A stretch of DNA of 64,000 nucleotides from positions 32,017 to 96,016 of the forward strand of contig JAHDWN010000017.1 in NCBI GenBank assembly GCA_023382675.1, read 5' to 3'. This document shows, in pieces, positions 1-64,000 of the stretch. A program made the position numbers and the translations under genes. Within the stretch, counting starts at the first letter, position 1. The number at the start of each line of letters is the position of its first letter. Under the pieces are notes generated by a model. It did not search any database and was not told where the DNA came from. It saw only the letters and a list, made by a program, of their open reading frames with translations. Source of the DNA: Anaerolineae bacterium (GTDB lineage Bacteria > Chloroflexota > Anaerolineae > Aggregatilineales > Phototrophicaceae).

Positions 1-1
1 C

Positions 2-295
2 TACGTGACGCCGATCCTGGTCGTACCCATCGACGGCGGCTTCATGATCGCGCTCACCTACGGGCCGGAGTTCGATTGGTATCGCAATGTGGTCGCGGCG
101 GGCGGCTGCCAGATCGTGTGGCATGATCGGACGTACATCATTGACGCGGTTGAGCCGGTCGATGCCGCCACCGGGCGCGCCGGGTTCCCCCAGCCGGAGC
201 GGACGATCCTCGGCCTCGTGGGCATTCATCATTATGCGCGCCTGAAGGGACAGGCGGGGGACGCGGGAGCGAGAGAACGCTGCCTCACCGTTTGA
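2..295 (+). CDS. F420-type nitroreductase/quinone reductase family protein, C-terminal part
   Basis: The gene enters from the left edge, so its start is not in the window; the frame is open from base 2 to the TGA at 293-295. The visible 97 residues resemble the C-terminal two thirds of DUF385/deazaflavin-dependent nitroreductase-like proteins: a strand with VPIDGGFMIALTYG, the DWYRNVVAAGGCQI segment, and the late E-P-VD-A-GRAGFP stretch. Known members bind coenzyme F420 and reduce quinones or nitro groups; that activity is inferred here only from family resemblance. The LLM-class oxidoreductase at 39166-40050 would fit an F420-using organism. The GTG at base 5 is an internal codon in my reading, not the true start. 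Confidence 0.7.
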   Translation, partial: YVTPILVVPIDGGFMIALTYGPEFDWYRNVVAAGGCQIVWHDRTYIIDAVEPVDAATGRAGFPQPERTILGLVGIHHYARLKGQAGDAGARERCLTV

Positions 296-337
296 ATGAT
301 GCCTTCTTGATCTGTTGCGTTTACCGCAGCCACCGCA

Positions 338-565
338 CGAGGCTCGAAGCCTCGCGCTGGATTTTTGGTAAGCCCGATGGAATCGGGCTGATTCTACGCA
401 AGCGTCGCAGCTTCATTGCCTAATCAGCCAACTCACCAGCCAGACCGTAACGCTTCGCGTGCGTTCCTAGCGACGGTCGGGCGATGCATTTCTTTGCGTC
501 CTCGTGCCTGAGCGAAGCCTGCGTTCAGCAGGTAAGCCCCCTTTAGGGCCGTGGTTCCATGTCCC
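338..565. repeat. Intergenic hairpin array A
   Basis: This fills most of the 416-base gap before the LCP gene. In order there is a 7-bp stem with CGA loop (338-354), an 8-bp stem AGCCCGAT/ATCGGGCT with GGA loop (371-389), a weaker ACGC-AA-GCGT palindrome, and a GACCGT/ACGGTC stem (443-478) enclosing a 24-base insert that is identical in array C. The segment after 490, with CCTGC-gttca-GCAGG, recurs in diverged form at 51310-51375. No gene is seen here; the open frame that runs upstream of the LCP start reads through these repeats. Confidence 0.7.
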
Positions 566-711
566 TCCACATTCCAGAGCGTCTGGCAGGCGGTGGTTCG
601 TGGCATTCCGAAACGGCGCGAAATCCGTTAGACTTGCCAGGGCAGCGCGCCTGCCGCCAAACTGTGTACACGAGCGGCAGCGGCCATCGACGAGCTAGAG
701 GCATCTCACCT

Positions 712-2451
712 ATGACTGATCGAAAACGACCTGGACGCTTGCAGCGGGGACTGGCGACGATTGTCTACCGCCTGCTGGCGCTGGTGCTGACACTGGCAGT
801 TCTGTTCTTCGGCTACCGCGTGGCAGAAGGGCTGCTGCGGCGCGTGGATGAGCAGACGCGCTACACGGCCAACGCGCCGAGCTACGGCGAGACGGCGACG
901 GCCATCGCCGCGACGCTGACGACGGACACGCCCCAGCCCTCGGCGACACCGAGCGCGACACCCACTGCCACACCGACGGCAGCCGTGACCGAAACCGCCA
1001 CGCAAGCAGCCGCCCTCGATGCGCCGCGGCGTCACACTTCGGCCAAGCTGGCGCAGGTGTTCGTCACCAACACGCCGCAGCCGCTCGACGCCGCCCAGGT
1101 GACGCTGCCAGCGATCAATACGCCTGCCGGAGAGGCGGCGACCGCTGTGTCGACGGTCGCGCCCACGCTGCCTGCGCCGGACACGCAGCTGACGCCGCGC
1201 CCGCTGCCGACCGTCTTCGTCTACGGCAGCGCGCCGGAGGGAGCTGTCGCGCCGACCGGCATCCCGACGCCGGTCGATTTTGTCGACCGCCGCGGTTACG
1301 ATCTGCTCAACGTGATCCTGCTCGGCAATGACGGCGAGCTGACCAACGACGGCTTCATCCGCACCGACACCATGATCATCGTCTCGATCAACCGGACGAC
1401 GGGCACAGTGTCGATGATTGGCCTACCGCGCGATCTCTATGTCTACATCCCCGGCTGGACGATGCAGCGGCTCAACCTGGCTTACATTCACGGCCAGTCG
1501 GTCGGCTGGACAGACGGCGGCTTTGGCCTGCTGCGCCAGACGATCCTCTATAACTTCGGCATCAACGTTCACTACTACGCCATGGTCAACCTGAGCGGCC
1601 TACGCAACCTGATCGACCTGGTTGGCGGCGTGGACATCGCGGTCGATTGCGCCATCCAGAATCTGCCGTTGATCGGTGCGGATGTCCCGGCGGCGGCGCA
1701 GCGCGTGACCGAAGACGGCGATTACCTGCTGCCGGTCGGCAACTATCACCTGACCGGCGGCGAGGCGCTCTGGTATGCGCGCGCCCGCGACATCACCATC
1801 GAGTTCGACCGGCAGCGCCGCCAGATGCAGCTTCTGCGCGCGCTCTGGCGCAAGGCACGCGACAACGGCCTGCTGCTCAACCTGCCCGCGCTCTGGCAGG
1901 AAGGCTCGCAGTTCGTCGAGACGAACCTGACGCTGGAAGACCTGTTGAGCCTGGTGCCGGTTGCGCTCAATCTGGATGTCAACGGCATCGAGAACTTCAA
2001 CCTGATCCGCCTGTATCACACCGAGCCGTGGCAGACGCCGGATGGCGATTACGTGCAGCTGCCGATCTACGACGCGCTGCGCCCGCTGCTGGAAGATTTC
2101 TACAGCCCGCCGACCGAAAGCCAGGTGCGCATCGAAGGCGCGCGCATCCGGGTCTTCAACGGATCGCCGAACGCCGATTGGGATCGCGTGGCGGCGGAAC
2201 GGCTGGCCTACAGCGGCTTTCTGGCGACAGCGGCGGGCGCTGCCGATAACAACGCCTACGCCGACACGATGCTGATCGACTACACCGGCAGCAGCAAGGG
2301 CAGCAGCCTGCTCGACATCGCTCACATCCTCAACGTGCGGCCAGAGAATATCAGCATTCAGCCGGACCCGAACCGAACGGCTGATTTCGACGTGATCCTG
2401 GGCGCGAATTACAATTCCTGCACCGAGCCGGGCGTCGAGCAGGTGGGATAG
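712..2451 (+). CDS. LytR-CpsA-Psr (LCP) family cell-wall ligase
   Basis: A 579-aa protein read from ATG 712. The frame is open from 559, but that part lies in repeat DNA and the natural N-terminus is MTDRKRPG followed by one membrane helix at about residues 15-40. A Ser/Thr/Pro/Ala-rich linker follows to about residue 190. The LCP domain begins near residue 198 (LLNVILLGND, then RTDTMIIVSINR, IGLPRDLYVYIP) and includes the D-x-x-R-x-x-R-Q type segment DRQRRQMQLL. A C-terminal LytR_C-like domain occupies about residues 470-575. The family transfers glycopolymers from lipid carriers to cell-wall or surface acceptors outside the membrane. The next lipoprotein gene starts 9 bases after its stop, so the two are probably co-transcribed. 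Confidence 0.9.
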   Translation: MTDRKRPGRLQRGLATIVYRLLALVLTLAVLFFGYRVAEGLLRRVDEQTRYTANAPSYGETATAIAATLTTDTPQPSATPSATPTATPTAAVTETATQAAALDAPRRHTSAKLAQVFVTNTPQPLDAAQVTLPAINTPAGEAATAVSTVAPTLPAPDTQLTPRPLPTVFVYGSAPEGAVAPTGIPTPVDFVDRRGYDLLNVILLGNDGELTNDGFIRTDTMIIVSINRTTGTVSMIGLPRDLYVYIPGWTMQRLNLAYIHGQSVGWTDGGFGLLRQTILYNFGINVHYYAMVNLSGLRNLIDLVGGVDIAVDCAIQNLPLIGADVPAAAQRVTEDGDYLLPVGNYHLTGGEALWYARARDITIEFDRQRRQMQLLRALWRKARDNGLLLNLPALWQEGSQFVETNLTLEDLLSLVPVALNLDVNGIENFNLIRLYHTEPWQTPDGDYVQLPIYDALRPLLEDFYSPPTESQVRIEGARIRVFNGSPNADWDRVAAERLAYSGFLATAAGAADNNAYADTMLIDYTGSSKGSSLLDIAHILNVRPENISIQPDPNRTADFDVILGANYNSCTEPGVEQVG

Positions 2452-2460
2452 GGGTAAGCC

Positions 2461-3015
2461 ATGGGGGACAGCGAACGAGGCTCCATACGACGGATCATTC
2501 CGGGCGCGCTGGCGGTGCTGATGATCGTGGCACTGTCCGGCTGCGCGGTTGCTGAGTTCACAAGCGTCGAACCGACGCCGACAGGCGGCCCATCGTTCGT
2601 GATCCCCCCACCGCCGACGCAGGTCTTTACCGGAGAATGCAGCCTGGAGAATCGCAGCCAGGAGTTCTGGATTCAGACGGCGGCGGCCCAGGCCGAATCG
2701 TTCCGCATGCTGTTTGCGAAGGCGCTGGACGACACTGAGACGCGCCAGGAGACGATGGGCGAAATGTGGCGGCTGCGCGACGAGACGTATCAGAACCCGA
2801 CGCCGGAATGCGCCGTGCCGATCCAACTGCTGTTGACCTCGGCCATGGGGCGTTCGCTGGAGTCGCTGCGGCTGACCATCCTCGACCCGACCATCGACAT
2901 CAGCGGCACAGTGGCGCTGGTGAACGAGATGCTGACCCAGGTCGAGGATCAGCTCAAGCTGATGATGGACGACATGGAGCGGCGCCTGCAAACCCGCGAA
3001 GCCGAGGGATCGTGA
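2461..3015 (+). CDS. Small lipoprotein of unknown function
   Basis: A 184-aa protein. Basic residues precede a hydrophobic helix ending in the lipobox LSGC, with Cys at residue 29, so it is probably exported and lipid-anchored. After a Thr/Pro-rich spacer the mature part is largely helical (about residues 60-184) and contains two more cysteines, in ECSLENR and TPECAVP, which could form a disulphide. I do not recognise a named family. It follows the LCP gene by 9 bases in the same direction and may act with it at the cell surface. The space to selD (3016-3409) contains repeats and no gene. Confidence 0.65.
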   Translation: MGDSERGSIRRIIPGALAVLMIVALSGCAVAEFTSVEPTPTGGPSFVIPPPPTQVFTGECSLENRSQEFWIQTAAAQAESFRMLFAKALDDTETRQETMGEMWRLRDETYQNPTPECAVPIQLLLTSAMGRSLESLRLTILDPTIDISGTVALVNEMLTQVEDQLKLMMDDMERRLQTREAEGS

Positions 3016-3100
3016 GGCGTCAGGCAGCCAATGAAACGGGTACGCCGACAGGTTATGCCGTCAAGAAAAATGATCGGGTAGGGGTTTGGCGGCTACCGCA

Positions 3101-3243
3101 CGAGGCTCGAAGCCTCGCGCTGGCTTCATGGGTAAGCCCCATGGAATGGGGCTGTTTCTGCGCACGTGGCGCAGAATCGTAGCCCAATCAGCCATCTTCC
3201 AGATGGCTTCCAAATTCACCAGCCCGACCGTTCGACGGTCGGG
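3101..3243. repeat. Intergenic hairpin array B, five perfect short stems
   Basis: Five consecutive perfect hairpins: 3101-3117 (7-bp stem, CGA loop, same as in array A), 3135-3153 (AGCCCCAT/ATGGGGCT, GGA loop), 3156-3176 (TTCTGCGC/GCGCAGAA, 5-base loop), 3190-3208 (AGCCATCT/AGATGGCT, TCC loop) and 3223-3243 (CCCGACCGT/ACGGTCGGG, TCG loop). There is no U-run after any of them, so they do not look like ordinary terminators. The order of elements matches arrays A and C. Confidence 0.8.
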
Positions 3244-3283
3244 TGGTCATTGCCCCTGTGCCAACCCGCCGCACACGGCCACA

Positions 3284-3398
3284 AGCCGAAAGCTGACAGC
3301 CCGCCGCCAATACCCAAAAGCCGCTATCATGCTATACTTCCCCTACCCTGGCCTCCAGCAATATGCCAACGGCTAAGGGCTATCCGCTAAAGGCTATC
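3284..3398. repeat. Heptamer-period degenerate repeats (GGCTA type) before selD
   Basis: Two patches with a strict 7-base period: 3284-3325 (six units of the form agcYNNN/cgccaat) and 3371-3398 (four units: ggctaag, ggctatc, cgctaaa, ggctatc). The second patch ends on the selD ribosome-binding site. The same family recurs at 26350-26377, 28639-28680, 54708-54742 and 54875-54916. Confidence 0.6.
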
Positions 3399-3409
3399 AG
3401 GAGACGAAC

Positions 3410-4459
3410 GTGGAGACCATCCGTCTGACGGCGTTGGCCTCGTGCGCTGGTTGAGCGTCTAAGCTCGGACCGAGCGAACTGGCGCAGGTGCTGCGACCGC
3501 TAACCGGACTGTTTCCAATTGAAGATTACCCGGATCTGCTCGTCGGGCTGGCTGCGCCGGACGACGCTGCCGTTTACCGACTCGCCGGTGGGCTGGCGGT
3601 TGTCTCGACGGTCGATTTCTTCCCGCCCGTGGTCGATGATCCCTACAGCTTTGGCGCGATTGCGGCGGTCAACGCCATGAGCGACATCTACGCCATGGGC
3701 GGCGAGCCGCTGTTCGCGATCAACCTTGCCGCCTACCCCGACAACCTGGCGCTGGAAGTCCTGACCGAGATCCTGCGCGGCGGCGCGGAGAAAGTCCGCG
3801 AGGCCGGCGCGGTCATCGCCGGGGGGCACACCGTCACCGACAAAGAGCCGAAATATGGCCTGGCCGTCACCGGAACAGTCGATCCTGAGCACATCATCGC
3901 CAAGGGCGGCGCGCGCCCCGGCGACGTGCTCATCCTGACCAAGCCGCTTGGCACCGGCGTCGTCACCACCGCCCACAAACGCGGTATCGCCACCGACGCG
4001 GACATCGCCGCCGCCATCGCCAGCATGACCCGGCTCAACCGCGAGGCGTCCCGGCTGGCACGGGCGCACGGCGTCCACGCCATGACCGACATCACCGGCT
4101 TCGGTCTGGTCGGCCATGCGCACGAGATGGCGCACCTGAGCGACGCGGCCATGCACATCGACTACGCCGCGCTCGACTGGCTGCCGGGCACGCTGCACCA
4201 CGCTAACGACTACGTCTTCCCCGGCGGCATGGAGCGCAACCAGGCGTTCTACAGCCAGTGGGCGCGCTACGACGGCGAGTTCGCCGATTACGAACTGGCG
4301 CTGCTCAACAACCCGGAGACCTCCGGCGGCCTGCTGATGGCCGTCGCGCCCGAAAGCGCCGACGCCTTGCTCGCCAACCTGCTCAGCGCAGGCGATGCCG
4401 CCCGGCGCATCGGCACGGTCGAGCGCGGCAGCGGCGGCCAGATCATCGTGCGCAAGTGA
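3410..4459 (+). CDS. selD: Selenide, water dikinase (selenophosphate synthetase) with in-frame UGA at the active site
   Basis: SelD makes selenophosphate, the selenium donor for Sec-tRNA, from selenide and ATP. A conventional frame opens only at GTG 3488, which would remove the catalytic N-terminus. Reading from GTG 3410, preceded by AGGAG at 3399-3403, gives METIRLTALASCAG, then UGA (3452-3454), then ASKLGPSELAQVL in the same frame as the rest. The UGA falls where SelD enzymes have catalytic Cys or Sec, so it is read as Sec15. The product is 349 aa, close to the usual 347. Later features are typical: PDDAAVY, the DIYAMGG segment, GGHTVTDKEPKYGLAVTG, and DITGFGLVGHAHEM. An SRPBCC remnant follows one base after the stop. 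The identification is firm; Sec insertion is inferred from the frame, not shown. Confidence 0.93.
3452..3475 (+). promoter_or_regulatory. Sec codon with candidate bacterial SECIS hairpin of selD
   Basis: After the UGA (3452-3454) lies a perfect hairpin GCTCG-GAC-CGAGC at 3463-3475, with G as the first loop base. The loop starts 13 bases after the UGA, slightly nearer than in most described bacterial SECIS elements, so I rate the element lower than the Sec call itself. Confidence 0.45.
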
Positions 4460-4460
4460 C

Positions 4461-4977
4461 ATGGCCTTTCAAGGCGATCCGGCTGTCATTCACTGGAAAC
4501 TGCACCGCCGCGCCCCGGCTGAGCGTGTCTTCGACATGCTCGCGACTGACGCAGGCCACGCACGCTTCTGGGCGGAGCGCACCGTCGAGCATGACGGCGT
4601 GATCGACTGGTTTTTTCCCGGCGGCCTCACCTGGACGGGGCCGCATTGTCGAATCCACACCGCCCTGGCGCTACGTCGTCGAATACTACGGCGGCAGTAT
4701 CGCCAGCTTCGATCTACTGCCGGACGCGGCGGGCGGCGTCGATCTCGTCCTCATGGATCGCGGCGTGCCTTCCGAACACCGCGTCGAGGTGATCGCCGGT
4801 TGGGTGTCTGTCCTGATGGCGCACAAAGCCGCCGTCGATTTCGGCGTCGATCTGCGCAATCACAACGATGCGCGCGCCTGGGAGCAGGGCTACGCCAACA
4901 ACCAGCCCATACGTTTCCTGCCGATTGCTGCCGCACTCGCGGCGCTGCTGGTAACTGCATCATCTGTAATGAACTAG
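4461..4977 (+). pseudogene. SRPBCC (START-like) domain gene with a +1 frameshift
   Basis: The frame from ATG 4461 reads MAFQGDPAVIHWKLHRRA and continues to about LTWTG, a typical SRPBCC N-terminus. Homology then continues in another frame as GRIVESTPPWRYVVEYYGG and on through LIPxx-like helix sequence to the TAG at 4975-4977, including a late hydrophobic segment. The switch is at the GGGG run 4637-4640; removing one G restores a single frame of about 171 residues. SRPBCC proteins bind hydrophobic ligands, with no specific role seen here. The start is one base past the selD stop, so it is probably co-transcribed. Either a real pseudogene or a homopolymer sequencing error. Confidence 0.65.
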
Positions 4978-5116
4978 ACTTGATCCAACAGACAGCGGTA
5001 GAGGGGAGGAGTTCGTCTGACAGTTCTGGCAAGACATTTGAACAAATAATAGAATCAGATTGTCCTCATTGGGCTATCGCATTACCAGGCATATCGCAAT
5101 TACACGGGGTAAAAAC

Positions 5117-5485
5117 ATGGTCACTAACACTGAGACGCTGAAGCAGATCCTCGAAGCATTCAACCAACACGACCTTGATGCCATCATGGACTTCTTTGCG
5201 GAAGACTGCATACTGGAATTGCCTCGCGGCCCCCATCCGTGGGGCAGTCGCTTCGTCGGAAAAGAGCAGGTGCGGGCAGGCCTAGCCAGTCGCTTCGCTG
5301 GTATCCCGAATGTGCATTACAGCGACGACACGCACTGGCTGTGCGGTGATCGCGGCGTCTCGGAGTGGCTTCTCACTGGGACCACTGCGTCTGGCGTTCA
5401 GTTGAGTGTGCGGGGCTGCGACCACTGGCAGTTCCGGGATGGCAAAGTGGTGCGCAAGGACTCCTACTGGAAGATTGTCGAGTAG
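5117..5485 (+). CDS. SnoaL-like/NTF2-fold protein
   Basis: A 122-aa protein. The frame opens at 5060, but ATG 5117 has GGGGT upstream and begins the family pattern MVTNTETLKQILEAFNQHDLD. The NTF2-like features are the N-terminal helix, DAIMDFFAEDCILELP, a loop with the G-KEQVRAGLASRF helix, and C-terminal strands GCDHWQFRDGKVVRKDSYWKIVE. SnoaL-like proteins of this size are usually small dimers, often isomerase-like or of unknown role; the substrate cannot be inferred. It stands alone between the broken SRPBCC gene and a convergent methyltransferase. Confidence 0.75.
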   Translation: MVTNTETLKQILEAFNQHDLDAIMDFFAEDCILELPRGPHPWGSRFVGKEQVRAGLASRFAGIPNVHYSDDTHWLCGDRGVSEWLLTGTTASGVQLSVRGCDHWQFRDGKVVRKDSYWKIVE

Positions 5486-5663
5486 AATAGCCCTCCCGTG
5501 GAACGCAGTCCGACACGCACAAGCTGATCATGCATCGCTATTCTTCAGGCTAAATCCTGACTACAACACATCATCTGTGGATAGCGTGAATAAGGGTGAG
5601 CAGAGTCTGTGCCGTTGAGCTTCTGATCACGGATCGACTCAGCCATCAACAGGTATCAGCGTC

Positions 5664-6326
5664 CTATTTGGCGGCGCTGATAATCTCGGACGGGAACCTC
5701 CCTGGTACGAATTCGCGCGTGATGTGCTTGAACCCGGCCTGCTCGACAGGTCGTTCCATGAGCACCGGGCGGCAGCCACCAATGATGTAGAGCGCCAGTT
5801 TCGGCGGCAGCAAAGGATACAGCCGTTCGCGCAAGGTTCGCGTGTGTTCATCGGGCTTGCTCATATTGAGTAGGACAAGACGCCCACCCGGTTTGAGTAC
5901 GCGCTTGAATTCTGCCAGGATGGTTGTCATCTCGGCCAACGATACGAGATCAAGCATGTAACCGTTGTAGAGCAGGTCAAATGTTTCGTCCGGGAAGCGC
6001 AGGTCGGCGGCACTGCCCTCGGACAGCACGACGTTCGTTATGCCCGCTGCCTGCAACGTTTGCCGCGCTATCTTCAACATTCCTGGCGAAATATCGACTC
6101 CCTGCACGGTATTCGACCTGTCAACTCGCCTGGCGATTTCAGCCAGCGCCAGCCCTGGCCCGACCGCCACTTCGAGCACTTTATCATCGGGACGGATAGC
6201 GGCTTTCTCAATTGCGCGCACATGGTTCGGGAATTCGAGTGGCGCAACGGTCTTGCTATAAACGCGGCTGCGGCGGCTGTAGACTGTGCGAACCTGCGTG
6301 GATGTATATTTGCCAGCTTCTATCAT
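5664..6326 (-). CDS. Class I SAM-dependent methyltransferase
   Basis: A 220-aa UbiE/Methyltransf_11-like enzyme. Motif I is VLEVAVGPGLALAEIA (about residues 51-66), the acidic end of strand 2 is VDISPGML, and motifs LLYNGYMLDLV and RVLKPGGRLVLLNMS follow. The start ATG has AGGAGC eight bases upstream on the minus strand. It is divergent from a MerR regulator gene, and the shared 77-base space holds a textbook MerR-type promoter (6359-6389), so expression is probably switched by that regulator. Substrate unknown; MerR control suggests a response to a toxic compound or metal, which is inference only. Confidence 0.85.
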   Translation of the reverse strand: MIEAGKYTSTQVRTVYSRRSRVYSKTVAPLEFPNHVRAIEKAAIRPDDKVLEVAVGPGLALAEIARRVDRSNTVQGVDISPGMLKIARQTLQAAGITNVVLSEGSAADLRFPDETFDLLYNGYMLDLVSLAEMTTILAEFKRVLKPGGRLVLLNMSKPDEHTRTLRERLYPLLPPKLALYIIGGCRPVLMERPVEQAGFKHITREFVPGRFPSEIISAAK

Positions 6327-6358
6327 CGTGTCTAGCTCCTATCTCGTGATAGGATCAG

Positions 6359-6389
6359 AGCATACAAGTTGAAGCATACTTCAAGTCAA
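6359..6389 (-). promoter_or_regulatory. MerR-type promoter of the methyltransferase gene
   Basis: On the minus strand -35 is TTGACT (6389-6384) and -10 is TATGCT (6364-6359) with a 19-base spacer. The spacer carries the dyad TTGAAG-N4-CTTCAA (6369-6384 on the plus strand). A 19-base spacer with a central dyad is the known hallmark of MerR-activated promoters. Confidence 0.75.
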
Positions 6390-6403
6390 GAGAGCAATCT
6401 GCC

Positions 6404-6844
6404 ATGACCGCCTTTAGCATCGGCCAGATCGCACAACAAGCAGGCATTGAAACCTCTACCATCCGTTACTACGAAAGAATCGGCCTGCTGCCGCGCCCGA
6501 AGCGTCTGAACGGACGCCGGTTGTATGAAGAGGATGTGCTGAAATGGCTGGCTTTGATCAAGGCCACCAAAGCCGCCGGCTTCACCATCGCGGAAATTCA
6601 AACCCTGACAGCCATGTGGAAAGAAGAAGGACGATCGCCAAAGGATTGGCGGCAATTCGTGGAGCGGAAACTTGCTCAAACGGAAGCGCTCATTAGCGAC
6701 GCCCTGCGCACGAAGGAAATACTCAGTTCCGCGCTGGAGTGTGGTTGTTGGGACAATTACACTCTACCGCTTGATAAATTCATTACCCAGGTGTCGCTCG
6801 ACACCCCGGAATCGGCCTTGCATCGTCAACAACATTCTACCTGA
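6404..6844 (+). CDS. MerR family transcriptional regulator
   Basis: A 146-aa protein. The N-terminal winged helix is clear (SIGQIAQQAGIETSTIRYYERIGLLPRPKR...RRLYEEDVLKWLALIK), followed by the long dimerisation helix to about residue 110. Near the end is a CGCW motif (residues about 111-114), which could bind a metal or respond to thiols; in SoxR a C-terminal Cys cluster holds a 2Fe-2S centre, but the spacing here is not the SoxR one. It faces the methyltransferase gene across a 19-base-spacer promoter and is the obvious candidate to control it and itself. Confidence 0.88.
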   Translation: MTAFSIGQIAQQAGIETSTIRYYERIGLLPRPKRLNGRRLYEEDVLKWLALIKATKAAGFTIAEIQTLTAMWKEEGRSPKDWRQFVERKLAQTEALISDALRTKEILSSALECGCWDNYTLPLDKFITQVSLDTPESALHRQQHST

Positions 6845-6976
6845 GTGGCCTGCGTTTGCTGGAGGCACCACGGAGCAAACAGGCGCATGGGGCATCTTTC
6901 GCTGGATGCGTCTTGTTGTTTTCTGCGCCAGGGCGTGGTTCAATAAGGGCAGGTTAACAGCGCGAGGAGCACGCCG

Positions 6977-7393
6977 ATGGAGATCGAGCGCGTTTACGGC
7001 CTTTCGACCCGAGTATTCGTCTCACCCAAGTCGAGCACGCAGTCGTTGGTGGTCGGCGGCATTGGCGAAGATGCCAAGCGCTGGACGCGCGTCGTCTCCC
7101 TGCGCGCTGCGCAGATCCTCTGGTTTCATCTGACGCAGTATCTGTTCCCGGAAAAGGCGTCGCGTGTGACCGCCGTCGTCCACACCGCCCCCGCCCGCAC
7201 GACGGAAATGCCAACCATCACCAGCCACATCACGGTCGATCACCTCGACAGCCAGCAGTACGAGATCACCGGCTGGGTCAATCACCAGACGTGGGTCGCC
7301 CGCCTGACGCCCAACGAAGCGCAGCGCCTCTGGCAAGCGCTCGATCAGACGCTCTACCCGACCGGCTGGAACAGCCCCACGAACACCGATTGA
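6977..7393 (+). CDS. Conserved hypothetical protein
   Basis: A 138-aa soluble protein starting at ATG 6977, with GAGGAG about nine bases upstream (6963-6968). No signal peptide or membrane segment is visible. The sequence alternates strands and helices (RVFVSPKSST, VVSLRAAQILWFHLTQYLF, ITVDHLDSQQYEITGWVN, RLTPNEAQRLWQALDQTLYP). I do not recognise a family. A 202-base gap separates it from the next gene, which is also unknown and may or may not share its transcript. Confidence 0.55.
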   Translation: MEIERVYGLSTRVFVSPKSSTQSLVVGGIGEDAKRWTRVVSLRAAQILWFHLTQYLFPEKASRVTAVVHTAPARTTEMPTITSHITVDHLDSQQYEITGWVNHQTWVARLTPNEAQRLWQALDQTLYPTGWNSPTNTD

Positions 7394-7594
7394 GACGATC
7401 CGCTAAAACATGCTTGTGCCGGTGCGCCGCTCCAGCTTCGCGCTGGGCGGCTGTTTGCACTCGGCGCGGCGGATATACCCGTCGCTAAGCGTGTCGCAGT
7501 GGATCAGGCATAACACCGGGGAAAACCCGTGTTACTGTGAAGACAAGCGGCTGCTTCAGGCGGCTGCCTGCCTTACCCGGCCCTCACCGTCTGG

Positions 7595-8410
7595 ATGCCC
7601 ATGCTTGACTGGCTGGCGGACACGTTCTTAAGTCGCTCCCTGCGTTTGCGCTACGAGGAAATTCGCCAGCGCCAGCCGTTATACTGTCTGGGCACGGCTC
7701 ACTATCTCAACACCCAGTATCGTCTTCAGGTTATCGGCGGCGCAGATACGCGTTCACGCTGGCAGCGCTGCCTGTGTACCGTCGAGCAGGATGGCCTGCA
7801 TCTCTATCCGGGCGTGCGCAAATGGGATGTTCACGTCCTCTTCGAATGGCCGTCGCTGCGCTGGTTTGGACGCCCGGCCAAATATAGCTCCGGCACGAAC
7901 GAAATCTGGCTGCACTTCGAGCACGGCGGACAGTGGCATTTCCTCACGCTGCGGACGAGCCGCTTCGCCATGCAGGGGTTTGTCCGCGCCATCAAGGCGA
8001 TGGCTGCGCCGGAGCTGGTCAAGGCCTACCGGAGGCAGCGCCCTTACGTTCATTTTGAGCCAACGCCAGCACAGCACGCCGAGCAAAATCTGTATGGCGC
8101 ATGGCACGTCGATCCCAAACCGCTGGCGCTCTACCTGACCCCCTTGACGCTAGTCGAACTCGACGGCGAGCGCGTTCAGCGGACGCTGGCATTGGAAACG
8201 ATCCAGCAGATCGAGGTCATGCCGCGCCTGGATGCGCCCGGCGAGAATGGGATCGTGCGCTTCAGGATCGTCTGCTCCAATGAGACAGCCACGACGGCAT
8301 ACACGCTGCGCGATTACGTCGCCTTCGGCGCTGCCCTGTCGGAAGCCGCCAAACGCTCGCTCGAAGACCCGCCCATCTTCTATGGTAAGAAGAAGGATGA
8401 GGATGACTAG
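7595..8410 (+). CDS. Hypothetical protein with two PH-like halves
   Basis: A 271-aa soluble protein; ATG 7595 and ATG 7601 are both possible starts. The body appears to be two beta-rich halves, residues about 28-145 (HYLNTQYRLQVIGG... FEWPSLRWFGRPAKY... WHFLTLRTSRFAMQGFVRAI) and about 165-255 (LYLTPLTLVELDGERVQRTL... IVRFRIVCSNE... AFGAALSEAAK), each ending in a helix. This pattern suggests PH/GRAM-like folds, but that is only a shape-level guess. The C-terminus is Lys/Asp-rich. No gene partner is evident; hairpin array C follows. Confidence 0.55.
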   Translation: MPMLDWLADTFLSRSLRLRYEEIRQRQPLYCLGTAHYLNTQYRLQVIGGADTRSRWQRCLCTVEQDGLHLYPGVRKWDVHVLFEWPSLRWFGRPAKYSSGTNEIWLHFEHGGQWHFLTLRTSRFAMQGFVRAIKAMAAPELVKAYRRQRPYVHFEPTPAQHAEQNLYGAWHVDPKPLALYLTPLTLVELDGERVQRTLALETIQQIEVMPRLDAPGENGIVRFRIVCSNETATTAYTLRDYVAFGAALSEAAKRSLEDPPIFYGKKKDEDD

Positions 8411-8500
8411 CGCATGCCCATCAGCCGGTGACAGAGTGATTGTGTGTGGCTATTCAAGCTGTGAACTGCAATCTGGGCCGAACTGCGTCAGCGTCGCCCG

Positions 8501-8649
8501 CCAGTGGTTCGAAACCACTGGCTACTTGGGCAAAGCCTGCTGGAAGCAGGCTGACAGAGGGTGACTGTTTGACCAGCCATCTTCCAGATGGCTTACCGAC
8601 CAACCAGCCCGACCGTAACGCTTCGCGTGCGTTCCTAGCGACGGTCGGG
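8501..8649. repeat. Intergenic hairpin array C
   Basis: Four stems in order: 8501-8521 (CCAGTGGTT/AACCACTGG, CGA loop), 8534-8552 (AGCCTGCT/AGCAGGCT, GGA loop), 8575-8593 (AGCCATCT/AGATGGCT, TCC loop, same as in array B) and 8608-8649 (CCCGACCGT/ACGGTCGGG with the 24-base insert also found in array A). It lies between two convergent genes. No U-run. Confidence 0.8.
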
Positions 8650-8669
8650 CGGCGACTCTGGCGATCGGC

Positions 8670-9395
8670 TTAGCCCACGCCCTCGCGCAGCATCTGGGCA
8701 AATTCGTGCGGCAGTGCTGCCGCTTCAACAGCGCGCGCCGCCGCCTCGTGATCGTAAGCCACGCGGATGAAGCCCACGCTCAGTTCGCGCCCCGTCGCTG
8801 AGAGCATGACGTAACCCGCCCGTGGATCGCCATCCTTGGGCTTGCCGACGCTGCCCGCGTTGATCAGATGGCGACCGCTCGGCAGCACGCGGTGATACGG
8901 CAGATGGGTATGCCCGCAGACGAGCACGTCCACACCCGCCTGGTCGAACAGCCGCTCTATGCTCGCCTCCGGGCGATCCACATACAGATATTCATTCACC
9001 CGGCGCGGGCTGCCGTGTACCAATAACACTTTGAGATCACCGAGCGTGACCGGGATCGTCAGCGGCCGCGCGCGCAGCCAGGCTTTGTGATCTGCGTCCG
9101 TCTGCGCGTTCGTCCAGGCAATCGAGCGCTCGCCGCGCGCCTTCTCCACGTCCGTCTTGTAAGCGCAGCCGCAGTCGTCGCTGTCGTTGCCGACGCCCTG
9201 GTCGTAGTTGCCCATCAGCGTCGGGATGTCGCGACTGCGCATGGCGGCGACAACCTCGTTCGGGAACGCGCCGTAGCCGACAAGATCGCCCAGGCAGTAT
9301 AAGTTCGGCAGCGCCCGTGCCTCCATGTCAGCGAAGACCGCCTCCAGCGCGTGAAGGTTGGCGTGAATGTCGCCAAAGATCGTGATCGTGTCCAT
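8670..9395 (-). CDS. Calcineurin-like metallophosphoesterase (YfcE/MJ0936-like)
   Basis: A 241-aa enzyme of the small phosphodiesterase group. Metal ligands appear in the usual order: GDIHAN (residues about 7-12), GDLVGYG, GNYD, LVHGSP and GHTHLPY. The start is ATG 9395, preceded by a purine-rich site; the open frame extends 14 codons further but without family support. Members hydrolyse phosphodiesters or phosphomonoesters with two metal ions in the cytoplasm; the natural substrate is unknown. A short Cys-containing insertion, DDCGCAY, sits after the GNYD motif. It is transcribed alone toward array C. Confidence 0.88.
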   Translation of the reverse strand: MDTITIFGDIHANLHALEAVFADMEARALPNLYCLGDLVGYGAFPNEVVAAMRSRDIPTLMGNYDQGVGNDSDDCGCAYKTDVEKARGERSIAWTNAQTDADHKAWLRARPLTIPVTLGDLKVLLVHGSPRRVNEYLYVDRPEASIERLFDQAGVDVLVCGHTHLPYHRVLPSGRHLINAGSVGKPKDGDPRAGYVMLSATGRELSVGFIRVAYDHEAAARAVEAAALPHEFAQMLREGVG

Positions 9396-9517
9396 CTCGC
9401 CGCCTTCTCTTGTCTGTGCCCCATCGACGTGAAGCATACGCCACTTGTATGCAGCGAACGTTAAGCGCGTGCTAAATCTTGTCGAGCGAATCGATCAATC
9501 GCTAATGTCAAAAATAC

Positions 9518-9574
9518 TTGACACGAAGTAAAAACAGGACTACTATGTGTAAAGTATTTTTTACATCATGTAAA
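9518..9574 (+). promoter_or_regulatory. Promoter with TGTAAA-type operator
   Basis: A consensus-like promoter, TTGACA (9518-9523), 17 bases, TACTAT (9541-9546). Directly behind the -10 is TGTAAA-N6-TTTACA (9548-9565) and another TGTAAA at 9569-9574. The position over the transcription start suggests a repressor site, probably for the Xre protein encoded two genes down. Confidence 0.7.
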
Positions 9575-9598
9575 GCCAACAAGACACACGGAGGGCAT

Positions 9599-10045
9599 AT
9601 GTCCTTTCAAGAAAGACGCAGTCTCGTCAATCTCATCAGTTCGGTTTTGATCACGGTGATCTATGCCGCATACGTGCTGCCAAGGATGCCGGAAGCCGAT
9701 CCCTATTCGAAAGAACTCTTCCACTTTTGGGGATCGTTCTTCCTGCTCTTAATCCCGGTCTCGATTGTCGCGCGCATCATCGTCTTCATCGTCTTCTACA
9801 TCATTAACACGATTGCCACCCGCGAAGAAGAACCTTCGATTACGGACGAGCGCGACAAGTTGATCGAACTGCGGGCCAACCGGAACGGTTTCTTCGCCTT
9901 TGTCCTCGGCTTCGTTATCGCGATGGCATCACTGGTGATGGAAATGCCCCCCTCGACGATGTTCATCATCCTGATTTGCTCCGGGATTGCCTCCGAAGTG
10001 ATCAGTGACGCATCGGAGTTCGTTTACTACCGGCGAGGATTCTGA
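9599..10045 (+). CDS. Four-helix membrane protein paired with an Xre regulator
   Basis: A 148-aa integral membrane protein starting at ATG 9599 behind GGAGGG. Four hydrophobic segments are visible at about residues 10-30, 42-70, 98-118 and 122-140, with a charged cytoplasmic stretch [22 protein letters not shown] between the second and third. This ERD-x-x-IE-x-A-N arrangement resembles DUF2178-type membrane proteins that are often followed by a small HTH gene. The next gene starts two bases after its stop. Function unknown; together the pair looks like an auto-regulated membrane/sensor unit. Confidence 0.75.
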
Positions 10046-10046
10046 G

Positions 10047-10289
10047 ATGGCACAAAGTCCAATCAGCAACAACATTCGGCGCTTGCGCTTTGAACACGGC
10101 GAAATGACGCAAAAAGACCTGGCGGAACAAGTCGGTGTGACGAGGCAGACCATTGTCGCCATCGAAAGCGCGAAATACTCCCCTTCGCTGGAGTTGGCCT
10201 TCCGCATCGCCCACGTTTTCAGCGTGACGCTGGTCGATGTCTTCGCCTACGAACCGAATGACGACCCGATCTGGAAGAAAAAGAAGTAG
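10047..10289 (+). CDS. Small Xre/HTH_3 transcriptional regulator
   Basis: An 80-aa protein that is little more than one Xre helix-turn-helix: [51 protein letters not shown], then LVDVFAYEP and a Lys-rich tail. The size and the IESGKYxPSL-like motif match the YozG-like regulators usually found behind DUF2178-type membrane genes. It begins two bases after that membrane gene and probably represses the promoter at 9518-9574. Confidence 0.88.
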
Positions 10290-10349
10290 CTTCAAGCTGT
10301 CCGTTTTACCCAATCCTGAACGTTCTCATCTACCTGCTGGAGAAACATC

Positions 10350-11354
10350 ATGAAAGCAATGGTCTACACAGAATACGGCACCCCGGATGTCCTGCACCTC
10401 AGCGACGTACCCAAACCGACGCCCAAAGATGACGAAATCCTCGTCCGCGTCCGTGCGACCGATGTCGGTTTCGGCGACCTCATGGCCCGCCAGTTCAACG
10501 CGTTTACGCCGCGCAGCTTTAACATGCCCGTGTTCCTGTGGCTGCCTTCCCGCCTGACGATCGGTGTCAGCAAGCCGAAGAAACACATCCTCGGCAGCGA
10601 ATTTGCCGGTGAAGTCGAAGCCGTCGGCAGCGCGGTCACGCGCTTCAAGCCAGGCGATCAGGTCTTTGGCTATCCTAGTTCCAACTTCGGCGCGTATGCG
10701 GAGTACATCTGCATGTCTGAAAAGGCATCGGTGATGCTCAAACCGGCCAACATGACCTACGAGGAAGCCACCACCGTACCCTACGGCGCACTGACCGCCT
10801 TAAACCTGCTCAAGAAAGTCGATATTCACCCCGGCCAGAAAATCCTCATCAACGGCGCTTCCGGCAGCATCGGCGCAGCCGCGCTCCAGCTCGCCAAGTC
10901 CTATGGTGCGCACGTGACGGCGGTCTGCGGGACGCAGCGACTTGAATATGTGATAGCGCTCGGCGCGGACAAGGTGATTGACTACACGCAAGAAGATTTC
11001 ACCCGCAACGGCGAAACCTACGACGTGATCTTCGACATCCTGGGCAAGACCTCGTTCGCACGCTGCAAAAACTCGCTCAAGCCGAACGGGCGGCTGCTCT
11101 ACGCCAGCTTCAAAATGAAACAGCTTTTCCAGATGCTCTGGACATCGATCCGGGGCGGCAAGCGGGTTATCTGCGCGCTGGCGATGGACAAGCAGGCGGA
11201 TCTCGCCCAGATCCGGGAACTGGTTGAGGCGGGCAAGATCAAGGCGATCCTCGACCGCTGCTATCCGCTGGCACAGGCCGCCGAGGCCCATCGCTACGCC
11301 GAAAGCGGGCAAAAACGAGGCAGCATCGTCATCACGCTGGCCGCGAATGCCTGA
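10350..11354 (+). CDS. MDR family NAD(P)H-dependent oxidoreductase, paralog 1
   Basis: A 334-aa zinc-less medium-chain dehydrogenase/reductase of the quinone-oxidoreductase-like group. It has an N-terminal GroES-like domain (MKAMVYTEYGTPDVLHLSDV...[10 protein letters not shown]...AYAEYICM), then the Rossmann fold with INGASGSIGAAALQLAKSYGA (residues about 167-187). The C-terminus RCYPLAQAAEAHRYAESGQKRGSIVITL is the family signature. No structural zinc Cys cluster is seen. RBS is TGGAGAAA. It is the first of five paralogs within 11.4 kb. Substrates unknown; family members reduce quinones, enals or similar carbonyls with NADPH. A 14-bp hairpin follows 14 bases after the stop. Confidence 0.88.
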   Translation: MKAMVYTEYGTPDVLHLSDVPKPTPKDDEILVRVRATDVGFGDLMARQFNAFTPRSFNMPVFLWLPSRLTIGVSKPKKHILGSEFAGEVEAVGSAVTRFKPGDQVFGYPSSNFGAYAEYICMSEKASVMLKPANMTYEEATTVPYGALTALNLLKKVDIHPGQKILINGASGSIGAAALQLAKSYGAHVTAVCGTQRLEYVIALGADKVIDYTQEDFTRNGETYDVIFDILGKTSFARCKNSLKPNGRLLYASFKMKQLFQMLWTSIRGGKRVICALAMDKQADLAQIRELVEAGKIKAILDRCYPLAQAAEAHRYAESGQKRGSIVITLAANA

Positions 11355-11368
11355 TCTGGTAAAGCACG

Positions 11369-11399
11369 GCCCTGTCACCAGTCGGACTGGTGACAGGGC
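11369..11399. repeat. 14-bp perfect hairpin with CGG loop after MDR paralog 1
   Basis: GCCCTGTCACCAGT pairs with ACTGGTGACAGGGC around the loop CGG (11383-11385). The position just after a stop suggests transcript-end processing or termination, but there is no U-run; the triloop resembles the hairpin arrays elsewhere in the window. Confidence 0.75.
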
Positions 11400-11488
11400 G
11401 GCTGATAGAGGAATCAAAGCAGGTGTTGGCACAGGGTCTTCACCAAACCAGCACCTATATGCTGTCGGCGCGAGGAGTGGATTGGATT

Positions 11489-12103
11489 ATGTCTGGGCAA
11501 ACAGAGAACCTGTACCGATTGCGAAGACAAGACGTTTCAAAAGCGGGGGCAGTGCTGACAGACGCATTTCGTCACGATCCCCTCTGGCGCAAACTTCTAG
11601 CTGGATCGCAAGCGCGCCAAACACGTGGTTTGTTTGAAATACCGGTCCGCTACTGCCTCAAGTATGGGCAAGTCTGTGCCGTTTCTGAAAACCTCGAAGG
11701 CGTTATCGCCTGGGTTTCGGGACATCTGGCAGATATGCCAATCTGGCGGCTGGTCGCCAGCGGAGCGATCTGGCCCGGGCTAAGGGTGGCGCGCCTGATG
11801 GCCCCGCAAATGGCGCCTGTATTCATGCCGATTGAAGCGGATCGAAAAGCAAACATGCTTGGAAGACCTTACATCTATCTACCCGTCCTCGGCGTCGCTC
11901 AAGCGTATCAGGGGCAGGGCTTTGGCGGCAAGTTGTTGAGCGCCTTGGTTTCAGAAAGTGAACAGGCCGGATTGCCGCTCTATCTGGAGACAGAAACTGA
12001 AAGCAATGTGCGATGGTATGAACGATTCGGGTTCAAAACCGTCAAACAGATCACTCTGTCCAGACTCGATCTTCCGCTGTGGGAAATGGTGAGGGAACCA
12101 TGA
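11489..12103 (+). CDS. GNAT family N-acetyltransferase
   Basis: A 204-aa protein read from ATG 11489, with GAGGAG at 11472-11477; the frame is open from 11390, but that part overlaps the hairpin region. Motif A is visible as LGVAQAYQGQGFGGKLLSAL (Q-x-x-G-x-G for acetyl-CoA), and the terminal motif B is LYLETETESNVRWYERFGF. Such enzymes acetylate amines; the substrate here is unknown. The stop overlaps the next start (ATGA at 12100-12103), so it is translationally coupled to the methyltransferase. Confidence 0.85.
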   Translation: MSGQTENLYRLRRQDVSKAGAVLTDAFRHDPLWRKLLAGSQARQTRGLFEIPVRYCLKYGQVCAVSENLEGVIAWVSGHLADMPIWRLVASGAIWPGLRVARLMAPQMAPVFMPIEADRKANMLGRPYIYLPVLGVAQAYQGQGFGGKLLSALVSESEQAGLPLYLETETESNVRWYERFGFKTVKQITLSRLDLPLWEMVREP

Positions 12104-12732
12104 AATCCGAAGCTATGTGGGATAGGTTAGCAAGTGACTGGGACAAACCCGGTGCGAGTCTCAGTCAAAGTGACAGCAGACTCCTGGAAAGAGCGAAAAA
12201 GCATCTCAACGCCAGCGCTGCCGTGCTGGATTACGGCTGCGCGACCGGCACAATCGCGCTGGAACTAGCCAGCAGCGTGAATACAGTCAGCGCCATCGAC
12301 ATATCGTCAAAGATGATCGCGGTTGCCAGAAGACGGGCCGGTGAGCGCGCCTTGACCAATACGCACTTCATGCACGCGACGATCTTCGATGAACAGTTCA
12401 ACGAGGAAGCCTTCGACGCGATTCTGGCCTTCAGCATCTTGCATCTGGTGGAAAATCCCTCAGCGGTTGTCCAACGGATTCATCAGTTGTTGAAACCGGG
12501 CGGCATCTTCATCGCTTCAACCCCGTGTTTAGGCGAGAAAACCGTTGTCAGTGTCCTGCTCAATCTGCCGATCTTCCTGCTCTCCAAAATTGGAGTCCTT
12601 CCCCGTATCAGTTTCTTCAGCGCTGCTGGATTGGCTGCTGTCATGACGAACGCGCAGTTCCAGATTGTTGAAACTGAGTTTCTATCTGTTCGTCCGATCA
12701 CGGAGTATTTCATCGTCGCCAGGAAGCTATAG
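12100..12732 (+). CDS. Class I SAM-dependent methyltransferase
   Basis: A 210-aa protein starting at the ATG that overlaps the GNAT stop. Motif I is [17 protein letters not shown] (about residues 42-58), then [32 protein letters not shown] and [13 protein letters not shown]. It ends with [10 protein letters not shown], typical of UbiE-like methyltransferases. Coupling to the GNAT suggests both modify the same or related small molecules. Substrate unknown. MDR paralog 2 follows after an 85-base gap, so these could be one operon. Confidence 0.85.
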
Positions 12733-12817
12733 AGGCAATCCCAAATCCAATCGTCGGATCAGCCGACAAACCGCATCGAATGTCAACCGTCAACCAGAAC
12801 TCATTGTGGAGAAACCC

Positions 12818-13741
12818 ATGAAAGCAATCGTCTACAACCGCTACGGATCGCCGGATGTACTGCACCTGCAAGAGGTCGCGAAGCCCGTTCCGAAAGACAA
12901 CGAAATCCTGGTCAAAATCCGCGCCGCCACGGTCGCCGCCGGTGACTGGCGTCTGCGTAAGGCCGATCCCTTCGCCGCGCGGCTCTTCAACGGCCTGTTC
13001 AGACCGCTCAAGGTCCATATCCTGGGCTTCGAGCTGGCCGGGGACGTGGAGGCGGTCGGTAAAGCGGTCAAACGCTTCCGGGTCGGCGACGCGGTCCTCG
13101 CCTTCACCGGGTTTGGCTTCGGCGCGCACGCCGAGTACCGCTGCCTGCCCGAAGACTGCAAGCCGGGCGACGGGCTGATCGCGCTCAAACCGGCCAACAT
13201 GAGCTACGAGGAAGCCGCCGCCGTGCCGGTTGGCGGGCTGACGGCGCTGAACTTCCTGCGCAAAGCCAACATCCAGCGCGGCCACAAGGTGCTGATCTAC
13301 GGTGCTTCGGGCAGCGTCGGCACCTATGCCGTCCAGCTTGCCAAGCACTTCGGGGCGGACGTGACAGCCGTGTGCAGCACAAAGAACTTGGACATGGTGG
13401 CGTCACTGGGCGCGGACAAGGTCATCGACTACACCAGAGAAGAATTCACCCAGAGCGGCGAGACCTACGACATCGTATTCGACGCCGTGGGCAAGACCTC
13501 GGCTGCCAGCAGCCGCAGCGTGCTCAAAAAGCAGGGTATCTTCGTCAGCGTCATGGGTTCCGCCAAGGTGGGGGCGGACAGCCTCACGTTCCTGAAAGAC
13601 CTGATCGAGGCGGGCAAGCTGAGAGCCGTTATCGACCGGTGCTATCCGTTGGAGCAGGTTCCCGAAGCGCACCGCTATGTCGAAGCCGGGCACAAGAAGG
13701 GCAACGTCGTCATCACCGTGGCGCCCAATGGCAAAGGGTGA
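12818..13741 (+). CDS. MDR family NAD(P)H-dependent oxidoreductase, paralog 2
   Basis: A 307-aa paralog starting at ATG 12818 behind GTGGAGAAACCC; an open frame from 12665 belongs to the preceding gene's region. Cofactor motif: [21 protein letters not shown] (about residues 160-180). It keeps the family phrase [29 protein letters not shown] and the ending [28 protein letters not shown]. It is shorter than paralog 1 in the central part, as is paralog 4. The role is unassigned; family chemistry is NADPH-dependent reduction of activated C=C or quinones. Confidence 0.88.
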
Positions 13742-13799
13742 GTCGTCACAGGGTGCATTTCATGTTTTCTGCGTAGGTCGCACACACTGCGTTCGCTCA

Positions 13800-13914
13800 C
13801 CCATGAAATGGGGTGGGCTGCCCAGCGCCCCCTGCGGGGGCTAACCGCGCGCACACAGATACGCAGCCCTCGAAGAGGGCGACTATCCTGGCCGGGGGAT
13901 TTCATTCCCCGGCC
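13800..13914. repeat. Intergenic hairpin array D
   Basis: Between MDR paralog 2 and the LAL regulator: 13800-13812 (CCCAT-GAA-ATGGG), 13827-13841 (GCCCCC-TGC-GGGGGC), 13866-13880 (GCCCTC-GAA-GAGGGC) and 13890-13914 (an 11-base arm pair GGCCGGGGGAT/ATTCCCCGGCC with one G-T pair, loop TTC). It is less similar in sequence to arrays A-C but follows the same triloop plan. Confidence 0.65.
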
Positions 13915-13979
13915 GCCAGCAGTGTTCAACCGTCACTGGCACTTTTTTGAATCTGCGGCGGGTGGTCTATACTTGATCC

Positions 13980-16616
13980 ATGCCTACGCCAATTCTCGCC
14001 ACGAAACTCTATATCCCGCCGCCGCGCCCGAAGGTCGTCCACCGCCCGCGCCTGCTCGAACGGCTGAAAGGGGACATGCAGCGCAAGCTGACGCTCATCT
14101 CTGCGCCGGCGGGCTTCGGCAAGACGACGCTGGTCAGCGCGTGGATCGTCGACTGCGGGCAGCCGGTCGCCTGGCTGTCGTTGGACAAGGATGATAACGA
14201 TCCCGCACGCTTCCTGGCTTACCTCAGCGCCGCGGTGCAGACGCTTGCCCCATCCGTTGGCGACACTGCGCTTGCGCTGCTTCAATCGCCACAGCTCCCA
14301 CCTGCCGAAGTCATCCTGACCGCTCTGCTCAACGACATCGCCACGATCCCGCATGATTTCATCCTCGTGCTCGATGACTACCACGTCATCGAGAGCCAAC
14401 CGGTTGCGCTGGCCGCAGCGTTCCTCCTGGAACACCTGCCGCCGCAAATGCACCTGGTGATCGCCACCCGCGAAGACCCACCGCTGCCGCTCGCGCGCCT
14501 ACGCGCCCGCAGCCAACTGATCGAGCTGCGCGTCGCCGATTTGCGCTTCACCCCGGCTGAAACCGCCAGCTTTCTCAATCAGGTCATGGGGCTGAACGTT
14601 ACCGATCCAGACGTTGCCGCCCTCGAAGCCCGCACCGAAGGCTGGATCGCCGGGCTGCAACTGGCCGCACTCTCGATGCAGGGCAGCGACGACGTCGGCA
14701 GCTTCGTCAAGTCGTTCACCGGCAGCCACCGCTTCGTGCTCGACTATCTGGTCGAAGAAGTGCTGCAAAAACAACCGGAAACCGTCCAGACGTTCCTGCT
14801 GCGCACGTCCATCCTCAATCATATGTGCGGCCCATTATGCGAGGCGGTCCTGCTCGAACGCGCTGCGCCGGGTCAGGCAACGCTGGAATATCTCGAACGC
14901 GCCAACCTGTTCCTCGTCCCGCTGGATAACGAGCGCCGCTGGTATCGCTATCACCATCTGTTCGCGGAACTGCTGCGCCAGCGCCTTCAACAGAGCCTCG
15001 CCGCGGCGACAGGCGATCCAGAAAGCGCCATGCACGAATTGCATATCCGTGCCAGCCAGTGGTACGAAGACCATGGCTTTGACTTTGAAGCCTTTCACCA
15101 TGCGGCTGCCGGGCACGATATTGAGCGCGCCGAGCGCCTGATTGAAGGCACGGGCATTCCGCTGCATCTGCGGGGCGCGGTCGTGGCAATTCTGGACTGG
15201 CTGGAGTCGCTGCCGGTGGAGGTGCTGAATGCCCGTCCGTCACTGTGGTGGCGACACGCCTCACTCATGTTGATCGATGGACAAACGACCGGCGTGGAGG
15301 AGAAACTCGATGCCGCTGAGGCCGCCCTGCAAGATGTCGAGCTGGACGCCAGGACGCGCAATCTGATCGGGCGCATCGCCACTGCCAGGTCTGTATTGGC
15401 GCTGACTCGCTATCAGGTGGACACCATGCTGGCGCAGTCGCGCCGCGCCCTGGAGTATTTGCACCCCGACAACCTGGCGACCCGTGGCAGTGCGACCTGG
15501 ATCATGGGGACGGCCCACCTGATGCGCGGCGACCGGGGCGCAGCCCGGCAGGCTTTGACGGAAGCCATCGCCTTGAGCCAAACATGCGGCGACACCTTCA
15601 CCACTATCCTGGCGACCATCAGCCTCAGCAACATCTACGAATCTGAAACCCAACTCAATCTGGCCGCCGAAGCCTACCGGAAGATCCTGCAGTTGGTAGG
15701 CAGCCAGCCGCTTTCGATTATCTACGAAGCGCATCTTGGCCTGGCGCGTGTCCTCTACCAATGGAACGACCTGGCCGGTGCTGAGGCGCATGGCCAGCAA
15801 GGACTGCACCTGGCGCGGCAGTATGATCGGGTTATTGACCGCTTCATCATCTGCGAGGTGTTTCTTGCCCGTGTGAAGCTGGCGCAGGGCGACGTGGACG
15901 GCGCGGCAGCCATGCTCGCGCAGACCAGCCAGTCGGCGCGCCAGCGCAATTTCGTCCTCCGCATCCCTGAAGTCGTGGACATGCAGGTGCTGGCGCTGCT
16001 GCGTCAGGGCGATCTGGTCGCCGCCGCACAGTTGGCGCAAACGGTCGAACTCCCTGTCACCAGCCAGGCGCGCTTGCATCTGGCGCAGGGCGATCCGTCC
16101 GCAGCGCTCACGCTGCTGGCGACAGGTCGCCAACAGGCAGAGGCAAAGGGCTGGCAGGACGAGCGTCTCAAGGTGCTGGTGCTGCAAGCGCTCGCTCACC
16201 ACGCGCATGGCGACGGGCGCGCGGCGCTGCAACTGCTCGGCGAAGCGCTGGCGCTGGCCGCGCCGGGTGGCTACATCCGCCTGTTCATCGACGAGGGCCA
16301 GCCGATGGCACAGCTTCTGGCCGAAGCCGCCGCGCATGGCATCCTGCCGGAGTATGTCGGCAACCTGCGGGCGGCCCTGGAAATCGAGCAGGCCAGGCCC
16401 GCCCTCCTCGCCCAGCCCCTGATCGATCCCTTGAGCGACCGCGAGTTAGAAGTCTTGCAGCTCATCGCCCAGGGACTCTCCAATCAAGAGATCAGCGAAC
16501 GGCTCTTCCTCGCCCTGGACACGGTCAAAGGCCACAACCGCAGAATCTTTGACAAACTTCAAGTCCAGCGGCGCACGGAAGCGGTAGCCCGCGCGCGCGA
16601 AGTGGGTTTGCTGTAA
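13980..16616 (+). CDS. LAL-family (MalT-like) LuxR transcriptional regulator
   Basis: An 878-aa protein. It opens with TPILATKLYIPPPRPKVVHRPRLLERL, the usual MalT-like N-terminus. The STAND-type ATPase has Walker A SAPAGFGKTT (residues 41-50) and Walker B FILVLDDYH (about 127-135). A TPR-like sensor region runs from about 380 to 790. The C-terminal LuxR helix-turn-helix is LSDRELEVLQLIAQGLSNQEISERLFL...VKGHNRRIFDKL (about 815-870). LAL proteins are ATP-dependent, inducer-sensing activators. It sits in the middle of the MDR gene group and may activate it, which is inference from position only. Confidence 0.92.
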   Translation: MPTPILATKLYIPPPRPKVVHRPRLLERLKGDMQRKLTLISAPAGFGKTTLVSAWIVDCGQPVAWLSLDKDDNDPARFLAYLSAAVQTLAPSVGDTALALLQSPQLPPAEVILTALLNDIATIPHDFILVLDDYHVIESQPVALAAAFLLEHLPPQMHLVIATREDPPLPLARLRARSQLIELRVADLRFTPAETASFLNQVMGLNVTDPDVAALEARTEGWIAGLQLAALSMQGSDDVGSFVKSFTGSHRFVLDYLVEEVLQKQPETVQTFLLRTSILNHMCGPLCEAVLLERAAPGQATLEYLERANLFLVPLDNERRWYRYHHLFAELLRQRLQQSLAAATGDPESAMHELHIRASQWYEDHGFDFEAFHHAAAGHDIERAERLIEGTGIPLHLRGAVVAILDWLESLPVEVLNARPSLWWRHASLMLIDGQTTGVEEKLDAAEAALQDVELDARTRNLIGRIATARSVLALTRYQVDTMLAQSRRALEYLHPDNLATRGSATWIMGTAHLMRGDRGAARQALTEAIALSQTCGDTFTTILATISLSNIYESETQLNLAAEAYRKILQLVGSQPLSIIYEAHLGLARVLYQWNDLAGAEAHGQQGLHLARQYDRVIDRFIICEVFLARVKLAQGDVDGAAAMLAQTSQSARQRNFVLRIPEVVDMQVLALLRQGDLVAAAQLAQTVELPVTSQARLHLAQGDPSAALTLLATGRQQAEAKGWQDERLKVLVLQALAHHAHGDGRAALQLLGEALALAAPGGYIRLFIDEGQPMAQLLAEAAAHGILPEYVGNLRAALEIEQARPALLAQPLIDPLSDRELEVLQLIAQGLSNQEISERLFLALDTVKGHNRRIFDKLQVQRRTEAVARAREVGLL

Positions 16617-16762
16617 GTACGAAACCTCTCCTCAGTCGCTCAAAACGACACCCCCAAACAACACCAAAGTGTCTATACGCCAACACCAGGTTGTCGACAT
16701 ACTACTTATAGATTGAACGCGTGGCATAGACGACTATGACCCGCCAGAACAGGTGCGGGGTG

Positions 16763-17020
16763 ATGTCCAATAAACGCAACATCGAAACAGAACCCGATGA
16801 ATCCCGGATCTACCAGATCAGGCTCACAGGGCATCTGGGATGTGAATGGATGGACTGGTTCGAAGGCCTGACCATCACGCTGGAAGACAACGGCGATACG
16901 CTTCTGACCGGCCCGGTGGTCGATCAGGCTGCGCTGCACGGGTTGCTCAAGAAAGTACGCGATCTCGGCATGTCATTGGTCTCGGTCATTCGCCTCGAAC
17001 CTGGCGCGACCGATGTGTGA
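16763..17020 (+). CDS. Small conserved hypothetical protein
   Basis: An 85-aa protein from ATG 16763 (an earlier start at 16736 in the same frame is possible). Sequence pattern: YQIRLTGHLGCEWMDWFEGLTITLEDNGDTLLTGPVVDQAALHGLLKKVRDLGMSLVSV. It looks like a small alpha/beta fold of a kind often found next to LAL regulators or membrane genes in this group of bacteria; I know no function. It is followed 43 bases later by the DUF4386-like gene and is probably co-transcribed. Confidence 0.7.
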   Translation: MSNKRNIETEPDESRIYQIRLTGHLGCEWMDWFEGLTITLEDNGDTLLTGPVVDQAALHGLLKKVRDLGMSLVSVIRLEPGATDV

Positions 17021-17063
17021 GAAGCACGTTGCTCGTCAGTAACCTTGAAACGGAGATGCGCAA

Positions 17064-17777
17064 ATGAGCGTACAGAAGTTGGCGGTCAATGCGGTTGAAC
17101 CGGATGGGAAGTGGTTGTATCGAGTCGGCGGTATCGCGGCACTGGTCTTTGCGCTGGCCTACGTCGTCATCATCGCCTTATACATGCCCATGGGTGCGCC
17201 GCCGAAAGGCGTCGAGGAGCGGCTCGCGTATATGGCCGGGAATACGACGGCATGGTGGGCGATCCTCGCGCTCTCTGTCCTGACGGACTTCCTGCTGGCG
17301 CCGGTCTTATTTTCGCTCTATCTCGCATTGAAAGGCATCAACAAAGGCATGATGCTGGTCGCAAGCGCGTTCATGGGGCTGTTCATTTTGCTCGACCTGG
17401 CGCTGACCTGGACCAACTACGCCGCGCTGATCACGCTCAGCAGCCAGTACGCCGCGGCCACGGATGGCGCGCAGCGGGCGGTTCTCATCACGATTGCCAG
17501 CTACCCGACGGCGGTGCTGGAATCGCACCTGCTGGATGTCTACAACACGGTCACGCTCGCCATCGGCATTCTCCTGGCCGGCATCGTCATGCTCAAAGGC
17601 ATCTTCAGCAGAAGTGTGGCCTACCTGGGCATCATCACGGGCATCCTTGGGATCGCCGCCGTCGCCGGGCCGTTCGTTCTGAGTGGCTTGAGCGCGCTTA
17701 TCATCGTCGCTTCCCTGCTCACGACCATCTGGGTCTTCCTCGTTGGCTATAAGCTCTACAGGTTGAGTCAGCAATGA
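17064..17777 (+). CDS. DUF4386-like membrane protein
   Basis: A 237-aa protein with about seven hydrophobic segments, beginning after a short N-terminal tail (LYRVGGIAALVFALAYVVIIALY). DUF4386-type features are the first helix pattern, the GVEERLAYMAGNTTAWWAILALS loop, and long evenly spaced helices to the end (TTIWVFLVGYKLYRLSQ). No function is known for the family. Its stop overlaps the start of MDR paralog 3 (ATGA at 17774-17777), so the pair is translationally coupled. Confidence 0.78.
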   Translation: MSVQKLAVNAVEPDGKWLYRVGGIAALVFALAYVVIIALYMPMGAPPKGVEERLAYMAGNTTAWWAILALSVLTDFLLAPVLFSLYLALKGINKGMMLVASAFMGLFILLDLALTWTNYAALITLSSQYAAATDGAQRAVLITIASYPTAVLESHLLDVYNTVTLAIGILLAGIVMLKGIFSRSVAYLGIITGILGIAAVAGPFVLSGLSALIIVASLLTTIWVFLVGYKLYRLSQQ

Positions 17778-18748
17778 AAGCAATTGTCTACACACACTAC
17801 GGGTCGCCGGATCGTCTTGAGTACACCGACGTGGAGAAGCCCACGCCGACAGACAATCAAGTTCTGGTGAAGGTTCGCGCAGCATCCATCAACGCGCGCG
17901 AGTGGCGGCTCTTCACGATGGGGCCGCTGATGCCGCGCCTGATGGGCGGCGGGCTGCTCAAGCCCAAAGCGGTCGTGCTCGGCAGAGACATCGCCGGGCA
18001 GGTCGAGGCCGTGGGCAGCCAGGTGACGCAGTTTCAGCCGGGAGACGAGGTGTTTGGGGTCGCCAACGGTGGGTACGCCGAATACGTGTGTACGTCCCCA
18101 GCCAATCTGGCGCGCAAACCCGCCAATGTCTCGTTTGAAGCAGCCGCCGCCGTCCCGGTGGCCGCCATCACCGCCTTGCAGGGCATCCGGGACACAGGGC
18201 AGCTTCAGCCGGGGCAAACGGTGCTGATTCACGGCGCGTCGGGCGGCGTGGGCACGTTCGCGGTGCAGATCGCCAAAGCCTTCGGAGGTGACATCACCGC
18301 CGTGTGTAGCACGCGTAATCTGGATATGGTGCGCGCGCTCGGCGCGGATCACGTCATCGATTATACGCGCGAGGATTTCACCAAAAGCGGGCAGCGGTAT
18401 GATTTGATCCTTGCCGTGAACGGAACTCACTCGCTGCCGACCTACCGGCGTGCGTTAAAGCCCAACGGGATCTTGGTCGCGCTTGGCGGCTCTCTGGCGC
18501 AGATCTTCCAGGTGATGCTCCTGGGGCGCTGGGTGTCCAGGCTCGGAGGTCAAAAGATGAGCACCATGCTGGCGCACGTCAACCAGCAGGATCTGGCGTA
18601 CCTGGGTAAACTGCTTGAAACCGGCAAGGTTGTGCCCGTCATTGACCGACGGTATCCCTTGCAAGAGACGGTTCAGGCGTTCCGGTATGTCATCGACGAA
18701 CACCCACGCGGCAAAGTGATGATCACCATCGGCAGCGACCAAACCTGA
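17774..18748 (+). CDS. MDR family NAD(P)H-dependent oxidoreductase, paralog 3
   Basis: A 324-aa paralog translationally coupled to the DUF4386-like gene. Start MKAIVYTHYGSPDRLEYTDVEKP; cofactor motif IHGASGGVGTFAVQIAKAFGG (about residues 152-172); ending RRYPLQETVQAFRYVIDEHPRGKVMITIG. The GASGGVG form is closer to ordinary quinone reductases than the GASGS(I/V)G form of its neighbours, so it is probably the most diverged of the five. Substrate unknown. Confidence 0.88.
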   Translation: MKAIVYTHYGSPDRLEYTDVEKPTPTDNQVLVKVRAASINAREWRLFTMGPLMPRLMGGGLLKPKAVVLGRDIAGQVEAVGSQVTQFQPGDEVFGVANGGYAEYVCTSPANLARKPANVSFEAAAAVPVAAITALQGIRDTGQLQPGQTVLIHGASGGVGTFAVQIAKAFGGDITAVCSTRNLDMVRALGADHVIDYTREDFTKSGQRYDLILAVNGTHSLPTYRRALKPNGILVALGGSLAQIFQVMLLGRWVSRLGGQKMSTMLAHVNQQDLAYLGKLLETGKVVPVIDRRYPLQETVQAFRYVIDEHPRGKVMITIGSDQT

Positions 18749-18810
18749 TCGAAAGCTGTCCCCAGCCAGGGGGCAGACATGTATAGCAAAGTCAATTCGG
18801 AAAGAGACGC

Positions 18811-19728
18811 ATGAAAGCCATAATCGTTACAAAACAGGGACCTGCGGACGGGCTACAGCTCAAAGAGGTCGAAAAACCAACCCCCAGGGACAACGAGGTG
18901 CTGGTCAAAGTTCATGCGGCGACCGTCACCGCGGGAGATGTCATCCTGCGCAAACTCCCCACCCTGGCATTCATTCCGCTGCGGCTGTTCGGCCTGCGTA
19001 AGAAAACGACGCCGGGGCACGAGTTCGCCGGAGAGATCGAAGCCGTTGGCGAAGCTGTGAATCGCTTCAAGCCAGGCGACCAGGTTTTCGGGACGACGAC
19101 AGGCTTAAGCACGGGCGCGAACGCCGAATACGTCTGCGTGCCTGAATCGTCGTCGACTGGCGTGCTGGCGCTGAAACCAGCCAGCATGACCTACGAGGAA
19201 GCTGCCGCCGTGCCGATTGGCGGGATGACAGCCTTGCAGATTCTGCGTAAAGCGCACGTGCAGCCCAGCCAGAAGGTGCTCATTTATGGCGCTTCTGGCA
19301 GCGTCGGCAGTTACGCGGTGCAGATTGCCAAAGCCCTGGGCGCGGAAGTCACCGGGGTATGCAGCACGCGCAACCTGGATATGGTACGCTCATTGGGCGC
19401 GGATCACGTCATCGATTACACTCAAGAGGACTTCGCCGAGCGCGGCGAGACCTACGATGTCATCTTTGACGCTGTTGGCAAAAGCTCACCTTCTACCAAC
19501 AAGAAGGCGCTGAAGGAATCCGGGGTGTACCTTTCGATAAGGTCATCAACAAGTGAAAAGGCGGAAGATCTGGTTTTCCTTCGAGAGCTGATTGAGGCGG
19601 GGAAGATCCGAGCCGTTATCGATAGGCGTTATCCCCTGGAACAGACCGCCGAGGCGCACCGCTACGTCGAAACAGGGCGTAAGGCAGGAAATGTGGTAAT
19701 AACTGTGGCTAACGGCGACACCCGTTAG
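18811..19728 (+). CDS. MDR family NAD(P)H-dependent oxidoreductase, paralog 4
   Basis: A 305-aa paralog, 62 bases after paralog 3 and behind GGAAAGAGACGC. It has [21 protein letters not shown] and ends with [28 protein letters not shown]. It closely resembles paralog 2 in length and in the central segment ([43 protein letters not shown]), which suggests duplication within this locus. A membrane-protein gene starts 23 bases downstream. Confidence 0.88.
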
Positions 19729-19751
19729 CCACACGCTGCGAAGGAGTTCAC

Positions 19752-20264
19752 TTGGCACAAGATATCGAACTGCTGGTTGCGATAGCCGAAATTGCCGGCG
19801 TTTTTGTCGGCTTTGGCGCGCTCATCAGCATGACGCGCGGAAGCCAGATCGAAGCGTCCCTGCTCACCCAGATTCGCGCCGTCGTCACCATTGGGCTGGT
19901 CGTGATCGTCGCCGCCCTCGTTCCCGCCGGCCTCAGCCGTTACGGCGTCACAGGTCATGACCTGTGGGCCATTTGCAGTCTCATCTTCCTCATCCTCATC
20001 TGGGCCGTGACCGTTATGTCGCTGCGGCGATCAGAGAACAAGGCCATCGTCGTCACGAGGGCACGGGCGAACCCGGCCACGGCGATCATTTTCTGGATCT
20101 TGCTCGAAATCCCGATGCAGGTTCCGCTGGTGCTCACCGTGCTTGGCTTGTATCCCGATCTCGAACCCGCGTTTTACACCACAGCGCTCGTGCTCAATCT
20201 GTTCCAGGCCGCTTTCGTCCTGGCCCAACTCGTCTACGCGCAGGTCAGCGCGGCAGGTGAGTGA
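19752..20264 (+). CDS. Four-helix membrane protein of unknown function
   Basis: A 170-aa integral membrane protein starting with TTG 19752, with GAAGGAG about six bases upstream, which decides this start. Hydrophobic segments lie at about residues 8-28, 38-58, 70-92 and 105-165 (two helices). The first helix has the pattern IAEIAGVFVGFGALI. I do not recognise the family. It is closely spaced with paralog 4 upstream, so probably co-transcribed. Confidence 0.6.
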   Translation: MAQDIELLVAIAEIAGVFVGFGALISMTRGSQIEASLLTQIRAVVTIGLVVIVAALVPAGLSRYGVTGHDLWAICSLIFLILIWAVTVMSLRRSENKAIVVTRARANPATAIIFWILLEIPMQVPLVLTVLGLYPDLEPAFYTTALVLNLFQAAFVLAQLVYAQVSAAGE

Positions 20265-20331
20265 TGCCGCTTATCTTCTTCCGCCGCGCACCGGAGGCGC
20301 GCCGGAGCTATCATTCGAAAGGAGAGATACG

Positions 20332-20769
20332 ATGACCAGGGAGAAATTTCTAACCGTCGGTTGGAACAATCGCATTTCGCTCGGTTTCGGGCTGATCGTG
20401 GTGACGTATGTCGTCGCGGTACTATCTGCTGCCACCTGGGCGAGCAGGGATGGATTCATCGGACTTGTGCTGTTTGGTGTGGTTTTCTGACTGCTCGTTG
20501 AAGGGCATACCGCCATGCGGTTCGCATGGTTGAAGAAGACCGTAGGGATCGGCAATTCCGTCAAACCGGGCTGTGGCATCCAACTCTTCAGGCAGATCTA
20601 CAACGCTGCCTGGTGGCTGCCGATCTTGCTGGCACTGACGGGAACGGTTGACTTCAGCACCGGCTTTATCGTCTTTGGGGTTGTCACCGTCGCCCGCTTC
20701 AGTGCCAACCTTTACATGAACAACGTTCTCAGCCTTGAGCAAGCCGAGACATTTCTCTTCCGGTCATAG
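20332..20769 (+). pseudogene. Membrane protein gene interrupted by in-frame TGA
   Basis: ATG 20332 (RBS GGAGAG) reads 52 residues to a TGA at 20488-20490 within GLVLFGVVF-stop-LLVEGHTAMRFAW; the same frame continues without a gap to 20769 for a total of about 145 codons. The two halves together form a three- to four-helix membrane protein with LTGTVDFSTGFIVFGVVTVARF. The simplest reading is a TGG (Trp) to TGA change in a membrane helix. Because this genome probably decodes UGA as Sec, and a 7-bp stem with loop GTT follows 29 bases later, recoding cannot be excluded, but Sec inside a membrane helix would be odd. Confidence 0.6.
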
Positions 20770-20795
20770 CCGGTCGTAAGTCATAAGGAGCACAC

Positions 20796-21785
20796 ATGAA
20801 AGCTGTTGTCTGGACAAAGTACGGATCGCCGGATGGCCTTGAGTACCGCGAGATCGCCAAGCCCACGCCGAAGGATAACGAAGTCCTGATCAAAGTCCAC
20901 GCCTCGACCGTGACAGCCGGGGATAGTGAGATGCGCGGATTCCGGTTCCCGCTCTGGCTCGCCATCCCGATCCGACTCTATATGGGGCCGATCAAACCGA
21001 GGGACATCGTCCTGGGGCAGGAACTGGCTGGCGAGGTCGAAGCCGTCGGCAAAGACGTGACGCAGTTCAAACCGGGCGATCGGGTCTTCGGGACGACGGG
21101 CATGCGCCTGGGCAGCCACGCGGAGTACAACTGCCTGCCCGCGCAAACCGACGATTCGGTGCTCGCGATCATGCCGAGCAACATGACCTATGAGGAGGCC
21201 GCCGCCGTGCCCACCGGGGGCTTGGAAGCGCTGCACTTTCTCAGAAAGGCCAAGATCCAGCCCGGCGAAAAGGTGCTGATCGTTGGCGCGGGCGGCAGCA
21301 TTGGGACGTTTGCCATTCAGCTTGCCAAAGACTTCGGCGCAGAAGTGACCGCCGTGGACAGCACGGCCAAGCTCGACATGCTGCGCTCAATCGGCGCCGA
21401 TCACGTGATTGACTATACACGCGAGGACTTTACCCAGAACGGGCAGACGTATGACGTGATTTTCGATGTGATGGGCAAAGGGTCGTATGCGCGCAGCCTC
21501 AAGTCGCTCAACCCGCATGGTCGCCTCGCTTACGGCAACCCCCAGTTCTCGCACATGATTCGCAAACTGTGGGAATCCGGGGGTGACGGAAAGCAGGTCA
21601 TCATCGGGACGCCCAACCAGCGGAACGAGGATCTGCTTTACCTCAAAGACCTGATCGAGACAGGCAAGCTGAAGTCGATCATCGACCGGCGCTATCCGTT
21701 GGAACAGACCGCCGAGGCGCACCGTTACGTTGAGACCGGGCAGAAACAGGGCCACGTGGTCATCACCGTGGCGGGTGGCGAATAG
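20796..21785 (+). CDS. MDR family NAD(P)H-dependent oxidoreductase, paralog 5
   Basis: A 329-aa paralog with RBS AAGGAG. Its cofactor loop is IVGAGGSIGTFAIQLAKDFGA, AGG replacing the ASG of the other copies. The C-terminus [28 protein letters not shown] matches paralog 4, and its length and central KGSYARSLKSLNPHGRL resemble paralog 1. It ends the cluster; the following arsenic operon runs in the opposite direction and converges on it. Substrate unknown. Confidence 0.88.
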   Translation: MKAVVWTKYGSPDGLEYREIAKPTPKDNEVLIKVHASTVTAGDSEMRGFRFPLWLAIPIRLYMGPIKPRDIVLGQELAGEVEAVGKDVTQFKPGDRVFGTTGMRLGSHAEYNCLPAQTDDSVLAIMPSNMTYEEAAAVPTGGLEALHFLRKAKIQPGEKVLIVGAGGSIGTFAIQLAKDFGAEVTAVDSTAKLDMLRSIGADHVIDYTREDFTQNGQTYDVIFDVMGKGSYARSLKSLNPHGRLAYGNPQFSHMIRKLWESGGDGKQVIIGTPNQRNEDLLYLKDLIETGKLKSIIDRRYPLEQTAEAHRYVETGQKQGHVVITVAGGE

Positions 21786-21852
21786 AGGGAACCGCCGTTC
21801 TGGTCTGGCTCCTTCCTTAAGTCACTGGCCCAACGGACTGCACCTGAGCCGG

Positions 21853-22068
21853 TCATAAATCCGATAGTGCCTTTACGTGCCTGGCCTGTACTCCTTGTAA
21901 CAGATAAGCACAAGCCAGGCATAGCAGAGGCGAACCCGGCTCCGATTTTCTATAGCCATTTTCGGCACACACCCCTACTCCGCAGTTGTGACCGATACCG
22001 ACAGCAGCTCTCACATGAAAGCGGGTTCCACCGGGTCCCAGCTTCTGATCGCAGACATAGCAGTTCAT
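21853..22068 (-). CDS. Small Cys-rich (zinc-ribbon-like) protein coupled to ACR3
   Basis: A 71-aa protein whose ATG (22068-22066) overlaps the stop of ACR3 (ATGA), so it should be translated by coupling. It has MNCYVC (C-x2-C) at the start, NCGVGVC in the middle and LLCLAC (C-x2-C) near residue 50, giving six cysteines and two histidines that could hold a zinc or iron-sulphur centre. A long frame spanning this region in the ACR3 coding part is only a shadow. I do not know this family; position at the end of an arsenic operon suggests arsenic or metal handling. Confidence 0.65.
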   Translation of the reverse strand: MNCYVCDQKLGPGGTRFHVRAAVGIGHNCGVGVCAENGYRKSEPGSPLLCLACAYLLQGVQARHVKALSDL

Positions 22069-23237
22069 GATTGGTCTCCACCGACGTCCGATAACGCTTC
22101 GGCAGGCTCCGGATGAGCCTGTATTTGGGGAGAATCGGGCGGTAACTGCCAGAGCGGATCGCGCGGATATAATCTGCGCCCTAACCAGAGCGAGACATAG
22201 ACCAGACCGATCAGCACTGGGACTTCGACCAGCGGCCCGACCACGGTTGCCAATGCTTCGCTGGATGCCAGACCGAACACGGCAATGGCGACCGCGATTG
22301 CCAGCTCGAAATTGTTGCTGGCGGCGGTGAATGAAATCGTCGCGGTATCGGCATAGGGGAACTTCAAGAAATAGGAGACCGCGAACGAGATGAAGAACAT
22401 GATGCCGAAGTAGACCAGCAGCGGCAGCGCGATGCGCACTACATCCAGTGGTCGCTCCAGGATCACCTCGCCCTTGAGCGAGAACATCATGACGATGGTG
22501 AACAGGAGGCCGATGATCGCCGTCGGGCCAAGCCGGGGGATGAATTTCGTGTCGTACCATGCATCGCCTTTGGCCCGGCTGAGGAAGAAACGGGTCAGAA
22601 ACCCGGCTGCCAGCGGGATGCCCAGGAAGATCAGTACGCTCTTGGCAATGTCTCCCATCGAAATGTTCAAAGCTACGCCCTCAGCGCCCAGCCAACCGGG
22701 CACAACGGTCAGGTAGAAATAGCCCAGCACTGTGTACATCACAATCTGAAACAACGAGTTGATGGCGACCAGCACCGCCGCATACTCATTATCGCCGCAG
22801 GCCAGCATGTTCCAGATCAACACCATCGCAATGCAGCGAGCCAGCCCAACGATGATCAGTCCGGTGCGGTATTCAGGGTGATCGGGCAGCAGCGCCCAGG
22901 CGAGGATGAACATCAGGGCCGGCCCTACGATCCAGTTGAGGAGCAGCGACGTGCCTGACATTTTCCAATTGCTGACTATCGCCGGGATCTTGCCGTAGTT
23001 CACTTTCGCCAGTACCGGATACATCATCCACAGCAGCCCGATAGCGATGGGCAGCGAAACCGTATCGAGCTTGACCGAATCGAGTGCGGGCGCAAGATTG
23101 GGGAACGCTTTCCCCAGCACGATACCGAGCGCCATCGCAATGAAGATCCACAGCGGCAGCCAGCGGTCAAGCATAGACAGTCGTCCAAAGACGCTGCCGC
23201 TGGATGAAGACGGAATGTTTGCGGTTTGAGAAGTCAC
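22065..23237 (-). CDS. acr3: Arsenite efflux permease ACR3
   Basis: A 390-aa membrane protein of the ACR3 (bile/arsenite/riboflavin transporter) family that exports As(III). The start is GTG 23237 with AGGAGG seven bases upstream. About ten helices are visible. Key conserved segments: PLWIFIAMALGIVLG, LLWMMYPVLAKVNYGKI, ARCIAMVLIWNMLACGDNEYAAVLVAINSLFQ (with the functional Cys in MLACGDNEYAA), FTAASNNFELAIAVAIAVFG and GPLVEVPVLIGLVYVSLWL. It is transcribed with the upstream Fe-S and permease genes and with the small Cys-rich gene whose start overlaps its stop. Confidence 0.95.
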   Translation of the reverse strand: MTSQTANIPSSSSGSVFGRLSMLDRWLPLWIFIAMALGIVLGKAFPNLAPALDSVKLDTVSLPIAIGLLWMMYPVLAKVNYGKIPAIVSNWKMSGTSLLLNWIVGPALMFILAWALLPDHPEYRTGLIIVGLARCIAMVLIWNMLACGDNEYAAVLVAINSLFQIVMYTVLGYFYLTVVPGWLGAEGVALNISMGDIAKSVLIFLGIPLAAGFLTRFFLSRAKGDAWYDTKFIPRLGPTAIIGLLFTIVMMFSLKGEVILERPLDVVRIALPLLVYFGIMFFISFAVSYFLKFPYADTATISFTAASNNFELAIAVAIAVFGLASSEALATVVGPLVEVPVLIGLVYVSLWLGRRLYPRDPLWQLPPDSPQIQAHPEPAEALSDVGGDQS

Positions 23238-23331
23238 TGATTTGCCTCCTATTCGTCATACGCTTCAGAATTATCAATGTGGAACAGCATGCCAGGGCTT
23301 AGCAAGATGGTTTTGCTCATACATCAAAACC

Positions 23332-23849
23332 TTACTCGCTACTCGCAACATCACCAATCAGTGCCTCAAGCGTAACTCTCCGATCAGCGAAAGCAGGGTC
23401 TTCGTTCAGAACTTTACATTCGCTGAGTGTTCGTCGATGCTGTAGCAGAGCGACGGCAAACGCCATACAGGTTGCCTCATCACACCGCTTGCAGTTGGTT
23501 TGCGGTAACAGTGACCATATATCCAGAAGCTGCGGTACTCTACGAGGCTCAGAAACCGGAACGAGTTCGTGCCGATGCGTCCAGGTTGCGTTGACGGCAT
23601 CTGCCAGATGTGATAGCAATTCGAGCCCCTCCTCTACGTCATGCACCTGAGTAATAGACACTCGGTCAGCCTGGAGGCTGAGAAACCCTTGCTGACGACG
23701 TAGAGTAAGTGTGCCTGCCTGTGGATTGTGGGTGATAACATTGGGCAACATCGCATATAGGGGATCACCTCATCAAGTCGCCGAGAGGGTTCGCCAATCA
23801 CGATGATCTTCCCCGGTTCAGCCAGACAAGGAAGCGTTTTGACAAGCAT
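23332..23849 (-). pseudogene. 4Fe-4S (Fes domain) protein gene with single-base deletion
   Basis: From ATG 23849 (RBS GAGAGG) the frame reads MLVKTLPCLAEPGKIIVIGEPSRRLDEVIPYM, then homology jumps to the -1 frame as MLPNVITHNPQAGTLTLRR and runs to the stop at 23332. One missing base near 23752 (for example ATGGCGATG instead of ATGCGATG) would join them into about 172 residues. The C-terminal part has LPQTNCKRCDEATCMAFAVALLQ...LSECKVL, a four-Cys Fes-type 4Fe-4S motif as found in corrinoid/CO-dehydrogenase-associated proteins. It may be an electron carrier within the arsenic operon. Real mutation or sequencing error. Confidence 0.7.
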
Positions 23850-23866
23850 AATCCTCTCAAGGTACA

Positions 23867-24088
23867 TCAACGGCTCCCGGTCTTGAAGACATCGCCACGC
23901 ATCTGAGTTATGCCTGCACCAGGCACTTCGACAATCACTTTTCAGCCGCCTTCGAGTAGCTCACGCGCCTTGCCCTTGAAGTGCATCCTCACAAAACTCA
24001 GTGCACCTTCAGAGTCGTCATCAATGAGTACTCGCATCAACTCAATGACATCGGTATCGTCCAAGACAAGGGTGATCGCTCTTTTCAT
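23867..24088 (-). CDS. Very small arsenic-operon protein; candidate selenoprotein read through UGA
   Basis: ATG 24088 reads MKRAITLVLDDTDVIELMR, then DDDSEGALSFVRMHFKGKA, RELLEGG, and a TGA at 23944-23942 (48 aa). The frame continues after TGA as KVIVEVPGAGITQMRGDVF, KTGSR and stops at 23867-23869, where TGATG overlaps the next ATG. Read through, it is 73 aa with residue 49 as the recoded position. On the minus strand a hairpin TGCCT-GGTGC-AGGCA begins such that its G-starting loop is 21 bases after the UGA, within the range described for bacterial SECIS elements. selD in this window also seems to contain Sec. If UGA is a stop, the gene is 23942-24088. I do not recognise the family. Confidence 0.55.
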
Positions 24089-24118
24089 ACCGCCCCCCAG
24101 TACAAACCGCCGGATCGG

Positions 24119-25432
24119 TTAGAACGCCGCCAGCGCCAGCCCGAATAGATAGCCCGCCACGGTGCTGAAGACCGCCACCAGCGACACATAAGCGATGGTC
24201 TTCTGCCGCCCCAGGATGCGGCCTGTGACCATGATGCTTTGCACGCTCAGTTCCGGGTCAGCCAGCAGATAGGCGAGCAGCGGCCCGCGGTGCATCCCCA
24301 GGTCGAGGAACATGCGCGCGATCGGGACTTCGACCAGCGTCGGGAAGTACATGAAGACGCCGAACAGCACGCCGAGCGCGTTCGCCCAGATCGTGTTCTG
24401 CCCGGCCAGCGCGCGTATCCAGTCCTCCGGTACGATGCCGCGCACCATGCCCGCGATGAAGACGCCCGCGATCAAGAGCGGGAAGATCTGCTTGACGAAG
24501 CGCCACGTCTCCGCCAGCCAGTCGGCCAGTTCCTCGCGCGTCAGGAAACGACTCGCCACGTAGGCAATCGCCGCCAGCAGCAGCAGTTCGGCCACGAAGC
24601 GCCCGGTAATGTTGATGATCAGGCTGCCGGGCGCGGTCGTCGGCGCGGCGAACAGGAGCGTCGTCGCCGTCAAACCGAGGGCGGCCCACGTCCAGCGGCT
24701 GAAGCCATTGACGACGTTGTTGAAGCCCTTCCAGGCGACCGGCGCGATGATGACCAGCAGCACGATCAGCGCCGCCCCTTGCAGCGTCAAATGCAGAGCA
24801 TCCAGCCCCTGCTGAAGGCTGACCGGCAGATCCAGCGGCAGATGGATCGAGAACAGCGTCGCCGTCAGCATATCGACCTGGAGCGTTCCGGCGATCAGCA
24901 CCGCCAGCAGCAGCGCGAACAGCCCGCCGAGTGCCGGACGCATTTGGTGCTCGCCCGCGAACATGCCCGCCGCATCGTCCTGCGCCTGGGGCTGGCGGAA
25001 CAGCGCCGCCATGATCAGGCCAATGGCAATGCCGAAGATGATCGACAGCGCCAGCCGCGCGAAAGCGATGTCCGCGCCGATCGCCGCGCCGGTGTAGCTG
25101 ATCGCCAGGATGTTGACCGCCGGGCCGACGAACAGAAACGTGATCGCGGGGCCAAGCCCGGCGCCACGCTTCCAGATGCCCGCGAACAGCGGCAGGATCG
25201 TACACGAGCACACGGCCAGCACGAAGCCGCCCACCGCCGCCGCCGGGTAGCTGATCCAGCGCGGCGTCTTCGGCCCCAGGTAGCGCGTGACCGTCTCTTT
25301 CGGGATCAGCGAAAGATACCCGGCGATAAAGAACGCGGGGACGAGGCAGAGCAGCACGTGCGCCGCCAGATAATCCAGCAGCCCCAACCAGCCTGATTGC
25401 AGCAGCTTGATCAGCAGATCGCCGATTTGCAT
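24119..25432 (-). CDS. ArsP/SO_0444-type permease
   Basis: A 437-aa protein of the PF03773 permease family, with about ten helices in two halves. Signature segment in the first half: AVGGFVLAVCSCTILPLFAGIWKRGAGLGPAITFLFVGPAVNILAI, the CSC pair being typical; the second half has FVKQIFPLLIAGVFIAGMVRG and VLFGVFMYFPTLVEVPIARMFLDLGM. Members export organoarsenicals (ArsP) or metals; the arsenic setting supports an ArsP-like role. Translation starts at ATG 25432, 11 bases downstream (minus strand) of an ArsR box. The next gene down is the very small protein, 30 bases away. Confidence 0.88.
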   Translation of the reverse strand: MQIGDLLIKLLQSGWLGLLDYLAAHVLLCLVPAFFIAGYLSLIPKETVTRYLGPKTPRWISYPAAAVGGFVLAVCSCTILPLFAGIWKRGAGLGPAITFLFVGPAVNILAISYTGAAIGADIAFARLALSIIFGIAIGLIMAALFRQPQAQDDAAGMFAGEHQMRPALGGLFALLLAVLIAGTLQVDMLTATLFSIHLPLDLPVSLQQGLDALHLTLQGAALIVLLVIIAPVAWKGFNNVVNGFSRWTWAALGLTATTLLFAAPTTAPGSLIINITGRFVAELLLLAAIAYVASRFLTREELADWLAETWRFVKQIFPLLIAGVFIAGMVRGIVPEDWIRALAGQNTIWANALGVLFGVFMYFPTLVEVPIARMFLDLGMHRGPLLAYLLADPELSVQSIMVTGRILGRQKTIAYVSLVAVFSTVAGYLFGLALAAF

Positions 25433-25442
25433 AAGACCGCCC

Positions 25443-25464
25443 TACATTCAAGAATCCGAATGTA
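25443..25464. promoter_or_regulatory. ArsR box before the permease gene
   Basis: TACATTC-N8-GAATGTA, a perfect 7-base inverted repeat in front of the permease start. The core ACATTC-N8-GAAT is shared with the site at the arsR start (26174-26193), so the same repressor probably binds both and the operon has two regulated promoters. Confidence 0.75.
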
Positions 25465-25544
25465 AAATTGCAAAAAGATATCCCGTGAAAGCGTACAGCC
25501 AGTCACCGATTAACGCGCATGAATTGGGTCGATGCCCGCTTGGC

Positions 25545-25799
25545 TCACACCGAAGCCGCTTCTGCCTCACGCGCCCACTCGATGATCTTCGCCCGTGCCG
25601 GGATGCGCCCGGTGGAGACGATTTTGTCGTTGATGATCAGCGCCGGTGTGCTGAGCACGCCATGGGCGGCGATATCTTCGTAATCTGTGACCTTCATCAG
25701 GCTGTAGGCTAGCTCGGCTTCATCGAGCGCGGCGCGTGTCTCGGCTTCCAGGCGCTGGCAGTTCGGGCAGCCCGGTCCAAGGACTTTGACGTAAACCAT
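25545..25799 (-). CDS. Small thioredoxin-like redox protein (MTH895/TM0996 type)
   Basis: An 84-aa thioredoxin-fold protein. It starts MVYVKVLGPGCPNCQRLEAETRAALDEA with active site C-P-N-C (residues 11-14) and has the cis-Pro segment GVLSTPALIINDKIVSTGR. These mini-thioredoxins often lie beside arsR and permease genes and are thought to supply reducing equivalents or handle metals. RBS AAGGAAAC. It begins 19 bases downstream of arsR, so the two are one transcript. The active site is Cys, not Sec. Confidence 0.88.
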   Translation of the reverse strand: MVYVKVLGPGCPNCQRLEAETRAALDEAELAYSLMKVTDYEDIAAHGVLSTPALIINDKIVSTGRIPARAKIIEWAREAEAASV

Positions 25800-25817
25800 T
25801 TTCTGTTTCCTTCCGGC

Positions 25818-26177
25818 TCAATCGAAGAGCGTGACATTCACGGTCGTACATTTGGGACATGGGCAGCCATCGAGCGCATGATGTTCATCGGCGAGCGGCC
25901 CGCGCAGCAAATCGAGCAGCGCTATGACCTGCGAATCAGCAATCCAGTAGTAGACCTGCAAGCCGTCGCGGCGGCTTTCGACCAGCCCAGCCTCGCGCAG
26001 TGCCATCAACTGCTGCGACACGTAGGCCTGGCGCTTGCCGAGCGCTGCCTCGATGTGACAGACACATAACTCGCCGCCACGCAGCAGATCGACGATCTGC
26101 AAGCGCGCCGGGTGCGCCAGCGCTTTGAATTTGTCCGCGAGTGATAAATATTGTGAGTTCAAGGGTGCAGCCCACAT
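25818..26177 (-). CDS. arsR: ArsR family metalloregulatory repressor
   Basis: A 119-aa winged-helix repressor. The core is LADKFKALAHPARLQIVDLLRGGELCVCHIEAALGKRQAYVSQQLMALREAGLVESRRDGLQVYYWI. The ELCVCH motif in the helix before recognition gives the As(III)-sensing cysteines; a further CPCPKC near the C-terminus could add ligands. The ATG at 26177 lies inside the operator, so either the transcript is nearly leaderless or translation starts at the TTG around 26162. It heads the leftward arsenic operon. Confidence 0.92.
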   Translation of the reverse strand: MWAAPLNSQYLSLADKFKALAHPARLQIVDLLRGGELCVCHIEAALGKRQAYVSQQLMALREAGLVESRRDGLQVYYWIADSQVIALLDLLRGPLADEHHALDGCPCPKCTTVNVTLFD

Positions 26178-26193
26178 TCAAAATACTGAATAT
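26174..26193. promoter_or_regulatory. ArsR box overlapping the arsR start
   Basis: ACATTC-N8-GAATAT, the same pattern and spacing as the 25443-25464 site. It overlaps the annotated arsR ATG, consistent with autorepression. Confidence 0.7.
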
Positions 26194-26279
26194 AGATTAG
26201 CACCGCGCCTGTTCCACCGTGAGTGCCGCGCATCACCCCACGGCTATGACATTGCTCACCCGCTGCTGACAGCAAATCA

Positions 26280-26377
26280 GCGCATGAGCCGATTGGCGAA
26301 TTAGCGGATTGCGAATTGGCCGGCCGCTTTCCAACAGCCGCCCATCTCCGGCTAAAAGCGAATGGCTGAAGGCCAAT
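26280..26377. repeat. Heptamer-type repeats in the arsR-SH3 gene gap
   Basis: The 335-base gap holds two patches: 26285-26320 with alternating gcgaat/gcggat words (7-8 base period) and 26350-26377 with four GGCTA-type heptamers (ggctaaa, agcgaat, ggctgaa, ggccaat). Otherwise nothing is recognised in the gap. Confidence 0.5.
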
Positions 26378-26512
26378 ACCCAACCGCGAACCGCCCCAGT
26401 AGGCTGAGCATCTACTGCCGCATGTTGGATTCTGGTTTATTATAGACAGTGTGAATGTCATGGATGCGCTTTACGGCCAGGCGCTCACGGCCGAGCACAC
26501 AGGAGAACATGC

Positions 26513-28633
26513 ATGAGCACATACCCACCACCTGTACCCAAACCGTCGAACGCTGGAACGCCGAAAACGGCCATCGTTGTGCCGCGCGGCTCATATGTCA
26601 ACCTGCGCAACGGGCCGGGCACGAATTACCAGGACATCGGCGACATCAATCGCAGTACGCTGGTCGCCTACTACCCGGCGACGCGCCGCTCGGATGGCTG
26701 GATCTGGATCGAGCAGTACGGCGTCGGCGGCTGGATCTTCACCGGCGTGGTCGAACTGCAAGATGTGCCCACGCCTGGGCCGGTGACGCCCGACCGCGCG
26801 ACACCCTTCGACAACCGGATCGGCGTCTGGCACTGGAAAGGCGATTCGGTTGCGGAAAACACCATCGACGATCTCGCCCGCAATCTGAAAGCCGCCGCCC
26901 CCGGCGTCAATCAGGTCTGGGTCAAGACCAGCGACATCACGGCCAGTTCCGGCGCGCAGTGGCAGGGCTTCTGGGATACCAAGCGCAACCTCGCCATCGA
27001 CGGCCCCGCCGCTATCGACCGCTGGGTGACAGGGCTGGCGCGCCACGGGCTGGAGTTTGTCGCCTGGGCCATCCCGCGCGGCATGAACATTGCCGCCGAA
27101 GCCGACCTGATCATTCAGGCGTGCCAGCGCCCTGGCGTCAAAGCCATGGTGCTCGACGTGGAACCCTACGAGGGCTTCTGGGTCGGCGGCGCGGAAGCCG
27201 TGCGTCCGTTGATGACGCGCATCCGCCGCGCGCTGCCCGGCGCATTCCACATCGGCATCTGTGTCGATCCGCGCCGCCAGTGGTTCTCGAAGATTCATCC
27301 ACAGGAGTGGTTCCCGTTCGTCAACAGCGTCCACCCGATGGTCTACTGGGCGACTTTCCGCCGCACCGCTGAGGATTCGCTGGCGGAGACCTACGAGGTC
27401 TGGGGCAACTATGGCCGCCCGATTGTGCCGATCTTGCAGGGCGACGCCGACGCCGGCGATATCACCGTCGCCGGGACGCTGGCGGCCAACCGCCACGGCG
27501 CGCGTGGCCTGAGCTTCTGGCGGCTGGGCGTGATGAACTCGGCGCAGCTTCGGTCAGCCTCGAATGCGCTCGGCAGCCGCCCCGACGTCAACCCGTCGGT
27601 ACCAACGATTGAATACGGCGAAACGCAGATCGTCCGCCCGACCGACAGCGGCTTCAGCAGCTTCTCGTACACGGGTAGAAACGAACTTCAGAGCTTCGAC
27701 GGCACCTGGGGCTGGAGGGTCTATTTCAAGACCACCGAGATAACCGCCAGCAAGGCGGCCGCGCGCTGGTCGCCGCAGATCAAACAGTCCGGCAAATACG
27801 CCATCGAAGCGTTCGTCCCGGCGCGCCATGCCTCGACCCAGAACGCGCGCTACAAGATCCACGGCGTCAAAAACACCAGCACCGAGATCCTCGTCACGGT
27901 CGATCAGTCGCAGCAGAAGAACACCTGGGTTTCGCTCGGCGTCTTCGATTTCGAGAAAGACGCCATCAATGCGGGCGTCGTCTTCCTCAACGATCTGACC
28001 GGCGAGCGCGATCTGACCATCGCCTTCGACGCTGTTCGCTGGCGGCAGGTGCTCGACACGCCCATCGGCGGTGGCAACGGCAGCGTGCCCGCCTTCGCTG
28101 GGGATGGCTACGACTCCCCTATCGGCACCGAGGCCGAGCGGCGAGCATCGAAGGTCTGGCCGGGTAGCTGGCTCGACGCCAGCCCGTTCGGGCGGCTCTA
28201 CTTCGTCGGCACGCCGAGCGAAGCCTATCACACCGGCGCGGATCTCAACCTGCCGCAGGATGCCGACCGGGGCAAGCCGGTCTATGCCACGGCCAGCGGC
28301 GAGGTCATCTTCGCCAGCCGCCTGCCGACCTGGGGCAACGTCATCGTCATCCGCCACGATCCACTGGTGACGAACGGCAAGGTCATGTACAGCCGTTCCG
28401 CCCACGTTGACCGCATGTTCGTCTCGGTCGGCGACCGCATTGAGCGTGGCCAGGAGATCGCGACGGTCGGCAATGCCTTCGGGCGCTGGGCCTATCACCT
28501 GCACTTCGATCTCAGCCCGACGACGATCCTGGAGTCCAACCCCGGCCACTGGCCCGGCAAGGATCGCGACGCGACCTTCCTCCACTACGTCGATCCGAAG
28601 GACTTTATCGTCGCGAACCGGCCACGATCCTAG
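26513..28633 (+). CDS. Four-domain SH3b / TIM-barrel / golvesin-like / M23 peptidase protein
   Basis: A 706-aa protein; RBS AGGAGAA. Domains in order: bacterial SH3 (about 20-82, GSYVNLRNGPGTNYQDIGDI...GWIFTGVVEL); a glycosidase-like barrel (about 100-345, GVWHWKGDS...VKAMVLDVEPYEGFW...GLSFWRLG); a beta-sandwich similar to golvesin C-terminal domains (about 375-520, WRVYFKTTEITASKAAARWSPQIKQSGKYAIEAFVP); and an M23-like metallopeptidase (about 535-700) with YHTGADLN and HLHFDL supplying zinc ligands. No signal peptide is visible, unusual for a wall-active enzyme. It may act on peptidoglycan after lysis or by non-classical export. Confidence 0.82.
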   Translation: MSTYPPPVPKPSNAGTPKTAIVVPRGSYVNLRNGPGTNYQDIGDINRSTLVAYYPATRRSDGWIWIEQYGVGGWIFTGVVELQDVPTPGPVTPDRATPFDNRIGVWHWKGDSVAENTIDDLARNLKAAAPGVNQVWVKTSDITASSGAQWQGFWDTKRNLAIDGPAAIDRWVTGLARHGLEFVAWAIPRGMNIAAEADLIIQACQRPGVKAMVLDVEPYEGFWVGGAEAVRPLMTRIRRALPGAFHIGICVDPRRQWFSKIHPQEWFPFVNSVHPMVYWATFRRTAEDSLAETYEVWGNYGRPIVPILQGDADAGDITVAGTLAANRHGARGLSFWRLGVMNSAQLRSASNALGSRPDVNPSVPTIEYGETQIVRPTDSGFSSFSYTGRNELQSFDGTWGWRVYFKTTEITASKAAARWSPQIKQSGKYAIEAFVPARHASTQNARYKIHGVKNTSTEILVTVDQSQQKNTWVSLGVFDFEKDAINAGVVFLNDLTGERDLTIAFDAVRWRQVLDTPIGGGNGSVPAFAGDGYDSPIGTEAERRASKVWPGSWLDASPFGRLYFVGTPSEAYHTGADLNLPQDADRGKPVYATASGEVIFASRLPTWGNVIVIRHDPLVTNGKVMYSRSAHVDRMFVSVGDRIERGQEIATVGNAFGRWAYHLHFDLSPTTILESNPGHWPGKDRDATFLHYVDPKDFIVANRPRS

Positions 28634-28638
28634 CGCGT

Positions 28639-28680
28639 GGCTATCGGCGTTCGGCTGCCGGCTTATGGCTGGCAGCCGGC
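28639..28680. repeat. Heptamer-period repeat (GGCTA type)
   Basis: Six 7-base units directly after the M23 gene: ggctatc, ggcgttc, ggctgcc, ggcttat, ggctggc, agccggc. Same family as 3371-3398 and 54875-54916. Confidence 0.65.
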
Positions 28681-28693
28681 GCTGGTCTGGGGG

Positions 28694-29092
28694 ATGAGTC
28701 GAGAGAGCAGCATTAATCCATTCCAGGCAATCATAATGGACGAAAGCGAGCAGAACCCAAGATCGCGCTACACAAATCTCCCCAATGAACTTCCAGAATA
28801 TCAAACCATCCCCGATTACCTGGAAAGCACCTTCAATATGCTGTTGTGTGCTTTCCCGAACGAAGTAACCGACGAACAATATTGGGCACTCCTGACTATC
28901 CTAAACGAGACAATGTCGCAGCGAACGCTCGCACACGTTGTATCGATTCTTACTCAAAAACATTGGTTTCTGGTCTTCAACGATGTGGCAGGTGTAGGCG
29001 TTGATCCACCACCCGCTCCGGACGTGATAAAACGGGTGGAGAATCGACTGCGCGCGTGCGGCTATGACGAGTGGCCCAAGCATGTGGAATGA
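28694..29092 (+). CDS. Hypothetical protein, possibly DUF3349-like
   Basis: A 132-aa soluble protein from ATG 28694; ATG 28736 is an alternative. It shows a helical pattern (IPDYLESTFNMLLCAFPNEVTDEQYWALLTILNETMSQRTLAHVVSILT) and ends VIKRVENRLRACGYDEWP. The Y-LL-L-...-VA-L layout and terminal RV-x3-L-x2-GW-like motif are reminiscent of DUF3349 proteins, which are small and of unknown function, but the match is weak by eye. Base composition is less GC-rich than its neighbours. It ends before a convergent SH3 gene. Confidence 0.5.
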   Translation: MSRESSINPFQAIIMDESEQNPRSRYTNLPNELPEYQTIPDYLESTFNMLLCAFPNEVTDEQYWALLTILNETMSQRTLAHVVSILTQKHWFLVFNDVAGVGVDPPPAPDVIKRVENRLRACGYDEWPKHVE

Positions 29093-29206
29093 TGGTGATC
29101 AGAAAGCTCGACGTCAGTGATTAGCACGCGCTTTCGCCGATGTCAGCGTCCTTAATTTGCTGCCCTGGCCAATAGCCGACCGCCGCTAGTGCCCCAGCCC
29201 AGCAGC

Positions 29207-30844
29207 CTACTCGACCCGGATCTGGCACACAGCATGAGACCAGGAGTCCCCGGCTTCGAAGGGTTCCTGTGCCCAGTCCGGATTGATCTGAATCGTCGGC
29301 GTGTATAGCATTTCGACGTTGTGGATACCGGGTGTAGCGACCCACGATGTAGTCCAGACAATGCCACTGCCCGAAGCCATGCCGACACCTTCGTATATGA
29401 CGTCACCATCCACAAAGAGTGTGGCGACAATCGCGCCGACGGGGATTGCACTCGATTGGTAGGAATCAGCGATTGGGATGGTGTCGCCGACGTGCGCATA
29501 GATGACGCGTTCGCTCGTACAGGTCAGGTCGGACGAATAGCCCTGCGTCGAGGGCTGGCGCGGTCGAGCGTCGACAGACACCACGGTATCGCAGTTACCG
29601 CTGGCTGCCACAATGTCTGCGCGAACCCAGCGCCGCGCCGCGACCCGCCACCAGACAAACCCATCGCTCCCAAGCGTCCGGCCATCGACACGATAAGGCG
29701 TGTCATCGGCGAGGATTCCATTGGCAAAGTAGGCGGTGTCGGGGCCTTCACGGAAGTTGGCAACCGGCACCGTCGCCGTGATCCGGCACGCGACGATCTG
29801 GTTAATCTGGCGCGGTACCAGGGGATCGATGATGTCGATTGGGCGCGGCAGCAGCGCGAGCGGCAGCGCCTGCAACTCTTCAAGCGTGTAGGGAGTCGGG
29901 TTTGCGGGCGCGGCGCTGACCAGGAGATCGTCGGCGACGGGCACGACGGTCATCGCACCTGCCGGAATCGTGGTCGACGTTTGCAGGGCGCGCACCGTGC
30001 CCGTGCCTTCCAGCAGGTTGACGAACAACGCATTGCCCGCGTCTGCCTGCAAAAACGCCGTACCGCTCAAGCGAAGCTCTACGCCGTTGATCTGCAATTC
30101 GACGCTGTCCACACTGTCCGGCGTTTGCACCAGCAGGCCGCTGTTCGGCGCGTCTGGGCAGGCGGCATCGTGTACCCCCGTGCGCATAACGACAGCCTGC
30201 ATCGGCGCATAATTCGCCATCTCAGCATCGACCACGGCGAGCGTGAGCACATCCGCCTCCGTTTGAAGCAGGTACGCAGCCAGCCAGCCGTCATCACCGT
30301 CATCCAATTGGATGTGCAGCCAGTCGCCCGCCGCATTGCGCCCATTGACGGTCACAGCCGTGCCCGGATCGAGAATGCGAACAATCTCCCCTTGCGTCGA
30401 GGGAGCGCTGCGCACGTTGATCGGGTTGGGCGCGGCAATCGCCGCTTCGACTTGAACTGCCGTGCCGACATTCTCGACCTCGGCATCGCCGAAGAGCACG
30501 AGCGTGACCTGCCGATCCGCTGGCAGGTTGGCCTGTACATTCATCAGCGTCAGCCCCCAGGTCTCATCAGTCAGATTGAGCGGGCTGAGCTGGAGCGTCT
30601 GAACGGCTGAGGTGCTGACCACGTCGCCGGGCTGCGCGAAGTTGAAATCGCTCCCGTCCGCCTGCGGCACAGCGGTCAGCGCCCCGTGCCCATAGCAGAG
30701 TTGGTTGCGCCCGGTGGCAGCACAGGCTGCATCTGCGACCTCTAGAGCGGCGCGCACCAACGCCGGGCAGTCATTCTGAGCCACAGCGGGTAGACCGAGG
30801 CTAAGGAGCATCAGGATCGAAATCAGGCTGGCAACACGCATCAT
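29207..30844 (-). CDS. Secreted protein with two bacterial SH3 domains
   Basis: A 545-aa exported protein; ATG 30844 precedes a signal peptide ending AVAQND near residue 22. The N-terminal region has Cys-containing NQLCYGHGALTAV and PGDVVS, shared with the 46450-47922 protein. An SH3b domain lies at about 138-190 (INVRSAPSTQGEIVRILDPGTAVTVNGRN...WLAAYLL), a FecR-like middle section with QADAGNALFVNLLEGTG follows, and a second SH3b lies at about 362-415 (ANFREGPDTAYFANGILADDTPYRV). The end is an immunoglobulin-like strand set. Likely cell-surface, function unknown. Confidence 0.8.
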   Translation of the reverse strand: MMRVASLISILMLLSLGLPAVAQNDCPALVRAALEVADAACAATGRNQLCYGHGALTAVPQADGSDFNFAQPGDVVSTSAVQTLQLSPLNLTDETWGLTLMNVQANLPADRQVTLVLFGDAEVENVGTAVQVEAAIAAPNPINVRSAPSTQGEIVRILDPGTAVTVNGRNAAGDWLHIQLDDGDDGWLAAYLLQTEADVLTLAVVDAEMANYAPMQAVVMRTGVHDAACPDAPNSGLLVQTPDSVDSVELQINGVELRLSGTAFLQADAGNALFVNLLEGTGTVRALQTSTTIPAGAMTVVPVADDLLVSAAPANPTPYTLEELQALPLALLPRPIDIIDPLVPRQINQIVACRITATVPVANFREGPDTAYFANGILADDTPYRVDGRTLGSDGFVWWRVAARRWVRADIVAASGNCDTVVSVDARPRQPSTQGYSSDLTCTSERVIYAHVGDTIPIADSYQSSAIPVGAIVATLFVDGDVIYEGVGMASGSGIVWTTSWVATPGIHNVEMLYTPTIQINPDWAQEPFEAGDSWSHAVCQIRVE

Positions 30845-30970
30845 CGAACACCTCGCGCATAGATCCGGCTTCCGAGCGCCGGGGATGTCCGCCAATATCT
30901 GCAAGAAGTCATCCGTTCAAGTGTCTTCAACAGAAGCATAACACCAGGTGAGCCGCTGCGATCCCTTCAT

Positions 30971-31080
30971 TGTCATGGGCCATATATGACAGACATCGCT
31001 TGAATTATTGGCACACGAATTTCCTGCGCTGGCGTCCGGTGCGCTGTCGAATGCCTGCTATAGATGAGATCGGGCACATC
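30971..31080 (+). repeat. Diverged intergenic repeat, copy R1
   Basis: Shares long stretches with 31950-32088: tcatgNgccaNNNatgacag, then acatcNcttgaattatt, acacgaatt/aaacgaatt, and gcNatccgg-like and gctata-a-cggg segments. Same orientation. It lies in the 496-base gap before 31341; the rest of that gap shows only a promoter (31271-31310). Confidence 0.6.
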
Positions 31081-31270
31081 TCCGGCTGTCAACAATCCTG
31101 CACAGTTCAAACCGTAATTCCGTACCGTTCGTTGTTCCCCACCTAGCAGAGGCTAGTCGGCTCGCTCCCAGGCGAGTTCCAACCCGCCCATGTGAATTCA
31201 CTTGCGATCGTGGCACCTAATGCTGCATCGTTCGCTCACGTATTCGGCGCTCCGTAGGTTGTCAGGACTG

Positions 31271-31310
31271 TTGACATATCGTATGCATTTGTAATACTGT
31301 ATGTCATACG
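31271..31310 (+). promoter_or_regulatory. Probable promoter and operator of the 31341 gene
   Basis: TTGACA (31271-31276) with TACTGT (31295-31300) 18 bases later, or TAATAC at 31292. An inverted repeat CGTATG-N19-CATACG (31280-31310) spans the -10. RBS GGGGGGAGAG follows before ATG 31341. Confidence 0.5.
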
Positions 31311-31340
31311 CATCTCAATCTCTGGGGGGAGAGTCTTACG

Positions 31341-31661
31341 ATGAAGATGGATGGCAACTATCATATAGTCTTAAAGCCGGGCATAAACGAAACAGATTTC
31401 GTTGCACATGTACATAGGCAATTCTCGACCATGAGTTTTGCCACGCGCATAACAAGAGCGATAGACAGTCGCTTACTGAGATCCGAGATGAGCGGTTTTA
31501 GTCCCCACTATACATTGCAGGTTAGCGTCGATTTAGTTACGGATACACCTTATCGCTTCGACGAGCGTGTTCCAGAGATCATTGGCCTGGTCGAGGCTTT
31601 TGGTGTGGTGACTGGCGTGGAAATATATACGGTCATCGAATCCAGCCCGACATCTGCATAG
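31341..31661 (+). CDS. Small hypothetical protein, AT-richer than neighbours
   Basis: A 106-aa protein with a strong RBS (GGGGGGAGAG) and its own promoter with a dyad. The second half shows a beta-alpha-beta pattern (HYTLQVSVDLVTDTPYRFDERVPEIIGLVEAFGVVTGVEIYTVIES). Codon use and base composition are less GC-rich than the surroundings, and it lies between two copies of a diverged intergenic repeat, so it may be an acquired gene. No family recognised. Confidence 0.55.
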   Translation: MKMDGNYHIVLKPGINETDFVAHVHRQFSTMSFATRITRAIDSRLLRSEMSGFSPHYTLQVSVDLVTDTPYRFDERVPEIIGLVEAFGVVTGVEIYTVIESSPTSA

Positions 31662-31772
31662 AGGTGAAGCACGCTTGGGGGCAGCGATGGAGAGCTTTCG
31701 ATACACTCCACCAGGTACTGCTCCACATGCGAACGTCTGTGAATGCAGGTTCCGGTGGTTATTGATAGAACA

Positions 31773-31796
31773 GGGGGAGAGACCGCCCTCTCCCCC
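31773..31796. repeat. Perfect hairpin in the 31662-32107 gap
   Basis: GGGGGAGAG-accgcc-CTCTCCCCC, a 9-bp stem about 110 bases after the 31341 gene. It could end that transcript, but has no U-run. Apart from this and repeat R2, the 446-base gap shows nothing. Confidence 0.55.
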
Positions 31797-31949
31797 AAGA
31801 AAACTCAGCGAGTCTGTTGTCGAATCTTCCGCAGGTCACAGATGCTGTGTATGTCATGATCGCCCGGCACAGCTACAGTCAGCCGAGCCGATAGCCCGCA
31901 GCAACCAAGGTTGTCCCATTTCCAATCCGACTGCATAAATGCGTCGGTC

Positions 31950-32088
31950 ACTGTCATGTGCCACTCATGACAGACATCACTTGAATTATTTTTAGATTTG
32001 TCTAAACTATAATTATTGACAAACGAATTCTCGGCGAAAGCATCCGGCGGGCAAACGATACGAGGCCATGCTATAAGGTCGGGCGCAA
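31950..32088 (+). repeat. Diverged intergenic repeat, copy R2 with extra stem
   Basis: Second copy of the 30971-31080 repeat. It carries about 30 additional AT-rich bases including TTTAGA-tttg-TCTAAA. It ends just before the ICMT-like gene, so it may contain its promoter. Confidence 0.6.
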
Positions 32089-32107
32089 TCGTGTCGGGAG
32101 GTGAGCG

Positions 32108-32665
32108 ATGGAATGGTTGCCTGAACTTCGGCTCGGTTGGCTCAACGGCTGGCTGATGCTCGCCGTCTTCTATCTGGTTTTCGCCCTGTTGATGATCGTG
32201 TTTCCGCGCGACGTGGTCAAAAAGCTGTATGACCGGTCCGGCTGGACGCGCCAACAGCGTTGGCTGTCGATTGTGCGGATACCGGTCGCGCTCGCATTTT
32301 TCATCCTGGCGATCTTCACGCCGCTCAAGATCGGCCAGCCTGTCTTTATCGTCGGCCTGGCGATCTTCTGCGCCGGCTACCTCGGGATGCTCGTCGCCCT
32401 CTTCAACTACCGCAACACGCCGGTCGATCAACCGGTCACGCAGGGGCTGTATCGCCTGTCGCGCAATCCACAGTGGCTGTCGCTGGCGACGATGTTCGCG
32501 GGCACAGCCATCGCCATGGGATCGTGGCTGGCGCTGCTGCTCCTCGCGGTTGTCGCAGTGGTGTATCACTCTCGGATTCTTAGCGAGGAAAAATCCTGTC
32601 TTGAGCGTTACGGCGACTCCTACCGTGCCTATCTCAAGCGCATCCCGCGCTATCTGATCGTCTAG
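32108..32665 (+). CDS. Isoprenylcysteine carboxyl methyltransferase-like (PEMT/ICMT) membrane protein
   Basis: A 185-aa membrane enzyme with about four to five helices. The C-terminal family signature is complete: QGLYRLSRNPQWLSL, a hydrophobic hairpin, then SEEKSCLERYGDSYRAYLKRIPRYL. Members methylate lipids or small isoprenoid/phenolic molecules with SAM at the membrane; the actual substrate is not evident. RBS GGGAGGTGAGCG. The hydrolase gene follows 28 bases later and probably shares the transcript. Confidence 0.85.
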   Translation: MEWLPELRLGWLNGWLMLAVFYLVFALLMIVFPRDVVKKLYDRSGWTRQQRWLSIVRIPVALAFFILAIFTPLKIGQPVFIVGLAIFCAGYLGMLVALFNYRNTPVDQPVTQGLYRLSRNPQWLSLATMFAGTAIAMGSWLALLLLAVVAVVYHSRILSEEKSCLERYGDSYRAYLKRIPRYLIV

Positions 32666-32693
32666 CAGGCGCGCGCCTGGCAAAGGATGTGCC

Positions 32694-33572
32694 ATGACCG
32701 CAAATTTCGCCGCCCCCAAGATCGCCCGCTTGTACGCGGACGTCCCCGCCGAGATGGTGCAAAAACTTCAGGCGTTTCGCGCTAAGTATCCGCAGCAGCA
32801 GTTGCGCGTCGGTGGCACAGACTGGCGCTACATCGACACGCGCACAGGCGACCCGGTCGTGCTGGCGCTCTCCGGCGCGACCTGCATCGCCGAGATCAGT
32901 TGGAACACCATCGACCGCCTGGCGCAGCACTACCGCGTCATCGCGCCCGACTACCCTGCCATCGACAGCAACGCCGAACTCTCCGACGGCCTGGCCGCCA
33001 TCCTCGATCACGAGGGCATCCGGCAGGCACACGTGCTCGGCGGCTCGGCGGGCGGCCTGGCGGCGCAGGCGTTTGTGCGCCGCTGCCCAGACCGGTCGGC
33101 CAGTCTGATCCTGTCTCACGTGCCCCCGCTGAGTCGTGAGTCCGGCAAGCGCATCGCCAGAACGGTCGGCTGGCTCCGGCTGCTGCCACAATCGATTCTG
33201 CGGTTGGTCTTCAAGCGCAGCCTGAGCGGGCTGCAGCCGCAGGCGGAGACACCGGAGATCGCGCTCTTCAAGGCGCACTTCCAGGAGATTGCCAACACCC
33301 GCGTGACCAAGGCGCAGATCATCAGCCTGATGAAACGCACAATCGAGCTGACGCAAACTGACCTCACGCCGCACGATCTTGACGGCTGGCCGGGGCGTGT
33401 ACTGCTGCTGCTGTCCGAGGATGATCCGGCGACGCCGGAACCGGCGCGCCGGGCGATGATGGCGCTGTATCCGCAGGCCGAGATGCGCCTGTTCACCGGC
33501 GGCGGGCACGCCGCGTCGATCCTCAAGCAGGACGAGTATCTCGCCGCGATTGAGCAGTTCATCGAGCGGTAG
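32694..33572 (+). CDS. Alpha/beta hydrolase fold protein
   Basis: A 292-aa cytoplasmic protein. Strand and nucleophile elbow VLGGSAGGLAAQAFV give Ser within G-S-A-G-G; the acid is probably Asp in LLLSEDDPATPEPAR, and the catalytic His is in TGGGHAASILKQDEYL. An N-terminal extension IARLYADVPAEMVQKLQAFRAKYPQQQLRVGGTDWRYIDTRTGDPVVLAL precedes the fold. It has the general esterase/epoxide-hydrolase-like layout, with no substrate assignment. Co-oriented with the ICMT-like gene. Confidence 0.85.
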   Translation: MTANFAAPKIARLYADVPAEMVQKLQAFRAKYPQQQLRVGGTDWRYIDTRTGDPVVLALSGATCIAEISWNTIDRLAQHYRVIAPDYPAIDSNAELSDGLAAILDHEGIRQAHVLGGSAGGLAAQAFVRRCPDRSASLILSHVPPLSRESGKRIARTVGWLRLLPQSILRLVFKRSLSGLQPQAETPEIALFKAHFQEIANTRVTKAQIISLMKRTIELTQTDLTPHDLDGWPGRVLLLLSEDDPATPEPARRAMMALYPQAEMRLFTGGGHAASILKQDEYLAAIEQFIER

Positions 33573-33730
33573 CTATTTGCTTCCGGCAGCATGCACGCTT
33601 CATATGGAGGCGTTGGCATTTTCGCGCTCCCAACCCACCGATCACCAACCGGCAGGCGCTGTTCAACGCAGGAATCGAGTAGACTCGTAGTATGCTCACA
33701 GCAGTGATGGGTGTGATTGGAGAAACGCGC

Positions 33731-34918
33731 ATGTTGAAACCACTACTCGCCGCGGTGCTCGTGCTGAGCGTACTGAGTCTCGCAGGCATGGCCGGCGCGC
33801 AACCCACCGAGGAGACGACGATGACCGGCAACGAAGCCTTCACGTTCGACTTCTACGCGCAGATCAAGGCGGAGGAAGGCAACCTGTTCTTCTCGCCGCA
33901 CAGCATCCTCAGCGCCTTCTGGCTCGCCTATCTCGGCGCGGACGGCGACACCGCCACGCAGATGGCCGAAGCGCTCCATCTGCCCGTGGATCGAGAAACT
34001 GCCGCGCTGCCAGACATCGGCGCGTCCGAGAGCGAAGATTTCGTCCTCCGCAGCGCCAACGCCCTCTGGGCACAGGAGGGCTATCCCTGGCGACCGGACT
34101 ATCTGGCGCAGTTGGAGGCGCTTGGCTCGCCGATCCGCCTGGTCGATTACCTGGCCAACCCGGAAGGCGTGCGCCAGCAGATCAACCAGTGGGTCGAGGA
34201 CGAGACCGAGGACAAGATCCAGGACTTGATCCCCCAGGGCGCGATTGACGAACTCACACGCCTGACCATCGCCAACGCCGTTTACTTCAAAGCCACCTGG
34301 CTGACCCAGTTCGTCAAGGAACTGACGCAGGATGCGCCCTTCACCCTGCTCGACGGCAGCACCGTGACCGTGCCGATGATGTCGATGAGCGAGGGTGTCA
34401 GCCTCAAGGTGTTCCAGGGCGACGGCTTCGTCGCCGTCGCGCTTCCGTATGTCGGCAGCGCCGAGATGCTGATCCTGCTGCCGGATGCCGGGCAGTTCGA
34501 GAACTTCGAGGCCGCGCTCACGGCCCAGCAGTACCGCGACATTCTGGCGGCGATGCAGCCGACGATGGCACAGGTCAGTATGCCGAGCTTCACCTTCGAT
34601 ACTTTCCTCAGCCTGGGCGCGCCGCTGGAGGCGCTGGGCATGAGCGACGCCTTCGACCCGGAGCAGGCCGACTTTGGCCGCATGTATAACCGGAGCGACG
34701 CCGCCGAAAACCTGTATATCACCGCCGCGCTGCACAAAGCCTTCGTCGATGTCAACGAGCAGGGCACCGAGGCGGCGGCGGCGACCGGCGTCATTTTCGG
34801 CACGCTGTCCATGCCCGCGCCCGCGCTCATGATCCGCGTGGATCGCCCGTTCCTGTTCGCCATCCGCGAGACGCAAACAGACACGATCCTGTTCATGGGG
34901 CGCGTCGTCAGCCCGTAA
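33731..34918 (+). CDS. Serpin (serine/cysteine protease inhibitor), exported
   Basis: A 395-aa serpin. ATG 33731 with GGAGAA upstream begins a signal peptide (PLLAAVLVLSVLSLAGMAGAQ). Serpin hallmarks: NLFFSPHSILSAFWLAYLGA, LTIANAVYFKATWLTQF, LPYVGSAEMLILLPD, the hinge LHKAFVDVNEQGTEAAAATGV and the end RPFLFAIRETQTDTILFMGRVVSP. The hinge with small residues (EQGTEAAAAT) is of the inhibitory type. The reactive loop continues IFGTLSMPAPALM; the scissile bond is not certain. Probably protects surface proteins from exogenous proteases. Confidence 0.95.
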   Translation: MLKPLLAAVLVLSVLSLAGMAGAQPTEETTMTGNEAFTFDFYAQIKAEEGNLFFSPHSILSAFWLAYLGADGDTATQMAEALHLPVDRETAALPDIGASESEDFVLRSANALWAQEGYPWRPDYLAQLEALGSPIRLVDYLANPEGVRQQINQWVEDETEDKIQDLIPQGAIDELTRLTIANAVYFKATWLTQFVKELTQDAPFTLLDGSTVTVPMMSMSEGVSLKVFQGDGFVAVALPYVGSAEMLILLPDAGQFENFEAALTAQQYRDILAAMQPTMAQVSMPSFTFDTFLSLGAPLEALGMSDAFDPEQADFGRMYNRSDAAENLYITAALHKAFVDVNEQGTEAAAATGVIFGTLSMPAPALMIRVDRPFLFAIRETQTDTILFMGRVVSP

Positions 34919-34982
34919 GCGCCTGGCGACTATGACCTTCCGCGCGGTTGTACCCTGCCAAAAGCAACTACTCAGCCGCGCC

Positions 34983-35025
34983 GATTTGCCTTACAGTGAT
35001 CGTAGATGTCGCTGTAAGGCGAATC
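34983..35025 (+). promoter_or_regulatory. 14-bp inverted repeat before the ATC-hydrolase-like gene
   Basis: GATTTGCCTTACAG and CTGTAAGGCGAATC pair with one G-T pair around a 15-base loop, ending 16 bases before ATG 35042. It is either the end of the serpin transcript or an operator/leader structure. Confidence 0.55.
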
Positions 35026-35041
35026 GAAAGGAAGGATCATC

Positions 35042-35842
35042 ATGAGACGATTCTGGAAAGCAGCAGCGGCGTTGATCGCCGGCCTGCTGGTGATCGTTGC
35101 CTACCGGCTGATCGCGACACGCCGCGAACTGACCGGCGCGGACTATTACATCGCGCGCAAGGAGCGCTTGCTGCGTGAATTCGATCACATCGTCGCGCGG
35201 GTACGGCACGTGGTCGATGCGCGCTACGGGATGCTGGCAACCAATCACATGATCGGCGATGCGCGCCACGAATACGAAGAGCTGATCCCACAGATCCCCT
35301 ATGTCGGCGGCAAGCAGCCGTTCACCCAGTTTTTGATCTACACCGCGCTCTACATCGCGCTTTACCGGGCCATGCGCAATATGGGTATGGCGCTCGAGGA
35401 GACGGGCAAGCTGCTTTACGAGGCTTCACGCCTCTACATCGACCGCTTCCCGCGCTTCCTGTACACCATTTTCGGACGCATGAACTTCTCGCCGCGCTAT
35501 ATCGAGGAGGCGAAGCGCCGCGCCGAAGAGTCGCAGGCGCGCAAGTATCCGGGCGATTGGGTCTTCGACTTCGTGCCGGGCGCTGATGGCAACTTCGACT
35601 ATGGCATCGATTACACCGAGTGCGGGGCCTGCAAATTCATGGAAGCCCAGGACGCGCTCGAACTCGCGCCTTACCTCTGCCCTGTCGACCGGCTCTACAG
35701 CGAGAAGCTGGGCTGGGGTCTGAAACGCACAAGCACGATTGCCGAGGGTGGCTCACGCTGTGACTTCCGCTTCAAGCAGGGCGGTGACACTCAGGTCGAG
35801 TCGTCCGTGCTCCCGGAGGCGGAAGCCGAAGTCGTTGCCTGA
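35042..35842 (+). CDS. L-2-amino-thiazoline-4-carboxylic acid hydrolase-like protein
   Basis: A 266-aa protein with an N-terminal membrane helix (about 5-25). The C-terminal family signature is clear: DYTECGACKFMEAQDALELAPYLCPVDRLYSEKLGWGLKRTSTIAEGGSRCDFRFKQGG, with three conserved cysteines. Family members were described from thiazoline hydrolysis in Pseudomonas; many homologs are of unknown role, so the activity is uncertain. RBS AAGGAAGGATC. A convergent MOSC remnant overlaps the 3' end. Confidence 0.82.
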   Translation: MRRFWKAAAALIAGLLVIVAYRLIATRRELTGADYYIARKERLLREFDHIVARVRHVVDARYGMLATNHMIGDARHEYEELIPQIPYVGGKQPFTQFLIYTALYIALYRAMRNMGMALEETGKLLYEASRLYIDRFPRFLYTIFGRMNFSPRYIEEAKRRAEESQARKYPGDWVFDFVPGADGNFDYGIDYTECGACKFMEAQDALELAPYLCPVDRLYSEKLGWGLKRTSTIAEGGSRCDFRFKQGGDTQVESSVLPEAEAEVVA

Positions 35843-36021
35843 GCAGCATCGACCGCGATCACCTGCACCGGATCGCCCACGCGCACAATGCCGCTTTCGA
35901 TGACGCGCGCCATCACGCCCACTCGTCCCCGCGCCGCCGTGGGCGCATCCGGTTTGCCCTGAACGAACCCAAAAATCTCTCCCTGATCAGCAACCGCAGC
36001 GGTCAGCGTGGCCAATAGTCC
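35791..36021 (-). pseudogene. Probable MOSC-domain C-terminal remnant
   Basis: On the minus strand ADQGEIFGFVQGKPDAPTAARGRVGVMARVIESGIVRVGDPVQVIAVD resembles the last part of a MOSC domain (G-R-G-V-A-V-G-G-V-GDPV). No N-terminal domain or start with RBS is found, and the 3' end overlaps the neighbouring gene. It is most likely a truncated relic. The remaining gap to 36255 contains palindromes and no other gene. Confidence 0.45.
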
Positions 36022-36050
36022 GGCTTGTGCTATTGGGGCGCTCGAGCGCC
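36012..36050. repeat. Two adjacent palindromes before the TIR gene
   Basis: CCAATAG-N11-CTATTGG (about 36012-36036) is followed immediately by GGCGCT-CG-AGCGCC (36037-36050). Confidence 0.5.
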
Positions 36051-36255
36051 GTGTTTTCGACCAACGTTGTGCCGAGCATGATTGCAACACGAGTACTCTA
36101 GTTTCTATGAAACGGACTATACTGAAAGTGAAAATCCCGTAGAGAGTCATCACTTGTAATCCCGTCACATGGCGGAGCGTGTGGCTATTTCTATTCATTT
36201 TCGCCACTACCGAAGTGCCGAGGGTTACAGTGGACGGCCGGAGTCGGAGGTGCGC

Positions 36256-37155
36256 ATGTCGAATGGTTCGTCTGGCAAAAGTCCCCAAAACGCCTCTCAG
36301 AACCTGCTACTGCCGGCAGAACTTCCAGGGCGCTGCTTCATCTCGCATTCGTATCAGGACGGGGCCGTCGTCGAGTCGCTCATAAAGATGCTGCAAGATC
36401 ACGTCGAGCCGGTGATTTTCCCTCGTCAAGAACCTGATCCGCAGCGGGCTGTCAGCAACGAGATTATTGTCAAAATTCTGGATTGCCCAGGACTGATCTA
36501 TCTAAAGGGAGGAGCCTCAGAGAAGTCGTTCTGGGTATCGTTCGAGCGTGACTACGCATTGCGTTCGAAACGCGTTGTCTATGCCTATGATCCAAAGCGA
36601 CGCCGCCTCACGCGCGATACATCATCGCCCCTACCACTCGACATAGCGGTGGTTTCGCATCGATCAGATAGGGAAAGGGTTGAGCGTCTCCTGTCGTGGA
36701 TGGCCAACGAGCGTCACTTCGTGATTGATAGAAGACACCTGCGTTCGACTTTCGGCGGCTTCACGGGCGACATCATGCTAATCATGGAGGAACTTCTGAT
36801 GTACGGTGGCGTGATACTGTGGATGATGGGACGGGGAAGCCAGGCAATTGCAGACAGTTTCTACAGCGAAGACTTCCTCGATTATGTCCGAGAGTATTCC
36901 GCCCTAGACTACGAGTTTGACGAAGACACCGATCCCTATGGAAATGTGCACAGTGTTTTTGCTCGAATCGACCCAGAATGGGAACCTCCGCGCGTCGACG
37001 CGGAACTCGCGGAGTTTGTCCCAGCATCGTACAACGCCCTTGATCTCTACGAAGGCCTCAGCGATACCACTTCATTCAACTGGAATCGCGTCGACGATTT
37101 GATTATTCGCTTGTATGCGCAGGTGCTGGTGGCGTCCAAGTCCGTTGATGACTAG
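36256..37155 (+). CDS. TIR-domain protein with a second TIR-like domain
   Basis: A 299-aa soluble protein from ATG 36256 (RBS GGAGGT). TIR domain at about residues 25-110: GRCFISHSYQDGAVVESLIKML, then the core PGLIYLKGG and KSFWVSFERDYALRSKRVVYAY; the Glu four residues after Trp (W-V-S-F-E) is where TIR NADases such as SARM1 have their catalytic Glu. A second TIR-like segment starts at about 130: LDIAVVSHRSDRERVERLLSWMANERHFVIDRRHL...MMGRGSQ. No toxin partner or defence neighbours are evident. Base composition is lower in GC than nearby genes. A defence or signalling NADase is plausible but unproven. Confidence 0.72.
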   Translation: MSNGSSGKSPQNASQNLLLPAELPGRCFISHSYQDGAVVESLIKMLQDHVEPVIFPRQEPDPQRAVSNEIIVKILDCPGLIYLKGGASEKSFWVSFERDYALRSKRVVYAYDPKRRRLTRDTSSPLPLDIAVVSHRSDRERVERLLSWMANERHFVIDRRHLRSTFGGFTGDIMLIMEELLMYGGVILWMMGRGSQAIADSFYSEDFLDYVREYSALDYEFDEDTDPYGNVHSVFARIDPEWEPPRVDAELAEFVPASYNALDLYEGLSDTTSFNWNRVDDLIIRLYAQVLVASKSVDD

Positions 37156-37411
37156 GGGTTTCCTTCCGAGACTGTTGGCTACGTGTTATATCGACTTCTA
37201 TTTGCCTCGGAACCTGGGTGACGGATAGCTGCGTATGAGTCCAGGGGGGCGCGGGTCCCCAAGCCCCCATGTGCTCAGGCCTACGCCTCACGCTCTTCGT
37301 CACGGACAAGCTGCTGAATCTCGGCGGCCTGTTCCGGCGTCACCTCGACCTGATGTACACTGCGCGCGTGTTCCGCTGCCTGGCGCATAGCGAGTGCGAT
37401 GACGGCCTGTC

Positions 37412-38248
37412 TCAGGCCGTCGCCAATGCCGAGTCTGCGCGTTGCCGCTGCACCGCCAGGCCGATCCCCAGCCATCCCAGACCCACGCCCAGGAACAGCA
37501 GAAAGATGAGCGCATTAGCACCTATCTGAGGCATACTCTGAAACAGGCGCTCCGGCAGCCCACTCCATATGAACAACCAGCCCGACGCCATCATCAGCGG
37601 CAGTGCACGAAAGATGGGCAGTGTGGGCCTGCGCAAGTGCACCAGCCCGAACACAGTCAGGGCGACCACATGGATGATGGTGGCGCCCATCCAGAGATTC
37701 CACAGATCATCGTTCAGCGACGTTGCCACAACGCCAACAGCCATCCCGAGCGCGCCGATGCCGACACCAATCAGCAGCCAGCGCGCAGCCGTTCCTGACG
37801 CCTGATCCTCCCGCAGCCCCAAGCCAATGCACCCCAGACCGAGCAGCAAATAACCGGGCGCATACAGCCACATCAACAATTGGTAGATGCCGTAATAGGT
37901 GTAGTGATCGTCCGGCTGCAATTGACTGAACGCAGCCAGCCCGCTGAGAGCGCCGCCCAGCACAAGGAAGATACCAGCCAACTGCACGAATGTAGATTTT
38001 GACATCTCAAGCCTGACCTTTCGCCGTTGTTCAATCACGGTCAACGTGAGATCAAGGAGCGTCGCAGACCACCAGAACACCGCGCCCATCAATCCTTCTG
38101 TGCGATAGCGTTCGCGCGTCATATCGCGGAAGACCTGCACCATCAGCGAACGGTATTCGCGGCGGAATTCAGCCGGATACAGCACAAGCAAGGCGTCATA
38201 AATGCGCACCGACAACACAATCCAGCCTGGCGGCGTCATCGGACTCAT
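37412..38248 (-). CDS. Membrane protein with permease-prefix-like N-terminus
   Basis: A 278-aa protein. The N-terminus VRIYDALLVLYPAEFRREYRSLMVQVFRDMTRERY resembles the prefix domain seen on PadR-associated permeases, followed by about seven helices (LAGIFLVLGGALSGLAAF, LLMWLYAPGYLLLGLGCIGLGL, ALIFLLFLGVGLGWLGIGLAV). The start overlaps the PadR stop (38245-38248), so the pair is translationally coupled. Function unknown. In 37281-37475 a different minus frame is open with helical, charged content but no RBS. Confidence 0.78.
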   Translation of the reverse strand: MSPMTPPGWIVLSVRIYDALLVLYPAEFRREYRSLMVQVFRDMTRERYRTEGLMGAVFWWSATLLDLTLTVIEQRRKVRLEMSKSTFVQLAGIFLVLGGALSGLAAFSQLQPDDHYTYYGIYQLLMWLYAPGYLLLGLGCIGLGLREDQASGTAARWLLIGVGIGALGMAVGVVATSLNDDLWNLWMGATIIHVVALTVFGLVHLRRPTLPIFRALPLMMASGWLFIWSGLPERLFQSMPQIGANALIFLLFLGVGLGWLGIGLAVQRQRADSALATA

Positions 38249-38610
38249 CCTGTCGCCCTGCCCATAAGCCTTTTCGACGTGGCAACGTTCAGCAGCGCGG
38301 CCAGTCTGTCAGCCTCGGCCTGGGCCACGCGCCGCCCAAATGGGGTCAGGCGGTAGTAACGGCGGCGTTCGTCATCCAACTCAGGATCGGGCCGCTCGTC
38401 CGTCTCCTCGATCAAGCCCATATCCAACATGCGTTTGATCGACCCGTAGAGTGTGCCCGGCCCCATGCGAACCGCGCCATCCGTGATGTCCGCGACTTCC
38501 TGCATGATGCTGTAGCCATGCTTTTCGCCATCCGCGAGCGCCAGAAGGATGTGAAAGACAGCCGGAGTGAGCGGCAGCATGTCTTGCGGTTGCGGTGTGG
38601 CAATCGGCAT
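38245..38610 (-). CDS. PadR family transcriptional regulator
   Basis: A 121-aa winged-helix protein: LTPAVFHILLALADGEKHGYSIMQEVADITDGAVRMGPGTLYGSIKRMLDMGLIEET, then RRRYYRLTPFGRRVAQAEADRLAALL. The GYSIM and GTLYGSIKRM motifs are typical of PadR. It probably represses itself and the membrane gene through the inverted repeat at 38626-38659. Confidence 0.92.
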   Translation of the reverse strand: MPIATPQPQDMLPLTPAVFHILLALADGEKHGYSIMQEVADITDGAVRMGPGTLYGSIKRMLDMGLIEETDERPDPELDDERRRYYRLTPFGRRVAQAEADRLAALLNVATSKRLMGRATG

Positions 38611-38625
38611 TCCTGCACCTTAAAC

Positions 38626-38659
38626 TATAACGGTCACGGATATATCCATGACCGTTATA
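38626..38659. promoter_or_regulatory. Probable PadR operator
   Basis: An 11-base perfect inverted repeat TATAACGGTCA-N12-TGACCGTTATA lies 16 bases upstream of the padR start. It covers the likely -10 region of the leftward promoter. Confidence 0.75.
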
Positions 38660-38877
38660 ATAAGGGCATTTGCTGTGGCTGTCAAGCAGTCAACTTGGTG
38701 GCGGATTACAGAGCCGCTCAACTTCCCAGAGTCGGGAGTATCAAGGAGCGAAATTCAACCAATAAGTCGCAATGGTGCACAAACAGCGCTTTCAGATGGA
38801 CTGAGCGCCGAGTACTGATGGAGCATACAGTTAGGTTTGAACGGATCAAATTGGCTAGTAGCGTCAGTATGCTGTTC

Positions 38878-39011
38878 GCCGACGGGTCCCGTCGGCTAGA
38901 TCTAATCAAGCATACTGAAGATGCTTCGTTACACTGCTCTTGGATGTGATCTGCTATTCGAGCACCTTGAGTGTGCTTGATGTTCGTTAGCCGACCGATT
39001 GATCGGTCGGC
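38878..39011. repeat. Two perfect hairpins in the padR-LLM gap
   Basis: GCCGACGG-GTC-CCGTCGGC (38878-38896) and GCCGACCGAT-TG-ATCGGTCGGC (38990-39011). The first has the three-base loop of the hairpin arrays; the second looks like a TetR-type operator. There is no gene in the 38660-39098 gap. Confidence 0.5.
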
Positions 39012-39098
39012 GACGAAAGCGGTCAAGATCAACCATATCCAAGCCGCACATCCTATCATCTATAACTGAATGATCCGTGAGTATCCGCATTTCGCGCC

Positions 39099-39161
39099 GT
39101 GAACTGTGAACCAAGCACAGTGAACTCAGAACTCAGTACCGAGTACCCAGTACCGAGGACC
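39099..39161. repeat. Heptamer-period repeat (GAGTACC type), nine units
   Basis: Nine exact 7-base units of the form gtgaact, cagaact, gagtacc, cagtacc, gaggacc. Same family as 45481-45536, 53089-53158 and, on the other strand, 57181-57299. The LLM gene stop is 5 bases downstream. Confidence 0.75.
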
Positions 39162-39165
39162 AACC

Positions 39166-40050
39166 CTATATGCCCGCGACCGCCGGGATCACCTCTTTGA
39201 CCATCGTCTCCACCGGCGTGATCTCGTGGACGTTCGGCATGTTGAAGATCGCGTGCGTGAAGCCCAGGCTCGCCTGTTCGCGGCAGAGCGCGATCACATC
39301 CGCGGCGCTCATCTCGCCGGGCGCAATGTGTACCGTGTTGAGCGTCGTCTTCTCGATGGCGTCGAAATCGCGCCCCAGAGCGTCGCAGTGCTCACGCAGC
39401 ACGCTAAGCTTCTGCTGAAGCGTCTCCGCGCCCGCGCGCCCAAAGAAGTTGACCGCGTCGGCATACTGTGCTGCCGGCCGCAGCGTTTTGCGCTCGCCCA
39501 TGCCGCCGATCAGGATTGGCGGGTGCGGCTGGCTCAACGGCTGCGGGCTGCTGATCGGCTGCTCGGCGTGGACGTGCGCGCCGTCGAAGGCGGTGCGGTC
39601 GCCCTGCCACATCTGGTGCGCCAGCCGCAGCGCATCTTCCAGCATCTCGAAGCGCTCCCTGGTCGAAGGATAGGGAATGCCGAGCGACTTCGCCTCGTGT
39701 TCGTACCAGGCCGCGCCGATGCCCAGGTAAGCGCGCCCGCCGCTGAGCACGTCGAGCGTCGTCACCGTCTTGACCAGCACCGCCGGGTAGCGATAGATGA
39801 CACCCGTCACCAGCGTGCCCAGCATGACGCGCTCTGTCAGCCCGGCCATAAACGACAGCGTGCTGTAGCCTTCGAGCATCGGATCTTCGTCGGGGCCCAA
39901 CCCCATGCCGAGCTGGAAGAAATGATCCATCACCCACAGGCTGTAGAAGCCGCCTGCATCGGCAGTCTGCGCGACGGTCTTGAGCGTGGGCGCGATGGCG
40001 GGCGTGCCGCCAGGGAATTTGAATACCGGCAGTTGCAGGCTAATCCGCAT
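39166..40050 (-). CDS. LLM-class F420-dependent oxidoreductase
   Basis: A 294-aa TIM-barrel enzyme of the luciferase-like family. Typical pieces: MRISLQLPVFKFPGGTP, GGFYSLWVMDHFFQLG, LTERVMLGTLVTGVIYRYPAVLVKTVTTLDVLSGGRAYLGIGAAWYEHEA, PILIGGMGERKTLRPAAQYADAVNFF. The pattern GIGAAWYEHEAKSLGIPYPSTRERFEMLEDAL is typical of F420-dependent (TIGR03560-like) members that reduce or oxidise organic substrates. Substrate unknown. It is the only gene of its transcript; the 5' side is a 434-base space. Confidence 0.9.
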   Translation of the reverse strand: MRISLQLPVFKFPGGTPAIAPTLKTVAQTADAGGFYSLWVMDHFFQLGMGLGPDEDPMLEGYSTLSFMAGLTERVMLGTLVTGVIYRYPAVLVKTVTTLDVLSGGRAYLGIGAAWYEHEAKSLGIPYPSTRERFEMLEDALRLAHQMWQGDRTAFDGAHVHAEQPISSPQPLSQPHPPILIGGMGERKTLRPAAQYADAVNFFGRAGAETLQQKLSVLREHCDALGRDFDAIEKTTLNTVHIAPGEMSAADVIALCREQASLGFTHAIFNMPNVHEITPVETMVKEVIPAVAGI

Positions 40051-40373
40051 GAGACTTCTCCAGAATGCTGCTGAATCGATTCAGATGAGACATATGATGA
40101 AAATGATGTGACGGCGGCTGCTTGAAGAGCGCTTTCGTGAACACTATACCCACATTTGTGCCCTCGTGCCGCCATACCTATGGCTAGGCCATGTGTTCTC
40201 GACTAGGCGGCGCTATGCTCGATTTCCTGTGCTGCCTGAGCGATAGCTCAGTTACACATAGTATTAGTGACGAATGTCACTTCTGATACACAGTACTTTC
40301 CAAGTATTATCCATAATGGCGTAATTTTAGCATTCAACAATTAGATAGTTCGTCATCGTTATCGTCTTCACAG

Positions 40374-40450
40374 CGGCGAACAACATCAACGAGTATGCGC
40401 AATCGCCGAGACTTGCTCTGATAAACGAGGGTAATAGGTCTCGGCTTTTT
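40374..40450 (+). terminator. Terminator with competing stem in the leader of the FG-GAP gene
   Basis: GCCGAGAC (40405-40412) pairs with GTCTCGGC (40438-40445) and TTTTTG follows: a rho-independent terminator 35 bases before ATG 40485. CGGCGA (40374-40379) can instead pair with TCGCCG (40403-40408), which overlaps the terminator's first arm. No plus-strand gene lies upstream, so this looks like attenuation of the FG-GAP gene or the end of a small RNA. The rest of 40051-40373 is AT-rich and shows no gene. Confidence 0.6.
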
Positions 40451-40484
40451 GTTTGTAGATTTCTTGTTTTGCACGGAGGCTCAC

Positions 40485-43106
40485 ATGAAACGAACACTTA
40501 CACGCGTTGGAACAGTATCTGCATTGCTTCTACTTCTTCTATCCGTTTTCCACCTCGCATTCGCATCGTCAAATCTGGTATTCACAGAGCACTTGATTGA
40601 CAACAATGTGCCCAATGGTATTGCACTCTACGCCGTTGACATGAATGCGGATGGGCATGTCGATGTATTGGGAAGTTCACGGGCACTGCGGAGAGTGTAT
40701 CTTTATTTGAACGATGGTTTGGGTAATTTCACCACTCAGGTTATTGGGACCGACGATGTTTCTGGCTTCGACGTAGACGACATCGACCAGGATGGTGACC
40801 TGGACATTGCAATTGCTGGCAATGCCTCCGCCTACAGTCTGCTCTGGTACAGGAACGATGGCAATCTGAATTTCACGCGATTCATAGTGCATAACTTCTA
40901 CGTGGACGTTGCCGCAGCTCACATCTTGGACATGGACAGCGATGGCGACATGGATTTACTGGCCGCAGCAAGCGGATATGACATTCCACACATCGAGTGG
41001 TTTGAGAACAATGGAAGCGAAGCATTTACCCGTCACGCCATTCTGCCAGGGTCAGAATACGGTGACGCTGAAAACTGTCAGTACATCGAGCCTTTTGACA
41101 AGGATGGGGACGGTGATTTCGACATTCTCACAGCTTGTGGCTTCAATGTACCCCTATTCTGGTTGGTTAATGACGGAAGTCAGAATTTCTCGCGCGAGAA
41201 CATTTCTGCTTCTTTCCCCCAATTGAATTCTATTTCATTGGCAGATGTGGATACTGATGCAGACATCGATGTGGTAGTGTCTGATTGGCAGTTGGGAGTT
41301 TTCTGGCTCGAGAATATCAACGGCACGTATTCCCAGCATGCCGTCTCATCGAACATCAATCCGACTGATACTTTGGCGGAAGACATTGATCACGATGGGG
41401 ACACCGACATAATCGAAACCGGAGGAACAAGTTATCAGGTTCCTATCTGGTTGAACGACGGGAACGAACACTTCGAACAATTCGTAATGCCTACGAATTA
41501 CGCTCGTACATTCACAGTCATCTCTGCTGACATTAACAAAGATGGTTTGCGTGATCTTATTACTGACTCGGTACAAGCGGGCTGGATTTCGTGGCATGAA
41601 CAGGGGCGTCTCAATGCCGCTCCGACAGTGAGTGCACAAGGTCCCTATTCGGTTGACGAAGGGGCATCCGTCAATCTTGCCGCCAGTGGGTTCGATCCAG
41701 AGGGTGAACCGCTGACCTATGCGTGGGATCTCGATAACGACGGAGTATTTGAGACCGTCGGGCGAAATGCCGTGTTCTCGGCAGCGCTGCTCGATGGACC
41801 AACCAGTTACCCCATCGCCGTCCAGGCGACTGATAATGGCGGAGCATCCGCAATCGATTATACGACCGTCGAGGTGCAGAACATTGCCCCGATCGCCGAG
41901 TTCTCAGGCATGCCGGGTGTCGTCAACCCTGGAGAACCGACTACGTTGACCTTCAGCAATCAGTTCGATCCCAGCACTGAAGACACAAGTGCCGGATTCC
42001 TCTATTCGTATGATTGCACCGGTGACGGGACGTTCGATCTCGTAGACAGTTCGTCCGCAACATTTGTCTGTCCACCCTACTCGGCGCCGGGAACGATCTC
42101 GGTTGTCGGGCGTATCAAAGACAACGATGGAGGCTCCACCGATCATCAAGTGGCAATCGTGGTGAATTCACCGCCGGTTCTGAGTGTCGGCAATGTCGCA
42201 GTCGCAGCAGATGAAGGCCAGACCGCAGTCAATAGCGGCAATGTCAGCGATATCGATGGTGACTTCGTCTTGTTGAGCGCCTCCGAGGGGCTGGTGATCG
42301 ACAACGGTGACGGTACGTGGTCGTGGAGCTTCATCACTAGTGATGGGCCTGCTCAGAGCCAATCAATAACGATTGACGCGAACGATGGCCGCGGTGGTTT
42401 TGCCCAAGTCACATTCACTGTCACGGTCAACAACGTATCCCCGATCGCCACTGCGGGAGCTGATCTTACCGTCGTGCGCACCGCAGCGGTAAATGTCTCA
42501 GGAACCTGGACTGATCCGGCTGCCAATGCTGATGCTCCCTATGCATGGATGTGGGATCTGGCTGGTTCTGTGCAAAGTGGCAGTTCTGCCTATGGCGAAA
42601 CAGCAACGGCAACAACCTCCTACCCGCTCGAGGGTCAATACACATTGACATTCCAGGTGACTGACAAGGACGGCGGTACAGGCAGTGACACGCTGATTGT
42701 CACGGTTCAGAACCAGACTCCGGTATGCGATGTAGCGCTGCCGAGTCTCGATTTCCTGTGGCCGCCGGAACATCAGATGATGGATGTCAGCATCCTGAGC
42801 GTCACCGATCCAGAAGGTGATCCGGTAGCGATAACCATCATGAGCATCTATCAGGACGAGCCGACGAACGGCTTGGGCGATGGGGACACCTCGCCTGATG
42901 GGCAGGGCATCGGCACACCCATTGCTACAGTTCGCGCCGAACGTGCGGGTGACGGCAACGGACGCATGTATCACATCAGCTTCTCAGCAGACGACGGCCA
43001 CAACGGCGTTTGCACGGGTAGCGTGCTGGTTGGGGTCAATCATGACCAGGGCAAGAAGGGTGAAGCCGTAGATGACGGTGCACTCTTCGACTCGACTCTG
43101 CCGTAA
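40485..43106 (+). CDS. Large secreted FG-GAP/VCBS repeat and PKD domain protein
   Basis: An 873-aa exported protein (RBS GGAGG, signal peptide ending near AFAS). Residues about 25-380 carry seven Ca-binding propeller-type repeats of the DxDxDG form: MNADGHVD, IDQDGDLD, MDSDGDMD, KDGDGDFD, VDTDADID, IDHDGDTD and INKDGLRD. Residues about 385-760 contain about four PKD-like beta-sandwich domains (GPYSVDEGASVNLAASG...; VTVNNVSPIATAGADLTV). The end has a Cys pair (PVCDVALPS, NGVCTGS). No sortase or other anchor is visible. Probably an adhesin or surface-binding protein. The GC content is below the neighbours. Confidence 0.85.
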   Translation: MKRTLTRVGTVSALLLLLLSVFHLAFASSNLVFTEHLIDNNVPNGIALYAVDMNADGHVDVLGSSRALRRVYLYLNDGLGNFTTQVIGTDDVSGFDVDDIDQDGDLDIAIAGNASAYSLLWYRNDGNLNFTRFIVHNFYVDVAAAHILDMDSDGDMDLLAAASGYDIPHIEWFENNGSEAFTRHAILPGSEYGDAENCQYIEPFDKDGDGDFDILTACGFNVPLFWLVNDGSQNFSRENISASFPQLNSISLADVDTDADIDVVVSDWQLGVFWLENINGTYSQHAVSSNINPTDTLAEDIDHDGDTDIIETGGTSYQVPIWLNDGNEHFEQFVMPTNYARTFTVISADINKDGLRDLITDSVQAGWISWHEQGRLNAAPTVSAQGPYSVDEGASVNLAASGFDPEGEPLTYAWDLDNDGVFETVGRNAVFSAALLDGPTSYPIAVQATDNGGASAIDYTTVEVQNIAPIAEFSGMPGVVNPGEPTTLTFSNQFDPSTEDTSAGFLYSYDCTGDGTFDLVDSSSATFVCPPYSAPGTISVVGRIKDNDGGSTDHQVAIVVNSPPVLSVGNVAVAADEGQTAVNSGNVSDIDGDFVLLSASEGLVIDNGDGTWSWSFITSDGPAQSQSITIDANDGRGGFAQVTFTVTVNNVSPIATAGADLTVVRTAAVNVSGTWTDPAANADAPYAWMWDLAGSVQSGSSAYGETATATTSYPLEGQYTLTFQVTDKDGGTGSDTLIVTVQNQTPVCDVALPSLDFLWPPEHQMMDVSILSVTDPEGDPVAITIMSIYQDEPTNGLGDGDTSPDGQGIGTPIATVRAERAGDGNGRMYHISFSADDGHNGVCTGSVLVGVNHDQGKKGEAVDDGALFDSTLP

Positions 43107-43239
43107 TTACATGTCATGAGTCTGCTTGCCCTCACAGACGTTGTTCGGAAGAGTGAGCAGGCTCATCTCTGCTGAATTCAAAGCGAGGACATGCAAGAAA
43201 CCTGCGTGTCCTCACTACGTTCTTATCCTTTGCCCAGAA

Positions 43240-43384
43240 GCCTCAGCTTTCCCCGCTCTCGCCCAGGGGTCTCGCCGGATATCCCGCAGCGGCTGCGCAC
43301 GCCCTGCTTGTGGGTCGCGGTTTGACTTATTTCCCTCTTCCCTCTGTGTCCTCCGTGTTCTCTGTGGTTCATTCCATGCGTCCA
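43240..43384. repeat. Relic of ctctgtg-type repeats after the FG-GAP gene
   Basis: The segment around 43325-43375 has ccctctNNtgtcctccgtgttctctg-type words that reappear at 51385-51420, 52165-52200 and 57340-57370. Upstream 43240-43320 is a diverged relative of the 490-560 and 51310-51375 segments. The 428-base gap contains no gene. Confidence 0.5.
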
Positions 43385-43428
43385 CCAAAAACAGCAGCGC
43401 CAGAGACTCGAAGAATCCCTGGCGCTGC
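43385..43428 (-). terminator. Rho-independent terminator of the solute-binding protein gene
   Basis: On the minus strand GCAGCGCCAG pairs with CTGGCGCTGC around a 15-base loop and is followed by TGTTTTTGG. Confidence 0.7.
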
Positions 43429-43534
43429 ATGGCTGTTATAATGACATCATCACCCGACTTGGCTCGGAGGGTGACGCCCTCTCTTTACCCACCAGTAAGG
43501 AAAGGGCTGCCGGGTGATGTGTCATCCACGAGAG

Positions 43535-45244
43535 TTAGCTGGAGCGAGTCCAGTCCTGCACGTTCCAATAGAGCGTGCCGGGGTACGGCTCGACGCCAGT
43601 GACCGTGTTGTCCCACGAATACATGCCGTCAAGGGAAAACAGCCACAGATACGGCGCATCATCGTGCAGGATCTGCTGCACCTGGGCGTAGATTGCCTTG
43701 CGCCCTTCGACATCGCAGTCAGGCACTTCCGAAGCCTGCGCAAACAGCGCGTCGAGTTCCGGATTGATGTAAGAGCCGGAGTTGCTGCCGCCGATCACGT
43801 CGCCGGTCGAGCCAAAGATCTGGCGCTGGTCGGCGCGGAACGGATAGCTGTTCTGCCAGCCGAGGATGAACGCATCAAACGTCTGCTGATCCAGAATCTC
43901 GATCAGAACGTTGAAATCGATGCTCTGGAAATCGACCCTGATACCGATACGGCTCAACTCGTCCTGGGTGATCGTGCCGATGGCGTTGCGTCGGGTGTTG
44001 CCCTGGTTCGTGAACAGGGTGAAGGCAAACTCAGTGCCATCCGGCGCATACATCGCGCCCTGGGCGACCAGCGGCGTCGATGGATCATTGTCGTGATCGA
44101 TCCAGCCGGCTTCCGCCAGCAGTTCCAGCGCGCGCTCCGGGTTGTACTCGTAGACGGGCACGCTTGGATCATACGGCCAGCTCCCCGGCGCGTAAGACGA
44201 TGACATCTGCGAGCCAAAGCCGAAGACCGCGCCTTCGATGATCGCGTCCACGTTGACGGCCATGTTCAGCGCCTGGCGCACACGCACGTCCGCGAAGAAC
44301 ATGTTCGGGGTCTGTTCGACCAGATTGCCGTTTTCGTCGTAAGCGTTCTGCGGATTGCTTGGGTCAGCCAGGTTGAAGCCCAGGTAATCATAGCGGTCGC
44401 CGGGCGAATAGGTGTAGACGTTGACGCTGCCCTGTTCCTGAGCCGCCAGCACGTCCGAGCGGCGGTTCGGGGCGATGAAGTCCAGCGCGGTTGTTTCGCC
44501 AGCCAGGAACGCCTCGAATTCAACCGTCTGATCACCAAAGACGCGCATGATCCAGCCGTCATTCTGCGCGTTGCCGTCGGGATCGTCCCACGTCGCCGGG
44601 ATCAGGCCGGTCTGCTGGTCAGTGATCTGGGATGCAAGCTGGTACGGGCCAACTTCGAGTGCGTCCGGCGTATCGGCGTTGTAATCGTTCAGCGCCGAGA
44701 ACGGGCCGCTCTCGAAGACGTGCGCCGGAACCGGCTGCAAGCCCGCGCTGTTGAGCGCTTCGCAGTCCGCCGACGTGAACGTCACCCTGAGTGTGTAGTC
44801 GTCCACGGCCTCGAAATCGACCACCGGGTTATCGAGCAAGAAGGCAAGCGGGGATTCTGTCTCGCCGCTGGCAATCGCATCCCAGGTATATTCGAAGTCA
44901 CGGGCGGTCACGGGCGTACCGTCACTCCAGGAGAAGCCCTGGCGCAGGCGGAAGGTGTAGACCGTGCCGTCGTCGCTGATGTCCCAGCTTTCGGCCATGC
45001 CGCCGGGCGCACCGGGTGTGATCAAGGCCGTGACCGGATCGACACCGAGCAGGTTCGGGTAGAGCCGGTTCATGACTTCCTGCTCGTCCGAGCTGCTGCT
45101 CGTCACCGGGTTGAAGTTGATCGGCCCGCTGCCGAAGGTCGAGCGGGTGATGATGTTCCCCTGATCCTGCGCCGACGCGGGGATCACCAGCAGGAACACC
45201 AATGCCAGTAACCCTAATATCCACAGACGATTCAAATGCTTCAT
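43535..45244 (-). CDS. ABC transporter solute-binding protein, family 5 (orphan)
   Basis: A 569-aa exported protein with a signal peptide ending SASAQ. SBP_bac_5 features: GPINFNPVTSSSSDEQEVMNRLYPNLLG, GMAESWDISDDGTVYTFRLRQGFSWSDGTPVTARDFEYTWDAI, YTLRVTFTSADCEALNS, VGPYQLAS, ADVRVRQALNMAVNVDAII, APGSWPYDPSVPVYEYNPERALELLAEAGW. It is a close paralog of 57736-59448, but no permease or ATPase gene adjoins it. Substrates of the family are peptides, nickel, sugars or opines; this one is not assignable. Terminator at 43385-43428. Confidence 0.92.
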   Translation of the reverse strand: MKHLNRLWILGLLALVFLLVIPASAQDQGNIITRSTFGSGPINFNPVTSSSSDEQEVMNRLYPNLLGVDPVTALITPGAPGGMAESWDISDDGTVYTFRLRQGFSWSDGTPVTARDFEYTWDAIASGETESPLAFLLDNPVVDFEAVDDYTLRVTFTSADCEALNSAGLQPVPAHVFESGPFSALNDYNADTPDALEVGPYQLASQITDQQTGLIPATWDDPDGNAQNDGWIMRVFGDQTVEFEAFLAGETTALDFIAPNRRSDVLAAQEQGSVNVYTYSPGDRYDYLGFNLADPSNPQNAYDENGNLVEQTPNMFFADVRVRQALNMAVNVDAIIEGAVFGFGSQMSSSYAPGSWPYDPSVPVYEYNPERALELLAEAGWIDHDNDPSTPLVAQGAMYAPDGTEFAFTLFTNQGNTRRNAIGTITQDELSRIGIRVDFQSIDFNVLIEILDQQTFDAFILGWQNSYPFRADQRQIFGSTGDVIGGSNSGSYINPELDALFAQASEVPDCDVEGRKAIYAQVQQILHDDAPYLWLFSLDGMYSWDNTVTGVEPYPGTLYWNVQDWTRSS

Positions 45245-45480
45245 CCTTATCTCTCCTGAAGCCTAAAAACGTGCGCGCAGCACCGACGCGGCGCGCAGGT
45301 GAACACACGCCACCTAATTAAAATAGTGGCCTGCTGGAAGGCGGGTTCGAGATTGAACGGAAACTGCCGCTGCGGGGTAGATATTGCGTTTTCAGATGAT
45401 CAAGGGCGAGGGGGCGAGTGATGTGTTATGCGTGATGAGTGGCGAGCAGGAGGACCGTGTTCATCACTTTCCTCCGCACC

Positions 45481-45536
45481 GTGAACCTTGAACCGTACAC
45501 CGTGAACTCAGAACCGAGCACCGAGCACTGAGCACC
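45481..45536. repeat. Heptamer-period repeat (GAGTACC type), eight units
   Basis: Eight consecutive 7-base units: gtgaacc, ttgaacc, gtacacc, gtgaact, cagaacc, gagcacc, gagcact, gagcacc. It occupies the 368-base gap between two divergent genes; the rest of the gap shows no gene. Confidence 0.75.
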
Positions 45537-45612
45537 CACTTGCACGCCCGCCGGGGAAGCGATTAGACTTGGCATATCCGTCGACTCGCTGCGCACAGGG
45601 AGAGAAGCGAAC

Positions 45613-46374
45613 ATGACCACCCTGGATCACTTTTACGACAACCGACCACGCCCGCTGATCTTCGGCCATCGCGGTGCGAGCGCCTACGCGCCCATGAACA
45701 CACTGCCCGCGTTCACGCTGGCGGCGGAGCAAGGGGCGGATGGGATCGAGCTGGACGTGTGGCTGAGCAAAGACGGCGTGCCGGTCATCCTGCACAATGA
45801 CACGTTGGACGAGACGACCGATGGCAGCGGCTACGTCTGGAATATGACGCTGGCCGATCTCAAACAGTTGGACGCCGGAAGCTGGAAAGACGCGCGCTTC
45901 GCCGGGACGCGCATCCCGACATTGGACGAGGTGTTCGAGGCCGTCGGGCAGCGGCTGCTGATCAACGTCGAGATCAAGTCTGCCGAAGGGATGATCGCGG
46001 ACGTGGAGGCCGCCGTCGCCGAGTGCATCGCCCGCCACGCCATGCACGATCGCGTACTGATCTCGTCGTTCGATCCACGCGTGCTGGCGCGCTTCGCCCA
46101 GATCAACGCCGATGTGCCGATCGCCTTCCTCGAATTCGAAGGCACGCCGCCGCAGGCCTATGTCGTCGCCGACCTGATGCTCAACCAGCGCGCGCGCCAC
46201 CCCCATCACCCGATGATCGACGCCGGGTATATGGAGCGGGCGCACGGCAAAGACTGGCGTGTCAACGCCTGGACGGTCGATGACGTGGAGGTGGCGAAAC
46301 AGCTCGTCGCCTTGGGCGTCGACGGCATCATTACCAACGTACCAGACGTGATGATCGCGGCGCTGCGTGGCTGA
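45613..46374 (+). CDS. Glycerophosphodiester phosphodiesterase
   Basis: A 253-aa GDPD-fold enzyme. Catalytic segments: FGHRGASAYAPMNTLPAF (HRG), ADGIELDVWLSKDGVPVILHNDTLDETTDGSG (E-x-D and H-N-D), and LINVEIKSAE. The C-terminal strand WTVDDVEVAKQLVALGVDGIITNVPDVM is typical. It hydrolyses glycerophosphodiesters to glycerol-3-phosphate and an alcohol using a divalent metal; no signal peptide, so cytoplasmic. RBS GAGAGAAGCGAAC. The following SH3 gene is 75 bases downstream. Confidence 0.93.
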   Translation: MTTLDHFYDNRPRPLIFGHRGASAYAPMNTLPAFTLAAEQGADGIELDVWLSKDGVPVILHNDTLDETTDGSGYVWNMTLADLKQLDAGSWKDARFAGTRIPTLDEVFEAVGQRLLINVEIKSAEGMIADVEAAVAECIARHAMHDRVLISSFDPRVLARFAQINADVPIAFLEFEGTPPQAYVVADLMLNQRARHPHHPMIDAGYMERAHGKDWRVNAWTVDDVEVAKQLVALGVDGIITNVPDVMIAALRG

Positions 46375-46449
46375 ACGGCAGCCTTCATGAACAGCGGCGA
46401 CAGCTAATGCTATGCTGAAAAAAACTGACGTAGCCGAGGAGCTGTTGCC

Positions 46450-47922
46450 GTGTCTCGCAAGTTGTTTGCTGCGCTTTTGCTCATCCTCCTGAGCGCCATA
46501 CCCGCGCTCCATGCGCAGGATAATTTCACCTGCCCTGCTCCCGCCGACATCGTTGCAGCCGTCGCCGAAGCCTGCACCAACCTGGAGGCGGATCAGGTCT
46601 GCCTGGCGCGGGCAGGCGTGACCGCCGAAACCGGCATCGATGCTGCTTTTGCCCAGCCCGGCGACCGTGTAACCGCTGGCGCGCTCGCGCAGCTTGCCAC
46701 GACCGCACCCACGGCAGACAACGCGGACTTGGGCGCGGCGCTGCTCAACCTGCGCGCGAACCTGAGCGACAACACCGTGAAGGCACTCGTGATCGGCGGT
46801 GGGCAGATTGCTAACGCCAATGATGCGCGGCTCGTGCTCCCGGCCTTCTTTAGAGACGTCGGGCGTGTGCGTTCGACACCCTCGACCGCCAATGACGACA
46901 ACATCATGACCACGCTCCAGGGCGGTGCCAGTGTGACCGCCGTCGCGCGCAACGAGGCCGGTGATTGGGTTCAGATCAGCTTCGGCGAGGGCGAGCTTGG
47001 CTGGGCGGCGACCTTCCTGCTGCGCATCGACGGCGATGTCAACCAGCTTTCGACCACGCCAGCCGCAGCCGGTGCGGTCTATGGCAGCCCGCTGCAAGCC
47101 TTCAACCTGATCGGCGCGCCCGCCGCCGAATCCGCCTGCGCCGAACTCCCGGCGGGCGGCGTGCTGCTGCACACACCGGCGGGCACGCGCGCGTTCTTCG
47201 TCGTCAATGGCGTCCAAGTCAGCTTCACCTCGACGATCTACCTGTCACTCGGTGAGGAAGTCGGACGGCCGGCGCTGCGGGTGGAGGTCTATGCTGGCGA
47301 GGCGACCGCCCAGACGGACGATGGCGCGGCGCTGCTCGTGCCGGGGGTGTATGCGAGTGTGCCGCTGTCGCCCGATTTCGCCACGCCGCTGGCCGAGCCG
47401 TTCCCCGCGCGCCCGAATCCGGCAGGGCGCGACGTGCAGCTTGCGCCGCTGACCGCCGCAGTCACCGCCGACGGCACAACGATCGCGCTCACGCCGTCGC
47501 TGGCTGCCGCGCAGATCGACGCCGCCATCGCGCAGGTGTTCGCGCCCGATGGTCTGCTCACGGGCACGTACCAGCTCGTCAATGCCGTCAGCGTCCCCTA
47601 CACCGAGCCTGCGGACTGGCAGTGCGGCCAGGATATGGAACCTGGCATGCAGGTACGCTTTGCGCCGAACATTGCCGACGCTCTCGAAGAAGCCTATGGG
47701 GTGCGCATCGCTGCCGGGCAGGGCACCAACGGCGTCTCACTGAATACGCACAACGATCCGCAGTACCGGACGGTGCCGGAGACGAACGGCGAGGTTGCCG
47801 CGCGTTCGATTGTCGTCCGGGACATGCTGCACTTCACGCTCGTCGAGACATGGGCGCGCCGCGAGGGTGATTTCGCCGCCGCCTGCAACAGCGAATTCAC
47901 CTGGGAGTGGGTCGCGCCATGA
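46450..47922 (+). CDS. Secreted SH3-domain protein, paralog of the 29207 gene
   Basis: A 490-aa exported protein starting at GTG 46450 with a signal peptide ending ALHAQD. The N-terminal part shares its pattern with 29207-30844 (CPAPADIVAAVAEACTNLEADQVCLARAGV; AQPGDRVTAGALAQL). An SH3b domain lies at about 136-190 (GRVRSTPSTANDDNIMTTLQGGASVTAV...GWAATFLL), then a FecR-like section (LHTPAGTRAFFVVNGVQVSF). Two proteins of this architecture in the window suggest a small family of surface proteins with unknown ligand. Confidence 0.8.
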   Translation: MSRKLFAALLLILLSAIPALHAQDNFTCPAPADIVAAVAEACTNLEADQVCLARAGVTAETGIDAAFAQPGDRVTAGALAQLATTAPTADNADLGAALLNLRANLSDNTVKALVIGGGQIANANDARLVLPAFFRDVGRVRSTPSTANDDNIMTTLQGGASVTAVARNEAGDWVQISFGEGELGWAATFLLRIDGDVNQLSTTPAAAGAVYGSPLQAFNLIGAPAAESACAELPAGGVLLHTPAGTRAFFVVNGVQVSFTSTIYLSLGEEVGRPALRVEVYAGEATAQTDDGAALLVPGVYASVPLSPDFATPLAEPFPARPNPAGRDVQLAPLTAAVTADGTTIALTPSLAAAQIDAAIAQVFAPDGLLTGTYQLVNAVSVPYTEPADWQCGQDMEPGMQVRFAPNIADALEEAYGVRIAAGQGTNGVSLNTHNDPQYRTVPETNGEVAARSIVVRDMLHFTLVETWARREGDFAAACNSEFTWEWVAP

Positions 47923-47968
47923 GGGCAATTTCAGTGCGCTATGATTGAATGTATCCCCTCCTCTCAAT

Positions 47969-47994
47969 CCCCTCCTCATCGCAATGGGGAGGGG
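47969..47994. repeat. Pyrimidine/purine hairpin after the SH3 gene
   Basis: CCCCTCCTCAT-cgca-ATGGGGAGGGG, an 11-bp stem with one mismatch; may end the SH3 transcript. Confidence 0.5.
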
Positions 47995-48064
47995 ACGAAC
48001 CGCAGGTTCAGGAGTGGGGATGAAGGCACAATTCACGTGATGTACTCTGAAGCTGCACTAGGGT

Positions 48065-49093
48065 GTGCGCGTGATGGCCTTTGATCCACGTTACCCACCG
48101 ACCAGCAACTCGCTCAATCGACTGCGCCTGGAAGCGGAATCGCTGCCGCTTCCGGCGAACGTGCGGGGCAAGGCGGCCTCCGAACTGCTCTCCAGCCTTG
48201 CCCTGGACGGCCTCATACAGGCCCACACCAGCGACGTCGTCCTGTTTTACGAGCAGGCTGCCCTGGGAGCCGAGTGGGCGGTTGAGCTGGCTCAGACCCT
48301 GGGCACGCACCTCGGCACGCTGCTTGCAGTCCTGGCACGCAATGACACGCGCACGCATAAGGCTAACCCCGATAAGCCCGCCGCTTATTGGGCACATTGG
48401 GCGGGCATTCGCGCAGTCTGTATCGGCGGCGGCATGGCACGGGGCAGAGTCGGCGCGATCATCGCCGCCCAGGCGCAGGCGACCGTCTGCAGCCTCGCCG
48501 ATGCGCCGGGCTATCAGGTCGTCCAGGCTGAACATCCGCAGTATTTGCCGCTCCTGGGCGCGGCGCGCACCGTCCAGGCATGCAACCGCGCCAGCATCCT
48601 CGATTTTGGCGGCAGTTACGTCAAACGCGCCATCGCCCATTACTCGTCCGGTTGGTTGAGCCGCCTGCAACTGCGCGCCTCGCTGCCCACTGATCTCCCG
48701 GCGGACGATGACGACGCGCGGCTTATTTTTGAGCGCATGGTGGACATTATGGCGCAGTCCTACGCCGAAGTTGACAGTCCCACCATGCCGATCAGCATCG
48801 CCGCCTATGTCGATCAATGTGGGCAGCCACGGCTGTCACAGAGCGGCATCTACATGCGCCTGGCGCGGCTGACACCGGATGTCCCCGCCGCCTTCTCGCA
48901 GGCAGTCAGTGAACGGCTGCGTACACCCGTCGAGGTCAGGCTGCTGCATGATGGCACGGCTGCCGCTCTCGCCTACGCCCCGCTGGAACAAGCAGCGGTG
49001 ATCATGCTCGGCACCGCGCTCGGCTCCGGCTATCCCGTGGCGCGGTCAGATCTGGCGCTGCGTCCGCTGTCACCGAGCATGACGGTTGGCTAA
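48065..49093 (+). CDS. ASKHA-fold (ROK/sugar kinase-like) protein
   Basis: A 342-aa protein; starts GTG 48065, GTG 48071 and ATG 48074 are close together and cannot be told apart. Two ASKHA-like phosphate segments are visible: ASILDFGGSYVKRAIAHY (about 178-195) and the adenosine side VRLLHDGTAAALAYAPLEQAAVIMLGTALGSGYP. The upstream N-terminal 100 residues are helical and not typical of ROK proteins. The catalytic Asp of ROK kinases is not obvious, so it may be a regulator or a kinase with changed substrate. It is alone between the SH3 gene and the beta-propeller gene. Confidence 0.65.
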   Translation: MRVMAFDPRYPPTSNSLNRLRLEAESLPLPANVRGKAASELLSSLALDGLIQAHTSDVVLFYEQAALGAEWAVELAQTLGTHLGTLLAVLARNDTRTHKANPDKPAAYWAHWAGIRAVCIGGGMARGRVGAIIAAQAQATVCSLADAPGYQVVQAEHPQYLPLLGAARTVQACNRASILDFGGSYVKRAIAHYSSGWLSRLQLRASLPTDLPADDDDARLIFERMVDIMAQSYAEVDSPTMPISIAAYVDQCGQPRLSQSGIYMRLARLTPDVPAAFSQAVSERLRTPVEVRLLHDGTAAALAYAPLEQAAVIMLGTALGSGYPVARSDLALRPLSPSMTVG

Positions 49094-49174
49094 ATTTCGC
49101 GATTCGCATAGACTGGAAACTGGCCCATCATCTGCATGAATGCGGCGCACTCATCTTTTAAAGAAGGAGAACTC

Positions 49175-51193
49175 ATGAGACGGTTGATCATTTTGCTTGT
49201 GAGCCTCGCGCTGCTGGCGCTGGCGGTTGCCCCCGCCGGTGCCCAGGAGCAGCCCGGCGCATGTGACATTGAGCTGGTCGAAGCGATTGCCGGGCTGAGC
49301 CAGGCTCAGATCAGCGCTGACGGCGGCGACACCGGCGCAGCGTTGCAGACCATCGAAACCGTGCAGGCACAGCTTGAAACGATCATCAGCGCCTGCGCGC
49401 AGGGAACCATCCCTGAGCGGATCTACATCTCACCCGACAAATCGTTCGCCTTTGCCTATCCCGAAAGCTGGTCACGGCTCAGCCCGACCGCCGGGGTCTA
49501 CGTCGTATCGAATGACCAGCGCGTGCTCAGCGCCGCCATCGAAAGCAACCTGGGCGACCCGCTCGCGCCGGGGTCGGTCATCGTCGTGGTGGGCATACTG
49601 GACATCGAGGATTACGTCTCGTCTGGGGGCAGCTTCGACGATTTTGTGACCGAGTTCCAGGACGAGGGCATCAACTCGACCATCGACATTGTCGGCCCGA
49701 CCCGAACGCCTGAATTTGGCCGCTACGAAATGCGCGCGACCAACCTCCAGTCCGACGATCTGGAGGGGGTGATCTACTATCTCAACCCCGCTGCTGATGG
49801 CAAAGTCATCGTCGTCATCGGTCTGACGCCCAGGGGTGAGTACGAGCCGTATACGCCGGAAGTCAATGCTATTGCGGCGTCCGTCCGCTATGGCGCAGAC
49901 GTGGCCGAAGCCCAGGCCGCGCAAGCATCGCCATCCGCGCCGACCGTAGTCGAGGGTATTCTGCCTCCCGGCCGGCCGCTGGCTGACATCACCTATACCA
50001 GCGCGATCAGCCTGACCGATTTCAACGCGGACATCAACGTTCGCAGCGCCATGCTCTCGCCCGACGGTTCGATGATCGGCTGGCACACGCCCCGGGATGA
50101 TGGCCTGATCTGCGTCTATACCTTCGCCGATGGGGAGACGGTGTGCTCGACCGTGCCAGAGATCTTCCGTGGCTCACCGCAATACATCGTCTGGTCGCCG
50201 GACAGTCGCTACATCACCTTCAGCCAGGATTTTGTCCTCCGTTTCGAGGAAGCGGACATCTGGCTCTACGAAGTAGAGACGCAACGCTTCCTCAACGTCA
50301 CCGACGATCAGATCGACCGCTGGAGTCCAGTCGGCGGCACACGCGACGATAACGTGGAAGGCCCGCTGTGGATCGATATGGCCTTTACCTGGGGGCCGGA
50401 TCTCAACCTGTATTTTTACCGTACCGAACTGCCCGATCCTTCGACGATGGATCTGTACACTGTCGGTATCTACCGTCTGAATCCCGCCAGCGGCGAGACG
50501 GTTCTGATCCGGGATATCACGGAGGACTTCGAACGCTTCTCGATTTATCAGAATCGTGAGCTTGAATTCAACGGCTCACTCGCCGTCTCGCCGGATGCGC
50601 AGCAGATCGCCATGATCGTGCTCGAACACGAACTCGATTCGCCCAAGAGTGGCATCTGGGTCATGCGAACTGATGGCTCTGAAGCGCCGCAGCAGTTGGT
50701 CGCCGCCTCCGACTTGACGCCGGGCCTGGTGACTGAGGCACTGCAAGGCTTCAAGTTCGCTATCCCCATGGGGCTGGCCTGGTCGGCGGATGGACGTTCG
50801 CTCTATACGTTGGGGACGACGGTCTATACCGGCACCCTGGATGGCGGCGCAGTCGTCTACCAGATCGACGCCGACACGGCTGAGATCACGCCGCTGAACG
50901 ACTTCAGCGCCTATGACCGCGAGACGCTGTACAGCGCCGATGTCAACGGGCATGCGCCCGCGTTCTACGTCCCACGCGGCGCGGTGATGTCATCCGACGG
51001 CACGACGCCACTGGTGCTCCACGCGTTTGAGGGCCAGGGCGGCCTGTCGGCGCTGCGCGTGGTCGATGGCGCGCCGCAGCCCGAACTGCTGGTCGCAATT
51101 GGCGATTACGGCCCAATTCCGGCAAGCGTGTCCTCGGTTGCCCGCGATGGCAAACTGCTGTTGTGGGGCTATTTGTTCCTGCCGGAGGCATGA
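49175..51193 (+). CDS. Exported beta-propeller (TolB/WD40-like) protein
   Basis: A 672-aa protein from ATG 49175 (RBS AAGGAG) with a signal peptide ending PAGAQ. The first part (about 25-260) contains SPDKSFAFAYPESWSRLSPTAGV, a PsbP/SpoU-like beta fold. The second part (about 285-670) has propeller blades recognisable by SPDGSMIGWHTP, WSPDSRYITFSQD, VSPDAQQIAMIVLE, WSADGRSLYTLG. Likely periplasmic or surface; function unknown. No partner gene in the operon is obvious. Confidence 0.75.
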   Translation: MRRLIILLVSLALLALAVAPAGAQEQPGACDIELVEAIAGLSQAQISADGGDTGAALQTIETVQAQLETIISACAQGTIPERIYISPDKSFAFAYPESWSRLSPTAGVYVVSNDQRVLSAAIESNLGDPLAPGSVIVVVGILDIEDYVSSGGSFDDFVTEFQDEGINSTIDIVGPTRTPEFGRYEMRATNLQSDDLEGVIYYLNPAADGKVIVVIGLTPRGEYEPYTPEVNAIAASVRYGADVAEAQAAQASPSAPTVVEGILPPGRPLADITYTSAISLTDFNADINVRSAMLSPDGSMIGWHTPRDDGLICVYTFADGETVCSTVPEIFRGSPQYIVWSPDSRYITFSQDFVLRFEEADIWLYEVETQRFLNVTDDQIDRWSPVGGTRDDNVEGPLWIDMAFTWGPDLNLYFYRTELPDPSTMDLYTVGIYRLNPASGETVLIRDITEDFERFSIYQNRELEFNGSLAVSPDAQQIAMIVLEHELDSPKSGIWVMRTDGSEAPQQLVAASDLTPGLVTEALQGFKFAIPMGLAWSADGRSLYTLGTTVYTGTLDGGAVVYQIDADTAEITPLNDFSAYDRETLYSADVNGHAPAFYVPRGAVMSSDGTTPLVLHAFEGQGGLSALRVVDGAPQPELLVAIGDYGPIPASVSSVARDGKLLLWGYLFLPEA

Positions 51194-51309
51194 GACGGCC
51201 AGTGGGGATGGGGTTTGGATTATGATTCGAGCGGGGCGCATCGTGATGCGCCCCTACGCCCACCAGGGAGCGATGGCGCTGTAGCAACGACACGATAGAT
51301 CTCGGATAT

Positions 51310-51420
51310 AGTCTTTGCGTCTTTGCGCCTGAGCGCAGCCTGCGTTCAGCAGGCAAGCCTCCTTTAGGGTCGCGGTTCGAATTCCCTCCTCTGTGTCCTC
51401 TGTGCCTCTGTGGTTCCTTT
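51310..51420. repeat. Degenerate repeat cluster between the propeller and methyltransferase genes
   Basis: Contains tctttgcgtctttgcg, an AGCCTGC-gttca-GCAGGCA hairpin also seen near 525, and ctctgtg words up to 51415. It fills the 303-base gap; no gene is seen. Confidence 0.55.
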
Positions 51421-51496
51421 CCTCCATGGGCTGGCATAATCTTTGCGCTGCGCCTAGACTTTGCGCCATGTTGCCAAGGAACACATCCATCAGCCC

Positions 51497-52162
51497 ATGA
51501 GACAAATCTGGATCGGCCTGATCAAGTTCGGCTTCCGGCTGCTGTACAACGAATTCGCCTGGACGTATGACTGGGTGAGCAAGGCCGTGTCGTTCGGGCA
51601 GTGGCGCTGCTGGGGACGGCAGGCGCTCAAACATCTCAATGTGCCGCCCGGCGCGCGTGTGCTGGAGATCGCGCACGGCACGGGCGACATCCAGCTCGAT
51701 CTGCTGGCGGCGGGCTACGCCGTGACCGGCATCGATCTCTCGCCGCACATGGGGCGGATCGCAGCCGCCAAGCTCAAGCGCGCCGGGCAGCGGGTACGGC
51801 TGGCGCGGGCGAGCGCGGATGCACTGCCCTTCGCCGACGGTCACTTCGCGGCCATCGTCTGCACCTTTCCCGCGCCCTTCATCTTGCAGGCCGGGACGCT
51901 GCGCGCGGCGCGGCGCGTCTTGCAGCCCGGCGGGCGGCTGGTGATCGTGCCCAACGCCGTGCTCACCGGTGGCGACCCGGCCTCGGCGGCGGTCGAACTG
52001 CTCTACCGGCTGACCGGGCAGCGCGGCACGGAGGACTTCGACATCTCAGGCTATTTCGCGCCCCACGGATTCGCCGCGCGTCTCATCACCGAGCAGTGTC
52101 AGCGCAGCATGGTCATGGTCGTCATCGCCGAACGCGTGGACGCGACACAAGACGCAGAATAG
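51497..52162 (+). CDS. Class I SAM-dependent methyltransferase
   Basis: A 221-aa protein from ATG 51497 (frame open from 51461). Starts with a membrane-proximal helix IWIGLIKFGFRLLYNEFAWTYDWVS, then VLEIAHGTGDIQLDLLAAGYAVTGIDLSPHM (motif I), ADALPFADGHFAAIVCTFPAPFIL and RRVLQPGGRLVIVPNAVL. Resembles UbiE-type enzymes acting on lipid quinones or similar; substrate unknown. Repeat DNA flanks it on both sides. Confidence 0.85.
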   Translation: MRQIWIGLIKFGFRLLYNEFAWTYDWVSKAVSFGQWRCWGRQALKHLNVPPGARVLEIAHGTGDIQLDLLAAGYAVTGIDLSPHMGRIAAAKLKRAGQRVRLARASADALPFADGHFAAIVCTFPAPFILQAGTLRAARRVLQPGGRLVIVPNAVLTGGDPASAAVELLYRLTGQRGTEDFDISGYFAPHGFAARLITEQCQRSMVMVVIAERVDATQDAE

Positions 52163-52164
52163 TG

Positions 52165-52250
52165 TCGAACCACGGAGGCACGGAGGCCACAGAGGGAATA
52201 CAAGGGGATTTTGAACCGCGAAGGCGCAAAAGCGCAAAGGGGAAAGACTG
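52165..52250. repeat. Degenerate repeats after the methyltransferase gene
   Basis: Words aaccacg, gaggcac, ggaggcc, acagagg (7-base period) and ttgaaccgcgaagg plus cgcaaaag and cgcaaagg. A similar word set is at 54790-54830 and, in reverse, 57335-57375. No gene in 52163-52443. Confidence 0.5.
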
Positions 52251-52443
52251 CCGACGGCTCAAGCTAGTCGGCTACGAGACATCAAGTCTGTTGGCTATAC
52301 TGGAAGTTCTTGTGAATAAACACAGAACATCTCATGCCTATCGACGTTGTGACAGCTTGCCCGGTCGCGACTTCAGGGCGGACAGGCGTACTAGATCCAC
52401 CGCTTGGCCGTCTATCGGCAATTTCCTCTGACCACAACATACG

Positions 52444-52974
52444 TCAGTCAATTTTGTGCTGATAGATGGAGGAACCAAACATCAGCACCGCAAGCCCAAA
52501 TAAGAACGAGCCAGCCCACGCCGTAACAAACTGAATAGTGAAAGGCGGGGAATTACCGGAATATGCGGCTCGCAGTTGTGACTCATTCGCGAAGATGTCA
52601 TGTAGTCTAAAAGTGCTTTCAATAAAGCCAATAAAGAAGGCTACTGCAAAAGCTAACAATACAAGTCCACAAAGAAAATAAAATCGTCTTCTTTCAAGTC
52701 CCGCAATATGGTCGGTCGTACTCTTGTTTTTCAACAGCAGTATCAGCAATAAAGATAATAGAGAAAATGGAAGGATCAATAGACCAATCCCTGAAACAAC
52801 GCTCACCAAATTGTCGCTAATTGCGGCTATTCTCAGTAGGTGGGCACATAAGCATCCCGGGAATACTCCGACGAAAAGGTAGATGAGAAAAGCCAACCAT
52901 GATCTGTTTCGACCTTCACCAATCATAGAGAAACTTGCTCCGTCGAGATCAGGACTTCCTTCAATGCCTATCAT
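52444..52974 (-). CDS. AT-richer membrane protein of unknown function
   Basis: A 176-aa protein from ATG 52974; ATG 52926 is an alternative. The frame is open to 53169, but that part reads repeat DNA (peptide STRCSVLGAQF...), so it is not the real N-terminus. About four hydrophobic segments (LAFLIYLFVGVFPGCLCAHL, LVSVVSGIGLLILPFSLLSLLLILLL, FYFLCGLVLLAFAVAFFIGFI, FVTAWAGSFLFGLAVLMFGSSIY). Clearly less GC-rich than its neighbours, suggesting acquisition. No family recognised. Confidence 0.55.
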   Translation of the reverse strand: MIGIEGSPDLDGASFSMIGEGRNRSWLAFLIYLFVGVFPGCLCAHLLRIAAISDNLVSVVSGIGLLILPFSLLSLLLILLLKNKSTTDHIAGLERRRFYFLCGLVLLAFAVAFFIGFIESTFRLHDIFANESQLRAAYSGNSPPFTIQFVTAWAGSFLFGLAVLMFGSSIYQHKID

Positions 52975-53088
52975 ACAGGCGATGAGATGCAATTCCTCGC
53001 GCCAAATCGCCCATATACACTGCGAAACGGATTCCTTCTGAACACCTAACGCTGAACGCTGTCTTATATCAGCACCTGCCCCCGCACC

Positions 53089-53158
53089 GTGAACTGTGAA
53101 CCGTGTACTGTGAACCCAGAACTGAGCACCGAGTACTGAGCACCGAGTACTGAGCACC
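53089..53158. repeat. Heptamer-period repeat (GAGTACC type), ten exact units
   Basis: Ten consecutive 7-base units without a break, from gtgaact through gtgaacc and cagaact to alternating gagcacc and gagtact. This is the clearest copy in the window. The 490-base gap 52975-53465 otherwise shows no gene. Confidence 0.85.
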
Positions 53159-53465
53159 ACCTTCCCCATTTTAAGCAGGCGTTAAAACGCAAGGGTAAGT
53201 TCGCACCGTTTATGAGCGTCTTGAATTAATGTTCTACTGACGTTTGTCTCAGTTGGCCTTCATGCCACTGTGACAACATACACTTGGCGCGCGACACGGT
53301 CAACGCCGCGTTCGCCCACTGAATAGAGGCTGGTTACAGCCCCGGATCAAAAACCCACTGTGAACTAAAAGCACAATACGGTTTTGGCCCCCTGTGACCA
53401 CCGATGTTCAACCGAAAGGTATCGCAGCGATACCCTGACATACACAACATTGGTGAGAAGGTGAC

Positions 53466-54215
53466 ATGATGATTCACAAGGTACGGACACCAGGGCGCAA
53501 AGTGACAGGCACACGCAAAGTCGATGTACTCCCGGAACTCAGCGTGCGCACAGGCGGCAATCTGGCACTCGAACTGCTCAAAGAGGTCGATGAGTACGGG
53601 CCGAGTTTCAGCGCGCCCTACGAAGCGACCGAGGTACTGACCGGCGACCCGGAGCAGTTCCGCAAAATCGAGCAGGCCGTGCGCGATCTGCTCGATGCGT
53701 TCAACGTCAACTGGGCTGACCCGAATTACACGGATACCCCCCAGCGTGTCGCCAAGGCCTACACCCAGTTTTGGGCGAATGGCTACGGGCGCGAAGCCGA
53801 GGACGAGGTGACTGTCTTCCCGAACACGAGCGGCAGTGGTGATCTGGTGCTGGTCAAGGACATGAAGTTCTACAGCCTGTGCAGCCATCACCTGGCTCCG
53901 TTCACCGGCTACGGCGCGATTGCCTACCTGCCGGATGAGCAACTGCTTGGCCTGAGCAAGCTCGGCCGCATCCTCGATATATACGCGCGCCGCTTTCAGC
54001 TTCAGGAGCGCATCGGCGCACAAACCGCTGATACAATCATGGAACTGGTGCGCCCGAAGGGTGTGATGGTCGTACTCTATGACGTGGAGCACATGTGCAT
54101 GTCATCCCGCGGCGTCAAGCTGCACGAGGCGAACACGACGACCGTCGCCACCCGCGGCGTCTTCAAGGAGGACCCGCAACTGCGCGCCGAGGTGATGACG
54201 CTGCTCAAGGGTTAG
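53466..54215 (+). CDS. folE: GTP cyclohydrolase I
   Basis: A 249-aa enzyme with an N-terminal extension before the core. GTP cyclohydrolase I opens GTP to dihydroneopterin triphosphate, the first pterin step. Core signatures: DTPQRVAKAYTQFWANGY, the zinc ligands in MKFYSLCSHHLAPFTGYGAIAYLPD, LLGLSKLGRILDIYARRFQLQERIGAQTADTI, and the third zinc Cys in VEHMCMSSRGVKLHEANTTTVATRGVF. The start is ATG 53466 (or 53469). It converges with folK, and the two stops overlap by four bases (54212-54215). Confidence 0.96.
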   Translation: MMIHKVRTPGRKVTGTRKVDVLPELSVRTGGNLALELLKEVDEYGPSFSAPYEATEVLTGDPEQFRKIEQAVRDLLDAFNVNWADPNYTDTPQRVAKAYTQFWANGYGREAEDEVTVFPNTSGSGDLVLVKDMKFYSLCSHHLAPFTGYGAIAYLPDEQLLGLSKLGRILDIYARRFQLQERIGAQTADTIMELVRPKGVMVVLYDVEHMCMSSRGVKLHEANTTTVATRGVFKEDPQLRAEVMTLLKG

Positions 54216-54700
54216 CCCTCAGCAGGCGGCAGCAGTTGGATGTCGTCACGCACAATCAAATCCGCATTCGCGAACCGCTGCGCCAACGTGTGCAGCGGTT
54301 TTGATTCCCCGCCAGGGTTCAGATCCGGCGCGATGTCGGCCATCGGCACGGCGACGTAAGCATAAAGAGCGAGATCAGCGTCAGGCGCTTCGTCGCCATA
54401 GACGATGATGTCCAGGTCGAGCGCGACGACTTTCGATTTGCGGCCTTCGGCGTCCATGCGCACGCGCCCGCAGACAGCTTCGATCTGCCGGAGCTGCGCC
54501 TTGAGCGCCTCGCGACTGAGCGGCGTATCGATCAGCAGCGCGGCGTTGAGGTAGTTCGCGCTGCCGCCGCCGACGGGCGCTGTCTCGTAGACGCGCGATG
54601 CTGCCTGCACACTGACCTGTTCGGCGAGCAGGCGCACCCCACGCCGCAGGTTGTCGGCGGCGTTGTGGTTCGATCCGATGCTGAGGTAGACGTGGGGCAT
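54212..54700 (-). CDS. folK: 2-amino-4-hydroxy-6-hydroxymethyldihydropteridine pyrophosphokinase
   Basis: A 162-aa HPPK that transfers pyrophosphate to 6-hydroxymethyl-dihydropterin in folate synthesis. Signatures: VYLSIGSNHNAADNLRRGVRLL, TAPVGGGSANYLNAALLIDTPL, the central VVALDLDIIVYGDE (metal-binding D-x-D), and PMADIAPDLNPGGE. The R-K-S before VALDLDI corresponds to the usual RWGPRTLDLDI, with changed residues. It is convergent with folE, so the two pterin genes sit together but are not one operon. Confidence 0.9.
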   Translation of the reverse strand: MPHVYLSIGSNHNAADNLRRGVRLLAEQVSVQAASRVYETAPVGGGSANYLNAALLIDTPLSREALKAQLRQIEAVCGRVRMDAEGRKSKVVALDLDIIVYGDEAPDADLALYAYVAVPMADIAPDLNPGGESKPLHTLAQRFANADLIVRDDIQLLPPAEG

Positions 54701-54707
54701 GGGGACA

Positions 54708-54916
54708 GCCTTTAGCGGCTAGCCGATAGCCTTTAGCCGGAAGGGAGATGGCAGTCGGCGGTCGGCGATTGCGTATGTACATTCACACAGGAAAATTGAA
54801 CCGCAAAGGTTCGAAAACGCAAAGAGAAGGTTGGAACCATCCTGCCGCTCTCCAATTAATCTGCTCATCCGCAAAGCTAAAGGCTATCGGCTAACAGCTA
54901 ATGGCTGGAGGCTACA
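54708..54916. repeat. Heptamer-period repeats (GGCTA type), two patches
   Basis: 54708-54742: five units (agccttt, agcggct, agccgat, agccttt, agccgga). 54875-54916: six units (agctaaa, ggctatc, ggctaac, agctaat, ggctgga, ggctaca); the last overlaps the end of the CDP-alcohol phosphotransferase gene. Between them near 54790 lies ttgaaccgcaaagg. Confidence 0.75.
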
Positions 54917-55724
54917 AGCCGACCACCGACAGCGACCGCCGAATTAGCAGCAGCGCGATCCAATACAGATTGAACGGGATAACGAAGACGAGGAGCGACC
55001 AGTACGGCTGGCCGATCAGACTGAACAGGCAGATGATCAGCAGTTGCATCCCCAGGCCCATCAGGCTGGCGAGCGTCATGAAGCGGCGGCTCACCAGCAC
55101 GTTCGGATCGGACTTGAGCAGGCGGCGGTCGACGTAGAGCGCGAGCTTATCCTGCCAGGCGTAGATCAGCGTGTAGATGGCGAGCAACCGGCGCACGGTG
55201 GCCGGGTTATCCCACGGGTAGTTCTCCGCCTCGGCTTCGTTAAGTTGGCTGGTGCTGTCGCCCTGCGTCGCCAACCGGTAGGAGACGTAGAAGTAGTTGA
55301 AGATGGTGCCCTGCCAGGTGACGGAGATCAGCGCCAGCGCTGCCATCCAGATCGCCGCCGGGTCGCCCACACGCTGATGCTCGGCCATGGCGATGGCGAA
55401 GAGTACCGCGACGTTGATGAAGAAGTCGGCAATCGAATCGAGGAAGCGGCCAATCCGCGACGGCCGCCCCCGCAGCCGCGCCAGCGAGCCATCGGCGGCG
55501 TCGATACCGCTCTTGAGCACGAGCAGCAGCCCGGCGATCACCTGCGCCGGGTACGCGCCCGTCAGATAGAGCGCCGCCGCCAGCGCACCAACGACCGTAA
55601 AGATGATCGTGATGTGGACGGGTGTCAGCGGCGTAGCGACCGCCGCGCGGGCAATCCAATCCCCCATGGGGCGCGCATAATCGCTCAGATCAGTAAACTT
55701 GTACTCAGACGGTACTTTTGCCAT
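54912..55724 (-). CDS. CDP-alcohol phosphatidyltransferase family protein
   Basis: A 270-aa membrane enzyme. The CDP-alcohol motif D-G-x2-A-R-x8-G-x3-D-x3-D is intact: DAADGSLARLRGRPSRIGRFLDSIAD. About six helices follow the family plan. It joins a CDP-linked group to an alcohol in phospholipid or related synthesis; with the glycosyltransferase facing it (divergent at 55909) it may make a special polar lipid or compatible solute, which is inference. The last bases overlap a heptamer repeat. Confidence 0.88.
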   Translation of the reverse strand: MAKVPSEYKFTDLSDYARPMGDWIARAAVATPLTPVHITIIFTVVGALAAALYLTGAYPAQVIAGLLLVLKSGIDAADGSLARLRGRPSRIGRFLDSIADFFINVAVLFAIAMAEHQRVGDPAAIWMAALALISVTWQGTIFNYFYVSYRLATQGDSTSQLNEAEAENYPWDNPATVRRLLAIYTLIYAWQDKLALYVDRRLLKSDPNVLVSRRFMTLASLMGLGMQLLIICLFSLIGQPYWSLLVFVIPFNLYWIALLLIRRSLSVVGL

Positions 55725-55908
55725 GGGCGATGACTGCCACTTGCGCCGGTCAATATCGGGCGCATTATAGCGTGCAGCGCGACACTCGCAGCGCTCAAGT
55801 GTGAAAACATCATGAAATTATGGCCGAATCCCATCTTCAACACACACTCTGATGGTAGGTTAGGCATATGAAGTTGTTGATTGGAATGAGTCCGGGGATC
55901 GCAGCCTC

Positions 55909-57174
55909 ATGAAAAAACGCCGGAACATTGGCTTTGTATCGACCCGCTTTGCTGGCACCGATGGTGTGTCGCTCGAGACGATGAAATGGCGGCGCGTGTT
56001 CGAACGCCGCGGCTATCACTGCTATTTCTTCGCCGGAGAAGTCGAGTACCCGGAAGACATCAGCTATGAAGTGCCGGAAGCGCACTTCATGCACCCGGAC
56101 ATCCGGGCGATGGAGGTGGCGCTCTTCGATACCGAGCGGCGCGCGCCCGACATCTCCATGCAAGTCCACAAACTCAAGGAACATCTCAAGCTGCATCTGT
56201 ATCGCTACTGCCAGAAGTTCGACATCGATTTCCTGGTGGTCGAGAACGCGCTGTCGCTGCCGATGAATATCCCGCTGGGATTGGCAATCACGGAGCTGAT
56301 CGCCGAAACGGGCGTCCCGACGATTGCGCATCATCATGACTTCGCCTGGGAGCGCCCCCGCTTCGCCGTCACCGCCGCCGATGATTACCTGCGCGCGGCC
56401 TTCCCGCCCACCCTGCGCGCGATTCAGCACGTGGTGATCAATTCGTTCGCGGCGCAGCAGTTGGCCCTGCGCGCCGGTGTCGCCGCCACGCTCATCCCCA
56501 ATGTGATGGACTTCGACGCCGCGCCCGCGCCGCTGGATGACTACGCCGCCGACCTGCGCCCGACGCTCGGCATCGCCGGCGACGATTTCCTGCTGCTCCA
56601 GCCGACGCGGATCGTGCCACGCAAGCAGATCGAGCACGCGATAGATCTGACAGCGCGCCTGGGCGAGCGGGCGGTGCTGGTCATCTCGCACGCCGCCGGT
56701 GACGAAGGCATGGCCTACGAGCAGTTCCTGCGCGAATACACGGCGGCACGCGGCGCGCGGGTCATCTTCGCCGGGGATCAGATCAACCACGTGCGCCGCC
56801 TCAGAGACGATGGACGCAAGGTCTATGCGCTCGGCGACGTTTACCAGCAAGCGAACCTCGTCACTTATCCCTCGCGCATTGAGGGCTTCGGCAACGCCTT
56901 CCTGGAGACGATCTACTACCGCCGCCCGATCGTCATCAACAACTACGAGATCTTCAAGACGGACATCCAGCCCAAGGGCTTCCGCGTCATCGGCTTCAAT
57001 GACTACATCTCGCCAGACACCGTGCGCCAGGCGCGCGACGTGCTGGAAAATCCTGAGCAGGCGGAGGCGATGGTCGAGCACAATTTCAGGCTCGGCAAGC
57101 GCTACTATTCCTATCAGGCGCTGGAGGAGCACCTGTCGTCGTTCCTTTCGACCTTCCTGCGCAATGGCACGTAG
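55909..57174 (+). CDS. Glycosyltransferase family 4 protein (mannosylglucosylglycerate synthase-like)
   Basis: A 421-aa GT-B enzyme. The N-terminus IGFVSTRFAGTDGVSLETMKWRRVFERRGY and the C-terminal nucleotide-sugar site SRIEGFGNAFLETIYYRRPIVINNYEIF (E-x7-E) define GT4. The GTDGVSLETMKW pattern is the one found in glycosyltransferases for glucosylglycerate-type solutes. Predicted to transfer a sugar in the cytoplasm; acceptor unproven. Divergent from the CDP-alcohol gene with 184 bases between, so the pair may be co-regulated. Confidence 0.85.
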   Translation: MKKRRNIGFVSTRFAGTDGVSLETMKWRRVFERRGYHCYFFAGEVEYPEDISYEVPEAHFMHPDIRAMEVALFDTERRAPDISMQVHKLKEHLKLHLYRYCQKFDIDFLVVENALSLPMNIPLGLAITELIAETGVPTIAHHHDFAWERPRFAVTAADDYLRAAFPPTLRAIQHVVINSFAAQQLALRAGVAATLIPNVMDFDAAPAPLDDYAADLRPTLGIAGDDFLLLQPTRIVPRKQIEHAIDLTARLGERAVLVISHAAGDEGMAYEQFLREYTAARGARVIFAGDQINHVRRLRDDGRKVYALGDVYQQANLVTYPSRIEGFGNAFLETIYYRRPIVINNYEIFKTDIQPKGFRVIGFNDYISPDTVRQARDVLENPEQAEAMVEHNFRLGKRYYSYQALEEHLSSFLSTFLRNGT

Positions 57175-57180
57175 GGGGCG

Positions 57181-57299
57181 GGTACGGAGTACTCGGTACT
57201 GGGTACTCAGTTCTGCGTTCAAAGGCTGGTTCTCAGTGCTCGGTACTCGGTGCTCAGTTCTGGGTTCTGAGTTCTGAGTTCTGGGTACTGGGTTCAAAT
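57181..57299. repeat. Heptamer-period repeat (GAGTACC type, opposite strand)
   Basis: Seventeen or so 7-base units in reverse complement sense (ggtactc, agttctg, tgctcgg, tactcgg, ttctgag, ttctggg), with a phase slip near 57230. It starts right after the glycosyltransferase stop. Confidence 0.75.
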
Positions 57300-57400
57300 T
57301 CCGGTACTCGGAGCGGATGACGAGTACCTGGCAGTGTTCGCTCTGTGGCCTCCGTGTTCTCTGTGGTTCAAATCCTCCGACCGGGTAACGCCATTTCACC

Positions 57401-57430
57401 TTGCGCCTGGCCGCTCACCTAAGGTATACT
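57401..57430 (+). promoter_or_regulatory. Promoter of tRNA-Pro
   Basis: TTGCGC (57401-57406), 18 bases, TATACT (57425-57430), 12 bases before the tRNA. Confidence 0.6.
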
Positions 57431-57441
57431 GCATCCTTGTA

Positions 57442-57515
57442 CGGGGTGTGGCGCAGCCTGGTAGCGCGCTTGCATGGGGTGCAAGAGGTCATGGGTTCGA
57501 ATCCCGTCACCCCGA
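57442..57515 (+). tRNA. tRNA-Pro (GGG)
   Basis: A complete 74-base cloverleaf: acceptor CGGGGTG/CACCCCG with discriminator A, D arm GCGC...GCGC, anticodon stem CTTGC/GCAAG with loop ATGGGGT (anticodon GGG), and T arm ATGGG-TTCGAAT-CCCGT. CCA is not encoded. Confidence 0.97.
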
Positions 57516-57523
57516 CTCTCGCG

Positions 57524-57557
57524 AAACCGCCGATGATGAATATCGGCGGTTTTTTTG
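57524..57557 (+). terminator. Terminator after tRNA-Pro
   Basis: AAACCGCCGAT pairs with ATCGGCGGT, then TTTTTTTG. Confidence 0.9.
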
Positions 57558-57603
57558 TTGCAATTATCCGAATGCTGATTAAAATAGGCGACGCGATACG
57601 CTT

Positions 57604-57690
57604 TTCCGAGCAAATTTGAACCAGGCTGAATCGAACCGAGTAACGAAGTATAGAGGGTGAAGACTCTCGCTCCGGTTCGCTTGCTCGGAA
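57604..57690 (+). promoter_or_regulatory. Structured leader before the solute-binding protein gene
   Basis: Nested pairing: TTCCGAGCAA (57604-57613) with TTGCTCGGAA (57681-57690), and inside it CGAACCG (57632-57638) with CGGTTCG (57673-57679). Not a known riboswitch to me. Confidence 0.55.
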
Positions 57691-57735
57691 TTAGCGCATC
57701 TTAATTTGTAAGCCTTTCAATAGGAGAGAGGTCAG

Positions 57736-59448
57736 ATGAATCGTTTTGGAAAATTGCTGCTGGTGACTATGGTAGTCGCGCTTGCCGCGCTCCTGGTCCT
57801 GCCAGCCGGCGCGCAGGACGAAGGCGGGATCATCATTGATTCGACCTTCGGCAGCGGCCCGATCAACTTCAACCCGGTGACCAGCACGTCTGCCACCGAG
57901 CAGGATGTGATGAACAACCTGTACCCCAACCTTCTCGGTGTCAACCCGGTCACGGGTGTCATCGAGCCTAATCAGCCCGGCGGATTGGCTGAGAGCTGGG
58001 AAATCAGCGACGACGGCACGGTCTACACCTTCAAACTGCGCCAGGGCTACACCTGGACTGATGGTGAGCCGGTGACTGCGTATGACTGGGAGTACACCTG
58101 GGATGCCGTCAAGAGCGGTGAAGTTGAAACCAACCTCATCTTCTTGATCGATGATCCGGTGGTCGACATGACCGCCATCGATGACTACACCCTTGAGGTG
58201 ACTTTCACTTCGGCGGACTGCGAAGCGCTCAACAGCGCCGGCCTGCAGCCGATTCCGAAGCACTACTTCGAGCCCCTTGGCTTCGCCGCGATCAACGAGG
58301 AAAACTTCACCGACGCGGACGACCTGGAAGTCGGCCCCTACCAGCTTGCTTCGCAGATTCCTGACCAGCAGACCGCGCTGATCCCGGCGACGTGGGACAA
58401 TCCCGATGGCCTGCCGCAGAATGATGGTTGGGTCATGCGCGTTTTCGGTGACCAGACGGTTGAATTCCAGTCGTTCCTGGCCGGCGAAACCGGCGTGCTG
58501 GAAAGTGTCGCCCCGAACCTCCAGGGTGACGTGATTTCGGCGGCGGAAGATGGCTCGCTCCAGTACTACCAGTACAGCCCCGGGGATGCCTGGGACTACA
58601 TGGCCTTCAACCTGGCGAACCCGCAGAATCCGCAGGCCGCCTACGATGAAAGTGGCAACCTGATCGAGCAGGACCCGCACCCGCTTTTCGGTGACCTGCG
58701 CGTCCGCCAGGCGATCAACATGGCCGTCAACGTCGATGACATCATCGCCGGCGCGGTCTTCGGTAACGGCGCGCGTATGCAGTCGATCTACGCGCCCGGC
58801 TCCTGGCCGTATGCGGAAGATGTGCCGTTCTATGACTTCGATCCGGAAGCCGCCGCCGCGATGCTCGAAGAGGCCGGTTGGATTGACAGCGACAACGATC
58901 CCAGCACCCCGCGCGTCGCTCAGGGCGCGATGTATGCCGAAGATGGCACCGAAATGACGTTCACGCTCTTCACCAACCAGGGCAACACACGTCGTACCGC
59001 CATCGGCACGATCATCCAGGATCAACTGGCGCAGGTCGGCATTGGCGTTGATTTCCAGACCATCGACTTCAACGTGCTGCTCGACATCTTGGATCAGCAG
59101 ACCTACGATACCTTCATCCTCGGCTGGCGCAACAGCTATCCGTTCCGTGCAGATCAGCGGCAGCTCTGGGCAACCACGTCAGACGTGATCGCGGGTGACA
59201 ACTTCACCAGCTACATCAACCCCGAACTCGACGACCTGTGGGTGCAGGCGGCGACCGTACCTGGCTGCGACATCGAAGCCCGCCGCGAGATCTACGGCCA
59301 GATCCAGCAGATCTTCCATGAAGACACCCCGTATCTGTTCCTCTACAGCATCAACGGTATGTACGCCTGGAACAGCAAGTATCAGGGCGTCAACCCGTAT
59401 CCTGGTGCGTTCTATTGGAACCTGAGCGAATGGACTGTCACTGAGTAA
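57736..59448 (+). CDS. ABC transporter solute-binding protein, family 5
   Basis: A 570-aa exported protein, close paralog of 43535-45244 (signal peptide ending PAGAQ, GPINFNPVTSTSATEQDVMNNLYPNLLG, RVRQAINMAVNVDDIIAGAVFG, APGSWPYAEDVPFYDFDPEAAAAMLEEAGW). RBS GGAGAGAGG. It is followed by a hairpin at 59509-59533 and then two permease genes, a usual order for binding-protein operons in which the hairpin lowers permease expression. Substrate not identifiable. No ATPase gene is linked. Confidence 0.93.
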   Translation: MNRFGKLLLVTMVVALAALLVLPAGAQDEGGIIIDSTFGSGPINFNPVTSTSATEQDVMNNLYPNLLGVNPVTGVIEPNQPGGLAESWEISDDGTVYTFKLRQGYTWTDGEPVTAYDWEYTWDAVKSGEVETNLIFLIDDPVVDMTAIDDYTLEVTFTSADCEALNSAGLQPIPKHYFEPLGFAAINEENFTDADDLEVGPYQLASQIPDQQTALIPATWDNPDGLPQNDGWVMRVFGDQTVEFQSFLAGETGVLESVAPNLQGDVISAAEDGSLQYYQYSPGDAWDYMAFNLANPQNPQAAYDESGNLIEQDPHPLFGDLRVRQAINMAVNVDDIIAGAVFGNGARMQSIYAPGSWPYAEDVPFYDFDPEAAAAMLEEAGWIDSDNDPSTPRVAQGAMYAEDGTEMTFTLFTNQGNTRRTAIGTIIQDQLAQVGIGVDFQTIDFNVLLDILDQQTYDTFILGWRNSYPFRADQRQLWATTSDVIAGDNFTSYINPELDDLWVQAATVPGCDIEARREIYGQIQQIFHEDTPYLFLYSINGMYAWNSKYQGVNPYPGAFYWNLSEWTVTE

Positions 59449-59508
59449 GTGACCAGCGCAGGCGGCTGCCCCACTTGTACAGGGCGTGGCAGCCGTCCCG
59501 CACCTATG

Positions 59509-59533
59509 AGGGCGAGGCGAATAGTCTCGCCCT
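59509..59533 (+). terminator. Intercistronic hairpin between binding protein and permease genes
   Basis: AGGGCGAG-N9-CTCGCCCT followed by a T-rich run; about 60 bases after the binding-protein stop. Likely partial terminator or mRNA stabiliser. Confidence 0.55.
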
Positions 59534-59737
59534 ACTTTCTTACTCTCTATGCCCCACAGTCGTTCAAACGTGATTTGATCTGGTGCAGGGAGACCGTTAC
59601 GGGGAAACGATCCGGCGCGCGGCGATCACGACGCCAGGCGGAGTTCACGAAATCGCCCCAATATTGAACCTCAAAGAGTATTAAATAGTGCTTATTGCAA
59701 GGCTGGCCTAGACAGAAACATCTAAATTGGTTGACAT

Positions 59738-60814
59738 ATGATCAAATACACCATCCGTCGCCTGATCCAGGCGATTCCAACCTTCTTCGGCATCACCATG
59801 CTGTCGTATCTGTTGATGACGGCAGCGCCGGGCGGCCCGACGGCGGCGCTCGCGTTTGACCCGCGCATTTCGCCGCAGGAACGCCGCGCCATCGAGGCCC
59901 GCCTGGGCGTGAGCGATCCGTGGCCGGTGCAGTATCTGCGCTGGCTGACCGGTGACGATTGGATGCGCCGCGATACGGACGGCGATGGCAGGGCTGATAC
60001 TTGCATCCTGATCGCCTGCGACGCCGATGGCGACGGGCAGACGGAGCCTGCGGGCACGCGCCGCGGCATTTTGCGCCTGGATTTTGGCACGTCGTTTTTC
60101 GAGCGCAGACCGGTGATTGAAGTCATCGGTGACCGGGTGAACGCGACCTTCGAGCTTGGCTTATCAGCGCTCGTCGTCTCGCTAATTATCGGCATCCCGC
60201 TTGGTATTCTCGCCGGGGTGTATCGAGGGAGTCTGTTCGATAATATCGCCCGCCTCGTCTCGGTCGTCTTCAGCGCTGTGCCCATCTTCTGGCTCGGTCT
60301 GATTTTACTCCTGATCTTTGGGCGCTGGCTGGACATCTTGCCCCTGGGAGGCCGGCACGGCATTGTGCTCACCGGCGAAGTCCCGCCGTTATATACGCGC
60401 CTGAATTATCTGATTCTGCCGACGTTCGTGCTGGCGGCGAACTACATTGCCGTCTACACCCGCTACATGCGTGCGTCGCTGCTGGACGTGATCAACCAGG
60501 ATTACGTGCGCACGGCGCAGGCGAAGGGTCTCTCCGGCGCGCGTGTCTGGTTCGTTCACACCGCGCGTAACGCCCTGATCCCGATTGCGACCTTCCTCGG
60601 CCCCGCCGTCACCGGCATCCTCGGCGGCGCGGTGCTGACCGAGACGATTTTCTCCTGGCCGGGACTGGGGCGCACCGGCGTCAGCGCCGTTATCCAGCAG
60701 GATTACCCGGTTGTCATGGCGGTGGTCATCATTGGCGCAGCCGCGACCATCCTCGGCTATATCGTCTCCGACATCATGTATGCGCTGATTGACCCGCGCA
60801 TCCGGTTCGACTAG
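59738..60814 (+). CDS. DppB-type ABC permease with DxDGDG loop insertion
   Basis: A 358-aa permease. First helix IRRLIQAIPTFFGITMLSYLLM; after the EAA region, the usual SALVVSLIIGIPLGILAGVYRGS, RYMRASLLDVINQDYVRTAQAKGLSGARVWFVHTARNALIP, and FSWPGLGRTGVSAVIQQDYPVV. The periplasmic loop after helix 1 carries two Ca-type motifs, DTDGDG (79-84) and DADGDG (95-100), an addition not typical for DppB. It pairs with the permease 11 bases downstream. Confidence 0.93.
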   Translation: MIKYTIRRLIQAIPTFFGITMLSYLLMTAAPGGPTAALAFDPRISPQERRAIEARLGVSDPWPVQYLRWLTGDDWMRRDTDGDGRADTCILIACDADGDGQTEPAGTRRGILRLDFGTSFFERRPVIEVIGDRVNATFELGLSALVVSLIIGIPLGILAGVYRGSLFDNIARLVSVVFSAVPIFWLGLILLLIFGRWLDILPLGGRHGIVLTGEVPPLYTRLNYLILPTFVLAANYIAVYTRYMRASLLDVINQDYVRTAQAKGLSGARVWFVHTARNALIPIATFLGPAVTGILGGAVLTETIFSWPGLGRTGVSAVIQQDYPVVMAVVIIGAAATILGYIVSDIMYALIDPRIRFD

Positions 60815-60825
60815 GATAAACAACC

Positions 60826-61737
60826 ATGGCTACACAAACACAGGTTGCACGTCTGGCTCCGGTTCAGGAGCGCAAGGTCGGTCGCTCGCTCACAGAATTA
60901 GCGCTGCTGCGTCTGCGTCGTGACAAGCTGACTCTGGCGGCCATCGCCATTATCGTTGTCATGGTGGCGCTGGCTGCCGGTGCACCGGCCATCAGCCAGT
61001 ACATCCTGCATGTCGATCCCACCCGGACGAACGTCACGCAGTCATACCTCGTCCCCGGTTCGCCGGGACACGTGCTCGGCACCGATGACCTGGGCCGCGA
61101 TCACCTGGCGCGCTTGCTGTATGCGGGCGGTGTCTCGCTCCAGATCGCGTTCTTCGCGGCGCTGCTGTCGCTGGTGCTCGGCATCGGCGTCGGCATGATA
61201 ATGGGCTATTTCGGCGGCGTCGTTGACGATGCCTTCACCTGGTTCATCTCGACGCTCAACTCGATCCCGTCATTGTTCCTCTTACTGATCGTATCGGCGG
61301 TGCTAAACCCGTCGGCCCAGACGCTGATCCTCGTGCTCGGCCTGCTCGGCTGGACGGGCACGGCGCGGCTGGTGCGCGGGCAAACACTGGCGCTGCGCGA
61401 GCGCGAGTTCGTCATCGGCGCGCAGGCGGTCGGCGCATCCCCGGCGCGCATCATGATGGCGCACATCCTGCCGAATCTGTTCTCGATCATCATCGTCACG
61501 TTGATGCTCGACATCGGCTCGCTGATCCTGGTCGAAGCGGCGCTGAGCTACCTCGGCCTGGGCGTGAAGCCGCCGACGCCGACCTGGGGCAACATGCTGA
61601 CGGACGCACAGACCTACTTCACCAAGGGCTGGCACCTGGTCATCATGCCGGGCGTGCTCATCTTCGTCACGGTGCTGTGCCTGTTCATCATCGGCGACGG
61701 CCTGCGCGATGCCTTCGACCCGACGAGCAAAGACTGA
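60826..61737 (+). CDS. DppC-type ABC permease
   Basis: A 303-aa partner permease: TELALLRLRRDKLTLAAIAIIVVMVALA, HVLGTDDLGRDHLARLLYAGGVSLQIAF, GIGVGMIMGYFGGVVDDAFTWFISTLNSIPSLFLLLIV, VRGQTLALREREFVIGAQAVGASPARIMMAHILPNLFSIIIV. It completes the membrane pore; the two ATPases (DppD, DppF) are not downstream, where a terminator (61766-61797) follows. The ATPases must be elsewhere or shared. Confidence 0.94.
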   Translation: MATQTQVARLAPVQERKVGRSLTELALLRLRRDKLTLAAIAIIVVMVALAAGAPAISQYILHVDPTRTNVTQSYLVPGSPGHVLGTDDLGRDHLARLLYAGGVSLQIAFFAALLSLVLGIGVGMIMGYFGGVVDDAFTWFISTLNSIPSLFLLLIVSAVLNPSAQTLILVLGLLGWTGTARLVRGQTLALREREFVIGAQAVGASPARIMMAHILPNLFSIIIVTLMLDIGSLILVEAALSYLGLGVKPPTPTWGNMLTDAQTYFTKGWHLVIMPGVLIFVTVLCLFIIGDGLRDAFDPTSKD

Positions 61738-61765
61738 GACCCATCGCTGTAGTCTGAAGTAAACG

Positions 61766-61797
61766 AAGGGCGCGACCTGTGTGGTTGCGCCCTTTTC
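61766..61797 (+). terminator. Terminator of the ABC operon
   Basis: AAGGGCGC pairs with GCGCCCTT around 13 bases, then TTTT. Confidence 0.85.
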
Positions 61798-61816
61798 GAT
61801 TCGCGTGGTTGTGCGC

Positions 61817-63100
61817 CTACCAGCGGCGCAGATGGACGAGCTTGCGCCGCAGCTTGAGGCGTAGTCCAATACGCGGCTGGTGGAAGATCGCTTCCGGCGC
61901 TTCTACTGCGGGCGTGGGTGCGGCGACGGCAAGCTCCGGCGCGGGCGCAGTGGCCTTGGCTTTCACTTTTTGCGTCGCCGGCGGCCTGGACTTGTCGGGC
62001 GTGACCGGCGGCAGCGCGGTGACGGTTTCGACTTCCGTGGCTGCCGGATTGTCCGGCGGCGCGGTTTCGGCCTCGCTCGGCGGCGGCAGGCCGAAGACTT
62101 CCCAGATGCTGACCTTGCTCGTATCCATCAGCCCTTGAGAATCGCTGCTCGCGAGCGGCGGCTCTTCGATGATTGGCCCGCCGGACGTGGTAATCGATTC
62201 CGTGACGGATGCGCTTTCCTGAGCGCTGTCGTCCAACTCACGCTCGATGGCGCTCACGTCGATCATCTGGGCGTGAGACAGCCGTTCGCCCGCAAGCGGC
62301 GCGGTTTCGGCGGAGACAGCTTCCGGCGGCTCTGCCTCATCTGCTCTCGCGGCAGTTTCCGCAGGCATATCGGCCAGGAACGCCGGTTCGCCCTGGTCCT
62401 GGCCGGGCGGAGTGCCAGTGACGGCGGCGACGGCGCGCGTGGGCCGGGTATCGTCTTCGGTCAGCGGCGGCTCTTCGATGACGACGCGCTCCGCCGCGAC
62501 CTCGGTTTCCGTCTCCGGTTTCGGCTCAGACTCTGGCTGCGCTTCGACCTCTTTAGCCTCGACATGCGAGGGATGGCGCGGCTTATACTGCGCGCGGGCT
62601 TCCGCGTCCGGCGCGTCGCGCATGAGCGATTTCGTCACCGGGTTCGGGTCGATGATGCGCGCGCGGTCGGTCTTGAGCGTCAGGTAGAGCTTCTTCAGGC
62701 TCTGCGCGATCGCGCTGTCGATCTGCCGCCCGGTGCTAATCGAATTGCGCACGCCGCCGAGCACCCCGCCCAACTCGTATTCGAGCGTCCACTGAACGAC
62801 AGTGCCTTCCGGGATCTCTTGCAGGCGAATGCGCCCCATCGCCGTGCGGAACGGGGGCCGGTCGATGAACGAGTACTCGTAGCCCAGACCCTCGTACCAG
62901 GCGCGGACTTCGACGACGTACTCCTTGCCCTTCTCGCTGCTGGCGCGCCAGCGCGTGCCGACGCCTTCCTGGCGCGTCGTCAGGAACGACAGGTTGCTGC
63001 AATCGACCTGCCAGCGCGCGTTGTTCGCCAGATTGCCGATGTAATCCCACACGACGTGCTGCGGGACGGGGATGAGAATGCGATGGTCGATGGTTGTCAT
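61817..63100 (-). CDS. SRPBCC-domain protein with long disordered C-terminus
   Basis: A 427-aa protein. N-terminal SRPBCC/START-like domain (about 1-150): MTTIDHRILIPVPQHVVWDYIGNLANNARWQVDCSNLSFL, GTVVQWTLEYELGG. It then becomes Glu/Pro/Ala-rich (about 170-400) with repeated EEPPL, ending in KLRRKLVHLRRW, which could lie on membrane or nucleic acid. Hydrophobic-ligand binding is known of the fold; here no partner is seen. The start is 74 bases from dapB on the same strand. Confidence 0.7.
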   Translation of the reverse strand: MTTIDHRILIPVPQHVVWDYIGNLANNARWQVDCSNLSFLTTRQEGVGTRWRASSEKGKEYVVEVRAWYEGLGYEYSFIDRPPFRTAMGRIRLQEIPEGTVVQWTLEYELGGVLGGVRNSISTGRQIDSAIAQSLKKLYLTLKTDRARIIDPNPVTKSLMRDAPDAEARAQYKPRHPSHVEAKEVEAQPESEPKPETETEVAAERVVIEEPPLTEDDTRPTRAVAAVTGTPPGQDQGEPAFLADMPAETAARADEAEPPEAVSAETAPLAGERLSHAQMIDVSAIERELDDSAQESASVTESITTSGGPIIEEPPLASSDSQGLMDTSKVSIWEVFGLPPPSEAETAPPDNPAATEVETVTALPPVTPDKSRPPATQKVKAKATAPAPELAVAAPTPAVEAPEAIFHQPRIGLRLKLRRKLVHLRRW

Positions 63101-63174
63101 GGTAGAAGATTATACGAACAAACCGCCGATGCGCCAAGCGCGGAGCGTAGCACCGCACTTCGGCCTGTCCAGGC

Positions 63175-63966
63175 TCAAAACTCCATCACGCTATCCAGCC
63201 CGCGCTGCAGACCGACCAGCTTGCTGACGTTCCGGATCGCGAGCAATGCGCCCGCGACGTAGGGTTCGGCGCTGGTGCCCGACTCGTGCCGCAAGATCAG
63301 TTTCTGATCGGGCATGCCGAAGATCGCGTCGATGGAGATGGTATAGCCCGGCAGGCGCACCGAATGCACCTGCGAGCCATTGAGGCGCAAACCGCGGCTC
63401 TCTTTCGGGCCGCTCATGGCGTCCAGGCTGACGTCAAGCTGCGATTCGCCCAGGCGGTGCGCCAGCTCGCGCGCCGTCCCGCTCGGCGCATCGATCTTGC
63501 CGGAATGCGCGTAGTCGATGATCTCCCAATGCGGGATGTATTTCGCGGCCATCTCGGCGAACTTTTGCAGCAAGACGACGGTCAGCGCGAAATTGCCGAC
63601 CGCGAGCACGCCGCGCCGGGCTGCCTGCGCCGCCGCATCGATCTCGCGATAGTCCGCATCCGTCAGCCCTGACGTGCCCACGACGACATGGCAGCCGTGG
63701 TTCAGCGCCGCGATGATGTTGGCCTTGGCGACATCGGGCCTGGTGAATTCGAAAAATATCTCCGGGTCGAACTTCAGCGCTTCATCGACTGAGCCCACAA
63801 TCGGCGTCTTCATACCTTCGACGCTGAGGACATCGCCCAGGACTTGCCCGGCGCTGCTTCTGGCGATGCCCACCACCAGATCCATATCATCGGCTTTGAA
63901 AATCGCCTGTGCCAGCGCTGAACCTGCCCAGCCGGTCGCCCCCGCCAGGCATAGCTTGTGAGTCAT
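63175..63966 (-). CDS. DapB-like 4-hydroxy-tetrahydrodipicolinate reductase family protein
   Basis: A 263-aa protein from ATG 63966 (RBS GGGGG); the frame is open eight codons further. Rossmann motif is LAGATGWAGSAL, then EFTRPDV, VVVGTSGL, the catalytic region EIIDYAHSGKIDAPSGTARELA, and the C-terminal strand. DapB makes tetrahydrodipicolinate for lysine and peptidoglycan. In E. coli the loop is EAHHRHKVDAPSGT; here the first His is Ala, while the second His and the Lys are kept. It may be a paralog with a changed role. Confidence 0.75.
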   Translation of the reverse strand: MTHKLCLAGATGWAGSALAQAIFKADDMDLVVGIARSSAGQVLGDVLSVEGMKTPIVGSVDEALKFDPEIFFEFTRPDVAKANIIAALNHGCHVVVGTSGLTDADYREIDAAAQAARRGVLAVGNFALTVVLLQKFAEMAAKYIPHWEIIDYAHSGKIDAPSGTARELAHRLGESQLDVSLDAMSGPKESRGLRLNGSQVHSVRLPGYTISIDAIFGMPDQKLILRHESGTSAEPYVAGALLAIRNVSKLVGLQRGLDSVMEF

Positions 63967-64000
63967 ATATCCCCCGTTGTACCGTGTCATCTGTGGTGCG

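Follow-up and report, generated by a model that had tools for sequence, protein, structure and literature searches.

A very small protein family found with bacterial arsenic-export genes that almost certainly contains selenocysteine

Introduction

Does a gene in a bacterial arsenic-resistance locus that appears to stop at codon 49 in fact read that stop as selenocysteine (Sec), and if so, what might such a small protein do beside arsenite exporters? The question arises from a 64,000-nucleotide stretch of DNA (hereafter the window) of an Anaerolineae bacterium (assembly GCA_023382675.1, contig JAHDWN010000017.1), in which an earlier note, made from the sequence alone, pointed to a candidate selenoprotein gene of 73 codons that is interrupted by UGA and followed by a hairpin of the bacterial SECIS form. 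The note further suggested that SelD in the window uses Sec and that a very short Sec-containing redox protein would be part of arsenic handling. Herein we show by comparison with relatives that the observation is correct and that the selenoprotein interpretation is supported, although the suggestion that this is a redox protein is not shown by the data. Based on these comparisons we put forward a hypothetical role for the protein in metalloid detoxification.

Results

The locus and its reading frame

The gene starts with ATG at position 24088 on the minus strand and reads 48 codons, TGA (23944-23942), 24 more codons and a second TGA (23869-23867), the last A of which starts the ATG (23867-23865) of the next gene. 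The loop (GGTGC) of the stem TGCCT/AGGCA begins 21 bases after the first UGA, as the earlier note had stated, and RNAalifold closes one further G-C pair to leave a G-U-G triloop in the window. The features relevant to the analysis are as follows.

25818..26177, minus strand: ArsR-family metalloregulator (PF01022, 9.8e-15; NF033788, 1.7e-26)
25545..25799, minus strand: ArsE/MTH895-type small thioredoxin-like protein (TIGR00412, 7.3e-24, over cut-off)
24119..25432, minus strand: ArsP_1 permease (PF03773, 2.7e-72), ending 30 nt before the selenoprotein gene
23867..24088, minus strand: selenoprotein gene, 73 codons (48 + UGA/Sec + 24) plus the UGA stop at 23867-23869
23942..23944, minus strand: UGA read as Sec (codon 49)
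23910..23926, minus strand: SECIS-like hairpin with a 7-bp stem (23920-23926 with 23910-23916) and triloop 23917-23919 (G-U-G)
23332..23867, minus strand: Fe-S protein (PF04060 domain), its ATG overlapping the selenoprotein stop, split into pieces 23634-23867 and 23332-23751
22065..23237, minus strand: ACR3 arsenite efflux transporter (TIGR00832, 1.9e-130)
3404..4411, plus strand: SelD (part shown), with an in-frame UGA at 3452-3454

The gene content and strand of five neighbouring genes on the minus strand (22065-26177) are consistent with an arsenic resistance operon (ArsR, ArsE, ArsP, ACR3). The Fe-S gene is split by a frameshift around 23750-23765, which is either a real loss or an assembly error; intact copies exist in relatives. 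A first motif search for SelD gave nothing, but the read-through SelD protein matches TIGR00476 at 8.7e-113, and its in-frame UGA lies near the N-terminus, providing evidence that the host uses selenocysteine.

Relatives carry UGA at the same codon

A tblastn search with the 73-residue read-through protein in 151 related genomes found 7, the window's own genome included, all with in-frame UGA and matches to both sides of it, and in one of the seven (locus L004) a second TGA was counted that is its normal stop. A profile search of 396 genomes of the class gave 54 match rows in 51 genomes, and all 32 rows with E of 1e-9 or better, from 32 of the 396 genomes, carry UGA, which in the loci that were read is at the same codon. 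Together these are 36 genomes, whose titles say Anaerolineae, Anaerolinea, Anaerolineales or Chloroflexi. We aligned 37 members, comprising the window, 35 further genomes and one contig of RBG_19FT_COMBO_62_14. The codon is UGA in 37 of 37, while the final stops of the same genes are 22 UGA, 10 UAG and 5 UAA. In the consensus the sequence around the site is LEGG-U-K and the motif after Sec is KVxIxVPGAGIxxxxGNLF, with 20-26 residues after Sec in 32 of 33 core members and 11 in one. No homologues ending at ELLEGG were seen, nor was conservation past the UGA lacking, although five members (L067, L068, L073, L074, and L097) have divergent or short tails while keeping the UGA.

Of the 20 rows in the class search without any stop, 10 were inspected together with the one row with UAA. 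These comprise short relatives ending in HCG (L060, L061, L065, L069, L070, and L072; in L060 QCG), four without Cys there (L062, L063, L066, and L071), of which L062 and L063 sit next to a cysteine-desulfurase-like gene (named by eye), and one apparent fusion (L059, 638-1096), in which the N-terminus of the selenoprotein is joined in frame to the Fe-S protein, apparently by a deletion. The HCG type aligns with the family also when the Sec/Cys column and the tail are removed (hhalign probability 97.2, E 4.6e-11), and in two of six loci examined it too lies beside ACR3- and ArsE-like genes (named by eye). Plasmid records gave no match for the Sec form or the Cys form, and viral contigs gave 56 pattern matches, none a relative. 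A scan of genome contigs gave 10 loci, one of them a chance match, but it under-counts as one of its two patterns spelled Cys at the Sec site and could not find UGA there.

The protein continues beyond the UGA

Frame-specific purifying selection extends past the UGA. For the 33 core members, pN/pS over the 13 codons after the UGA is 0.417 in frame, against 0.995 and 1.545 in the shifted frames, and is 0.464 over the 30 codons before the UGA. In the five codons that lie between the UGA and the stem it is 0.303 against 0.838 and 2.718 (32 members, L097 being left out).

A SECIS-like hairpin supported by comparison

Directly after the UGA lies a hairpin with a G-[G/U]-N triloop, for which an ungapped alignment of 33 sequences (L067, L068, L073, and L074 being left out) gives a consensus stem of seven pairs, columns 19-25 with 29-35. 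Six tested pairs hold in 94.9% of 198 cells, while slid versions reach at most 52.5%, and 19 cells show changes on both sides against 6.8 in shuffles, although relatedness is not corrected for and the count of further pair types (7 against 6.5) does not stand out. Column 24 with column 30 is U-A in 16, C-G in 15 and broken in 2 (L082 and L096). These are the third bases of a Pro codon and of an Ala, Thr, or Ser codon (in L096 a second Pro codon), where the genetic code itself asks for no such link (Fisher p 5.7e-8, phylogeny ignored). Parsimony needs seven switches on the best tree, but only three independent U-A/C-G contrasts lie on well-supported branches, too few for significance (sign test p 0.25). 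The codon that forms the loop is GGG (20), GGU (12), or AGU (1, the Ser codon of L084), never GGC or GGA, even though GGC makes up 47% of Gly codons in neighbouring reading frames (log10 P -13.6, phylogeny again ignored).

The published bSECIS model asks for a loop of 3-9 nt, a stem of 4-16 bp, G in the first two loop positions, often followed by G or U, a distance of 16-37 nt from the UGA and an MFE of -7.5 or lower (PMC13188914). All four published criteria are satisfied by 30 of 32 members (L097 also being left out), including the window (-10.4 kcal/mol), against 41.5% of synonymous recodings when any allowed place is counted, and in 27 of the 30 the loop is 20-22 nt from the UGA. The two that miss the criteria are L082 and L103, the latter failing on 45 nt but folding the conserved hairpin on 42 nt, and in three that pass (L087, L088, and L104) the qualifying loop is not the conserved one. 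Of the four divergent members, L067, L073, and L074 fold a hairpin at about the same distance with other sequence, whereas the MFE structure of L068 is a different hairpin. It should be noted that in the window sequence alone the hairpin is no more stable than synonymous recodings (z = +0.37), and the evidence for it is comparative.

Distant relatives have Cys at the Sec site

In 400 genomes drawn from the phylum, 8 matched. Two are UGA forms, both in the class and known already, so that no UGA form was seen outside the class in this sample; others are weak matches; and one is a clear homologue outside the class (L108, E 2.2e-16) with Cys at the Sec site followed by KPWFEI. A search of 197 relatives of that genome matched in 15, where three more intact forms have Cys at the site (L115, L116, and L117), one (L118, in a 0.8-Mb genome) has Cys but two in-frame TAG codons, indicating a pseudogene or recoding, and the rest are weaker N-terminal matches. 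The four intact Cys forms lie 56, 77, 101 and 1,075 bp behind the end of an ACR3 match, and in the last a Usp-like gene (named by eye) lies between. SelA was not found in three of these genomes, G676, G929, and G899 (96, 96 and 93% complete), and is a partial, under-cut-off match in the fourth, G882. Their SelB matches (176-189 bits, cut-off 242) are of the size and length of the EF-Tu-like second-best hits in the window's own genome.

Selenium use by the genomes that carry the UGA form

The window's own genome has SelB (367.6 bits), SelA (549.9 bits), and tRNA-Sec (72.4 bits), in addition to the SelD described above. Among the 36 UGA carriers, SelA is found at E 1e-30 or better in 32 (30 over the cut-off), SelB over cut-off in 29, and tRNA-Sec above 60 bits in 25, a threshold that we chose because the gathering score of 47 is also reached by second hits. 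At least one of the three is present in 34 of 36, or in 33 if the partial, under-cut-off SelA match of one carrier, G141, is not counted. The exceptions, G126 and G419, are 81% and 70% complete and show no SelA, no SelB over cut-off and no strong tRNA-Sec. However, SelB is common in the class (314 of 396 genomes), so its presence in carriers says little.

Gene neighbourhood

Over the 37 loci, many of which are cut by contig ends, gene clustering finds a PF04060 Fe-S protein in 22 (14 within 200 bp downstream), ArsR in 13, ArsP and ArsE in 11 each, and ACR3 in 10. At least one of ArsP, ArsE, and ACR3 lies on the same strand within 6.5 kb in 18 loci, or 19 when the ACR3 of genome G164 is added. 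The clustering is greedy and missed the window's own ArsE and the ACR3 genes of G164 and G208, so these counts are lower bounds. Independently, 17 of 36 carriers hold 18 ACR3 genes over cut-off, and from their coordinates we calculate that 11 lie within 6.5 kb of the selenoprotein gene, where by chance, with one copy in some 4.5 Mb, we estimate about 0.3% for each. Nevertheless, 18 of 37 loci show no ACR3, ArsP, or ArsE within 6.5 kb, several of them on short contigs, so arsenic may not be the only target. Other loci carry DGC, OsmC, GcvH-like, or CMD genes (by Pfam), or TSUP or DsbD/thioredoxin-type genes (by eye), and the substrate may vary. In particular, DGC and OsmC genes are in all four of loci L081, L082, L083, and L084, with GcvH-like and ArsE genes in three each and CMD in two, possibly a metalloid or sulfur system of its own, and a radical-SAM-like protein with an AbrB-like N-terminus (named by eye) recurs in 7 of 37 loci, including L079 and L086.

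Predicted structures of the protein and its Fe-S neighbour

AlphaFold predicts three helices (residues 11-46), with block means of 90-96 pLDDT for residues 11-40, and a weak hairpin after Sec with pLDDT of about 50, so that the model is confident only up to about residue 40. Sec follows Gly-Gly at the end of helix three. A fold search with the model gave no useful PDB match (best E 1.9) and a profile search of PDB sequences gave nothing under E 0.3. The window protein has no Cys, nor do 23 of 37 members in all, the window's included, besides Sec, while 14 of 37 have one. The Fe-S neighbour, modelled from 17 of the 26 members of its cluster and not from the window's pieces, gives a pLDDT of 92.3. 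Its C-terminal domain resembles the N-terminal [4Fe-4S] domain of CFeSP, the corrinoid iron-sulfur protein (4c1n, 2ycl; 30-32% identity over 56 columns, rmsd 2.0-2.3 Å, Foldseek probability 1.0 but E 0.09-0.15; PRK04165 2.1e-14, under its cut-off), which probably acts as an electron relay for cofactor activation. At 174 residues the neighbour has no room for the rest of CFeSP.

Comparison with known families

None of the 37 members matches a Pfam model at E 0.01. Among the five UGA-form members scanned against NCBIfam release 20, there were only two matches, both to the window copy and far under the cut-off (13.3 and 10.2 bits). Table 1 of a 2026 review, said to hold 119 families (PMC13188914), has no entry that fits by name or motif, although a few hypothetical families there and in PMC9312934 carry no model against which the protein could be compared. 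The review gives NCBIfam accessions for the families of Haft and Tolstoy 2025 and Haft and Gwadz 2023, and NCBIfam release 20 was searched. Literature searches, judged by title or the start of the abstract and without supplementary files, gave no paper on this family. We conclude that this is a previously undescribed family of bacterial selenoprotein.

UXX-star, SaoC, Tso, and similar small selenoproteins near metal genes (PMC13188914) are likewise without a proven function, and several are tied to metal or organometal gene neighbourhoods, but there is no match to them in NCBIfam, and the new protein has Sec in LEGG-U-K. The thioredoxin-like selenoproteins Sec.1/Sec.2 (PF13192; PMC5330540) are also small and clustered with redox-disulfide proteins, and ArsE in this operon is PF13192, but the new protein is helical in the model, has no PF13192 match and, in the window copy, no Cys with which to form a UxxC/CxxU motif, while the ArsE neighbour has Cys rather than Sec. 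The arsenite metallochaperone ArsD is a small protein with a chalcogen residue beside an arsenite exporter, and we propose a similar manner of working, but there is no ArsD match (PF06953, NF033727) and the window copy has no Cys ligands.

Discussion

We propose that the gene is a true selenoprotein gene in which SelB and tRNA-Sec read UGA 49 as selenocysteine, directed by a short SECIS hairpin 21 nt downstream. Although this rests on comparison and not yet on experiment, we consider it almost certain. The alternative that the UGA is a plain stop, with the gene ending at ELLEGG and followed by a conserved RNA element (an attenuator or terminator) or by a separate micro-ORF, finds some support in the conserved hairpin and in the in-frame ATG or GTG that 28 of 33 core members have within five codons after the UGA, as a micro-ORF would need. 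However, it is very unlikely given the frame-specific selection outside of the stem, the lack of an in-frame stop within 13 codons after the UGA in 32 of 33 core members, the Cys relatives that read straight through the site, the absence of a terminator pattern at the hairpin, and the exclusive use of UGA at the site when 15 of the 37 final stops are UAG or UAA. Reading of the UGA as Trp, or its generic suppression without selenium, would fit the two carriers that lack detectable Sec machinery, but is less likely still, as the gene itself and ArsR, ArsE, and ACR3 in the window end in UGA, it is Cys rather than Trp that stands at the site in distant relatives, most carriers show at least one Sec-machinery gene, and the hairpin has the published G-[G/U] loop.

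The function is less certain. The product of about 70 residues is predicted to have three helices followed by a Gly-Gly-Sec turn and a short conserved tail, and from the gene neighbourhood we infer that it works in metalloid detoxification next to ArsP, ArsE, ACR3, and the CFeSP-like Fe-S protein. We hypothesize that the lone selenolate either binds As(III) or methyl-As(III), or forms a selenenyl-sulfide with the ArsE thioredoxin or the Fe-S partner, and passes the metalloid or electrons on to the exporters. Arsenic binding or chaperoning and a redox relay are equally possible, each of them only tentatively, and as most members have no Cys besides Sec any redox cycle needs a partner. A true selenoprotein with another role, in general thiol/selenol redox or sulfur handling, with the arsenic genes being only frequent neighbours, would accord with the loci that show no ACR3, ArsP, or ArsE within 6.5 kb and with the recurring DsbD/thioredoxin-type, DGC, OsmC, TSUP, and GcvH-like genes. 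We regard this as unlikely but not negligible, since ACR3 clusters with the gene far above chance and the Cys forms in other lineages also lie behind ACR3 in four of four cases. A more speculative and, on present evidence, improbable version of our proposal is that this is the first family of selenolate metallochaperones, in which a single, solvent-exposed Sec on a small helical carrier captures As(III) or methyl-As(III) and is recharged by the Fe-S protein and the ArsE thioredoxin before hand-over to ArsP/ACR3.

Bacterial selenoprotein catalogues find families mainly through Cys homologues and SECIS models (PMC13188914, PMC12013277). The family described here matched no domain model, every close relative found carries UGA, and a gene caller would cut the gene to 48 codons, so that it is easily missed even though it sits in 32 of the 396 genomes of its class. 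It links selenocysteine to arsenite efflux with a protein that carries no thioredoxin-like match, and it makes the question of why a cell pays for Sec in metalloid handling testable on an 8-kDa protein.
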